The notes under the pieces were generated by a model. The model saw nothing but the letters and a program-made list of their open reading frames with translations, had not been told where the DNA came from and did not search any database. A stretch of 35,914 bases of DNA from Ardenticatenia bacterium (GTDB lineage: Bacteria; Chloroflexota; Anaerolineae; 4572-78; NAK82): contig QEXY01000182.1 in NCBI GenBank assembly GCA_003130875.1, positions 1 through 35,914 of the forward strand, given 5' to 3'. Below are positions 1 to 35,914 of this stretch, piece by piece; position 1 is the first letter of the stretch; the number at the start of each line of letters is the position of its first letter. A program made the translations under genes and the position numbers.

Positions 1-161
1 AATAAAGCGGGTAACTAAAAAGTTTTTCAACACTCTCTCTTGCGAGTGTCTTGACGTATCCCTTACATCTGGGTGCATTTCATTAGTCGGAGAAGAGCTG
101 TTCAAACCGGGCTGCTCGAGCGAGCAAGCGCCAAGATTTACCGCTCCTTTCGCTGAAAGGC

Positions 162-190
162 TTGCCTTCCCCTCTCCCGTGAAGTAGAAT
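162..190 (+). promoter_or_regulatory. Putative sigma70-type promoter for the DsbA-cyclophilin lipoprotein
   Basis: TTGCCT (162-167) and TAGAAT (185-190) are separated by 17 bases, about 30 bases upstream of the first gene. A ribosome binding site (AAGGG, 211-215) follows. The remaining upstream bases 1-161 hold no gene that I can see, only a 6-bp dyad (ACACTC/GAGTGT, 30-49) without a T-tract. Confidence 0.45.
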
Positions 191-220
191 GCCTTATACT
201 GAAATTCAGAAAGGGTTTGC

Positions 221-1546
221 GTGATGAATTGGAAACGGTTCTTTGGGATCACCCTCTTGTTGACATTCGCTCTGGCAGCGTGTTCTTCGTTGGCTTCGGA
301 GGCGCAGACGTCCGCCACGGCGACCGCTGAGGAAGTGGTGGCAGCTATCACCGCCACCCCCACCAAGGAAAATGGCACAGCAACACCGACCGAAGCGACA
401 ACCCCTGTGGCAACAAGTGCACCTGCTGAGACGGCCACCCCGGCATATCCCACACCTCATCCTAATCCTCAGTGCGAGGCGCTCAAACTGCCCGTTGCTA
501 CCAAACTGCCCCCGGTCACGGAGCAGGATTGGAGCCGGGGTCAGGCTGATGCGCCCGTCACGGTGATTGAGTATGCTGACTTCCAGTGTCCTGCTTGTGC
601 TGGGGTGAGCCCATTGATCAAGCAGCTGCTGGAGGTCGAGGAAGGCAAGGTGCGCCTGGTCTATCGCCATTTCCCGCTGACCTCTATTCACGACAAGGCA
701 ATGATCACTGCCGAAGCCGCAGAGGCCGCTGGCGCCCAAGGCAAATTCTGGGAGATGCACGCCCTGCTCTACGAACGGCAGCGCCTGTGGTCTTCCAAGA
801 ACGCCGATGAGATGCCGGACGTATTGGCAGGATATGCCCAGGAGTTAGGATTGGATGTCGCTCAGTTCAATCAGGCACTTGCCCAACACACCTATCGTGC
901 TAAGGTGCAGCAACAGTATGACGATGCCATAGCCCTGGGTCTGCCCGGAACACCCAGCTTCATTTTCAACGATGTGTATTATCCCGCCGATCAGCTGGGC
1001 TTTTCCGATCTCGCTTTCAAGTTTTTTCTCTACATTGTGACATTCCGCGACCCGCCTTCGCAAGTGATTCATGCGGATAAGCAATATCAGGCGACTATCG
1101 AGACCGAGAAAGGGGACATCGTCATCGAGCTTTTTGCCGACCGCACACCGCTCACGGTCAATAACTTTGTTTATCTGGCGCAACGCGGTTGGTATGATAA
1201 CACCACATTTCATCGTGTCATCCCCGGCTTCGTCGCCCAGGGGGGCGACCCCACCGCCACGGGCAGCGGTATGCCAGGCTACCGTTGCTCCGATGAGCTC
1301 ACCCCCCAGCTTCGCTTTGATGAGGCGGGTATGGTTGGCATGGCGAACAGTGGTCCCAACACCAACGGTGCCCAGTTCTTCATCACGCTGGATGCCCAAC
1401 CCGCTTTGAACGGACGCTATCCCGTGTTCGGGCGCGTTGTATCGGGCATGGATGTGGTCAAATCGCTCAGCGAGCGCGATCCTCAAAAGGCCTCATCTGA
1501 CCAACCGGGTGACCGTATCATCCGTATCACCATCCAGGAGCTGTAG
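221..1546 (+). CDS. Exported lipoprotein: DsbA-like thioredoxin domain fused to a cyclophilin peptidyl-prolyl isomerase
   Basis: The product (441 aa) begins with a lipoprotein signal peptide whose lipobox ends LALAAC, giving acylated Cys21. A Thr/Ala/Pro-rich tether (about residues 28-85) leads to a DsbA/thioredoxin-fold domain with active site CPAC (Cys123/Cys126) in a YADFQCPAC context and a cis-Pro loop GTPS further on. From about residue 287 a cyclophilin domain follows; FHRVIPGF (His331, Arg332) and a QFFITL-like core are the expected active-site motifs. The likely role is disulfide formation or isomerisation together with proline isomerisation in folding exported proteins at the outer face of the membrane. 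The start is GTG at 221 or ATG at 224; AAGGG at 211-215 suits both. The separate domain families are certain; the joint role is inferred from the fusion. Confidence 0.9.
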   Translation: MMNWKRFFGITLLLTFALAACSSLASEAQTSATATAEEVVAAITATPTKENGTATPTEATTPVATSAPAETATPAYPTPHPNPQCEALKLPVATKLPPVTEQDWSRGQADAPVTVIEYADFQCPACAGVSPLIKQLLEVEEGKVRLVYRHFPLTSIHDKAMITAEAAEAAGAQGKFWEMHALLYERQRLWSSKNADEMPDVLAGYAQELGLDVAQFNQALAQHTYRAKVQQQYDDAIALGLPGTPSFIFNDVYYPADQLGFSDLAFKFFLYIVTFRDPPSQVIHADKQYQATIETEKGDIVIELFADRTPLTVNNFVYLAQRGWYDNTTFHRVIPGFVAQGGDPTATGSGMPGYRCSDELTPQLRFDEAGMVGMANSGPNTNGAQFFITLDAQPALNGRYPVFGRVVSGMDVVKSLSERDPQKASSDQPGDRIIRITIQEL

Positions 1547-1553
1547 AGAGCGT

Positions 1554-2573
1554 ATGCGCAACATCTTGGTGACCGGGGGAGCTGGATTCATTGGCTCTAA
1601 CTTTGTGCATTACATTCTGGGGAGATATCCCGATTATCGCGTGATTGTGTTGGATAAGCTCACCTACGCTGGCAATCTGGACAACTTGCGTGACCTGGAA
1701 CAGGAGCCACGCTACCACTTCGTCCACGGAGACATCTGCGACATGCGACTGGTCGAGCAAGTGATGCGTGAGCACGCGATCGACACCATCGTCAATTTCG
1801 CCGCTGAGAGCCATGTCGATCGCTCGCTGATGGAGCCAGGTGCTTTCATCCAGACGGATGTCTTCGGCACCTATGTGTTGCTTGAAGCCGCGCGCAAGTT
1901 CGACGTGGAACGTTATCACCAGGTGAGCACAGATGAGGTGTATGGTGAAGTGTTGGACGGTCGCTCCCGCGAGACCGACCGCCTGCATACGCGCAGTCCT
2001 TATTCAGCCAGCAAAGCAGGCGGCGACCTGATGTGTTTGGCTTATTTCACCAGCTTTGGGGTGCCGGTGACGATCACGCGCGGCAGCAACAACATTGGAC
2101 CCTATCAGTATCCCGAAAAGGTGGTGCCACTGTTTATCACGAACGCCATCGACGATATTCCCTTGCCGGTGTATGGTGATGGCTCACAGATGCGCGACTA
2201 TCAGTATGTACTCGATCACTGCGAAGGGATCGACGTCGTATTGCATCACGGGAAGCCAGGCGAAATTTACAACCTGGGCACCGGCACCGAGGTGCGCAAT
2301 CTTTACATGGCACAGCTGATCTTGCAGCTGCTGGGCAAGCCGCAGAGCTTAATCCGCTTCGTCACCGACCGCCCGGGCCATGACCGCCGTTACGCGCTCG
2401 ACTGCAGTAAGATCCAGAGCCTAGGTTGGCGCAGCCGACACACCTTCGAAGAAGCTCTCGAGAAGACGGTGCGTTGGTACGTAGATAATGCCTGGTGGTG
2501 GCGCAAGATCAAAAGTGGCGAACACTATCGGGCTTATTACGCCCGCCAATATGGCAGCCGCCTTCAAGAGTAG
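1554..2573 (+). CDS. rfbB: dTDP-glucose 4,6-dehydratase
   Basis: A 339-aa extended short-chain dehydrogenase. It has the NAD-binding GGAGFIG at residues 8-14, the catalytic S-T-D-E segment (Ser125, Thr126, Asp127, Glu128, followed by VYGE) and YSASK (Tyr150, Lys154), which together are characteristic of RmlB. The enzyme turns dTDP-glucose into dTDP-4-keto-6-deoxyglucose for rhamnose and other deoxysugars of surface glycans. The frame stays open upstream into the previous gene, but similarity starts at ATG 1554, seven bases after the lipoprotein stop, so the two genes are probably co-transcribed. RmlA, RmlC and RmlD are not in the window. Its last 10 bases overlap the end of the convergent apt gene. 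Confidence 0.93.
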
Positions 2574-3079
2574 TGCACCAGGGAGTGTACCGGATAGCCA
2601 GTGAGCTTCTGGCGTCCGTTGAGGAAATCCAGCTCCACCACAAAAGCAAGTCCCACCACTTTGCCACCCAGACGTTCGACGAGGTTGACCGCTGCACGGG
2701 CAGAGCCGCCCGTCGCCAGCAGATCGTCCACCACCAATACGCGCTGTCCTGGCTGGATGGCATCCACATGCATTTCAAGCGTGTTGGTGCCGTATTCCAA
2801 GGTGTAGCTCTCGCTAATCGCCTGGGCAGGTAACTTGCCTGGCTTGCGCACCGGAACGAATCCGGCGCCAAGTTGTACCGCCAACGGGGCTCCGAAAATA
2901 AACCCACGTGACTCGATAGCAGCGACGATATCCACCTGGGCGTTGGCATACCGTTCGGCCAGCAGGGTGACCACTTCGCGCAATGCTGCGGCGTTGCGCA
3001 ATAGGGTGGTGATGTCCTTGAAGAGAATGCCGGGCACCGGAAAGTCCGGAACATCCCGAATGAGGCTCGCCAAGTCCAT
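2564..3079 (-). CDS. apt: Adenine phosphoribosyltransferase
   Basis: A 171-aa cytosolic purine-salvage enzyme converting adenine and PRPP to AMP. The N-terminus ([18 protein letters not shown]) and the PRPP-binding loop [14 protein letters not shown] are typical of Apt, and the length is normal. The frame is open further upstream, but conservation starts at this ATG, and a GGAGG lies 11 bases upstream of it on the minus strand. The gene ends inside the 3' end of the convergent rfbB (10-bp overlap). A good promoter and a palindrome lie just upstream (3134-3168). Confidence 0.95.
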
Positions 3080-3133
3080 GGACGTGCATTCCTCCCACTT
3101 GGGTGATTCTGTTGCTCTAGCGGCAACGCGCCG

Positions 3134-3161
3134 ATTATACCACAGCACAAGCGACAGGCAA
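3134..3161 (-). promoter_or_regulatory. Putative apt promoter
   Basis: Read on the minus strand, TTGCCT (3161-3156) and TATAAT (3139-3134) are 16 bases apart. The start of transcription would fall near 3127, about 48 bases before the apt ATG. A small GTTGC/GCAAC dyad (3110-3126) would form in the leader. Confidence 0.55.
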
Positions 3162-3168
3162 GTGCCTG
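3155..3168. promoter_or_regulatory. Palindrome overlapping the apt -35 box (candidate operator)
   Basis: CAGGCA-AG-TGCCTG forms a 6+6 bp dyad with a 2-bp centre. It covers the whole -35 hexamer of the apt promoter, the position expected for a repressor site. No regulator is identified. Confidence 0.35.
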
Positions 3169-3218
3169 CCAGATCTTCGCGCCCCATAGCTCCGTTGCTG
3201 CAGGCTGGCAAGACCACA

Positions 3219-4796
3219 TCATTGTGCCTGGAAGACCACCCAGTAGGAATAATGTCCCTGACACAACAACCCACTGCAGTGATTGACATCGGGGCAGTAG
3301 CCGGCCTCAACCAGCCATTCCACAGGTATCTCCCACGTATTGGTGCTGAGCAATGGGGTTTGCTCGCTAGTCACGGGTGTGCCAGCAGGATTTTCGATTA
3401 CTCTTAGGCGTGTGCCGCTGCTATACAAGGCAATCTCAGCGGTCTTAATCCCATAGTTGAAGAAGGGCTCGTTTTTGTCGCCACTGGTCACGCGAAAGTT
3501 GTTGGCCGGCGGATCGCCGATCACTGGCCCGAAGAGCGGATTTCCGGCGCGGTCGATTACCGAGAGAAAAACATGGTGATTGCCTTCACAGCCGCCGTTT
3601 TCGGTGATGCTCAACATGCGAACCGTAGCCAGGCGAAAAGCATTTGTACTCGGGGTGGGGGATGTGATCGGTTCAGGTGAAGGCGTGGGTGAAGGAGGAA
3701 CGGTCGGCTCGCATGTGGGTGTCGGGGTAGGTGGAGGTGACTGTGAAATCACCGGCAGGAAAAGATTGTAGCTCCCCGGATTGCCCCCTTCCGCCACACG
3801 TATCCGGCGTTCCACCCAAACGCTTGGCAGAGCCGGGATGGTCGGATCGCCATCCGGTTTCCGCTGCTGCCAGGCGCGCACGCGCAACGTGTATGTGGCA
3901 TTGGGTTGCAGCTGCAAGATAGTACTCTGTGCCTGACCACCGGGTCGGCTAACCTGTTGGATTGTCTGCCAGTCGCCGTCGTTGACACACAACTGCACAT
4001 CGTAGCCCCATAAAGACCAGTAACTCGGATCGGGCAGAGTAGCGCTCCAGCTCACCCAAAGTGTCCCTGGGGGCGCGTGGGTCGGTGTGTCCAGCGTGAC
4101 GATAGGGGCTCTTTCGAAGTGGAAACTGTCCAGGTAGCCGGTGTTGAGATATTGCACCCCCACGTTACTGCCACGGTTCTCGACATGAATGAACAGGGTG
4201 GCTCGACTTGCCTGGGCAGTAACCGCCAGGGTCGGGCTGAGCCATTCGTTGTCGCGCCCATCCCACTCGCTCCATATCACACTCTCTGCCAGTGGATCAC
4301 TCCCACCGGCAGGGTCGACACCAATGCGTTTGTAAATCTTGGAATGGTCAACTTCTCCGCCAGGGCCTTTCCAAAAGGTGACCACCTTGCCTCCGAAGAC
4401 ATAATCGACACCGCTCTCAACCGTTACGGTTTGCGAGAAGACGAAGGAGAAAGGATACTGTGACGCGAACGCCTGTGCTTTTTCACCCTCGAGATGATAG
4501 TTCAAATAACCCACGTTGTAATATGTCTGAAGAAACCGGCCGAAAGTGTCGCTGTCCATAAAGTGTAGCCGGTCGGCACCACTTAGCACACGCACCGTCC
4601 AGCCGCGTCCCTGTCTTTCAGGGAATTCGCGCCAGAACTGTGCCTGGCCATTCTCAACGTAGGGATCGAAGAGCTCGAAATCGCCGTTGAAAGACAGATT
4701 GACTGCCAGAGTGGTCAATGGCCACGTGGACACGGTAGCCAAGGCAAGCACTGTCAGCAACACAGCATAGAACAGGGGGCATCGCGAATGGTGCAT
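3219..4796 (-). CDS. Secreted multidomain protein with carbohydrate-binding-like and fibronectin III-like domains
   Basis: A 525-aa protein with an N-terminal signal peptide (hydrophobic residues about 8-31, likely cleaved after TTLA). A beta-rich N-terminal module (about 33-235) begins NLSFNGDFE, a pattern common at the start of carbohydrate-binding-like domains. A fibronectin type III-like segment (about 235-335, TYTLRVRAW) follows, then YNLFLPVIS and a Pro/Thr/Ser linker (about 350-390), and a C-terminal domain with several Cys residues. No catalytic motif is seen, so it is probably a surface or extracellular binding protein. The ATG has GGAGG seven bases upstream. The gene is convergent neither in operon nor obviously linked in function with apt downstream. 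Exact function is unknown. Confidence 0.75.
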
Positions 4797-4983
4797 TGTA
4801 CAGCCTCCGGGATGAGCTGCACACCGAATACGGGATTGTCGGTCCTGCGCCTCTTAGCTTAGCACCTGGAGGACTTGCACCCAACGGGGAAAACGCCGAA
4901 AGACACTCCCCAGCAACACGGGGCGTGTTATGCGTGCTAGCCGTGGGATGTCCTTGCTGGATCGTGCGATGTGAGGAAGAACG

Positions 4984-5460
4984 CTAGAACAGTCCGCACC
5001 AGAATCGCCAGACTCCACCTGATCTCAGAAAGTATGTGTCTCTAGTCACTGATCTCCCGCAGCCGGTTGCTTCGTAATGGTACTCTCCCGCAACTACCCT
5101 GATGGAGTGAGTACCAGATGATAGATATTGGGAATGCTAGTTGGGATGAGTGTCCCCAGCAGATATGACCAACGACAGCGGAATAACAACCGGTGTACCA
5201 GATTGACTGGGCGTACCCAGGTAATGCCAGGAGCATAGCCGGCTTTAGTCATCCTCCAACTCAACCGACTATAGTGCCATCTTCGTCGATGACAATAGCA
5301 TCCAGACTTTCGGGACCAGCGGCAGCGTCTGTTTATATCCAGGCATGTGCCTGATCCCGTTCTGGTCAAGCGAAGTTACTGAGGGTTTTAAAAATTCTGA
5401 GTCATCGTAACCATCCCATTTACCTGCTAGAATCTGGGTGGCACAAGGGCTTTTTTTGAA
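4984..5460 (-). pseudogene. Possible decayed minus-strand gene remnant in a 740-bp gene-free stretch
   Basis: No intact gene lies between 4797 and 5536. On the minus strand, protein-like fragments appear in shifting frames. One reads YDDSEFLKPSVTSLDQNG (around 5350-5410), another PESLDAIVIDEDGTIVG (around 5260-5310). A third ends IRVVAGEYHYEATGCG and GGVWRFWC before a stop at 4984-4986, with an in-frame TAG near 5138. The last fragment resembles the end of a secreted beta-rich domain. Internal stops and frame changes suggest a degraded gene, but chance open frames cannot be excluded. Confidence 0.25.
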
Positions 5461-5486
5461 CTCTCTCACTTTGGTACTCGACTACC

Positions 5487-5515
5487 TTGTCGTGGAAATG
5501 GCTCTGCACTACAAT
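5487..5515 (+). promoter_or_regulatory. Putative promoter of the VanW-family gene
   Basis: TTGTCG (5487-5492) and TACAAT (5510-5515) are spaced by 17 bases, 21 bases before the ATG at 5537. The ribosome binding site GGGAGAGG falls between them and the start. Confidence 0.55.
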
Positions 5516-5536
5516 CTCTTGTATTAGGGAGAGGCG

Positions 5537-7396
5537 ATGAACAAGGTAAGGCAACATACGGTTGAGATATCCTATCCAACGCGGTTGCTTGCAGTGCGTC
5601 CCTTTCGAACTGTTCTGACGCTGCATCACGTGTTTGTGGCAGCGCTGGTGGTTCTACTCAGCTTGTTGGTGGCGCTCTTCCTGGCCGCTGTGCTGTACCA
5701 GATCGTTTTTTTGGAGCGCATTTTTATCGGTGTCCGTGCTATGGGGATCGAGCTAGGTGGTATGACACGATCCCAGGCATTTGCCGCCCTGACAACACAT
5801 AGTGACAGCTACTTGAATTTCCCCGTGGTGCTCCGCCACGATGGGAAAACGTGGGTTGTTTCGCTGCGCCAAGTGGGGGCTGTCATGGATATCCCCCGAG
5901 CGGTTGCGGATGCCTACGCGTTCGGCCGTCAGAGCGATTTAGCGAGCAACATCCTGGACCAGCTAGAAGCGTTGTTCTTCGGGGCCGAGGTAAATCCGGT
6001 GATTCGCTACGACAGCGGGCCAGCTAATGCGCTGCTCGCCGAGGTTGCCCGCCAGATCAATCGCCCGGCACGCGATGCTGAGCTCATTATACAACCGAAT
6101 TTGACTGTGCTGGCCTTGCCAGCACAGAGCGGCCTCTCCGTGGATATCGACGCGACGCGCTCCCTGGTCCATCAACGGGCGCTTGCACGCGACCTGACGC
6201 CGGTGGATCTGGTGGTACACGAAACACCACCCGCAATTGTCGAGATCGAACCTGCCTATCAGATCGTGCACACCCTCTTGAGTGCGCCCTTGGTGCTCAG
6301 TATTGCGTTGCCGGAGCGCCGGGTTGAGCGTGTTATCCCTCCGGATGAGCTGCTGTCTATGCTGGTCATCCGGGAGGAAGCCGATCAGGATGGCACAGGT
6401 CGTGTCGTGGTCGCCTTTGATCCGGACAAATGGAAATCCTTACTGAACGACTTCGCCCGCGAAGTGGATCGCGCCCCAGTGGATGCGCGCTTCCAGATTG
6501 ACCTCCAGACCGGCGGTGTCTCCGTGTTGCGGCCAAGTCAGGAGGGCTATCAGCTGGATGTCGAACAGTCACTGGCACTTATCGCTGAGCTGGTTCATCG
6601 GCCGGTCCACCACCTTGAGCTGCCCGTGCACGTGATCCCTCCGATGGTGCACTCGGATGCCATAAGCGAGATGCACTTTGCGGATATTGTGGCTGAGGCG
6701 ACTACAACTTTCAAGGGCTCGTCGGAAGCTCGAGTCCGTAACATCCAGGTGGCAGCGAGCAAGTTTCACGGGATTGTGGTGCCACCAGGCGCTATTTTTT
6801 CGTTCAACGAACACCTGGGACCGATCACAGCAGCGGAAGGGTACGAAAGCTCCCTGATCATTTGGGGAGACCGCACAGCGGTGGGTATCGGTGGCGGCAT
6901 CTGCCAGGTATCCACAACTCTTTTCCGTGCGGCTTTCTTCGGAGGCTTCGAGATCGTCGAGCGCTGGGCACATGGCTACCGTGTCAGCTGGTATGAGATT
7001 GAGTTTGGCCCTGGCCTGGACGCTACCATATACGCCCCCAATATAGATTTCAAGTTTCGCAACGATACCGATCACTTTCTCCTTATCCAAAGCTATGTTG
7101 ATCAGGAGGCCGGCACCCTGACCTTCCGTTTTTATGGAACTTCCACCCAGCGCCAGGTTGCCGTGGAAGGTCCTTTGGTAGAAGAAGTGAGCAGCCCAGG
7201 TGCACCTGAATATCGGCAAGATCCCAGTTTGCCAAAGGGCACGGTGAAACAGGTCGAATGGCCCAAGGAGGGGGCCAAGGTCACGGTGAGACGTACCGTC
7301 ACTCAAAACGGAACGGTTATCCATCAGGATGAGTTTGTGAGCCGCTATCGCCCGTGGCGTGCTGTCTATTTAGTAGGTACCGGTGAAGAAGGATAA
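5537..7396 (+). CDS. VanW-family membrane-anchored envelope protein (YoaR-like)
   Basis: A 619-aa protein with one N-terminal transmembrane segment (about residues 31-57), so most of it lies outside the membrane. Residues about 65-385 are two repeats of the peptidoglycan-binding-like region that precedes VanW domains (the first contains GIELGGMTRSQAFAAL). The VanW domain itself (about 393-540) shows VVPPGAIFSFNEHLGP and GIGGGICQVSTTLF, the family's signature. The C-terminus (about 550-619) is beta-rich and G5-like. The family is linked to the cell wall, with no established reaction. It starts a plus-strand run with holB and ricT. GGGAGAGG precedes the ATG. Confidence 0.9.
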   Translation: MNKVRQHTVEISYPTRLLAVRPFRTVLTLHHVFVAALVVLLSLLVALFLAAVLYQIVFLERIFIGVRAMGIELGGMTRSQAFAALTTHSDSYLNFPVVLRHDGKTWVVSLRQVGAVMDIPRAVADAYAFGRQSDLASNILDQLEALFFGAEVNPVIRYDSGPANALLAEVARQINRPARDAELIIQPNLTVLALPAQSGLSVDIDATRSLVHQRALARDLTPVDLVVHETPPAIVEIEPAYQIVHTLLSAPLVLSIALPERRVERVIPPDELLSMLVIREEADQDGTGRVVVAFDPDKWKSLLNDFAREVDRAPVDARFQIDLQTGGVSVLRPSQEGYQLDVEQSLALIAELVHRPVHHLELPVHVIPPMVHSDAISEMHFADIVAEATTTFKGSSEARVRNIQVAASKFHGIVVPPGAIFSFNEHLGPITAAEGYESSLIIWGDRTAVGIGGGICQVSTTLFRAAFFGGFEIVERWAHGYRVSWYEIEFGPGLDATIYAPNIDFKFRNDTDHFLLIQSYVDQEAGTLTFRFYGTSTQRQVAVEGPLVEEVSSPGAPEYRQDPSLPKGTVKQVEWPKEGAKVTVRRTVTQNGTVIHQDEFVSRYRPWRAVYLVGTGEEG

Positions 7397-7431
7397 AGCC
7401 AGTCCCTGGCTCGGTTGTGCGGGCAATGCAG

Positions 7432-8409
7432 ATGAATGTTTTGATCGGTCACGACTGGGCGCTTCAATTATTGCTGAACGGATGGCAGGCGGGTCGCTTG
7501 TCCCATGCAACGCTTCTCGTGGGACCGTCCAACATCGGTAAGACGACGTTGGCACGCGTGTTCGCGCAGGCGCTACAATGTGCTGCTCCTACCCCTATGC
7601 CGTGTGGAGTGTGTTCGTCCTGCCGCCGGGTTACGACGGGCAATCATCCTGACGTGCGCATCCTGGACACTCCTGGAGAGCCCATCAAAATCGCGCAGGT
7701 GCGCGAGCTTCAACGTGAGCTCGCCTTGCTGCCTTATGAAGGGCAGTGGCGGGTGGCGATTCTCTCGGAATTCGAACGAGCAACTTCTGAAGCGGCCAAT
7801 GCCTTGCTCAAAACCTTGGAAGAGCCGCCCAACTATGTTGTGTTATTGCTGACTGCGACGCGCATCGACCAGCTGCTGCCCACCATCGTCTCGCGTTGCC
7901 AGATTCTGTGGCTGCGGCCTCTCAGGATGGACCAGGTGCAGCAAGCATTGACCGCCCAATGGGGTGCCGAGCCTTCCACGGCTGAGCTGTTAGCACATCT
8001 ATCTGGAGGGCGCATCGGTTGGGCAGTGAATGCGCTTCAGGATCGCGAAGTTATGGAACGACGTGCGGAAGCTCTGGAACAGATCTCCATCCTGATGAAC
8101 CAGAGTCGTGTGCAGCGTCTGGGATACGCTGCCGCGCTCAACCGCAGTCCCAAACTCTTGGAAGAGACCCTGATGCTGTGGGGCAACTGGTGGCACGACA
8201 TCTTGTTGCTCAAATCTGGGGCACAAGTCCCGTTATGCAACGTCGATCAAGCAGAACGTTTGCAAGAGCAAGCACGATACATTACACTGGATCAAGCACG
8301 CCGTATGGTGGAGCAAGTTGAATTTGTCATGCAGTGCCTTGAGCAGAATGTCAACACGCGGCTGGCAATCGAGGTGTTGTTGCTCAGCTGGCCACGAACG
8401 GAGGGATGA
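7432..8409 (+). CDS. holB: DNA polymerase III, delta' subunit
   Basis: A clamp-loader AAA+ subunit of about 325 aa. Numbered from ATG 7432, it has a P-loop GPSNIGKTT (31-39), a four-cysteine zinc module (Cys50, 58, 61, 64), the NALLKTLEEPP segment and an IVSRCQ (SRC) motif, which is the order seen in delta'. It helps load the sliding clamp at the replication fork. The P-loop has Asn-Ile where gamma/tau has Gly-x-Gly, common for delta'. In-frame starts exist at GTG 7417, ATG 7426 and ATG 7432; none has a strong ribosome binding site, and 7432 was chosen because MNVLIGH aligns with typical delta' starts. It lies 35 bases after the VanW gene and 22 before ricT. Confidence 0.9.
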   Translation: MNVLIGHDWALQLLLNGWQAGRLSHATLLVGPSNIGKTTLARVFAQALQCAAPTPMPCGVCSSCRRVTTGNHPDVRILDTPGEPIKIAQVRELQRELALLPYEGQWRVAILSEFERATSEAANALLKTLEEPPNYVVLLLTATRIDQLLPTIVSRCQILWLRPLRMDQVQQALTAQWGAEPSTAELLAHLSGGRIGWAVNALQDREVMERRAEALEQISILMNQSRVQRLGYAAALNRSPKLLEETLMLWGNWWHDILLLKSGAQVPLCNVDQAERLQEQARYITLDQARRMVEQVEFVMQCLEQNVNTRLAIEVLLLSWPRTEG

Positions 8410-8431
8410 AAAAACAGAAGACAGAAGACTT

Positions 8432-9277
8432 ATGCCTGAAGTGGTGGGTGTTCGTTTCAAGCGGTGCACCAAAATGTATTACTTCAGTCCCGGTGAGATC
8501 ACTGACCTGAAGGTTGGTGATCCAGTCATTGTGGAAACCGTTCAGGGTGAGGAGCTGGGTTGGGTTGTTATAGCGCCCACTATGGTGAGCGATGAGGAAG
8601 TCAAAAGTAAGCTCAAACCCATCGTTCGACGTGCCACGCCTGTTGACCTGGCCATAGCAGAAGAGTTTCGCTGCAAAGAAGCAGCCGCACTGGCAAAATG
8701 TCGGGAGAAAATCGCCGAGCTGGGGCTTCCGATGAAGGCGATCGCGGCGGAATACAGCTTCAACGGAGAACGGTTGGTGATCTCTTTTGTGGCAGAGGAA
8801 AGAGTCGATTTTCGAGAGCTGGTGCGCCAACTGGCCAAATCACTTAAGACCCATGTAGAGATGAGGCAGATCGGGGCGCGTGATGAGGCAAAACTACTGG
8901 GAGGCTATGCCGTCTGCGGGAGGGAACTGTGCTGCGCCTCGTGGCTCACCGAGTTTCATCCCGTGTCTATCAAAATGGCCAAGCAGCAGGACTTGCCCCT
9001 TACACCCACAGAAATCTCGGGGATATGCGGACGCCTGCTGTGTTGCCTGGTGTTTGAGAACGATCTGTACGTTGAGGTCAAACAGTCCTTGCCCAAAGTG
9101 GGCTCCGTAGTGAACACACCGCACGGAAAGGGCACTATTGTGGGCCTAAACGTTTTGACCGAAACGCTGACGGTGGAATTACAAAATGAGCTCACCGTAC
9201 AGGTCAAAGCCAGCGAGGTGATACCCCTCGCCGAACAGAAACGTCCGGCAAGACCACAAGGCAAGTCTTCGCAATAG
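8432..9277 (+). CDS. ricT: PSP1-domain regulatory protein RicT (YaaT)
   Basis: A 281-aa PSP1-family protein. The paired cysteine motifs CGRELCC (162-168) and CGRLLCC (199-205) are diagnostic. In Bacillus the RicA-RicF-RicT complex carries iron-sulfur clusters and acts with RNase Y in RNA maturation; only RicT is visible here. The frame is open upstream inside holB, but the conserved N-terminus starts at this ATG; the ribosome binding site is weak (AGAAGA). The holB-ricT neighbourhood is also seen in Firmicutes. The last residues are a short Lys/Pro/Gln tail. Confidence 0.92.
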   Translation: MPEVVGVRFKRCTKMYYFSPGEITDLKVGDPVIVETVQGEELGWVVIAPTMVSDEEVKSKLKPIVRRATPVDLAIAEEFRCKEAAALAKCREKIAELGLPMKAIAAEYSFNGERLVISFVAEERVDFRELVRQLAKSLKTHVEMRQIGARDEAKLLGGYAVCGRELCCASWLTEFHPVSIKMAKQQDLPLTPTEISGICGRLLCCLVFENDLYVEVKQSLPKVGSVVNTPHGKGTIVGLNVLTETLTVELQNELTVQVKASEVIPLAEQKRPARPQGKSSQ

Positions 9278-9317
9278 CAGCTGCCGAAACCGAAGCGTTG
9301 GTAGCCCTTTACACGGT

Positions 9318-9578
9318 TCAGCGCGGCTCGACCACAATTTTAAGCGCAGTTCGCTCCTGACCCTCAATGTCCACCTCTGCAAAAGAGGGGATGCAGATGA
9401 TGTCCATGCCTTCTAACGCCAGATATCCTCTGGCAATGGCGATTGCTTTGATCGCCTGGTTCACCGCTCCGGCACCAATGGCTTGCACTTCGGCGCGACC
9501 GGTTCCCCGAATGACACCCGCAATCGCGCCGGCTACCGCTGTTGAACGGGACTTGGCCGATACCTTGATGACGTCCAT
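9318..9578 (-). CDS. spoVS: Stage V sporulation protein S-like protein
   Basis: An 86-aa protein that matches SpoVS across its whole length (MDVIKVSAKS at the start, GAGAVNQAIKAIAIARGYL in the middle). The fold is Alba-like, so nucleic-acid binding is likely. SpoVS is widespread in non-sporulating Chloroflexota and Deinococcota, so it does not imply spores. AAGGAGG lies eight bases before the ATG. The gene is convergent with ricT and downstream of murE in the same direction, with its own promoter candidate at 9628-9656. Confidence 0.95.
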   Translation of the reverse strand: MDVIKVSAKSRSTAVAGAIAGVIRGTGRAEVQAIGAGAVNQAIKAIAIARGYLALEGMDIICIPSFAEVDIEGQERTALKIVVEPR

Positions 9579-9627
9579 GGGTGAGCCTCCTTGAACTGGT
9601 GCATCGCTCAGTGCCTCTCTTATTCTA

Positions 9628-9656
9628 ATTTTACACCTTTATTCGATTTTACTCAA
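9628..9656 (-). promoter_or_regulatory. Putative spoVS promoter
   Basis: Minus-strand TTGAGT (9656-9651) and TAAAAT (9633-9628) are 17 bases apart, in a locally AT-rich stretch between murE and spoVS, 50 bases before the spoVS start. Confidence 0.5.
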
Positions 9657-9730
9657 GACTTTCCGCGACCTCCTCCTTACAAAAAGTGAGATTCGTGGAT
9701 GCACATGTCGCTCTGTGTATACCAAGACGC

Positions 9731-11290
9731 TCACTTACAGGCGGTGGGCAGCGTGGTCATCACCTCTCCCCTCAAAGCCAGTGTTAAGGCTGCGCGATCG
9801 TCCCATTCATACTCGGTGTCGCCAAAGCACATACTGCGTTCGTGCCCCTTGCCACATACCAGCAACACATCGCCTGGCTGGGCCAATGCCACTCCGCGCG
9901 CTATCGCTGCTCCGCGGTCGGGAATGCGCTCGAACGTCTTACCCTCTATCCCTCCGCCTTGGCGACATCCTTCGGCGATCGCCTCCAGAATGGCATCCAG
10001 GGATTCGGTGCGTGGATCCTCCGCTGTGAGCACAGCATAATCGGCCAATTCAGCAGCGGCACGTCCCATCATCTCACGTTTCTCCACATCGCGCATGCCA
10101 GCGCACCCGAATACTACGATCACGCGCCCACCGGGCGCCGCCAGGCTGCGCGCAGATTGCAAAGCTTGGCGTAACGAATTGGGCGTATGGGCAAAATCAA
10201 TAAGCGCCGTAAATGGCTGTCCACACTCCACACGTTCCATGCGTCCCTTCACACCCTGAAAGACGCCCACGGCTTGTTGCATGACCCTGGGTGGTACCCC
10301 CATAGCAAGCCCTGCTGTTGTGGCAGCCAGTATGTTATCCACATTGAACGCGCCGACCAGGGTGCTTTGTAGAGGGAAAGAGCCCCAAGGAGATTCGACC
10401 ACCAGCCGAATGCCATTTGGCGTATATTGCATCTGGCTCGCCCGCACATCGGCATGGGGATGTTGCCCATAGCTGAGCACCACATCAGCAGAATAGCTGC
10501 GCAGATACACATAGGAGCTGTCGTCTCTGTTCAGGACAGCAATTTTGGGCACGCCCGGCTTGCGCGCAGCGGTGCTCAGCCCGGCAAACAACCTGGCTTT
10601 GGCAGCCCGGTAAGCCTCTAGGGAGCCGTGCAGGTCCAGGTGGTCGTGGGTGATGTTGGTTACTACCGCGACGTCGAATTCACATGCCGTCACGCGATGC
10701 TGTGCCAGGCCATGGGAAGTGGCTTCCAGAATGCACACTTCGATCCCTTCAGCAGCCATATCAGCTAGCAGCCGTTGCACATCGAACGCATCGGGCGTGG
10801 TTGTGTGCAATCCAGTATCGACCACCCTATCTCCAAAGACCGCGCTGACTGTGCTGATCATCCCCACCCGACGTGCACTGGCACGCAGAATGTGATAGAG
10901 CAAGTGCACGGTGGTGGTCTTACCATCTGTCCCCGTCACCCCGACCATCATCATCTGCCGTGCGGGGAAGCCATGCCATGCCGCACTCAGCCACGCCAGC
11001 GCCTCTCGTGCATTGGGCACCTGGATGTAGACGAGATCGTCCTCCCGATCCTGTAGCTGGGATAATCCCACCTCCTCGATAGGCCGTTCAGCGACGATGC
11101 ACCGCGCACCATTGCGGAACGCCTGCAAGATGAACGCGTGACCATCGACAGCGACGCCGCGATAGGCGACAAACAAGCTGCCAGGACACGCTCGGCGCGA
11201 GTCCCATGCAAGGGCGGTGATGTGCTTGGTCGGGACACCTCGCTGGATCTGATACGAGGGCAATGAGCTCAACAGACGCGAAAGCTCCAT
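9731..11290 (-). CDS. murE: MurE-type UDP-N-acetylmuramyl-tripeptide synthetase
   Basis: A 519-aa Mur ligase that adds the third amino acid of the peptidoglycan stem in an ATP-dependent cytosolic step. It has the ATP loop GVTGTDGKTT (117-126), HTTTPD (162-167), a carbamylation-type lysine (Lys231) and DFAHTPNSL (365-373). Two signature segments deviate from the common MurE form: GCAGMRD instead of GCGGDRD, and EDPR (424-427) where DAP-adding enzymes have DNPR. The amino acid added (DAP, Lys or ornithine) therefore cannot be called. ATG 11290 was preferred to GTG 11299 because AAAGGG sits eight bases before it. No other cell-wall gene adjoins. Confidence 0.85.
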   Translation of the reverse strand: MELSRLLSSLPSYQIQRGVPTKHITALAWDSRRACPGSLFVAYRGVAVDGHAFILQAFRNGARCIVAERPIEEVGLSQLQDREDDLVYIQVPNAREALAWLSAAWHGFPARQMMMVGVTGTDGKTTTVHLLYHILRASARRVGMISTVSAVFGDRVVDTGLHTTTPDAFDVQRLLADMAAEGIEVCILEATSHGLAQHRVTACEFDVAVVTNITHDHLDLHGSLEAYRAAKARLFAGLSTAARKPGVPKIAVLNRDDSSYVYLRSYSADVVLSYGQHPHADVRASQMQYTPNGIRLVVESPWGSFPLQSTLVGAFNVDNILAATTAGLAMGVPPRVMQQAVGVFQGVKGRMERVECGQPFTALIDFAHTPNSLRQALQSARSLAAPGGRVIVVFGCAGMRDVEKREMMGRAAAELADYAVLTAEDPRTESLDAILEAIAEGCRQGGGIEGKTFERIPDRGAAIARGVALAQPGDVLLVCGKGHERSMCFGDTEYEWDDRAALTLALRGEVMTTLPTACK

Positions 11291-11307
11291 GAAAATCACC
11301 CTTTACC

Positions 11308-11336
11308 ACTATAGCATTCTAACGCGGGGACAGCAA
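11308..11336 (-). promoter_or_regulatory. Weak promoter candidate for murE
   Basis: Minus-strand TTGCTG (11336-11331) and TATAGT (11313-11308) are 17 bases apart. The predicted start of transcription (about 11301) would fall within the ribosome binding site, giving an almost leaderless transcript, so this pair is doubtful. Confidence 0.3.
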
Positions 11337-11539
11337 GTGCTTTTGGAACGAGACTGAAGCCTTTATACGAAGAGTAGGGGACTTGAATTTTGACAGACGC
11401 TATAGAGGTTGTCTTGCTTATGTTCCCGTGACCAGGGTTAAATCAAGTCAATGCGATCTATCCTATTCAGCTAAAAAGATCGTATTCCGGATTGCTCAGG
11501 TGAGCTGGGGGTGATGATAGCATTGGAATACGCCAGCCT

Positions 11540-11554
11540 CGCGGTAGGACCGCG
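11540..11554 (-). terminator. Hairpin after the response regulator (possible terminator)
   Basis: CGCGGT-AGG-ACCGCG is a perfect 6-bp stem with a 3-base loop, 27 bases beyond the response regulator stop. No T-tract follows on the minus strand, so it is not a standard intrinsic terminator. The rest of 11337-11580 shows nothing else. Confidence 0.3.
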
Positions 11555-11580
11555 GGCAGCCCGAAAACTTCCCCACCAAT

Positions 11581-11952
11581 TCATTCACCTAATATCTCCT
11601 CCACTTTGGTTATCAATTCCAACGGGCTGAACGGTTTTGTGAAATAGCCATCCGCTCCCGCCGCCCTGCCCATTTGCAGGTCTTGCTCCTGACCTCGTGC
11701 GGTAACCATGATGACCACCGTCTCGCGCAGGACAGGATCAGATTTGATACGTCGGCATACCTCAAAGCCATCCATGGAGCTGTTAGGCATCATCACATCC
11801 AGCAAAACTAGATCGGGGCGTTCTATGCGGGTCAACGCCAAGGCTTCGTCTCCAGTGGAGGCTTGAAGGATCCGGTAGTTGCCAATGCTGAGAGTCACCT
11901 CTACCAGTTCCCGCACTTCAGGTTGGTCATCCACAATGAGAATCTTTTTCAC
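11581..11952 (-). CDS. Single-domain response regulator (CheY-like receiver)
   Basis: A 123-aa receiver domain with all key residues: acidic pair Asp8/Asp9, phospho-acceptor Asp52 (in LLDVMMP), Thr84 and Lys106 (TKPF). No output domain and no histidine kinase are in the window, so it probably acts through protein-protein contacts or in a phosphorelay with a distant kinase. The start is GTG with AGGAGG eight bases upstream. A 7-bp inverted repeat in the leader (11972-11996) could be a regulatory site. Confidence 0.93.
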   Translation of the reverse strand: MKKILIVDDQPEVRELVEVTLSIGNYRILQASTGDEALALTRIERPDLVLLDVMMPNSSMDGFEVCRRIKSDPVLRETVVIMVTARGQEQDLQMGRAAGADGYFTKPFSPLELITKVEEILGE

Positions 11953-11971
11953 GTCTTCCTCCTGCTTAGAG

Positions 11972-11996
11972 ATCGTTCTGGCAGCCTTCGAACGAT
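11972..11996. repeat. Inverted repeat in the leader of the response regulator
   Basis: ATCGTTC (11972-11978) and GAACGAT (11990-11996) are perfect 7-bp arms around an 11-base loop, just upstream of the ribosome binding site. It may be an operator or an mRNA hairpin. Further up, GCGCT-CAT-AGCGC (12066-12078) and CAAGTGG/CCACTTG arms (12078-12117) are also dyads in the same 205-bp gap. Confidence 0.4.
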
Positions 11997-12157
11997 TCTC
12001 CTGCTAAAACAAGTCAATCGCGTGCCATGGATGGACAATAGCTCAAGCCACGATCCAGGATCGCTGCGCTCATAGCGCAAGTGGCTCGCCAGCTCAGCCA
12101 GTGTAAAACTCCACTTGTTAAGGGGAGAGCGTATAACAGGCAAGCCAAGAGCAGAAT

Positions 12158-12571
12158 CTACGTGGAGGGTGTCTCATATAGCTCAATCAGCACGCCATGC
12201 GCCGACTTGGGGTGGACGAAAGCGTAGGGACGCCCCTCCCGGTTGACTCGCACCTCTTGACCGATAGTTTCCATACCTGCAGACAACAATTGTGCCATTG
12301 CGGCGTCGACGCTTTCCACGCGGAAACAGATGTGATGAATACCCTCGCCTCGCTTTTCTAAGAAGCGTGCGATGCCGCTCTCCGTGTCTGTGGGCTGTAC
12401 CAGCTCGATATGACCCTCCCCATGCGGTAACTTAAGAAAAGCCACCTTCACCTTCTCGGCCGGTACCTCTTCCACACGCATCAGCTGTAGTCCGAGTATG
12501 TCGCGATAGACACGGAGCGCCGGCTCCAAATCTTGTACTACAATGGCAATATGCTCGATTTGTTGTAACAT
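12158..12571 (-). CDS. mce: Methylmalonyl-CoA epimerase
   Basis: A 137-aa vicinal-oxygen-chelate-fold enzyme interconverting (R)- and (S)-methylmalonyl-CoA. Numbered from ATG 12571, the expected metal ligands are His7, Gln59, His80 and Glu130, and FLEKRGEGIHHICF is the family signature. An in-frame TTG at 12598 overlaps the mutB stop by four bases and would allow coupled translation, but the ATG with GGGAAG seven bases upstream is the better start. The gene directly follows the mutase subunit and completes the propionyl-CoA/succinyl-CoA route with it. Confidence 0.93.
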   Translation of the reverse strand: MLQQIEHIAIVVQDLEPALRVYRDILGLQLMRVEEVPAEKVKVAFLKLPHGEGHIELVQPTDTESGIARFLEKRGEGIHHICFRVESVDAAMAQLLSAGMETIGQEVRVNREGRPYAFVHPKSAHGVLIELYETPST

Positions 12572-12594
12572 TTTAGCACTTCCCATCTGGCACG

Positions 12595-14274
12595 TCAAAA
12601 GATGCCCACGGCTGGACGATGTTCTCCGAACACGCGCCGCAAAACGGCGCAGATTTCCCCCAGCGTGGCATACGTCTCGACTGCTTGCAAGATGTAAGGC
12701 ATCAGGTTGTCGCCACCGGCTGCTGCCACCTCCAGCTCCTGAAGGGCGCGGATCACCGCGGATGAATCGCGTTCCGCACGCAGCTGTTTAAGGCGCTGAA
12801 CCTGGGCATGTTGTACCGATTCGTCAATGCGCAGCGTATGCAGGCGCCGCTCCTCACGAACCTGGAAACGATTTACACCCACAACGATACACTCGCCGCT
12901 TTCGACGGCTTGCTGGTGACGATAGGCGCTTTCCTGAATTTCGCGTTGTATAAAGCCTGACTCAATGGCACCAAGTGCACCCCCCATGCGGTCGATGCGC
13001 TCCAGATAGTCCACAGCGCGACGCTCGATTGCGTCGGTGAGATGCTCGACGTAGTAACTGCCGGCGAGGGGATCGACTGTGTCCGTGACGCCACTCTCAT
13101 AGGCGAGGATTTGTTGCGTGCGCAGAGCGACTTGGACAGTCTCCTCAGTGGGCAGTGAAAGCGCCTCGTCCATGCTATTGGTGTGCAAGCTCTGGGTGCC
13201 GCCCAACACCGCAGCCAATGCCTGAATGGTGACTCGCACGATGTTGTTCATAGGTTGCTGGGCCGTGAGGGCTACCCCGGCCGTCTGCGTGTGGAAACGC
13301 AACATCATGCTCTTGGGGTCGCGAGCGCCGAAACGCTCGCGCATCAGGCGTGCCCAGAGACGACGGGCCGCCCGAAACTTGGCAACTTCCTCGAAAAGAT
13401 GGTTCTGCGCGGCGAAGAAAAAAGTCAATTGGGATGCAAACGCGTCAATCTCTAAACCCGCTTTTAACGCCGCTTCGACGTATGCGGTCGCATTGGCGAA
13501 GGTGAAGGCCACTTCCTGGACTGCTGTGGCGCCTGCCTCGCGAATGTGATACCCGCTGATGCTGATGGTGTTCCAGCGCGGCATGTGATCTTTACAATAC
13601 TCGAATAAATCTGTGACGAGACGCATAGAAGGTGCCGGGGGGAAGATATACGTGCCACGCGCTACATATTCTTTGAGGATGTCGTTCTGCACCGTGCCAC
13701 GCAATTGATTCGGCGAGACACCCTGTTTCTTAGCCACCGCGATGTACATCGCCAGTAACACAGCCGCCGGAGCGTTGATGGTCATGCTGGTGGAGACTTT
13801 GTCGAGAGGGATACCGGAAAAGAGACGCTCCATGTCGGCGAGTGAGGAGATCGAAACACCCACCTTGCCCACCTCGCCCTGAGCCAGTGGGTCGTCGGCA
13901 TCGTAGCCGAGCTGGGTAGGCAGGTCAAAGGCGACGCTCAGACCAGTTTGGCCCTGCGCGAGCAGGAACTTGTAGCGCGCATTGGTCTCTTCAGCAGTCG
14001 CGTAGCCAGCATACTGGCGCATCGTCCACAGCCGACCGCGGTACATGGTGGGGTAGATACCCCGCGTGAAAGGAAATTGCCCCGGGAACCCCAGCCGATC
14101 CAGGTACTCGGCAGCGTAGGCATCGCCAACCGTGTCAGGGGGGAGATAAAGCAAATCTTCTGGTATCTGGGAGGGTGTCTCGCGATAGTGTGCCCAGTTG
14201 GGATCGCGCGCTACGAAAGGCTTCAACACATTGTCTTCCCACTCTTGACGCTTGGTACGTAGATCTTCAGCCAT
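12595..14274 (-). CDS. mutB: Methylmalonyl-CoA mutase, large (catalytic) subunit
   Basis: A 559-aa TIM-barrel subunit. RQYAGY (Tyr88), PSMR (Arg218) and SGYHIREAG (His243) match the methylmalonyl-CoA-specific residues, whereas isobutyryl-CoA and 2-hydroxyisobutyryl-CoA mutases have Phe or Ile at the Tyr position. The C-terminal B12-binding domain (DxHxxG) is absent, so a separate small subunit must be encoded elsewhere. The reaction is the B12-dependent exchange of methylmalonyl-CoA and succinyl-CoA. GGAGGGG precedes the ATG. It lies 48 bases after a zinc dehydrogenase gene, in the same orientation. Confidence 0.95.
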
Positions 14275-14322
14275 ATCGCTACCCCCCTCCGCACGGATCC
14301 CACAGTCGGCACAAATGCACCG

Positions 14323-15369
14323 TCAGTCTGCGTGTGGCTGGATGATCACCTTCATCCCCGAACGTCCTTCCATAGCCGCGAAACCTTCCTCAATGCGGCT
14401 GAGCGGGAAACGATGGGTGATCAGTGGCGCGACACGCACCAACCCTTTCTCCAGCAGCTTGACCGCCAGCTCGTGATGACGCGGCACGCTTCCGTGTGAT
14501 CCGGTGACAAAGCACTCCTTATAATGGATTGTATTCGAAAGGACACACATAGGGCGGGCATCCTTCTTAAGTCCGCCGAACAGATTCACATAACCGCGAT
14601 GAGCTACCATTTCGATCGCTTGCTCATGGGCTTCAACCGAACCGCACGCCGTGATCACCACGTCTGGCCCTTCGCCTTTGGTCTCTTCGCGGCAGCGCGC
14701 CACCAGGTCCTCACGTGAGGTGTCGATGTAAACATCTGCCTGGTAGAAACGGGCGATCTCCATTCGTGTCTGGCTGCGCTGTGCTGCAATGACCTTGGTG
14801 GCACCCATCACGCGTGCTAGGTCGATCATCATGCAGCCGATGGGTCCCAGACCAATGATGCACACAGTCTTGCCCAAGCCCACCTGCGCGAGCTCCATCC
14901 CGTTGATAGCACAAGCCAGCGGTTCCGCCAGCGACGCTTCTTCGTAGCTCAGCCGGTCGCCGATCGGAGTAACGGGGCCCTCCTCTAGCACCAGACGTGG
15001 CAAAAGCATATATTCGGCAAAAGCGCCGGGAATCTGATAACCGATGGCATAGTTGATCGCACAATTGTTCCCTAGACCGTTACGGCACCAGCGACATTGG
15101 CCGCATGGCACATCCGCGCCGATGGCAACCCGGTCCCCTTCTTTGACACGCGTTACATGGCGTCCCACCTGGACAATCACTCCTGCCGCCTCGTGGCCGA
15201 TGATGGCGGGTGGCTGAACGCGCGGATTCCCGTGGTGCAGGATGCGCACATCTGAACCACATATGCTGGTTGCCTCCACGCGCAACAGAGCTGAGTAGTC
15301 GTCCACTTGGGGCGTCGGCACTTCTTTGACCACTATCTTACCAGGCGCCTCAAGAACTGCAGCTTTCAT
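14323..15369 (-). CDS. Zinc-dependent medium-chain dehydrogenase (threonine/sorbitol dehydrogenase-like)
   Basis: A 348-aa MDR-family NAD(P)-dependent alcohol dehydrogenase. Catalytic-zinc ligands Cys37 and His59/Glu60 (GHE) are present, as are all four structural-zinc cysteines (Cys89, 92, 95, 103) and the GLGPIG nucleotide loop. The substrate cannot be told from the sequence; sugar alcohols or threonine are common for this subgroup. ATG 15369 has GGAGG seven bases upstream; a GTG two codons earlier is too close to it. The gene stands between the GatD-like dehydrogenase and mutB in one operon-like run. Confidence 0.85.
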   Translation of the reverse strand: MKAAVLEAPGKIVVKEVPTPQVDDYSALLRVEATSICGSDVRILHHGNPRVQPPAIIGHEAAGVIVQVGRHVTRVKEGDRVAIGADVPCGQCRWCRNGLGNNCAINYAIGYQIPGAFAEYMLLPRLVLEEGPVTPIGDRLSYEEASLAEPLACAINGMELAQVGLGKTVCIIGLGPIGCMMIDLARVMGATKVIAAQRSQTRMEIARFYQADVYIDTSREDLVARCREETKGEGPDVVITACGSVEAHEQAIEMVAHRGYVNLFGGLKKDARPMCVLSNTIHYKECFVTGSHGSVPRHHELAVKLLEKGLVRVAPLITHRFPLSRIEEGFAAMEGRSGMKVIIQPHAD

Positions 15370-15424
15370 ACACACTCCTCCGAATCATCACCTGTGATAT
15401 CTCCCGAATCCCAGCTAATGGGGC

Positions 15425-16504
15425 TTACGGATACACCAACACTTTGGAGAAGAACTCGCGCCCCTCCTTCATCATCAATAAGAGCTGTGGCGCATCACGC
15501 AGCGGCACTTGATGGGTGATCAGTGAGCGCAAGGCGATGGTTCCGCGGGCGACTCCGTCCAAGACGGCACGCCAGTCATCATCGTTGCCCGCGGCGCTAT
15601 AGTCCGAGTTCCACGTTCCTACTACCACCACTTCCCGTCGCATCAGCTGTGAGATGAGCCCTGCTGGCAGCATCACATCGGCTGAGGGATTGCCCAGAAT
15701 AACCATCGTGCCACCTCGCATGGTGCACATTGCTGCCTGAACGAATGTTTGCGGCACCCCGGCGCCTTCGATGGACACCGCAACACCTTCGCGCTGGGTG
15801 ACGGAACGAATCGCCTCTAACGCATCCCGTTCGCGGCTGTTGAAGGCGAGCTCGAATCCCAGCTCTTGCGCCATACGCACCTTGCGGTCCACAATGTCGA
15901 ACACGAAAATCGGGGCTGCACCCATTGCCCGTGCCCATTGAGCTACTATCAATCCGATAGGACCGGCACCGAACACGGCGATGCTGCGCCCCAGCAAGTC
16001 CCCTTGGACACGCCTCAAGGCATGGAGCGCTACAGCAGCGGGTTCAGTCATCGCCGCTTCTTCCAACGAGACCCGCTCTGGCACCGGCAACACATTTTCC
16101 TGAGGCGCCACAATGTACTCGGCGAAGGCGCCGTCGCTGCGCGAGCCCAGATAGTCATAGTCTATGCATTGCACATATTTGCCCTGCTCACACGGGGCAC
16201 ACTTCCCACACCAGATGAGCGGAAAGACCACCACCCGCTGGCCGGGCGATACGCGGTTCACATCCTCCCCACACGCTTCCACGATACCTGAAAACTCGTG
16301 CCCGATAATGGTGGGGAAGCGATAAGTGCCCTTGACAAACACGCGCGGGATGTCAGACCCGCACACCCCGCAGAACGCCACCCGCACCAAAACCTGTCCG
16401 CGCTGGGGATGTGGCTTAGGAACCTGCTGATAACGTATATCGCCCACGGCATGCAGCACGCATGCGTTCATCATCGTGTGATTACGTGATTCGGAGGTTG
16501 TCAT
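15425..16504 (-). CDS. Galactitol-1-phosphate 5-dehydrogenase-like zinc dehydrogenase
   Basis: A 359-aa MDR dehydrogenase. CGVCGSDIPRVF (Cys48 catalytic), GHEFSG (His69/Glu70), structural Cys99, 102, 105 and 113, and the stretch YDYLGSRSDGAFAEYIV follow GatD closely, as does the LITH segment near the C-terminus. That points to oxidation of a hexitol-phosphate or related polyol, though a PTS is not visible. The start at ATG 16504 has GAGG ten bases upstream and overlaps the preceding epimerase gene by 23 bases; an internal ATG-ATG at 16474 is the alternative and aligns better with family N-termini. Confidence 0.82.
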   Translation of the reverse strand: MTTSESRNHTMMNACVLHAVGDIRYQQVPKPHPQRGQVLVRVAFCGVCGSDIPRVFVKGTYRFPTIIGHEFSGIVEACGEDVNRVSPGQRVVVFPLIWCGKCAPCEQGKYVQCIDYDYLGSRSDGAFAEYIVAPQENVLPVPERVSLEEAAMTEPAAVALHALRRVQGDLLGRSIAVFGAGPIGLIVAQWARAMGAAPIFVFDIVDRKVRMAQELGFELAFNSRERDALEAIRSVTQREGVAVSIEGAGVPQTFVQAAMCTMRGGTMVILGNPSADVMLPAGLISQLMRREVVVVGTWNSDYSAAGNDDDWRAVLDGVARGTIALRSLITHQVPLRDAPQLLLMMKEGREFFSKVLVYP

Positions 16505-17198
16505 GCCGGCGCATCCTCAATCCTTCCGCGATGGCTTGTCGTGTGCGGGCGATGTTTTCCAGCAGGGTGCCATCCCGGTGAAAGACGCTGCTCGTGCCCG
16601 TCACCAAGATGTCAGCACCTGCCGCGACCATATGGGGGATCCGGTCGAAGCTGACATTTCCATCCACTTGAATGGGAATGTCCACCCCATTTTCTTGCAG
16701 GAAGAGACAACAGTCACGGATCTTGCGATAGGCAGAGGGTACCATCCGCTGGCCGGCAAAGCCGGGGTTGACGGTCATGATCAAGACATAATCCATCTGT
16801 TCGGTCACATAGCGCAGCACGGAAAGAGGGGTCGCGGGATTGAGCGCCACACCCGCTTTGATGCCGTGACTGCGGATGAGCGTCAAAGTGCGATCGAGAT
16901 GCACCGCTGATTCGACGTGTACCGAGATGGATTGCACCCCTATGGCGACCAGCAGCGGGACGAAAAAGTCGTTGTTGTCTACCATCAGATGTACGTCGAA
17001 AGGCAATTGGGTATGCGGACGGAGTTGTTCCAGGAACACCAGTCCGACCGGCATATTCGGCACGAAGTGGGCATCCATAATGTCGAAATGGAGGTAGTCC
17101 ACCCCTGCCTGTTCCAGCTGATGCACCTGTTCGGCTAATTGCCATATGTCGGCACACATCATCGAGGGTGCTATCTGGATGGGGAAAGCGCGTGCCAT
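16482..17198 (-). CDS. Ribulose-phosphate/allulose-6-phosphate 3-epimerase family protein
   Basis: A 238-aa TIM-barrel sugar-phosphate epimerase. Landmarks are APSMMCAD, DIMDAHFVPN, HLMV, VNPGFAGQ and GTSSVF. True Rpe usually reads SILSAD, MDGHFVPN, NPGFGGQ and GSAIF, while AlsE (allulose-6-phosphate epimerase) reads SLMCMD, PGFAGQ and GTSGLF, so this protein is nearer AlsE. Next to a GatD-like dehydrogenase this suggests breakdown of a polyol or rare sugar. ATG 17198 has AGGTGG five bases upstream and was preferred to GTG 17207. It is the first gene of the five-gene operon. Confidence 0.82.
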   Translation of the reverse strand: MARAFPIQIAPSMMCADIWQLAEQVHQLEQAGVDYLHFDIMDAHFVPNMPVGLVFLEQLRPHTQLPFDVHLMVDNNDFFVPLLVAIGVQSISVHVESAVHLDRTLTLIRSHGIKAGVALNPATPLSVLRYVTEQMDYVLIMTVNPGFAGQRMVPSAYRKIRDCCLFLQENGVDIPIQVDGNVSFDRIPHMVAAGADILVTGTSSVFHRDGTLLENIARTRQAIAEGLRMRRHDNLRIT

Positions 17199-17220
17199 AT
17201 AAGCCACCTGGTCGCGGGAT

Positions 17221-17229
17221 AGTATACCA
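17221..17229 (-). promoter_or_regulatory. Extended -10 promoter of the epimerase-dehydrogenase-mutase operon
   Basis: Minus-strand TGG followed by TATACT (17229-17221) is an extended -10 element; no good -35 is seen. Transcription would start near 17214, about 16 bases before the first ATG. Confidence 0.45.
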
Positions 17230-17324
17230 TACCATTGCGAGAAGAAAAGTTTCCCCCTCCGGGTACTGGGTCAAATCTCAATTATGGGGGTGACAGCACT
17301 GAATACCAGCCTCTCCTGCAGCGC

Positions 17325-17353
17325 TTGTCACCAGCCAGAGGGGGGACTATAAT
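17325..17353 (+). promoter_or_regulatory. Strong consensus promoter of lgt
   Basis: TTGTCA (17325-17330) and TATAAT (17348-17353) are separated by exactly 17 bases: five of six and six of six matches to the sigma70 consensus. It lies about 50 bases upstream of the lgt ATG. Confidence 0.75.
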
Positions 17354-17402
17354 GGTCGCCTGAACGATCGCCATCGAAAAAAATTCGCGGAGCGCCTTTC
17401 CT

Positions 17403-18278
17403 ATGCTGCCCATCAGCCCTTCTTTTCAAGTTGGACCGCTGACGATTCACCTGTATGGCGTGCTCATTGTGATCGGCGCCATCGCAGCGGGTATTTTGAC
17501 CTCAATCGAGGCCAAACGCAAGGGTGATGACCCGGAACACGTCTGGAACATCGTGACATGGTGTCTCCTGGCCGGCATCCTGGGGGCGCGTCTCTATCAC
17601 GTGTTGTCCTCTCCCCAGGGGAGTGCCATAGGCTTTCGTTATTACTTTATCACCAACCCATTTGAAACTGTGCACGTGTTCGGCCTCTCCTTTCCATTCC
17701 CGACTGCGCTGATGATCTGGAATGGGGGTCTGGGGATTTACGGGGGGATTGCCGGCGGTGTACTGGCGTTGGGCGTTTACGCCTGGCGCCATCATCTTCC
17801 CCTGGCGCGTTGGCTGGATCATGGCGCTCCAGGGCTTATCTTGGCCCAGGCAATCGGGCGTTGGGGCAATTTCGTGAATCAGGAATTGTATGGCCCACCC
17901 ACTACTCTGCCCTGGGGCATCCCCATTGACGCTCAACACCGTCTTCCCATATACGCCGATCTGAGCCGCTTTCCCGTCGAGAGCACACGCTTTCATCCCC
18001 TATTCTTGTACGAATCGTTATGGAACTTGAGCGGTTGTCTCATATTGCTGTTTGTGGCGCGTCGACTGCGGCTGTGTGATGGAGATGTGTTTTGCTCGTA
18101 TCTGATCTTCTATGGGTTAGGGCGATTGCTGGTTGAATCGCTTCGCCCGGATGCGTGGCTGATAGGCAACATCCCGGCTGCCCAGATCTTCTCGGCCCTT
18201 TCCATTGTTCTGGGTGCCGCGATCATTGTGCTGCGTCGGCGTCCGGAGGTCGAACAGCCGTCTAAAACTGGCGCGTGA
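17403..18278 (+). CDS. lgt: Prolipoprotein diacylglyceryl transferase
   Basis: A 291-aa polytopic membrane enzyme. The Lgt signature GRWGNFVNQELYG is intact, and seven or so hydrophobic segments are visible. It moves a diacylglyceryl group from phosphatidylglycerol to the lipobox cysteine of prolipoproteins such as the one at 221-1546. A weak ribosome binding site (GGAG) stands ten bases before the ATG. The gene has a near-consensus promoter and is divergent from the epimerase operon. Confidence 0.96.
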   Translation: MLPISPSFQVGPLTIHLYGVLIVIGAIAAGILTSIEAKRKGDDPEHVWNIVTWCLLAGILGARLYHVLSSPQGSAIGFRYYFITNPFETVHVFGLSFPFPTALMIWNGGLGIYGGIAGGVLALGVYAWRHHLPLARWLDHGAPGLILAQAIGRWGNFVNQELYGPPTTLPWGIPIDAQHRLPIYADLSRFPVESTRFHPLFLYESLWNLSGCLILLFVARRLRLCDGDVFCSYLIFYGLGRLLVESLRPDAWLIGNIPAAQIFSALSIVLGAAIIVLRRRPEVEQPSKTGA

Positions 18279-18300
18279 CTGCACTCGATGAGCACGATGT

Positions 18301-18328
18301 TTGCCTTTCTCGTAGTCTAGAGTAAAAT
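18301..18328 (+). promoter_or_regulatory. Putative promoter of the DedA-family gene
   Basis: TTGCCT (18301-18306) and TAAAAT (18323-18328) are 16 bases apart, 46 bases before the chosen ATG. Confidence 0.35.
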
Positions 18329-18374
18329 AGTTATCCTATATATGCGGTGCAATGAGATTACAGGGAGACCATCT

Positions 18375-18980
18375 ATGCAAGAGCCCCAGGCACCCGCGAT
18401 CCTCAGGATTCCTCCGTTGTGTCTTCCGTTTGAGAAGCTGAGCAGCTGGCGTCGCTCGCACAAAGGGCAGCTGGTGGGACGTATCGCCGCGGTGGTGTTT
18501 TCCATTGCGGTGACGGCGGGGATTATTCTGCTGCGGCAGCACATCCGCGGCTTTGCCGTATACGGCTACCCCGGTATCTTCTTGGTGAGCTTGATCGGCA
18601 ACGCGACATTATTGTTGCCAGCCCCTACTTATGCGATCGTATTTGCTGTGGGCGGGGTCATGAACCCGATCTTGGTCGGCATTGTCGCGGGTCTGGGTGC
18701 AGCCCTGGGCGAGACGACCGGCTATCTGGCCGGCGTCGGCGGACGTGGTATGGTTGAGAATCGCGCCATCTATGTCCAGCTGGAATATTGGATGCGCCGC
18801 GCCGGTTGGCTGGTGATCCTGGCCCTGGGGGCAATTCCCAACCCGTTCTTTGACGTCGGTGGCATGGTGGCAGGCGCGCTGCGCATGCCCTTCTATCGCT
18901 TCTTACTTGCCGCCTGGGCAGGCAAAACCATCCGTTTCATCGCGCTGGGTTTTACCGGTGAGTTCTTCTTGGGATCATAA
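18375..18980 (+). CDS. DedA/VTT-domain (SNARE-associated-like) membrane protein
   Basis: A 201-aa membrane protein with the conserved features of the VTT family: a glycine-rich GETTGYLAGVGG segment, then ALGAIPNPFFDVGGMVAG and the closing GKTIRF. Members are implicated in lipid (undecaprenyl-phosphate or phospholipid) translocation. ATG 18375 has GGGAG seven bases upstream; an in-frame ATG at 18342 lacks one. It ends 10 bases before valS, so the two are likely co-transcribed. Confidence 0.85.
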   Translation: MQEPQAPAILRIPPLCLPFEKLSSWRRSHKGQLVGRIAAVVFSIAVTAGIILLRQHIRGFAVYGYPGIFLVSLIGNATLLLPAPTYAIVFAVGGVMNPILVGIVAGLGAALGETTGYLAGVGGRGMVENRAIYVQLEYWMRRAGWLVILALGAIPNPFFDVGGMVAGALRMPFYRFLLAAWAGKTIRFIALGFTGEFFLGS

Positions 18981-18990
18981 CCGAACAACT

Positions 18991-21687
18991 ATGAAACAGC
19001 CTTGTCCGATCGATACCACTCAGATGTCCAAAGCATACGATCCCCACGCTGTGGAGACACTGCTGTATGAGTGGTGGGAGAAACAGGGGTACTTCAAGCC
19101 GGAAATCGCACCTCCTGATGCGCGTCCATTTGTTATTGCGATGCCCCCGCCCAATGTGACCGGCGAGCTGCACATGGGGCACGCGATCACCACCTTTATC
19201 GAAGATCTGATGATTCGGTATCATCGCATGCAGGGGCGCGCTGCGTTGTGGGTGCCAGGCACCGACCATGCCGGCATCGCTACCCAGCTGCAGGTGGAAC
19301 GCATGCTCGCGCGCGAGGGGCTCAGCCGTCAGCAGATCGGACGCGAGGAGTTCTTACGGCGCACCTGGGAATGGAAGGAAAAGTACGGCGGGCGCATCCA
19401 GCTGCAGCTGCGGCGGATGGGTGCCAGTTGTGACTGGGACCGTGAGCGTTTCACGTTGGATGAGGGACTTTCGCGCGCAGTGCGAGAATGCTTCGTGCGC
19501 CTCTATGAGAAAGGTCTCATCTATCGCGGAGAGTACCTGGTCAACTGGTCACCTGGTCTACAGACCGCGGTGAGCGATCTCGAGGTAGAATATCGCGAAG
19601 AAGAGGCGACACTCTATTACTTCAAGTACCCCATCGCCGGCGCGCGATTGGAAGACGGACCCGGCGTGGGCTATATCCCAGTTGCCACCGTGCGCCCGGA
19701 GACTATCTTGGGCGATACCGCCGTGGCCGTGCATCCGGATGACGAACGCTATCGTCACCTCATCGGCAAAACCTGTCTGGTGCCCATCCTCAATCGGCCC
19801 ATCCCGGTGATCCATGACACCTATGTCTCGATGGACTTTGGCACGGGTGCACTGAAAATCACACCGGGTCACGACCCCAATGACTTTGAGATCGGCCAAC
19901 GGCATGGCCTGCCCATCATCAACGTGTTCAACCCAGATGTGACTATGAACGAAAATGCCGGGCCATACGCTGGGTTGGATCGCTACGAGTGCCGTCGGCG
20001 CCTGTGGGCGGATATGGAAGCGGCTGGACTGACCATCAAAACTGAGAAGTATGTCACCCAAATCCCTCATTCGCAGCGGGGCGGCGAGGTGGTGGAGCCG
20101 ATGCTCAGCACGCAGTGGTTCGTGCGTATGAAGCCGCTGGCGGAGGCTGGTCTGACCGCGGTGCGCGATAGGCGGATTGTGATTATTCCGGAGCGTTTCA
20201 CCAAGGTTTATTACAACTGGTTGGAAAATATCCGCGACTGGTGCATCAGCCGCCAGCTGTGGTGGGGACATCGCATCCCGGTGTGGTACTGTCAGGAGTG
20301 CGGCCAAATGATTGCGGCACGTGTCGACCCCACAACGTGCACGCAGTGCGGGAGCACACGCCTGGAGCAGGATCCCGACGTGTTGGATACCTGGTTCAGC
20401 TCGGGGCTGTGGCCCTTCTCTACATTGGGTTGGCCGGATGACACGCCCGACCTGCGCCGCTTCTATCCCACCGATGTGATGGAAACCGGCTATGACATCC
20501 TCTTCTTCTGGGTGGCGCGGATGATCATGCAAGGTCTGGAGATGACCGGCCAGGTGCCCTTCCGCGTCGTCTATTTGCATGGCCTGGTGCGTGATGCCCA
20601 AGGGCGCAAGATGAGCAAGACGGCTGGCAACGTGATCGACCCGCTGGAAATGATCGAGCGCTACGGCACAGATGCATTGCGTTTCAGCCTGCTGACGGGC
20701 ACCACCCCTGGCAACGATATCAATCTGTCCGAAGAGCGCATCGTGGCCGGGCGCAATTTTGCCAATAAGATCTGGAATATGGTGCGCTTTGTGGTCGGCC
20801 ATCTGCGCCAGCATCCTGTCGAGTTTCCCGAAGATGTGACCCAGCTGCCACTCGCCCTGGCCGATCGATGGATTCTCAGCCGACACCACGAGGTCATCGC
20901 CACGGTGACGCGCCTGATCGAGGCATACCAGTTCGGTGAGGCAGGGCGACAGCTCTACGAGTTTATGTGGGGTGAGCTGGCCGACTGGTACATTGAGATG
21001 GCCAAAATACCCCTGACCGGCCAGGATGAGCAGGCGCGAGACACGACACTGCGCGTGCTGGTGTATATATTGGAGCGCTGTCTGCGCCTGTTGCATCCTT
21101 ATATGCCCTTTGTGACCGAAGCAGCGTGGCAGCATCTGCCCCACAGAGGGGATGCGCTGATCATTGCACGCTGGCCGACTCCCGGCGCGCGCGACGAGGA
21201 GGCGGAGACGATGATGCAGCTGGTGATGGAGGTCATCCGGGCTATCCGCAACGCGCGCACCGAGTACAATGTGGAGGTGGGTCGGCATATCCCTGCCGTT
21301 ATCGTAGCTGGGGAGAAAGCGGCCTTGTTTCGGTCGCAGGCGGACATCCTGATCCAGCTGGCGCACCTGGATGCGGAGCAGTTGGACATTGTGGCCGAGT
21401 TGGAGGCGAAACCGCAGCAGGCATTGGCGCTGGTTGTGAGTGGAGTGGAGGTGTATCTGCCCTTGGCTGGGATGATCGATCTAGAGGCGGAACGTGTGCG
21501 CCTGAGCAAAGAGCTGGAGAAAGTCCAGGAACAACTGGCACGCAGCGAGCGGACGCTGAGCAATCCCAATTTCGTCAACAAGGCGCCGCCGGAAGTGGTG
21601 GAGAAAGAACGTGCCAAGATGACCGCATTGCAGGAGCAAGCGGGCAAGTTGCGTGAACGATTGCACGTGCTGACGGGAGAAATGTAG
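18991..21687 (+). CDS. valS: Valyl-tRNA synthetase
   Basis: An 898-aa class I synthetase charging tRNA(Val). It has the HIGH-type motif HMGH (61-64) after PPPNVTGEL, the editing domain in the middle, a Cys-pair zinc motif (CQECG and CTQCG), KMSK (540-543) and a C-terminal coiled coil rich in Leu/Glu/Lys, as in other bacterial ValRS. The frame is open upstream in the DedA gene, but alignment starts at ATG 18991; the ribosome binding site is poor, so translation may be coupled to the DedA gene. A second in-frame ATG is at 19024. Confidence 0.96.
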   Translation: MKQPCPIDTTQMSKAYDPHAVETLLYEWWEKQGYFKPEIAPPDARPFVIAMPPPNVTGELHMGHAITTFIEDLMIRYHRMQGRAALWVPGTDHAGIATQLQVERMLAREGLSRQQIGREEFLRRTWEWKEKYGGRIQLQLRRMGASCDWDRERFTLDEGLSRAVRECFVRLYEKGLIYRGEYLVNWSPGLQTAVSDLEVEYREEEATLYYFKYPIAGARLEDGPGVGYIPVATVRPETILGDTAVAVHPDDERYRHLIGKTCLVPILNRPIPVIHDTYVSMDFGTGALKITPGHDPNDFEIGQRHGLPIINVFNPDVTMNENAGPYAGLDRYECRRRLWADMEAAGLTIKTEKYVTQIPHSQRGGEVVEPMLSTQWFVRMKPLAEAGLTAVRDRRIVIIPERFTKVYYNWLENIRDWCISRQLWWGHRIPVWYCQECGQMIAARVDPTTCTQCGSTRLEQDPDVLDTWFSSGLWPFSTLGWPDDTPDLRRFYPTDVMETGYDILFFWVARMIMQGLEMTGQVPFRVVYLHGLVRDAQGRKMSKTAGNVIDPLEMIERYGTDALRFSLLTGTTPGNDINLSEERIVAGRNFANKIWNMVRFVVGHLRQHPVEFPEDVTQLPLALADRWILSRHHEVIATVTRLIEAYQFGEAGRQLYEFMWGELADWYIEMAKIPLTGQDEQARDTTLRVLVYILERCLRLLHPYMPFVTEAAWQHLPHRGDALIIARWPTPGARDEEAETMMQLVMEVIRAIRNARTEYNVEVGRHIPAVIVAGEKAALFRSQADILIQLAHLDAEQLDIVAELEAKPQQALALVVSGVEVYLPLAGMIDLEAERVRLSKELEKVQEQLARSERTLSNPNFVNKAPPEVVEKERAKMTALQEQAGKLRERLHVLTGEM

Positions 21688-21701
21688 CTTTTCTCTTTTT
21701 G

Positions 21702-22412
21702 CTACAGACCCAATCTCAGCCGCAGCACGGTGACGACATATTTCCAGCCGCGCCTGAAGAAGCCCCACAGGCTGGTGGCCGTCTTGGACTCGCCAGCCTG
21801 CCGTGGGGTACACACGTAGGGCACCTCAACGACGCGAAAACCCATGCGCAGGGCGCGATAGAGCAAGTCAATGCAATATTCCCCATAGTCCCCGCGCAAC
21901 GGGATGCGCGCGAACACCTCCCGCCGTGCCATGATGAAGCCGCTGGTGTAGTCGGTCAGGCGGCGGTCGAGCAACCATGCCGCGCCCCAATTGATGACGC
22001 GACTGAAAGCGAGCGCCATCCGCGAATGCCCCACATCACCTCCACCCGGCAGATAACGCGAGCCCACCGCCATGTCTGCCCCTGAACGGAGCGCTTGCGC
22101 CAGGCGTGGCAAATACTCCGGCGGCATCGAAAGGTCACAGTCCATCCAAGCCACCCATTTGCCGCGCGCCTGAGCAATGCCGGTGGCGATGGCCGTGGTC
22201 AGCCCACGTTCTTGGGTGCGGTGAATGAGACGCACGCGCGCGTCGTGTTCCGCCAGCCGGGCCACTTCCTGCCAGGTGCCGTCGGGCGAATCGTCATCCA
22301 CCACGATGACCTCCACCTGATAGTCGGAGAGCGCCGTCAACGCGCGCCGAATGAGCGAGACAATGTTCTCTCGTTCGTTATAAGTGGGCAAAATGAGGCT
22401 GATGTCCGTCAC
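21702..22412 (-). CDS. Family 2 glycosyltransferase, polyprenol-phosphate mannose synthase-like
   Basis: A 236-aa GT-A enzyme of the Dpm1 type: LPTYNERENI at the N-terminus, VVDDDSPDGT, the metal-binding MDCDLSMPPEYL, and SGFIMARREVF. No C-terminal membrane segments are present, as in short Dpm1-like proteins. It would make polyprenyl-phosphate sugar, the donor used by GT-C enzymes such as its divergent neighbour. The start is GTG with GGGAGGA nine bases upstream. It is convergent with valS, only 14 bases apart. Confidence 0.9.
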   Translation of the reverse strand: MTDISLILPTYNERENIVSLIRRALTALSDYQVEVIVVDDDSPDGTWQEVARLAEHDARVRLIHRTQERGLTTAIATGIAQARGKWVAWMDCDLSMPPEYLPRLAQALRSGADMAVGSRYLPGGGDVGHSRMALAFSRVINWGAAWLLDRRLTDYTSGFIMARREVFARIPLRGDYGEYCIDLLYRALRMGFRVVEVPYVCTPRQAGESKTATSLWGFFRRGWKYVVTVLRLRLGL

Positions 22413-22439
22413 GATGCACAGTCCTCCCTAAAGCACTCT

Positions 22440-22468
22440 AGTATCCCACCTCAACTTCCAGACATCAA
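22440..22468 (-). promoter_or_regulatory. Putative promoter of the GT2 gene
   Basis: Minus-strand TTGATG (22468-22463) and GATACT (22445-22440) are 17 bases apart, about 28 bases before the GTG start. Confidence 0.35.
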
Positions 22469-22473
22469 ACTGA

Positions 22474-22502
22474 TTGCTCGCCGTCCTGCTCACCATTATA
22501 AT
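22474..22502 (+). promoter_or_regulatory. Putative promoter of the GT-C-like membrane protein
   Basis: TTGCTC (22474-22479) and TATAAT (22497-22502) are 17 bases apart, in the gap between two divergent genes. The start codon at 22584 is about 75 bases downstream of the expected transcription start. Confidence 0.55.
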
Positions 22503-22583
22503 CGAGACAGTTCACATCTGAGGAAGCTGAGGCTCGATTTGATCCCGGAACCAGAGCGTAATGGACGCGAGGATCCCCGTGTT

Positions 22584-25397
22584 ATGCTGAAAACTGGCCC
22601 TTCGCGAAGGGCCGATCTCGGCTGGGTGCCCGTTGTGTTGATGACCCTGTTCGTGATCCAGCCGCTGTGGCAGCCGGGATTGCCGGGCACAGCGGATGCC
22701 CCCATTCACTACTATCGCACAGTGGAGTTTGTGGCATCGTATGCTCCCGGCATCGTGTATCCACGCTGGGCGCCCCATCTCGCCTATGGCTACGGTGTGC
22801 CGTATTGGATCTTCGTCCCTCCACTGCCCTACATCCTGCCGTTGCCGTTCTGGGCAGCGGGGTTCTCGCTTGAAGTCAGCTGGAAGATCGTCATCGCGCT
22901 GATCACTCTGGCTTACGGGTTGGGCGCCTACTGGTTGGCGCGGGATTGGTGGGGCACAGCAGCAGGCATGGTAGCGGCAGCAGTTTATCTCTTCGCTCCC
23001 TTTGCTTTGCGGGAGATCTTGCTCTATGGGGGCAACTATCCTCAGTATCTGGCGATTGGCCTCTTCCCCTGGATGCTGTGGTCAGTGGGGCGATTGGTCC
23101 GGACTGCCGGATGGAGATATTGCCTGCTCACTGCCACTGTGCTGGGGGCGCTGATCCTGAGCCACCTCTTCCATGCGCTCATTATGGTGCCGGTGGCAGG
23201 AGTTTATGCCCTGCTGCTCTGGGGGTTGGATGGGGCGTGGTGGCGTCCGGGAAATGCCCTCGTGCCCCGGATTCGGACCTGGCGTCGCCTGGCAGTGATC
23301 ATAGCCAGCTTTGCTGCCGGGCTGGCGTGGAGCGCCTTCTTCTGGCTGCCCGCGCTCATCGAGCGGGAGTGGACTCATGCCGTCGAAGAGCGATACCTGG
23401 AGGTAAGCCCCCTTTCCCTGCGCTTTCTGGACCTCAATGAGCTCCTGGCCCTGCCCCAAGCTTTGGACCAGGCCTGTGCCAATCCATGGGTGCCCTTCGC
23501 GCTGGGTCCGGTCACCCTGTTCTTGGTAGCGGCAGGCGTGGGCAGGTTGATCCGCGCGCGGGATTGCCACTCGGCGAGGATCGTGGGCGGTTTCTTTCTC
23601 GTGGTAGCTGCACTAGGCGTCTTTATGACGTTGCCGCCATCGCTGTGGCTGTGGCTACATGTGCCCTTTCTGGCGGTGGCCGAATTTCCCTGGCGGATGC
23701 TCGGCCTGGTCAACGTATGCCTGGCCTTTCTGGCAGCGTTGGCATTAGCACCGCTCGCGCCCCCGTTGCCACCTGCCGAACAGCGCATGGCACGCTTAGC
23801 ACGCGACCTTTTCGCCATCCCAGCAGTGTTGGCGGTGCTGCTGGGTTCTATGGTCTACCTCTATCCCTTTCGTCCCTTCGTGCACTACGGCGAGCGCCTG
23901 GCCGACTTAGCTGCTTTCGAGTTGCAAACGCGCACTATCGGGCTGACCACACTGGGCGAGTATGTGCCACGCTGGGTGGAGCGTATGCCCAGATCGTCAC
24001 CCCTGGCTGAGGCATTGAAGCGCGGTGCATCGCCGCAATCTCTAGAGAAGCTGGATCGCGCTGGGCTTCCAGAGGGCGTGGTGGCACAACGTATCGAGCA
24101 TTCGGCTGTTGGAGAACGCTATTCCTTCGAGAGCCCCCAACCATTCCGCGCGCGTTTTCTCACGTTCTATTTTCCCGGCTGGGAGGCGCAACTGGACGGG
24201 CAGGCATTCCCGCTTTCCGTTGAACAGGGTAGTGGCCTGATCGTTGTGGATATTCCGGCGGGGCAGTATGTGCTTGAGCTTCGCTTTACGGATACCCCGT
24301 TGCGCGCGGTTGCCAATTGGATTGCGGTCGGCGCGGCGACTGTTCTGTTCTTGGTGAGCGTGTGGCGCCTCAGCTTGTGGGTGCGTCGCAGCATGTCGAG
24401 CGCGGAGATGGGCATTTCCAACTGGCCAGCGGCGCATATGGCCGTCTGGGGACTGTCTGCCGCGCTGTTGCTGTGGTTCACAGTGAAGGGATGGGTGATC
24501 GATCCTCACACTACGTGGTTCCGTCAGCATTCACCGTCAGGACAGGTATCGGGCGTGCAGCATCCGATGCAGGTGGACCTGGATGGACGCTTCTGGCTGC
24601 TGGGCTACGATCTGGACCGCGACTCGGTGGCTCAGGGAAGTGCGGTGCGTGTGGTGCTTTATTGGCAGGCCCAGCGGCCTACCTCGGTCAATTATCGTTC
24701 CTTCGTGCACCTGGACGCACCCCACGATCAGCGCACATGGGCGATCAGCGATAACTTCCATCCCGGCGATGTCACCGCCCAGATCGAGCTACCCACCAGC
24801 ACATGGGACACTGAACACTATGTGCGTGATGAACATATACTGTTCATCCCACGTGCCGTGCCGCCAGTCGCCTTTCACCTGCGTGCCGGTCTGTATGACC
24901 CGGCCAACGGAACGCGCATGCCATTGGCCGGTGGCGGGGACACCATTTTATTGCAACCGTTACAGGTTACGCGCGGTCAGGGACTGCGTCTCGACGATCT
25001 TCCCAATCGCTGCGACTATCGGCTGGGTGAGGGCATCTATCTGCGTGGTTATGCCTGGGACGCGCCGGGGCGCACCTTGACGCTCTACTGGCAGGCCGAC
25101 TCCGCGCTGGAGGAAGAGGTGGTGGTCTTTGTGCACCTGCTTGACGAACGTGGCAACCGTGTCTGGGGAGCCGATTCGCCCCCGCTGGGGGGATTGTACC
25201 CGACACAAGCGTGGCACAGGGACGAGATTGTGCCGGATCCGCGACCGCTTGCCCTCCCCACACTGCCGGCGGGGCGGTATACCGTTGCGGTGGGCCTATA
25301 CGAGCGCAAAAGTGCCCAACGCCTGCCCGTATATGACGCCGCGGGACAGCCGATGCCTGAAGCGATCATTCCCCTGATGACCCTGACGGTCCCCTAA
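22584..25397 (+). CDS. Large GT-C-like integral membrane protein with two C-terminal beta-rich repeats
   Basis: A 937-aa protein. The N-terminal two thirds has about a dozen hydrophobic segments, with the D-A-P-I-H-Y-Y-R motif in the first external loop as in GT-C transferases and the '6-pyruvoyl-tetrahydropterin synthase-related' membrane family. After a last membrane segment near residue 640 come two copies of a roughly 125-residue beta-rich module (about 663-790 and 810-937). Each has LYWQA, FVHL and GLY landmarks, a pattern frequent in Chloroflexota membrane proteins. Residues encoded before ATG 22584 in the same open frame are antisense to the GT2 gene and were excluded. The function is probably transfer of a sugar from a polyprenyl-phosphate donor; substrate unknown. 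Confidence 0.75.
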   Translation: MLKTGPSRRADLGWVPVVLMTLFVIQPLWQPGLPGTADAPIHYYRTVEFVASYAPGIVYPRWAPHLAYGYGVPYWIFVPPLPYILPLPFWAAGFSLEVSWKIVIALITLAYGLGAYWLARDWWGTAAGMVAAAVYLFAPFALREILLYGGNYPQYLAIGLFPWMLWSVGRLVRTAGWRYCLLTATVLGALILSHLFHALIMVPVAGVYALLLWGLDGAWWRPGNALVPRIRTWRRLAVIIASFAAGLAWSAFFWLPALIEREWTHAVEERYLEVSPLSLRFLDLNELLALPQALDQACANPWVPFALGPVTLFLVAAGVGRLIRARDCHSARIVGGFFLVVAALGVFMTLPPSLWLWLHVPFLAVAEFPWRMLGLVNVCLAFLAALALAPLAPPLPPAEQRMARLARDLFAIPAVLAVLLGSMVYLYPFRPFVHYGERLADLAAFELQTRTIGLTTLGEYVPRWVERMPRSSPLAEALKRGASPQSLEKLDRAGLPEGVVAQRIEHSAVGERYSFESPQPFRARFLTFYFPGWEAQLDGQAFPLSVEQGSGLIVVDIPAGQYVLELRFTDTPLRAVANWIAVGAATVLFLVSVWRLSLWVRRSMSSAEMGISNWPAAHMAVWGLSAALLLWFTVKGWVIDPHTTWFRQHSPSGQVSGVQHPMQVDLDGRFWLLGYDLDRDSVAQGSAVRVVLYWQAQRPTSVNYRSFVHLDAPHDQRTWAISDNFHPGDVTAQIELPTSTWDTEHYVRDEHILFIPRAVPPVAFHLRAGLYDPANGTRMPLAGGGDTILLQPLQVTRGQGLRLDDLPNRCDYRLGEGIYLRGYAWDAPGRTLTLYWQADSALEEEVVVFVHLLDERGNRVWGADSPPLGGLYPTQAWHRDEIVPDPRPLALPTLPAGRYTVAVGLYERKSAQRLPVYDAAGQPMPEAIIPLMTLTVP

Positions 25398-25398
25398 G

Positions 25399-26922
25399 AT
25401 GATCCGCGCACTTCCCATCGAGTTAATCGTCCTCGTTGGTGCGCTCTTGTTGCTGCTTGGCGTGCTGGTGAGCCGGGCATCGCATCGCCTGGGCATCCCG
25501 GCCTTGTTGGTCTTCCTGGTCATCGGCATGCTGGCCGGATCCGATGGGCCGGGCGGCATCTACTTCGATGACCATTGGCTGGCTCAGTTCTTAGGTTCCG
25601 TGGCGCTGGCTTATATCCTCTTTGCGGGCGGTTTGGACACCAGCTGGAGCACCGTGCGTCCCGTGTGGAAACAAAGTGCGCTGCTTTCCACTATCGGGGT
25701 CGCTGCGACCGCGGTCTTGGTGGGAGCTTTTGCCCACCTGATCCTGGAGTTCAGCCTGCTCCACAGCTTGTTGTTGGGCGCTATCGTCTCTTCCACCGAT
25801 GCTGCGGCCGTCTTCTCGATCTTGCGCTCGCGCGATGTGCGCCTGCGAGGCAATTTGGAACCCTTGCTGGAACTCGAATCGGGCAGCAACGACCCTATGG
25901 CGGTATTCCTCACCATAGGATTCACCCGGCTGTTGAGTGACCCGAGCGCTTCGCTGGAAGCGCTGGTGCCCCAGTTTGTGATCCAGTTCGTCGTGGGCGG
26001 GTTGGTCGGCTTCGGCGCAGGCAAGATAATGGTCTGGCTCATCAACAATTTGCGGTTGCACGCAGAAGGTCTCTATCCGGTTCTCAGCTTCGCAAATGTG
26101 CTCCTTGTCTTCGGCGTCGCCAGCGTGTTGGGGGGAAACGGCTTCCTGGCCGTCTATCTCGCCGGCATCACGCTGGGCAATCACAACTTCCTCCATCGAC
26201 GTAGCTTGACCCGCTTTCACGATGGTCTGGCCTGGCTGATGCAAATTGTCATGTTCTTGGTATTGGGGCTGTTGGTGTTTCCCTCACACTTGATCGCCAT
26301 CGCGATCCCAGGCATCTCGGTGGCCATGTTCCTGATCATCGTAGCGCGACCCTTGAGCGTAATGCTCACGCTATCGCCCTTCCCGATGTCCCTCGCCGAG
26401 AAGGCGATGGTGGCATGGGTGGGGTTGCGCGGCGCCGTGCCCATCGTCTTGGCCACCTTTCCGCTGCTGGCAGGAATTGCGCACGCGCAAACGTTGTTTG
26501 ACCTGGTCTTCTTCATCGTGTTGGCTTCGGTTCTGATTCAGGGGACCACCATTCCGGTGGTAGCGCGGTGGTTGCGGGTCGAGTCGCCAGAACGTGCCCG
26601 CGCTGAAGTATTGATCTATGAAGAGTTTGTGGATCGCTGTGGCGGTGAGCTGAGCGAGATCACCCTGGACCAGAACGCCCCTGCCGTCGGCCGACGCATC
26701 GTGGACCTCGACCTGCCGCCCGAGGCTCTGGTGGTGCTGATCAAGCGTGATGGAACGTTCATCATCCCGCGCGGCAGCGTTGCGTTGGAGGCGGGTGACC
26801 GGGTGTTGGTCGCAGCCGAGGCAGAGGCGCTGGAGAAAACCCGGCAGATTCTGCAGGGCAGCAATTTTGTAGTGCGTAGGCGCACAATCCCCAAAAATCC
26901 CAATAAATGCCCCAAGGGGTAA
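25399..26922 (+). CDS. CPA-family K+(Na+)/H+ antiporter with TrkA-C domain (NhaP2/CvrA-like)
   Basis: A 507-aa protein with twelve or so membrane segments and the conserved SSTDAAAVFSILRS and LELESGSNDPMAVFLT stretches, the latter carrying the ion-binding Asp. The cytosolic C-terminus (about 415-495, ending with LEAGDRVLVAAEAEALE) is a TrkA-C/RCK-C ligand-binding domain. It exchanges monovalent cations for protons in pH or ion homeostasis. Its ATG is one base after the preceding stop, so it is translationally coupled to the GT-C-like gene, an unexpected pairing. Confidence 0.9.
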   Translation: MIRALPIELIVLVGALLLLLGVLVSRASHRLGIPALLVFLVIGMLAGSDGPGGIYFDDHWLAQFLGSVALAYILFAGGLDTSWSTVRPVWKQSALLSTIGVAATAVLVGAFAHLILEFSLLHSLLLGAIVSSTDAAAVFSILRSRDVRLRGNLEPLLELESGSNDPMAVFLTIGFTRLLSDPSASLEALVPQFVIQFVVGGLVGFGAGKIMVWLINNLRLHAEGLYPVLSFANVLLVFGVASVLGGNGFLAVYLAGITLGNHNFLHRRSLTRFHDGLAWLMQIVMFLVLGLLVFPSHLIAIAIPGISVAMFLIIVARPLSVMLTLSPFPMSLAEKAMVAWVGLRGAVPIVLATFPLLAGIAHAQTLFDLVFFIVLASVLIQGTTIPVVARWLRVESPERARAEVLIYEEFVDRCGGELSEITLDQNAPAVGRRIVDLDLPPEALVVLIKRDGTFIIPRGSVALEAGDRVLVAAEAEALEKTRQILQGSNFVVRRRTIPKNPNKCPKG

Positions 26923-26993
26923 GTCAAACGGTAAGTTGGGCCGTTCCGCGGCGATTTGAGAACCCCCCACAGGACATCTGGGAGTTGTGACGG

Positions 26994-27002
26994 TGTTATA
27001 AT
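26994..27002 (+). promoter_or_regulatory. Extended -10 promoter upstream of fabF
   Basis: TGT followed by a perfect TATAAT (26997-27002) is an extended -10. No matching -35 is seen 16-18 bases upstream. The leader to the fabF GTG would be about 125 bases; no riboswitch or small gene was recognised in it. Confidence 0.5.
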
Positions 27003-27131
27003 TAGGGAGTTGGGTGCTCGATCCCCTATGAGAGCACTCACCTCGGTTGTTCTGCCCGCCGTGGCAAATCCCAGCTTGTTGCATCACGCGCTTGCGCTAC
27101 ATGATCCAAATTCACACAAGGAGGAAAGACC

Positions 27132-28373
27132 GTGTTCAAACGCGTCGTCATCACCGGATTGGGAGCTATCACCCCGCTTGGGCATGACGTTCCCAGTACC
27201 TGGGAAGCACTCAAAGCGGGCCGCTCGGGTATCCGACGGATCACCAGCTTTGACCCTTCCGATTTAGCCACACAATTCGCCGGCGAAGTGGTGGATTTCG
27301 ACCCCCTGAAGTACTTCGACCGGCGTGAGGCACGTCGCATGGACCGCGTCACCCAATTCGCCATCGTGGCGGCTGATCAGGCGCTGGCGGATTCCGGCCT
27401 GTTGAACACACCCATCCATAAAGACCGCATCGGGGTAGTGGTCAGCAGCGCGGTGGGGGGCATCACCACGTTGTTGGAAAACCAGGATATCCTGCGCACC
27501 CGCGGACCGAACAAACTGAACCCCTGGTTCATCCCGATGATGTTGGTGGACACCCCTTCTGCTCAGCTGGGTATCCGCTATGGCTTCCGCGGTCCTAACA
27601 TGGCGGTTGTCACTGCCTGTGCGACCGGCAGCAACGCTGTGGGAGAAGCGTTTGAGATGGTCGCGCGGGGTGCGGCGGATGCCATCGTCGCCGGCGGCGC
27701 TGAAGCGGCGCTGTTGCCCATTGTGATCGCCGGTTTTGACGTGATGGGCGCCATGTCGTTGCGCAACGATGCCCCCGAGAAGGCATGTCGCCCGTTCGAC
27801 CGTGACCGGGACGGCTTCGTAGTCAGCGAGGGAGCGGCGGTGATGGTGCTCGAGAGCCTGGAGCATGCCCTGGCACGCGGCGCGCGCATCTATGCCGAGT
27901 TCGTCGGCTATGGCACTTCGGTGGACGCGGACCATATGGCGGCGCCCTTGGCCAGCGGCGAGGGCGCGGCGGTAGCGATCCGCGCGGCCCTGGCACGCGC
28001 CGGCATGCAGCCCACCGATATCGATTATATCAACGCCCACGGCACCAGCACCAAGCTCAACGACGTGGCCGAGACAAATGCCATCAAGCTGGTCTTCGGC
28101 GAACACGCCTATCGGGTGCCCATCAGCTCCACCAAGTCCATGACAGGCCATCTGCTGGCCGGGGCCGGCGCTCTGGAGGCGCTGGTTTGCGTAAAAACCA
28201 TCGAAGAGGGTATCATTCCTCCGACCATTAACCTGGAAAACCCCGACCCGGAGTGCGACTTGGATTATGTGCCCAATGTCGCACGGCGGGCCGATGTCCG
28301 TGTCGCGATGTCGAACTCGTTCGGCTTTGGTGGACACAACGCGACGGTCATCATTAAACGTTACGAAGTATAG
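27132..28373 (+). CDS. fabF: 3-oxoacyl-ACP synthase II
   Basis: A 413-aa condensing enzyme of fatty-acid elongation, joining malonyl-ACP to acyl-ACP in the cytosol. The catalytic triad falls at Cys163 (TACATGSN), His303 (NAHGTST) and His340 (TGHLLAG), the same numbers as in E. coli FabF. The start is GTG with AAGGAGG eight bases upstream. It is followed three bases later by fabH; no acpP or fabD is present. Confidence 0.96.
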   Translation: MFKRVVITGLGAITPLGHDVPSTWEALKAGRSGIRRITSFDPSDLATQFAGEVVDFDPLKYFDRREARRMDRVTQFAIVAADQALADSGLLNTPIHKDRIGVVVSSAVGGITTLLENQDILRTRGPNKLNPWFIPMMLVDTPSAQLGIRYGFRGPNMAVVTACATGSNAVGEAFEMVARGAADAIVAGGAEAALLPIVIAGFDVMGAMSLRNDAPEKACRPFDRDRDGFVVSEGAAVMVLESLEHALARGARIYAEFVGYGTSVDADHMAAPLASGEGAAVAIRAALARAGMQPTDIDYINAHGTSTKLNDVAETNAIKLVFGEHAYRVPISSTKSMTGHLLAGAGALEALVCVKTIEEGIIPPTINLENPDPECDLDYVPNVARRADVRVAMSNSFGFGGHNATVIIKRYEV

Positions 28374-28376
28374 GCG

Positions 28377-29687
28377 ATGGCACGTTACGCACACATTATC
28401 GGTTGGGGCAAGGCCATCCCCCGCCGGGTGATGACCAATGACGATTGGGCCAAGCTGGTGGACACATCGGATGAATGGATACGCTCGCGCACCGGTGTGC
28501 GCGAGCGTCACTTTGTCTCCGATGGCGAGTCGACCTTGACATTGGCGTTGGAGGCAGCGCGTAGCGCTCTGGAAGTGGCGCGCCTATCCCCCGCCTACCT
28601 GGATCTGATCATCGTGGCTACTGTCACGCCGGAATATCAGTTTCCAGCCACGGCTTGTCTGGTACAAGACCGTTTGGGCGCGAATCGCGCGGCGGCCTTC
28701 GACCTGAGTGCGGGGTGCTCCGGCTTCATCTACGGGCTCTCGCTCGCTAGCGATGCCATCCGTGCTGGCAGCTATCAGTATGCCCTGGTCATCGGCGCCG
28801 AGACGCTGAGCCGCATCATGGATTGGCAGGACCGTACCACTTGTGTCCTCTTCGGCGATGGCGCCGGCGCCGTGGTGTTGGCTGCCAGCCCGGTGCCGGG
28901 TGGGGTCATCTCCTATACACTCGGCGCCGACGGCTCGGGTGGGGATTACTTGATTATGCCGGGCGGAGGCAGCCGTCATCCCACCACGCGTGAGACGGTC
29001 GAGCAGCGTATGCACTACATCAAGATGAACGGGCGCGAGGTGTTCAAGTTCGCCACGCGCACGATGGACCGCGCCACGCGCTTGGTCTGCGAACGTGCGA
29101 ACGTCCCGCTGGAGGACGTGGAGCTGGTGGTGCCCCACCAAGCTAACGACCGCATCATCCAGGCAGCGGCGAAATCGCTTGGCCTGTCGGATGACATCTT
29201 TTATGTCAATCTCGATCGCTACGGCAACACCTCAGCGGCTTCCATCCCGATTGCATTGTGTGAGGTCTTGGAAAAAGGGCTGGTGCGCCGCCATGACCAT
29301 GTCGTCCTGGTAGGGTTCGGCGCCGGACTCACTTGGGGGGCATCGCTCATTCAGTGGGAAACACCTTTCCCTGCCACGACTCTCAAATGGTGGCAACGCC
29401 TCTACAATGCCATCTACTATCGCTGGGCACAATTGCGCTCGTGGCTGACGCGCCTGCGGCGGCGTGTCGAAGGCTGGCAGACGCCTGAGAATGGCAACGG
29501 CAGCCCACCACGTAAGGTCCTTTCTACACCGCATCGCGAAGAAAAAGGTGCGCCATCCGATCACCCCGAAGCGCGCGAGGGCAGGTCGAAGCAGGCGGAA
29601 GAGCCCTCACCACCGGCAGGTGAAGAAGCTGCGCCTTCCGGAGAAACCGCAAAGCGACCGCGCGATGCCGATCATCCGGAGCGTTGA
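28377..29687 (+). CDS. fabH: 3-oxoacyl-ACP synthase III with a long charged C-terminal extension
   Basis: A 436-aa protein. Residues 1-330 are a complete FabH, which starts fatty-acid synthesis from acyl-CoA and malonyl-ACP: Cys114 (AGCSGF), His254 (VPHQAN) and Asn284 (YGNTSAAS) are the active site. FabH normally ends near this point. About 107 more residues follow: first a Trp/Arg-rich, amphipathic-looking stretch (338-368), then a low-complexity Pro/Glu/Lys tail. The reading frame is continuous and typical in base composition, so the extension seems genuine. The gene lies three bases after fabF and is certainly in the same operon. Confidence 0.93.
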   Translation: MARYAHIIGWGKAIPRRVMTNDDWAKLVDTSDEWIRSRTGVRERHFVSDGESTLTLALEAARSALEVARLSPAYLDLIIVATVTPEYQFPATACLVQDRLGANRAAAFDLSAGCSGFIYGLSLASDAIRAGSYQYALVIGAETLSRIMDWQDRTTCVLFGDGAGAVVLAASPVPGGVISYTLGADGSGGDYLIMPGGGSRHPTTRETVEQRMHYIKMNGREVFKFATRTMDRATRLVCERANVPLEDVELVVPHQANDRIIQAAAKSLGLSDDIFYVNLDRYGNTSAASIPIALCEVLEKGLVRRHDHVVLVGFGAGLTWGASLIQWETPFPATTLKWWQRLYNAIYYRWAQLRSWLTRLRRRVEGWQTPENGNGSPPRKVLSTPHREEKGAPSDHPEAREGRSKQAEEPSPPAGEEAAPSGETAKRPRDADHPER

Positions 29688-29753
29688 ACCAGCCAGTAGG
29701 TCACGTTCTCCTAAGGAGCCCAGCACCATTTCGCTTGAGCGATAGACCCTTTG

Positions 29754-29770
29754 ATGCCCCCGCAGGGCAT
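29754..29770. terminator. Hairpin between convergent fabH and csx3 (possible bidirectional terminator)
   Basis: ATGCCC and GGGCAT form a 6-bp stem with a 5-base loop in the 90-bp gap between convergent genes. There is no T-tract on either strand, so termination is only suggested by position. Confidence 0.22.
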
Positions 29771-29777
29771 GCGCGCC

Positions 29778-30968
29778 TTATGGCGGCGAGCGCAGGATGC
29801 CTACTCGCGCAGGGGGCTCGCAGGGCATCCGCATGCCCGGGCGCAGATTGCGCACGTGTGCCATCACCACGATCGCCTGGGTGCCCAATTGGGGTTGGTA
29901 GACACCCAACCAGGGCGCTGTGCGATAGGCACGTGCGGCAGCGGTCCACAGCCACAGCGGCAGCTTGCCACTCAGGATGACCCCTTTGTTGGCAGGAACA
30001 CGCGGCAGGCACACCTGCTCGACCTCACTGTAGTCCAGATAACCCCCCGGAAGCGACAGCTCCACCCATACATATGACCCTTGCAGCGTCACATCCGCGC
30101 GCACAGGCGAGGTGGTGATGTCTTCTTTTAATTCAGGAGTGGGCGGTGCAATCCAGCCCAGGCGTACATCGAACTGGTACAGCGGGGCGGGATAGACGTG
30201 TACCGCCAAAGCGGCGTACAGCCAATTGGGGCCACGATCATAGATGGCCAAGGGCAGATGGGGCGGTGCATAGACGAGCACCTTGCCCAGCTGTTCGGGC
30301 TGCCACTGCTCCCACGGATGGCCCATGGCCGATGCCAGCATGCGCCCCAGGCGCTCCAGTTCCACCACCAAATCGGCCGGCGCGTTGGCGATGTGGAGGC
30401 GGCGCAACTCTTCCTGATCGTAGGCGAACAAGCTGGCCACCTGGTCCACCAGCGCGGTGAAGACCACCCCGCTCGCTGTGCTACCGCGTTCCAGCCCGCT
30501 GATCTGTCCGCGCAGCACCGGGCTGTGGGCCTGCACGACGTCCTCACCGGAGCGCACCGAATGGAGATCGGCGATCACCGGCAGGTTATGGCGGCGTGCC
30601 AGCCGAGTCCAATGGCCATGGCTGGCGCGGTCGCGTGTCAGCAGGATGATGTGCGTACAGTGATCCAGGACCACTTCCTGCCAATCGGTGGGCCGACCGC
30701 CTATGTCAACGATCAACGGTAGATGTCGCCGGGCGATATCGCGGCAGATGTGCTGGATCCACTCCGGTGTGACGCTGTTCTTGATACGGATGCGTCGCAC
30801 CAGTGCCTGATCCGCCTCGTTAGCCCAATCGCCCTCGCCGTCGGGAAAGGCGCGCAGGACATAATGGGCGATCTGATGCGCCCGTAGCGCCTTGCTCAGC
30901 GAATACGCTAGCACAGATTTGCCGCTATGCGGTGGGCCGCCGATCGCGACCGCCGGAAAGAGCTCCAT
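29778..30968 (-). CDS. csx3: P-loop NTPase fused to a Csx3 (Crn3-type) CRISPR ring-nuclease domain
   Basis: A 396-aa fusion. Residues 1-190 are a P-loop NTPase/kinase-like domain (GGPPHSGKS at 10-18, Walker B-like LPLIVDIGG at 83-91). Residues about 291-383 are a Csx3 domain: KGVILSGKLPLWLW, AYRTAPWLGVYQPQLG and a closing AH (His371). Csx3 binds and cuts cyclic tetra-adenylate. In the active Csx3 I recall, the catalytic residues lie in Y-H...D-P-R; here those positions read Arg349, Gln358 and Gln360, so activity is doubtful. Residues 236-272 (RGPNWLYAALAVHVY, FDVRLG) look like a second Csx3-type half that keeps D-x-R. AGGAGGG lies 11 bases before the ATG. The gene is divergent from the CARF-LuxR gene and two genes away from cas10. 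Confidence 0.75.
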   Translation of the reverse strand: MELFPAVAIGGPPHSGKSVLAYSLSKALRAHQIAHYVLRAFPDGEGDWANEADQALVRRIRIKNSVTPEWIQHICRDIARRHLPLIVDIGGRPTDWQEVVLDHCTHIILLTRDRASHGHWTRLARRHNLPVIADLHSVRSGEDVVQAHSPVLRGQISGLERGSTASGVVFTALVDQVASLFAYDQEELRRLHIANAPADLVVELERLGRMLASAMGHPWEQWQPEQLGKVLVYAPPHLPLAIYDRGPNWLYAALAVHVYPAPLYQFDVRLGWIAPPTPELKEDITTSPVRADVTLQGSYVWVELSLPGGYLDYSEVEQVCLPRVPANKGVILSGKLPLWLWTAAARAYRTAPWLGVYQPQLGTQAIVVMAHVRNLRPGMRMPCEPPARVGILRSPP

Positions 30969-31062
30969 TAGCCGTGTATCCCTCCTCTCTCCTCTTCCTG
31001 CTCCATCTCGCTCAGGGTTTCACCATCAGCCCCATAGAAGGATCGTTCAATCTCCAGAGAAT

Positions 31063-31075
31063 CGCCAATCTGGCG
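31063..31075. promoter_or_regulatory. Palindrome in the csx3 / CARF-LuxR divergent gap (candidate operator)
   Basis: CGCCA-ATC-TGGCG is a perfect 5-bp dyad with a 3-base centre, 95 bases from the csx3 start and about 30 bases upstream of the plus-strand -35 box. A GTTTTT run follows it on the plus strand, so a weak terminator is the alternative. Confidence 0.3.
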
Positions 31076-31105
31076 GTTTTTGTCGAGCTGGTACCTGTTT
31101 CCCCC

Positions 31106-31134
31106 TTGTCCAGCGAGCGAACTCATGATATTCT
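31106..31134 (+). promoter_or_regulatory. Putative promoter of the CARF-LuxR gene with a flanking direct repeat
   Basis: TTGTCC (31106-31111) and TATTCT (31129-31134) are 17 bases apart. The 10-mer CCAGCGAGCG occurs at 31110-31119, over the start of the spacer, and again at 31166-31175, downstream of the expected transcription start. Two copies 56 bases apart around a promoter would suit looping or autoregulation by the encoded HTH protein; this is inference. Confidence 0.4.
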
Positions 31135-31227
31135 TAGGTAGGACACCCGCGTGGCATAGCCTCTGCCAGCGAGCGCAGGTATCCCCGGCATATCTTTTGG
31201 CCAGCTGCGAGAAAATGTGTCGGAGCG

Positions 31228-32175
31228 ATGACGACCGAAAGCACTCTTCTGGTGACGATGGGTGGCCAGCCCCAGGTGGTGACCTTTGCCCTGGACTGGC
31301 TGCTGACGCGTGGTGAGATCATCCGCGAAGTGGTGGTCTTGCACCTGTCCCCTACGCCTGATCTCCCCACCGAATACCGGCGCACTCAACATGCCCTGGA
31401 ACAGCTGCACCGCGAATTCAGCGGCGACCGCTATCAAGGCCGTCCGTGCCGTTTGCGGCTGATGCCGATTCGCTATGGCAACATGCGCCTGGCCGATATC
31501 CGCGACGAGACGGATGCCGATGTGGTCTGGTGTGCTATCTATCAGCTGTTGACCACTTTGAAAGCACAAGGCCGTCCGCTGCATCTGTGCATTGCCGGTG
31601 GACGGCGCATTATGGGCCTGCTGACGCTCAGCGCGGCGATGCTGCTGTGTGGTCATCAGGATCACGTGTGGCATATGTACACGCCCATCGGTTTCCTGGA
31701 GCAGGCACGCGACGGTGCCATTATGCACGCGCAGCCATCGGACGGGGTTCGCCTGATCGAGGTGCCCTTCGTGCCCTGGGGCACCTATTTCCCTGCCTTG
31801 CGTGAGCTGGCGCCCTCCTCGGCCCAGGTCATCGCCACCCAGACAGCGCAACTGGAAGCGGCCGAGTATGCACGTTGCCGTAGTGTGTTCGAGCAGCTGA
31901 CCCCGCGACAGCGCGAGGTGCTGCGCCTGCTGGCGATGGGGTACACACCCCAGGAGGTCGCCGAACGCCTGCATATCACCCTGGCAACGGTCAACACCCA
32001 CAAGAGCGTCATCCTGGATCAGTGTCGCGTTGCCTGGAACCTGCCAGAGGATGCCTATTTGTCCTATCATTTCCTGCGCGACCATTTCGCCCGGTTCTTC
32101 GAACGCGAACGGAGAAATTCCCCTCCGCATATCTATAACACAAGCGAGGCGCGCGGGCATCATCATTTTGTATGA
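31228..32175 (+). CDS. CARF/ring-nuclease-like (NE0113/SSO2081-type) domain fused to a LuxR-type HTH
   Basis: A 315-aa protein. Residues 1-185 resemble the NE0113/SSO2081 (Crn1) family of CRISPR-associated CARF proteins: LLVTMGGQPQVVTFAL at the start, LADIRDETDAD (88-98) and the cOA-pocket motif CIAGGRRIMG (121-130). Residues 223-268 are a LuxR/GerE helix-turn-helix (LTPRQREVLRLLAMGYTPQE, then TLATVNTHKS). The layout predicts a transcription factor controlled by cyclic oligoadenylate. In Crn1 the catalytic Ser before Pro and the Lys of GGRK matter; here they are Gln14 and Arg127, so cleavage may be lost and binding kept. A close GGAG precedes the ATG. It is upstream of cas10 in the same direction. 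Confidence 0.7.
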   Translation: MTTESTLLVTMGGQPQVVTFALDWLLTRGEIIREVVVLHLSPTPDLPTEYRRTQHALEQLHREFSGDRYQGRPCRLRLMPIRYGNMRLADIRDETDADVVWCAIYQLLTTLKAQGRPLHLCIAGGRRIMGLLTLSAAMLLCGHQDHVWHMYTPIGFLEQARDGAIMHAQPSDGVRLIEVPFVPWGTYFPALRELAPSSAQVIATQTAQLEAAEYARCRSVFEQLTPRQREVLRLLAMGYTPQEVAERLHITLATVNTHKSVILDQCRVAWNLPEDAYLSYHFLRDHFARFFERERRNSPPHIYNTSEARGHHHFV

Positions 32176-32273
32176 TCACGGTTCGTTAAATCTCTGATGA
32201 AGCAAAGCGGCATGATGCGATATGATGGCATAAGAGACAATGTGTCCTGAGGGAAGGCAGAGGAGGAGACACG

Positions 32274-32573
32274 ATGGTACGTTGGAGGCGAGAACGCGAG
32301 GACGACCTCGAGCGCGATTGGTGGGATAGCGACGACGAGGAAGAGGAGGCGTACTGGCCTGACCCCTATGGATGGTCGCCTTATGGCTGGCCGACGATTA
32401 TGGGGATGCCCTATCCGATCGCGATCGACATTATGCGCGGCAAGTGGCCGCCGGGCCATGAGGACAGCAGCTTCTGGGATGACAGGGGTGCCTTGGATCC
32501 TGGAGGAGACGACCTGTTCTGGGATCCGTTCAGCGGCGGAGGTGGTTTCTTCGACGGCGGGATGGACCTGTGA
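32274..32573 (+). CDS. Small, highly acidic, Trp-rich protein of unknown function
   Basis: A 99-aa product I do not recognise. By count it has 25 Asp/Glu against 8 Lys/Arg and 9 Trp, with an acidic block (WDSDDEEEEAYW, 17-28), a Trp/Tyr/Pro stretch and a Gly/Phe-rich C-terminus. No signal peptide or membrane segment is seen, and it is probably largely disordered. The start is well supported: GAGGAG lies five bases before the ATG. It sits between the CARF-LuxR gene and cas10, all in one direction, so it may belong to the CRISPR locus. A nucleic-acid mimic or scaffold would fit the composition, but nothing proves it. Confidence 0.6.
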   Translation: MVRWRREREDDLERDWWDSDDEEEEAYWPDPYGWSPYGWPTIMGMPYPIAIDIMRGKWPPGHEDSSFWDDRGALDPGGDDLFWDPFSGGGGFFDGGMDL

Positions 32574-32579
32574 CCGAAA

Positions 32580-32597
32580 GCCCACTTCCGGGTGGGC
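32580..32597 (+). promoter_or_regulatory. Hairpin between the small acidic gene and cas10
   Basis: GCCCAC-TTCCGG-GTGGGC is a perfect 6-bp stem with a 6-base loop, seven bases after the small gene's stop and 24 bases before the cas10 start. Without a T-tract it may be an RNA processing or attenuation element rather than a terminator. Confidence 0.35.
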
Positions 32598-32621
32598 ATC
32601 CCTATGTTTCAGGAGGTGAGA

Positions 32622-35321
32622 ATGGCAGAAATAGCGGAAGCAACACTCCAAGCAGCACTGGCCGGGCTATTGCACGACATCGGCAAGTTTGCGCAGCGCA
32701 GAGAAACGACATTCAGGAAACACGCCGAGGTGGGGGGCGAGTTTGTCAAGCACTATGTGCCCCGTCAATGGCACGGCTTTCTATACCCGGTGATGGGTCA
32801 TCACGACAAGCCGCTGATGGGTGACTTAAACAAAGTGGTAGCCCTCGCGGACCGACTGTCCGCTGGTGAGCGCGCCGAGGAAAAGGAAGAGCAGCCGCGC
32901 CAGCTCCTTTCCGTCTTTTGTCGGCTGCAGACCGAGGTGCAGGATGACGAGGGAAAGACCAAAATCCAGCGCTGCTCCGGCGCTGCCTGCTCCGGCGCTG
33001 CCTATTGGCCGCTCCGAGAGCTCGCGTTGCGCAGAGATGTGATCTTTCCTGGAGAAGATTGGTCCGAGGCAGAGGTCCAAAGTGCCTACCAGAAGCTCTG
33101 GAAGGGATTCTCGGGCCATGCGGAAAAGTTGCGAGATACCCATACCTCGGATGGGCAGTTGGATGTCTATCTCGAAAGTTTGCTGCTGTTGATGCAACGG
33201 TACACCTGGTGCATCCCCTCGGCGTATTATCGTTCGCAACCCGACGTCAGCCTCTATGACCACAGCCGTATGACCGCAGCTCTGGCTGCGCTGCTCTATA
33301 AGGCGATAGATGCACCTGTTGTCGACCAGCTGCTCCAAGCGCTCGACACGTGGTACGAGGAGCGTCGTCGGGCAGAGCAAGCAAAGCGCGATGCTGAGGC
33401 CGTGCCCCCACCACAGGCTTTGAATGAGACCCAAGTAGCGCTGTTAGTGGGCGGTGACATCTCGGGGGTTCAGGATTTCATCTACACCATCACTTCACTG
33501 GGAGCTGCCAGTGCACTGCGCGGACGCTCGTTCTACCTGCAGCTGCTGACCGAGGTGCTGGCGCGTTATGTGTTGCACCAGCTAGGACTGCCGATCTGTA
33601 ACCTGATCTATCAGGGCGGTGGCGGGTTCTATTTGCTCGCGCGTGCCGACGACCGCGAGAAGTTGCGCAACATCCAACGCCAGATCAGTGAACGCCTGTT
33701 GCAGCACCATCGTGGTGATCTTTACGTGGCATTGTCGGCAGTGTCGTTGGCTGCTGTGGACTTCTATGGCGGCCGTATCTCCGAGAAATGGGAGGAACTG
33801 ACCCGGACACTGCGCCAGGTCAAAGTTCGTCGTTTCGCAGAGATGGAACAAGGGCTGACAGAGCTGTTCCTGCCTCAGGAAGATGGCGGGGATGAGGAAA
33901 AGCAATGCGCCGTGTGCGGACGGGAACACCTTGGCACCAGAGAAATAAAGAAACCAGATGAGGAGAGCGGTGTGCGCAAGTGCCCGCCCTGCCTCTCGTA
34001 CGAAGAGCTGGGCAAGGATCTGCGCAGCGCGCGTTACCTGTGGTTGCGTGCCTACAACGGAGCATCCAGTGAATCGTCGTCCGAAGGGCTGCCATCTGGC
34101 AACTGGCAAGATGTGTTGGCTGCCTTCGGCTTCGAGGCAGGCGTGAGCGAGAAAGTGCCGCGTCCGAGTGACCAACCCGGAGTGGTGCTGGCTCTGGACG
34201 ACGAAGCGACGCAGCAGCTGGCACCCGACCGTAACACGGCAGTGGGCCGGCGTTTCCTGGTCAACGTGACCCCACGGGTCACCCTGTCGGACCTTGAAAG
34301 ATATCGCAACCAATTGCAGGAGGATCTCAAAGGCGTAGAGGCCGGTGACGTCAAACCCTTCTCCTTGCTGGAGGCGCAATCGCGCGGCATCCACCGATTA
34401 GGTGTGCTGCGCATGGATCTGGATGACGGAGGCAGACTCTTCAGCGAGGGTTTTACCGAATATGATAAGGAAAGCGGCAAAATGTTGCGCCGTTTCGCCA
34501 CCCTCTCCCGCGTCGCGACGCTCAGCTTTGCCATCAGCCTCTTCTTCGAGGGTTGGGTGGAGTTCCTCGCCCAGGAGATGAACAAAGAGACCCGGCAAGA
34601 CCCCCAGCGCGGCGATACGCTCTACTCGATCTACTCCGGCGGTGATGACCTCTTCTTCGTGGGGGCATGGGATCGCGTGATCGAGCTGGCGCGACGGGTG
34701 CGTGCCGACCTGACACCTTTTGCTGCTAATCATGAGGGCATCCATGCCAGCGCAGGGGTGGTGCTGGTGGGCGGCAAGTACCCGCTCTATCAGGCTGCTC
34801 GCGACGCCGGCGAGGCAGAGGATAAAGCCAAGCGCTATAAAGGGAAGGCAAATAGATTGAATGCGAAGAAGGATGCCGTTCACTTTCTGGGGCAGACGGT
34901 AAGCTGGTCACGTTTCGGTCTGGCCCGGCCGCTTGTGGAGGAAATGGAAACAGTGAGCGGCCTGGCGCAGCGATTGGAGCGTCTCACCCGGCCACGAGCG
35001 GAAGGGGGGGCGGGCGTGCCGGCTGCCTTGTTGCGCACACTGATGCGCGCCCAAGAGCATCACGACGCGGCGATGCGAGAACGGCGCAAGCGCGGTGACG
35101 ACTGCAACCGTCAGGGTGAGGAGCAGGTTTTATGGGGCCCCTGGATGTGGCGCACGTACTACATGCTTAGGCGCATGGCCAAGCGTTACGAGACCCAGGG
35201 CGGGCCGGAGATCAAGGAACTGGCCGATCATCTCAAGGAGGACAACTTCCGTGCCATCGAATGGATGGGCCTGGCAGCGCGTTGGGTGGAACTGCTGTCC
35301 CGCGATGCGACAGTGAGATAA
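32622..35321 (+). CDS. cas10: Type III-A CRISPR Cas10/Csm1 with intact HD and GGDD motifs
   Basis: An 899-aa large subunit of a type III effector. The HD nuclease domain is complete (His18-Asp19 in LLHDIGKF, His34, His60-His61, Asp77). Palm 1 starts GGDISGVQDFIYTI (277 on), a zinc module has Cys429/432 and Cys454/457, and palm 2 carries GGDD (673-676), needed to make cyclic oligoadenylate from ATP. TWCIPSAYY and SLYDHSRMTAA are Csm1-type landmarks. ATG 32622 was chosen over GTG 32592 because AGGAGG lies five bases upstream. No csm2-csm5 follows within the window. An in-frame 15-bp duplication is at 32973-33002. Confidence 0.95.
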   Translation: MAEIAEATLQAALAGLLHDIGKFAQRRETTFRKHAEVGGEFVKHYVPRQWHGFLYPVMGHHDKPLMGDLNKVVALADRLSAGERAEEKEEQPRQLLSVFCRLQTEVQDDEGKTKIQRCSGAACSGAAYWPLRELALRRDVIFPGEDWSEAEVQSAYQKLWKGFSGHAEKLRDTHTSDGQLDVYLESLLLLMQRYTWCIPSAYYRSQPDVSLYDHSRMTAALAALLYKAIDAPVVDQLLQALDTWYEERRRAEQAKRDAEAVPPPQALNETQVALLVGGDISGVQDFIYTITSLGAASALRGRSFYLQLLTEVLARYVLHQLGLPICNLIYQGGGGFYLLARADDREKLRNIQRQISERLLQHHRGDLYVALSAVSLAAVDFYGGRISEKWEELTRTLRQVKVRRFAEMEQGLTELFLPQEDGGDEEKQCAVCGREHLGTREIKKPDEESGVRKCPPCLSYEELGKDLRSARYLWLRAYNGASSESSSEGLPSGNWQDVLAAFGFEAGVSEKVPRPSDQPGVVLALDDEATQQLAPDRNTAVGRRFLVNVTPRVTLSDLERYRNQLQEDLKGVEAGDVKPFSLLEAQSRGIHRLGVLRMDLDDGGRLFSEGFTEYDKESGKMLRRFATLSRVATLSFAISLFFEGWVEFLAQEMNKETRQDPQRGDTLYSIYSGGDDLFFVGAWDRVIELARRVRADLTPFAANHEGIHASAGVVLVGGKYPLYQAARDAGEAEDKAKRYKGKANRLNAKKDAVHFLGQTVSWSRFGLARPLVEEMETVSGLAQRLERLTRPRAEGGAGVPAALLRTLMRAQEHHDAAMRERRKRGDDCNRQGEEQVLWGPWMWRTYYMLRRMAKRYETQGGPEIKELADHLKEDNFRAIEWMGLAARWVELLSRDATVR
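32973..33002 (+). repeat. 15-bp perfect tandem duplication inside cas10
   Basis: TGCTCCGGCGCTGCC occurs twice in direct succession, duplicating residues CSGAA (118-122 and 123-127) in frame, between the HD domain and palm 1. It is probably a recent slippage event in a loop. Confidence 0.9.
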
Positions 35322-35366
35322 GCATCAGGCTTCTACAAGGGCATGTCGTCTGACGGGGTGGAGACT

Positions 35367-35914
35367 ATGTATGCAGAAAGCTTCCGCCACGAATTGTTCA
35401 CCGAACCGGAGCACTATGAGGAGTCTCACTTGCGCGATCGCAAGGCAATGCTGCCTGATCTCTGGAAAAATGAAAAGGTAGCAGAGTTCGTCCGCGATGT
35501 CATTGCACTGGCGAACACCGCTCGAATGTTTGGCAGGCCTGCTTACCTCCTCTACGGCATTGATGACGAAGGTCATCTGTGCGGAATCGACTCTTCAAAG
35601 CACCTTTACGATCGGTTGAGGGGCTTGACCATAGGAGAGAAGGTGCAACACAGATTACAGGAAGTAATCCCCAGATATATTAAGCCGACCGTGAAATGGG
35701 AGTTTAAGGCTTCGCAGATCAATGGTGTTGAGGTTGCCTACTTGATGATTCATCCTATCGCAACCGACTCACCTTATCGAGTCAAGGAACAGTTCCCCTC
35801 TAAAGGGGAACCACAGCTCAGATCGGGACAATGTTGGATCCGCTTTGGGGAGAGCAAGAGTGAAATCCAATCGAAGGAGATCGCACCTGAGGAGGATCCT
35901 TATCGCTATAGCTA
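35367..35914 (+). CDS. AlbA_2/Schlafen-type putative DNA-binding protein, 3' end cut by the window
   Basis: An open frame of 182 codons that runs off the window without a stop. The stretch VRDVIALANT, PAYLLYGIDDEGHLCGID is the hallmark of AlbA_2 (Schlafen-like, divergent AAA_4) domains, which occur in transcriptional regulators and defence proteins. Then comes a beta-rich part ending with CWIRFGESKSE. GGTGG lies five bases before ATG 35367; an in-frame ATG at 35343 has a poorly spaced AAGG. It follows cas10 by 45 bases in the same direction, where csm2 would often be, so it may be a locus accessory or effector. The truncated C-terminus prevents a firmer call. Confidence 0.65.
   Translation, partial: MYAESFRHELFTEPEHYEESHLRDRKAMLPDLWKNEKVAEFVRDVIALANTARMFGRPAYLLYGIDDEGHLCGIDSSKHLYDRLRGLTIGEKVQHRLQEVIPRYIKPTVKWEFKASQINGVEVAYLMIHPIATDSPYRVKEQFPSKGEPQLRSGQCWIRFGESKSEIQSKEIAPEEDPYRYS

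Follow-up and report, generated by a model that had tools for sequence, protein, structure and literature searches.

An internal, diverged Csx3 unit in a P-loop/Csx3 fusion protein of Chloroflexota type III CRISPR loci

The window analyzed here is the whole 35,914-nucleotide stretch of contig QEXY01000182.1. It contains, on its minus strand, a gene for a 396-residue protein (P0001) that combines a P-loop NTPase domain with two regions related to Csx3. Its neighbors on the plus strand encode a CARF-HTH protein (P0002) and the Cas10 of a type III-A CRISPR system. The features are as follows.

29778..30968, minus strand: ORF of the P-loop/Csx3-like/Csx3 protein P0001, 396 aa
30420..30968, minus strand: N-terminal P-loop NTPase domain, residues 1 to 183 (invariant columns, fold match of the model)
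30117..30413, minus strand: internal Csx3-like unit, residues ~186 to 284 (hhalign, isolated model)
30222..30242, minus strand: internal ligand loop, Y243-[DG]-R-G-P-N-W249 (column counts in 113 homologues)
30153..30173, minus strand: internal F266-D-x-R-L-G-W272, equivalent of AfCsx3 Asp69/Arg71 (column counts)
29820..30104, minus strand: C-terminal Csx3 unit (PF09620), residues 289 to 383, degenerate (PF09620, model compared with AfCsx3)
29952..29969, minus strand: C-terminal ligand loop, G334-K-L-P-L-W339 (column counts in 113 homologues)
29883..29900, minus strand: C-terminal YQPQLG, whose AfCsx3 counterpart is YDPRLG (column counts)
31228..32175, plus strand: P0002, divergent neighbor, CARF3-type CARF with LuxR-like HTH, 315 aa (PF09623, 1.8e-36; GerE, 8.1e-11; PDLC01855 CARF3, 1.7e-120)
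32592..35321, plus strand: Cas10/Csm1, type III-A, with HD and GGDD motifs (TIGR02578, E 4.4e-186)

A gene like that for P0002 adjoins the fusion gene in all 74 loci with enough flanking sequence to be tested (72 head-to-head and 2 co-directional); the remaining 6 of the 80 loci are cut at a contig edge. The pairing spans types III-A, III-B, and III-D and has the appearance of a near-obligate two-gene module, with positions 30969 to 31227 as the shared divergent promoter region of the two genes. Between the CARF-HTH gene and cas10 lies an Asp/Trp/Gly-rich 99-residue ORF (32274 to 32573, plus strand) that has no family matches and is also conserved in L086 and L087, which are the nearest relatives. 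On the other side of cas10 is an SLFN/AlbA_2 protein cut by the contig end (35343 to 35912, plus strand; PF04326, E 8.3e-11; PADLOC PDC-S50, E 1e-8), and similar ORFs are found near cas10 in L101, L134, and L159.

The fusion family itself is already known. P0001 matches the PADLOC model PDLC01059 (C3a67 "AAA-Csx3") over its full length, with residues 1 to 381 on positions 1 to 377 of 382 (E 2.6e-133) and the same domain order, P-loop first and Csx3 last, and fusions of Crn3 with a functionally uncharacterized AAA-ATPase have been mentioned (PMC12409355). However, the family name counts one Csx3 and leaves out the internal unit that retains Asp and Arg. Our literature search, whose coverage is incomplete, found no description of a second Csx3 unit in Chloroflexota AAA fusions. 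The association of AAA-Csx3 with type III CRISPR-Cas is borne out by the cas10/csm1 gene in the window, by a near relative (L087) that has cas10 and csm2 to csm5, and by other members in a III-D locus (Chloroflexus islandicus) and a III-B locus (Ktedonobacter). A class-wide scan detected Csx3 in 77 of 396 genomes, and the matches collected are nearly all full-length relatives of P0001; no phage relatives of P0001 were found.

The P-loop domain is the best-conserved part of the protein, with the highest conservation at its motif residues: GGPPHSGKS (K17 is the Walker lysine of P0001), PDGEGDW, R61, K63, and D88-x-G-G. The best fold matches of model residues 3 to 185 are SIMIBI-type NTPases, MinD (1ion; Z 13.5, rmsd 3.5, 168 residues aligned) and further ParF, HypB, and CTP synthase, while Pfam AAA matches are below cut-off. 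Since the closest folds are of the SIMIBI type, "AAA" may be a loose name. A homologous P-loop domain (27 to 39% identity) is joined to Csx3 in the cyanobacterial Csx3'/Csx3-AAA proteins (PDLC01045; Csx3', PMC7371418; Slr7080, PMC9676260), but in these the order is reversed, with Csx3 first and usually a single unit, and in the first five loci examined the gene is divergent from a CRISPR-associated TIGR03985 gene. A Csx3-Csx3-P-loop arrangement occurs in Pseudanabaena galeata (P0010).

The full-length protein is modeled with confidence by AF2 (pLDDT 92.1, pTM 0.88). Its C-terminal unit is a clear Csx3 by sequence (PF09620, E 2.8e-20, 72.4 bits against a curated cut-off of 21) and by fold, with model residues 289 to 389 superposing on AfCsx3 (6yud_F) at Z 15.1 and rmsd 1.6 over 97 aligned residues. 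The NCBI equivalog "CRISPR-associated ring nuclease Crn3/Csx3" (TIGR02579) rests on this unit (58.3 bits; cut-off, 55.4), and at E≤0.001 it matches 58 of 60 members scanned. The motifs of the C-terminal unit are KLPLWLWTAAARAY (residues 335 to 348) and YQPQLG (residues 357 to 362). As the original prediction had pointed out for positions 30150 to 30270, which are residues ~234 to 273, the order of this PF09620 block is repeated upstream, by RGPNWLYAALAVHVY (residues 245 to 259) and FDVRLG (residues 266 to 271); its numbering of His257 is also correct.

Residues ~186 to 284 of P0001 form a second Csx3 unit, which has diverged. The isolated 60-residue segment from P0001 matches TIGR02579 in register (E 0.014, model positions 32 to 69) and PF09620 weakly, also in register (E 0.11). 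P0001 alone is therefore weak evidence, and it is the profiles and Pfam matches of its relatives that settle the homology. Profiles of the internal and C-terminal units, built from the 113 homologues, align with each other with their motifs superposed (hhalign probability 95.3, E 2.4e-8), at a score of 44.0, compared with a best score of 17.0 in 200 column-shuffle controls. The internal profile also aligns with a separate set of cyanobacterial, phage-like, and A. fulgidus Csx3 sequences (probability 95.4, E 1.9e-8), while P-loop controls in the hhalign comparison reach a probability of 0.2. In relatives, PF09620 recognizes the internal unit independently (2.0e-7 in G421, 2.2e-6 in G658, and 8e-6 in G518), and in several genomes of the class and phylum scans it matches each of the two units separately. 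Isolated internal segments match PF09620 at E≤0.1 in 47 of 58 cases (best, 2.2e-5).

Because a VIA search with the whole model was filled by the P-loop domain and the C-terminal unit, the internal unit was modeled (pLDDT 91.9) and searched alone. In Foldseek, the six best of 350,542 PDB chains are all AfCsx3 (E 0.027, probability 0.96). The fold match is modest in both searches (for VIA, Z 4.4 with 63 residues aligned), which is what a shortened and diverged unit should give. The secondary structure, beta-alpha-alpha-beta-alpha-beta-beta, corresponds to most of one Csx3 unit. The isolated segment matches Csx3 by sequence, by profile, and by predicted fold; neither a missing Csx3 match nor an unrelated fold, which would have spoken against it, was encountered. 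The proposed Csx3 homology stands, although the term "half-domain" does not, since the models indicate a nearly full unit. One could argue that the segment resembles Csx3 by chance, or by convergence on a short G-P-W motif, given that P0001 on its own matches PF09620 at just E 0.11. Considering that none of the 200 shuffles is comparable with the profile match, that PF09620 finds the relatives' internal units independently, down to 2e-7, and that the predicted fold retrieves Csx3 ahead of every other chain, we regard this as extremely improbable.

In the A. fulgidus Crn3/Csx3 (AF_1864; 6yud, 3wzi), Asp69 and Arg71 lie on one active face and His60, with His57 and His80, on the opposite one, and the faces meet when dimers sandwich cyclic tetra-adenylate (cA4) (Athukoralage et al., PMC7371418). 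The catalytic residues include D69 and R71; D69 and H60 are both essential, with D69A or H60A each abolishing activity; and cA4 is contacted by G45, R46, I49, and R71 (PMC7371418). We counted the equivalent residues in 113 non-redundant Chloroflexota homologues. In the internal unit, the Asp69 equivalent, D267, is Asp in 101/113 and the Arg71 equivalent, R269, is Arg in 97/113, within an FDxRLGW block in which Gly is found in 112/113 and W272 in 113/113. The internal loop is similarly conserved (Y243, 112/113; R245, 101/113; Pro, 104/113; W249, 111/113), and W249 is aligned to AfCsx3 W50 and Cat1 W215. D267 and R269 are jointly lost more often than expected (93/8/4/8 table, kinship ignored), mostly in some Chloroflexales; the Asp is absent in ~12 members, several of them Chloroflexales, often together with the Arg. 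In contrast, the C-terminal unit has lost both residues: the Asp69 position is Gln in 68, Glu in 17, and Asp in 4 of 113 (Q358 in P0001), and the Arg71 position is Gln in 65 and Arg in 24 of 113 (Q360 in P0001). That D-x-R-L-G is kept internally and not in the C-terminal unit was thus read correctly from the single sequence. The C-terminal loop is retained (G334 and P337, 113/113 each; W339, 111/113; Lys or Arg, 97/113), so that a G-x-x-P-x-W loop is common to the two units.

The histidine face is missing from both. At the His57 and His60 columns, respectively, the frequency of His is 2/113 and 8/113 in the internal unit (V256 and Y259 in P0001) and 4/113 and 3/113 in the C-terminal unit (R346 and R349 in P0001). 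Counted without an alignment, a two-His motif following the Trp is present in 11/113 internal and 4/113 C-terminal units. The His80 position of the C-terminal unit is His in 6/113, and P0001 keeps one such residue (H371, H80-like). The C-terminal cap region has Arg or Lys at 346 or 349 in 94/113. His257, which had been put forward as an active-site residue, is present in only 52/113 and lies at Trp+8, compared with Trp+7 for His57 and Trp+10 for His60 in Csx3 (PMC7371418); we reject a catalytic role for a residue that is unconserved and in the wrong register. What survives of the tandem arrangement envisaged in the original prediction is a pair of unlike Csx3 units, one with D-x-R and the other lacking it, which is fixed in a family extending over the phylum; the role of His257 does not survive. 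Compared with Crn3/Csx3, then, the fusion shares the fold (strongly in the C-terminal unit and more weakly in the internal one), the ligand loop in both units, and Asp69/Arg71 in the internal unit, but it has two units in a single chain plus a P-loop domain, both units lack His57/His60, and the unit that gives the family its name lacks Asp69/Arg71.

The internal-unit profile matches the cA4 sensor of the TIR-CARF protein Cat1 (PDB 9mud; E 2.5e-4) ahead of AfCsx3 (1.3e-3). The likeness includes an ALYG-x-GPNWLYA loop, and the alignment places W249 on W215 and D267 on N234; the Asn234/Ser235 positions are D/V in the fusion. In Cat1, CARF dimers stack on each other with cA4 enclosed between them; the protein's function is abolished by W215A, and ring-nuclease activity was not seen for it (PMC12162218). 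Its cap residues K225, N226, and R227 (PMC12162218) are at the position where Csx3 has histidines and the C-terminal unit of the fusion has Arg/Lys. The proteins differ in that Cat1 is a homodimer of one unit, has Asn234 in place of Asp267, and carries a TIR domain, which is absent from P0001, where the N terminus is the P-loop NTPase domain. Two TIR proteins have a C-terminal Pfam Csx3 match (L074:2428-3210, plus strand, E 5.1e-4; L201:2131-2991, minus strand, E 3.1e-4). At the level of sequence comparison, these TIR fusions and the Cat1 profile match suggest that the "CARF" sensor of Cat1 is related to Csx3.

Other Csx3 relatives were seen in passing. Short interior Csx3 matches in Chloroflexota were considered as stand-alone Csx3 proteins and rejected: G509 is a split fusion, G410 a C-terminal fragment, and G155 and G469 are TIR fusions. 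In G509 (L200:1189-2454, plus strand), a stop between the P-loop and Csx3 units yields two ORFs, which represent a pseudogene or else a split gene. P0012 (L198:3932-4216, plus strand) is a canonical Csx3 that retains every catalytic residue. It is encoded on an 18-kb linear "plasmid" of Pyramidobacter sp. YE332 (NZ_CP133039.1), together with integrase, LexA-like, and phage-type replication genes, and is possibly a phage-borne Crn3 acting as an anti-CRISPR. Adjacent Csx3 pairs occur on the cyanobacterial plasmids Allocoleopsis pMIC7113.03 (L082:1751-3058, plus strand) and Nostoc pNsp_a (L081:1788-3073, plus strand). In the Allocoleopsis pair, the stand-alone Csx3 is canonical and the P-loop-fused one lacks the His, Asp, and Arg residues (GSAPIW...YNVPLG), and in the Nostoc pair the fused Csx3 lacks part of the His face. 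A viral-contig scan found no relatives of one canonical Csx3, P0006.

P0001 more probably senses the infection signal than destroys it, as its label would imply. The loss of the His57/His60 face from both units favors a site that binds cyclic oligoadenylate over the active site of a ring nuclease, and a two-fold cA4 site would need a ligand loop in both units, which both keep as G-x-x-P-x-W. The retention of both loops and of one Asp/Arg pair, together with the absence of the histidine face, is most simply read as a pseudo-dimer that still binds cA4 but is no Crn3-type nuclease, and the match to Cat1, which holds cA4 without cleaving it, is an independent hint of binding without cleavage. The reading that we favor, with some confidence, is a single-chain Csx3 pseudo-dimer that would bind cA4 and control the P-loop NTPase, and not a classical Crn3. 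In this scheme, the internal and C-terminal units would pair within one chain, and their "D69 face" would bind cA4 made by the neighboring Cas10, with a full half-site supplied by the internal unit and a second loop by the C-terminal unit. Lacking a histidine face, such binding would not lead to fast, Mn-dependent, Crn3-like cleavage; pseudo-dimers may stack head-to-tail around the cA4, in the manner of Csx3 and Cat1, and bound cA4 would switch the N-terminal NTPase. We infer the geometry, the ligand binding, the stacking, and the coupling to the NTPase from conserved residues and predicted folds. The ~12 members without the internal Asp are a counterpoint, since in these the D/R pair is evidently not required. 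The modest fold match of the isolated internal unit and the H80-like H371 of P0001 also weigh against this reading.

Cleavage that is slow or of another kind is conceivable with the retained D/R pair. The protein might still be a ring nuclease, with the internal D-x-R half-site cleaving cA4 slowly, without metal, or assisted by the P-loop domain, and with the histidine face replaced by C-terminal Arg/Lys or by the NTPase. The conservation of D267/R269 and their tendency to vanish jointly would fit such an enzyme, as would the catalytic role of D69/R71 in Crn3 (PMC7371418), the Arg or Lys at 346 or 349 in 94/113, and the finding that, among loci that encode a cA4-activated effector, 39% have a ring nuclease (PMC12409355). 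Nevertheless, AfCsx3 tolerates the loss of neither H60 nor D69 (PMC7371418), while the H57/H60 equivalents are gone from both units in nearly all members and D267 is missing in ~12 as well, and we consider continued ring-nuclease activity unlikely. Retained binding loops, a lost catalytic face, and a CARF-HTH gene paired in every testable locus are also what would be expected of a sponge or buffer that sequesters cA4, and thereby tunes the paired CARF-HTH regulator along with other effectors, while the NTPase drives release; there is a precedent among Csx15 proteins, some of which act as sponges without being enzymes (PMC13148439). The extreme conservation of the P-loop motifs, which suggests an enzymatic output over passive binding, makes this decidedly unlikely.

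A partnership in which the fusion works only with a canonical Csx3 from another gene that supplies the histidine face is conceivable from some cyanobacteria, Allocoleopsis (P0006/P0007) and Nostoc ATCC 53789 (P0004/P0005), in which a Csx3-P-loop fusion is accompanied by a stand-alone Csx3 of the canonical kind. However, stand-alone Csx3 was not found in the Chloroflexota genomes scanned, where a fusion without any other Csx3 in the genome is the usual case, and the probability of such a dependence is very low. We propose tentatively, and with less than even confidence, that the fusion represents a type III CRISPR effector of a new class, in which an asymmetric single-chain Csx3 pseudo-dimer would act as a cA4 receptor and not as a ring nuclease, stack head-to-tail on cA4, and switch on a SIMIBI-like NTPase, under control of the paired CARF-HTH regulator.

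The signal-contacting residues are retained in the internal unit, the very one that databases overlook. Because the C-terminal unit, on which the annotation rests, lacks the catalytic residues, surveys of ring nucleases may be including a family that spans the phylum and probably does not belong there. If the proposed receptor role is true, the Csx3 fold would be a general receptor of cyclic oligoadenylates, used by Cat1 too.

Follow-up and report, generated by a model that had tools for sequence, protein, structure and literature searches.

A CARF–LuxR fusion protein beside cas10 in Chloroflexota type III CRISPR loci: a candidate cyclic oligoadenylate-responsive regulator

Locus and domain architecture

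The window, which here means the whole 35,914-nucleotide stretch of Ardenticatenia bacterium DNA that was analysed, carries on its forward strand a gene for a 315-aa CARF–LuxR fusion protein (31228–32175), a small acidic ORF (32274–32573) and a cas10/csm1 gene (32592–35321). Divergent from the fusion gene, the reverse strand encodes a 396-aa P-loop (AAA) protein with a C-terminal Csx3 domain (AAA-Csx3; 29778–30968).

The CARF–LuxR protein matches the PADLOC profile PDLC01855 over residues 3–293 (1.7e-120). Its CARF domain (residues 1–195; 31228–31812, forward strand) features motif I (T10-M-G-G-Q14), D90, K112, motif II (G124-G-R126-R127), H149 and H167, and belongs to a CARF family by a significant match to Pfam Cas_NE0113 (PF09623) over residues 14–196 (E 1.8e-36). 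The LuxR/NarL-type helix-turn-helix (HTH) domain (residues 219–292; 31882–32103, forward strand) contains the recognition helix T254-V-N-T-H258-K259. The Pfam profile GerE covers residues 223–263 (E 8.1e-11) and scores 41.8 bits, where the gathering threshold is 23.5; it is found at E ≤ 0.001 in 40 of 41 homologues.

An AlphaFold2 model built from four sequences (the window protein and three relatives) had a mean pLDDT of 69.9, with values of about 80–95 in the HTH core and mostly 58–86 in the CARF part, which is of moderate confidence. The predicted CARF part adopts the Rossmann-like CARF fold. A structure search returned the ring nuclease Sso2081 as the best match (Z 15.5, 2.5 Å over 155 residues), followed by Sis0455 and then the CARF domain of Cad1, while residues 212–293 matched VpsT, VraR and LiaR; Csa3 was among the matches over both domains (Z about 10, rmsd 5.4–5.6 Å). 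Profile matches and predicted fold therefore agree with the original prediction of a CARF/Crn1-like domain joined to a LuxR-type DNA-binding domain.

That 41 homologues could be aligned, of which 40 carry GerE, and that both domains have a dN/dS of 0.07–0.13 (about 0.1), indicative of purifying selection, shows that this reading frame is not a chance ORF. A 347-aa ORF that overlaps it on the reverse strand was taken as an ordinary antisense ORF.

The head-to-head partner, the type III operon and the divergent region

The AAA-Csx3 protein matches PDLC01059 (2.6e-133) and Cas_csx3 (2.8e-20). Among 66 loci having upstream DNA, its gene lies upstream of and divergent from the CARF–LuxR gene in 58; the two genes are in tandem at two loci, and six loci lack AAA-Csx3. 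The Walker-type GGPPHSGKS and the PDGEGDW motif are almost invariant, suggesting that the P-loop part is probably still an enzyme. The Csx3 domain (29832–30044, reverse strand), numbered by alignment to A. fulgidus Csx3, has R, R, Q and Q in place of H57, H60, D69 and R71. Ring-nuclease activity of Csx3 requires H60 and D69, and R71 is important for it (PMC7371418). None of 49 homologues retains all four Csx3/Crn3 catalytic residues and two retain D69 together with R71; G45 and P48 are invariant, and Lys or Arg at position 46 is nearly so. With these residues missing, the partner should be classed as a ring nuclease only if a test shows it to be one. The argument that CARF–LuxR need not be a ring nuclease because its Csx3 neighbour is one was dropped for the same reason. 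A structure model of AAA-Csx3 from three sequences reached a mean pLDDT of 51 and was set aside. Fusions of Csx3 to a kinase or AAA domain, of unknown function, appear in earlier papers, the available parts of which mention neither the degenerate site nor the pairing.

Pairwise distances of CARF–LuxR and AAA-Csx3 were correlated across 38 loci (r 0.73). Where a large Cas10 is present as well (14 loci), the coefficient was 0.79 for the pair and 0.39 for CARF–LuxR versus Cas10. This higher co-divergence suggests that the two genes mostly evolve together, as one unit that comes to stand beside different Cas10s, and the pair resembles a movable cassette.

The neighbouring Cas10/Csm1, likely the cyclic oligoadenylate (cOA) synthase, carries the HD motif at residue 28 and GGDD at residue 683; both are intact, in keeping with the signal source that the original prediction had assumed. 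Downstream DNA of 2.5 kb or more is available for 44 loci, the window and Rhodothermus marinus included; 39 of them have a GGDD-bearing Cas10-like gene downstream, in the same orientation and no more than 4.5 kb away. The adjacent Cas10s are about 500 to 900 aa long and are followed by different genes at different loci, which suggests several type III subtypes. At the genome level, Cas10 (PF22335) and CARF–LuxR co-occur with an odds ratio of 9.5 (p 1e-20, shared ancestry not corrected), a value that is too low because PF22335 fails to detect some GGDD Cas10s. The five loci without an adjacent Cas10 are L046, L088, L090, L091 and L095; in three of these genomes a Cas10 is encoded elsewhere, which may allow the regulator to act in trans.

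The window contig ends just after cas10, from which we infer that contig C88 of the same genome continues the operon; it encodes csm2, csm3, csm4, csm5, a CARF-PD-(D/E)xK (Can2/Card1-like) gene and Csx1. The latter, a Csx1-like CARF-HEPN protein (L084:5486-7165), has a C-terminal Csx15 stretch at residues 460–559. An ORF at the start of C88, before csm2 (L084:4-861) and possibly cut by the contig end, had no Pfam or PADLOC match. The 99-aa acidic ORF between CARF–LuxR and cas10 is conserved in two genus members, with the core TIMGMPYPIAIDIMRGKWPPG; it had no Pfam match and was not found in the remaining loci.

Lying between the divergent genes, 30969–31227 is the obvious candidate operator/promoter region, as had been proposed. 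A promoter-like TTGTCC-N17-TATTCT, read by eye at 31106–31134 on the forward strand, faces the CARF–LuxR gene; it is weak, agreeing with the consensus at 8 of 12 positions, and a promoter scan did not list it, as it falls below the scan's cut-off. The pattern TTGnnC-N17-TAnnnT recurs at a kept position, about 90 bp before the CARF–LuxR start, in the window and two other genus members. Gapped-dyad counts and a palindromic motif search found no family-wide shared operator motif in the intergenic regions. The dyad signals were rejected because they mostly reflected conserved coding sequence at the starts of the two genes, and the palindromic motifs because they differed between runs, one of them being made of ribosome-binding sites. 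The divergent start codons are 0–44 bp apart in 20 of the 40 loci of the first set (L050, L056, L065 and L071 among them); these gaps hold little beyond ribosome-binding sites and leave no room for a usual promoter, so promoters must lie inside the opposite gene there. An RNA leader element was also discarded: stem-loops close to the leader start in three genus members were no more stable than those of shuffled sequences (z -0.3 to -1.1), and there was no Rfam match. An inverted repeat, CGCCA-ATC-TGGCG, with a run of T after it (31063–31080) lies in the divergent region of the window and is absent in two genus members.

Ligand-site residues and distribution of the family

A profile built from the CARF part of 35 homologues was aligned to Sso2081, a match that is weak by sequence alone (E 0.008). 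Gly9, Thr10 and Ser11 of Sso2081 correspond to G12, G13 and Q14 of CARF–LuxR, and Gly104, Arg105 and Lys106 to G125, R126 and R127. The Crn1 motifs Gly-Thr-Ser and Gly-Arg-Lys thus have their Ser and Lys replaced, by Gln14 and Arg127 as had been read from the window alone, and both changes are near-invariant: Q14 is found in 39 of the 41 homologues and R127 in 40 (Lys in R. marinus). The Arg105 equivalent, R126, is kept in 34 and replaced by Pro in seven, while D90, read from the alignment as the equivalent of Asp75, is present in the window protein and kept in 33. T10, Q16, K112, G124, G125, A137, D145, W148, H149 and H167 are invariant among the 41, and T254, H258 and K259 of the recognition helix are each kept in 39–40. 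In Sso2081, cA4 binding depends chiefly on Arg105 and Asp75, Arg105 being essential; for cleavage Lys106 stabilises the intermediate and Ser11 matters, although in Sis0455 Ser11 seems not critical (PMC10018336). Taken at the level of sequence, the CARF residue pattern fits a cA4 binder that would cut poorly or not at all.

CARF–LuxR homologues were detected in 112 of 396 genomes of the window's class at 1e-15 or better (up to 28% of the Anaerolineae sampled) and in 83 of the 396 at 1e-40 or better; in a phylum sample the count was 54 of 400 genomes. The close named relatives are Anaerolineae, Ardenticatenia and Caldilineaceae MAGs, that is, Chloroflexota. Outside this phylum, where the spread is little explored, homologues came only from two R. 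marinus plasmids, and the viral and phage collections gave no match. The R. marinus gene stands immediately before csm1–csm5. On plasmid pRMAR01 (L080:11974-12879) it is annotated as a "CRISPR-associated ring nuclease" despite Gln for Ser in motif I, and the protein has an HTH.

A LuxR output had been called unusual for a type III CARF protein. This stands for the literature searched, which yielded no paper joining a CARF domain, LuxR and type III CRISPR; the sole paper combining cyclic oligoadenylate, LuxR and transcription factor concerns other LuxR proteins. Among genomes, however, the fusion is common in Chloroflexota, and profiles spanning it already exist. PDLC01855, named "CARF3--CARF", covers residues 3–293, so the whole architecture is already in a curated set under a name that omits the HTH. 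CARF-HTH regulators (Csa3), this sequence family in PADLOC and the regulator prediction for NE0113, made by Makarova et al. in 2014 (PMC4012209), are already known, and the cOA effectors of a 2025 classification include transcriptional regulators. The LuxR/NarL output, the AAA-Csx3 pairing and the degenerate Csx3 are absent from the literature searched, a set outside which the 2020 CARF classification (PMC7498327) falls; they may have prior mention.

Proposed function and comparison with known systems

Overall, we regard it as reasonably probable that CARF–LuxR is a dimeric, cA4-responsive one-component regulator of the divergent promoter and the csm operon, and it probably turns the adjoining CRISPR genes up or down during virus attack. 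On meeting target RNA, Cas10 would make cyclic oligoadenylate, most likely cA4, given the Csx3, Can2/Card1 and Csx1 relatives encoded in the same genome. The ligand would bind at the CARF dimer interface, where it would be cut slowly or not at all, and re-orient the paired LuxR-type HTH domains, changing occupancy at a site in or near 30969–31227. Transcription of the protein's own operon (CARF–LuxR, the small ORF and cas10, continuing on C88 with csm2-5, the Can2/Card1-like gene and csx1) would be altered, as would that of the divergent AAA-Csx3 gene. We lean towards activation, that is, positive feedback, since most proteins with a LuxR-type HTH activate transcription. Our confidence is limited by Sso1393, a ring nuclease with CARF and HTH, and by Csa3, the DNA binding of which is unmoved by cA4. 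Also counted against a regulator are the lack of an operator motif, the 0–44 bp start gaps, the Arg126-to-Pro change in seven homologues, the five loci without adjacent Cas10, and the CARF model of moderate confidence from four sequences.

It seems unlikely that the protein is instead a ring nuclease, the CARF domain of which cuts cA4 to turn the response off, while the HTH has a structural role or mediates dimerisation, as in Sso1393 and Csx1. The closest folds are indeed those of Crn1 Sso2081 and Sis0455, the R. marinus homologue bears a ring-nuclease annotation, Sso1393 sets a precedent of a CARF-wHTH protein with ring-nuclease activity (PMC8699464), and with a partner Csx3 that looks catalytically dead the locus may need another off-switch. 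However, the motif I Ser and motif II Lys, which matter for cleavage by Sso2081 (less clearly so for Ser11, given Sis0455), are replaced almost throughout the family, and the recognition-helix positions are kept. The Csx15 stretch of the genome's Csx1 also speaks against a ring nuclease here, although the ring-nuclease activity of Csx15 is itself uncertain.

A DNA-binding regulator deaf to cOA, or using another nucleotide, in which the CARF domain serves dimerisation or binding of a partner such as AAA-Csx3, would be in line with the in vitro DNA binding of Csa3, which occurs regardless of cA4 (PMC8844856, PMC8699464), with co-divergence that is strong for AAA-Csx3 (r 0.73 to 0.79) and weak for Cas10, and with the loci lacking an adjacent Cas10. 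The genome-level Cas10 association and the invariant polar CARF residues nevertheless favour a Cas10-derived ligand, and we consider such a regulator quite improbable. Least credible, and in our view very improbable, is that CARF–LuxR works mainly via its neighbour, in one AAA-Csx3/CARF–LuxR complex with both proteins binding cOA and DNA binding secondary: the head-to-head arrangement in 58 of 66 loci, the coefficient of 0.79 and the degenerate Csx3 active site point that way, but gene pairing does not demonstrate physical contact, and AAA-Csx3 is missing beside the regulator in R. marinus and at five further loci.

Alongside the cA4-responsive regulator that we favour, we tentatively raise the possibility that the head-to-head genes form one cOA-reading cassette of two proteins that both leave the signal intact, CARF–LuxR as the switch and a P-loop enzyme controlled by its catalytically dead Csx3 domain, and that this cassette sets expression of the adjoining type III operon. 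If true, this would mean direct second-messenger control of CRISPR transcription in bacteria, with Csx3 used as a sensor. The degenerate Csx3 partner suggests that some proteins filed as ring nucleases are sensors.

Among known proteins, Crn1 Sso2081 and Sis0455 have the closest CARF fold, in which CARF–LuxR carries Gln and Arg for the catalytic Ser and Lys. Sso1393 also has an HTH, but a winged one. The NE0113 and "CARF3--CARF" families (PF09623; PADLOC PDLC01855, PDLC01851) are also close, PDLC01855 taking in the whole CARF–LuxR architecture. NarL/FixJ-type response regulators (VraR, LiaR, NarL) share its HTH fold, with the CARF domain here replacing the receiver domain. The CalpL/CalpT/CalpS system employs a SAVED-Lon protease, in contrast to the direct CARF-HTH fusion of CARF–LuxR. 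It likewise links cA4 to a transcription response in type III CRISPR (PMC12751052).

Csa3 is similar in pairing an N-terminal CARF dimer with a C-terminal HTH. It is a cA4 receptor without ring-nuclease activity and regulates CRISPR genes, features that are proposed here for CARF–LuxR. Csa3 is archaeal (Sulfolobales), linked to type I-A and built from a winged HTH and another CARF family, whereas CARF–LuxR is bacterial, lies in a type III operon and combines an NE0113-type CARF with a LuxR/NarL HTH. The protein is not a Csa3: Csa3_N matches four of the 41 members weakly (best 1.4e-4), the PADLOC Csa3 profile gives E 0.003, and the HTH (GerE) and the context (Cas10/csm) also differ. Csa3 binds cA4, but this ligand left its DNA binding unchanged. 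The bacterial family, in which a LuxR/NarL-type HTH of well-understood kind is combined with a conserved divergent gene pair and a neighbouring Cas10, offers a cleaner test of whether cOA directly controls transcription through a CARF-HTH protein.
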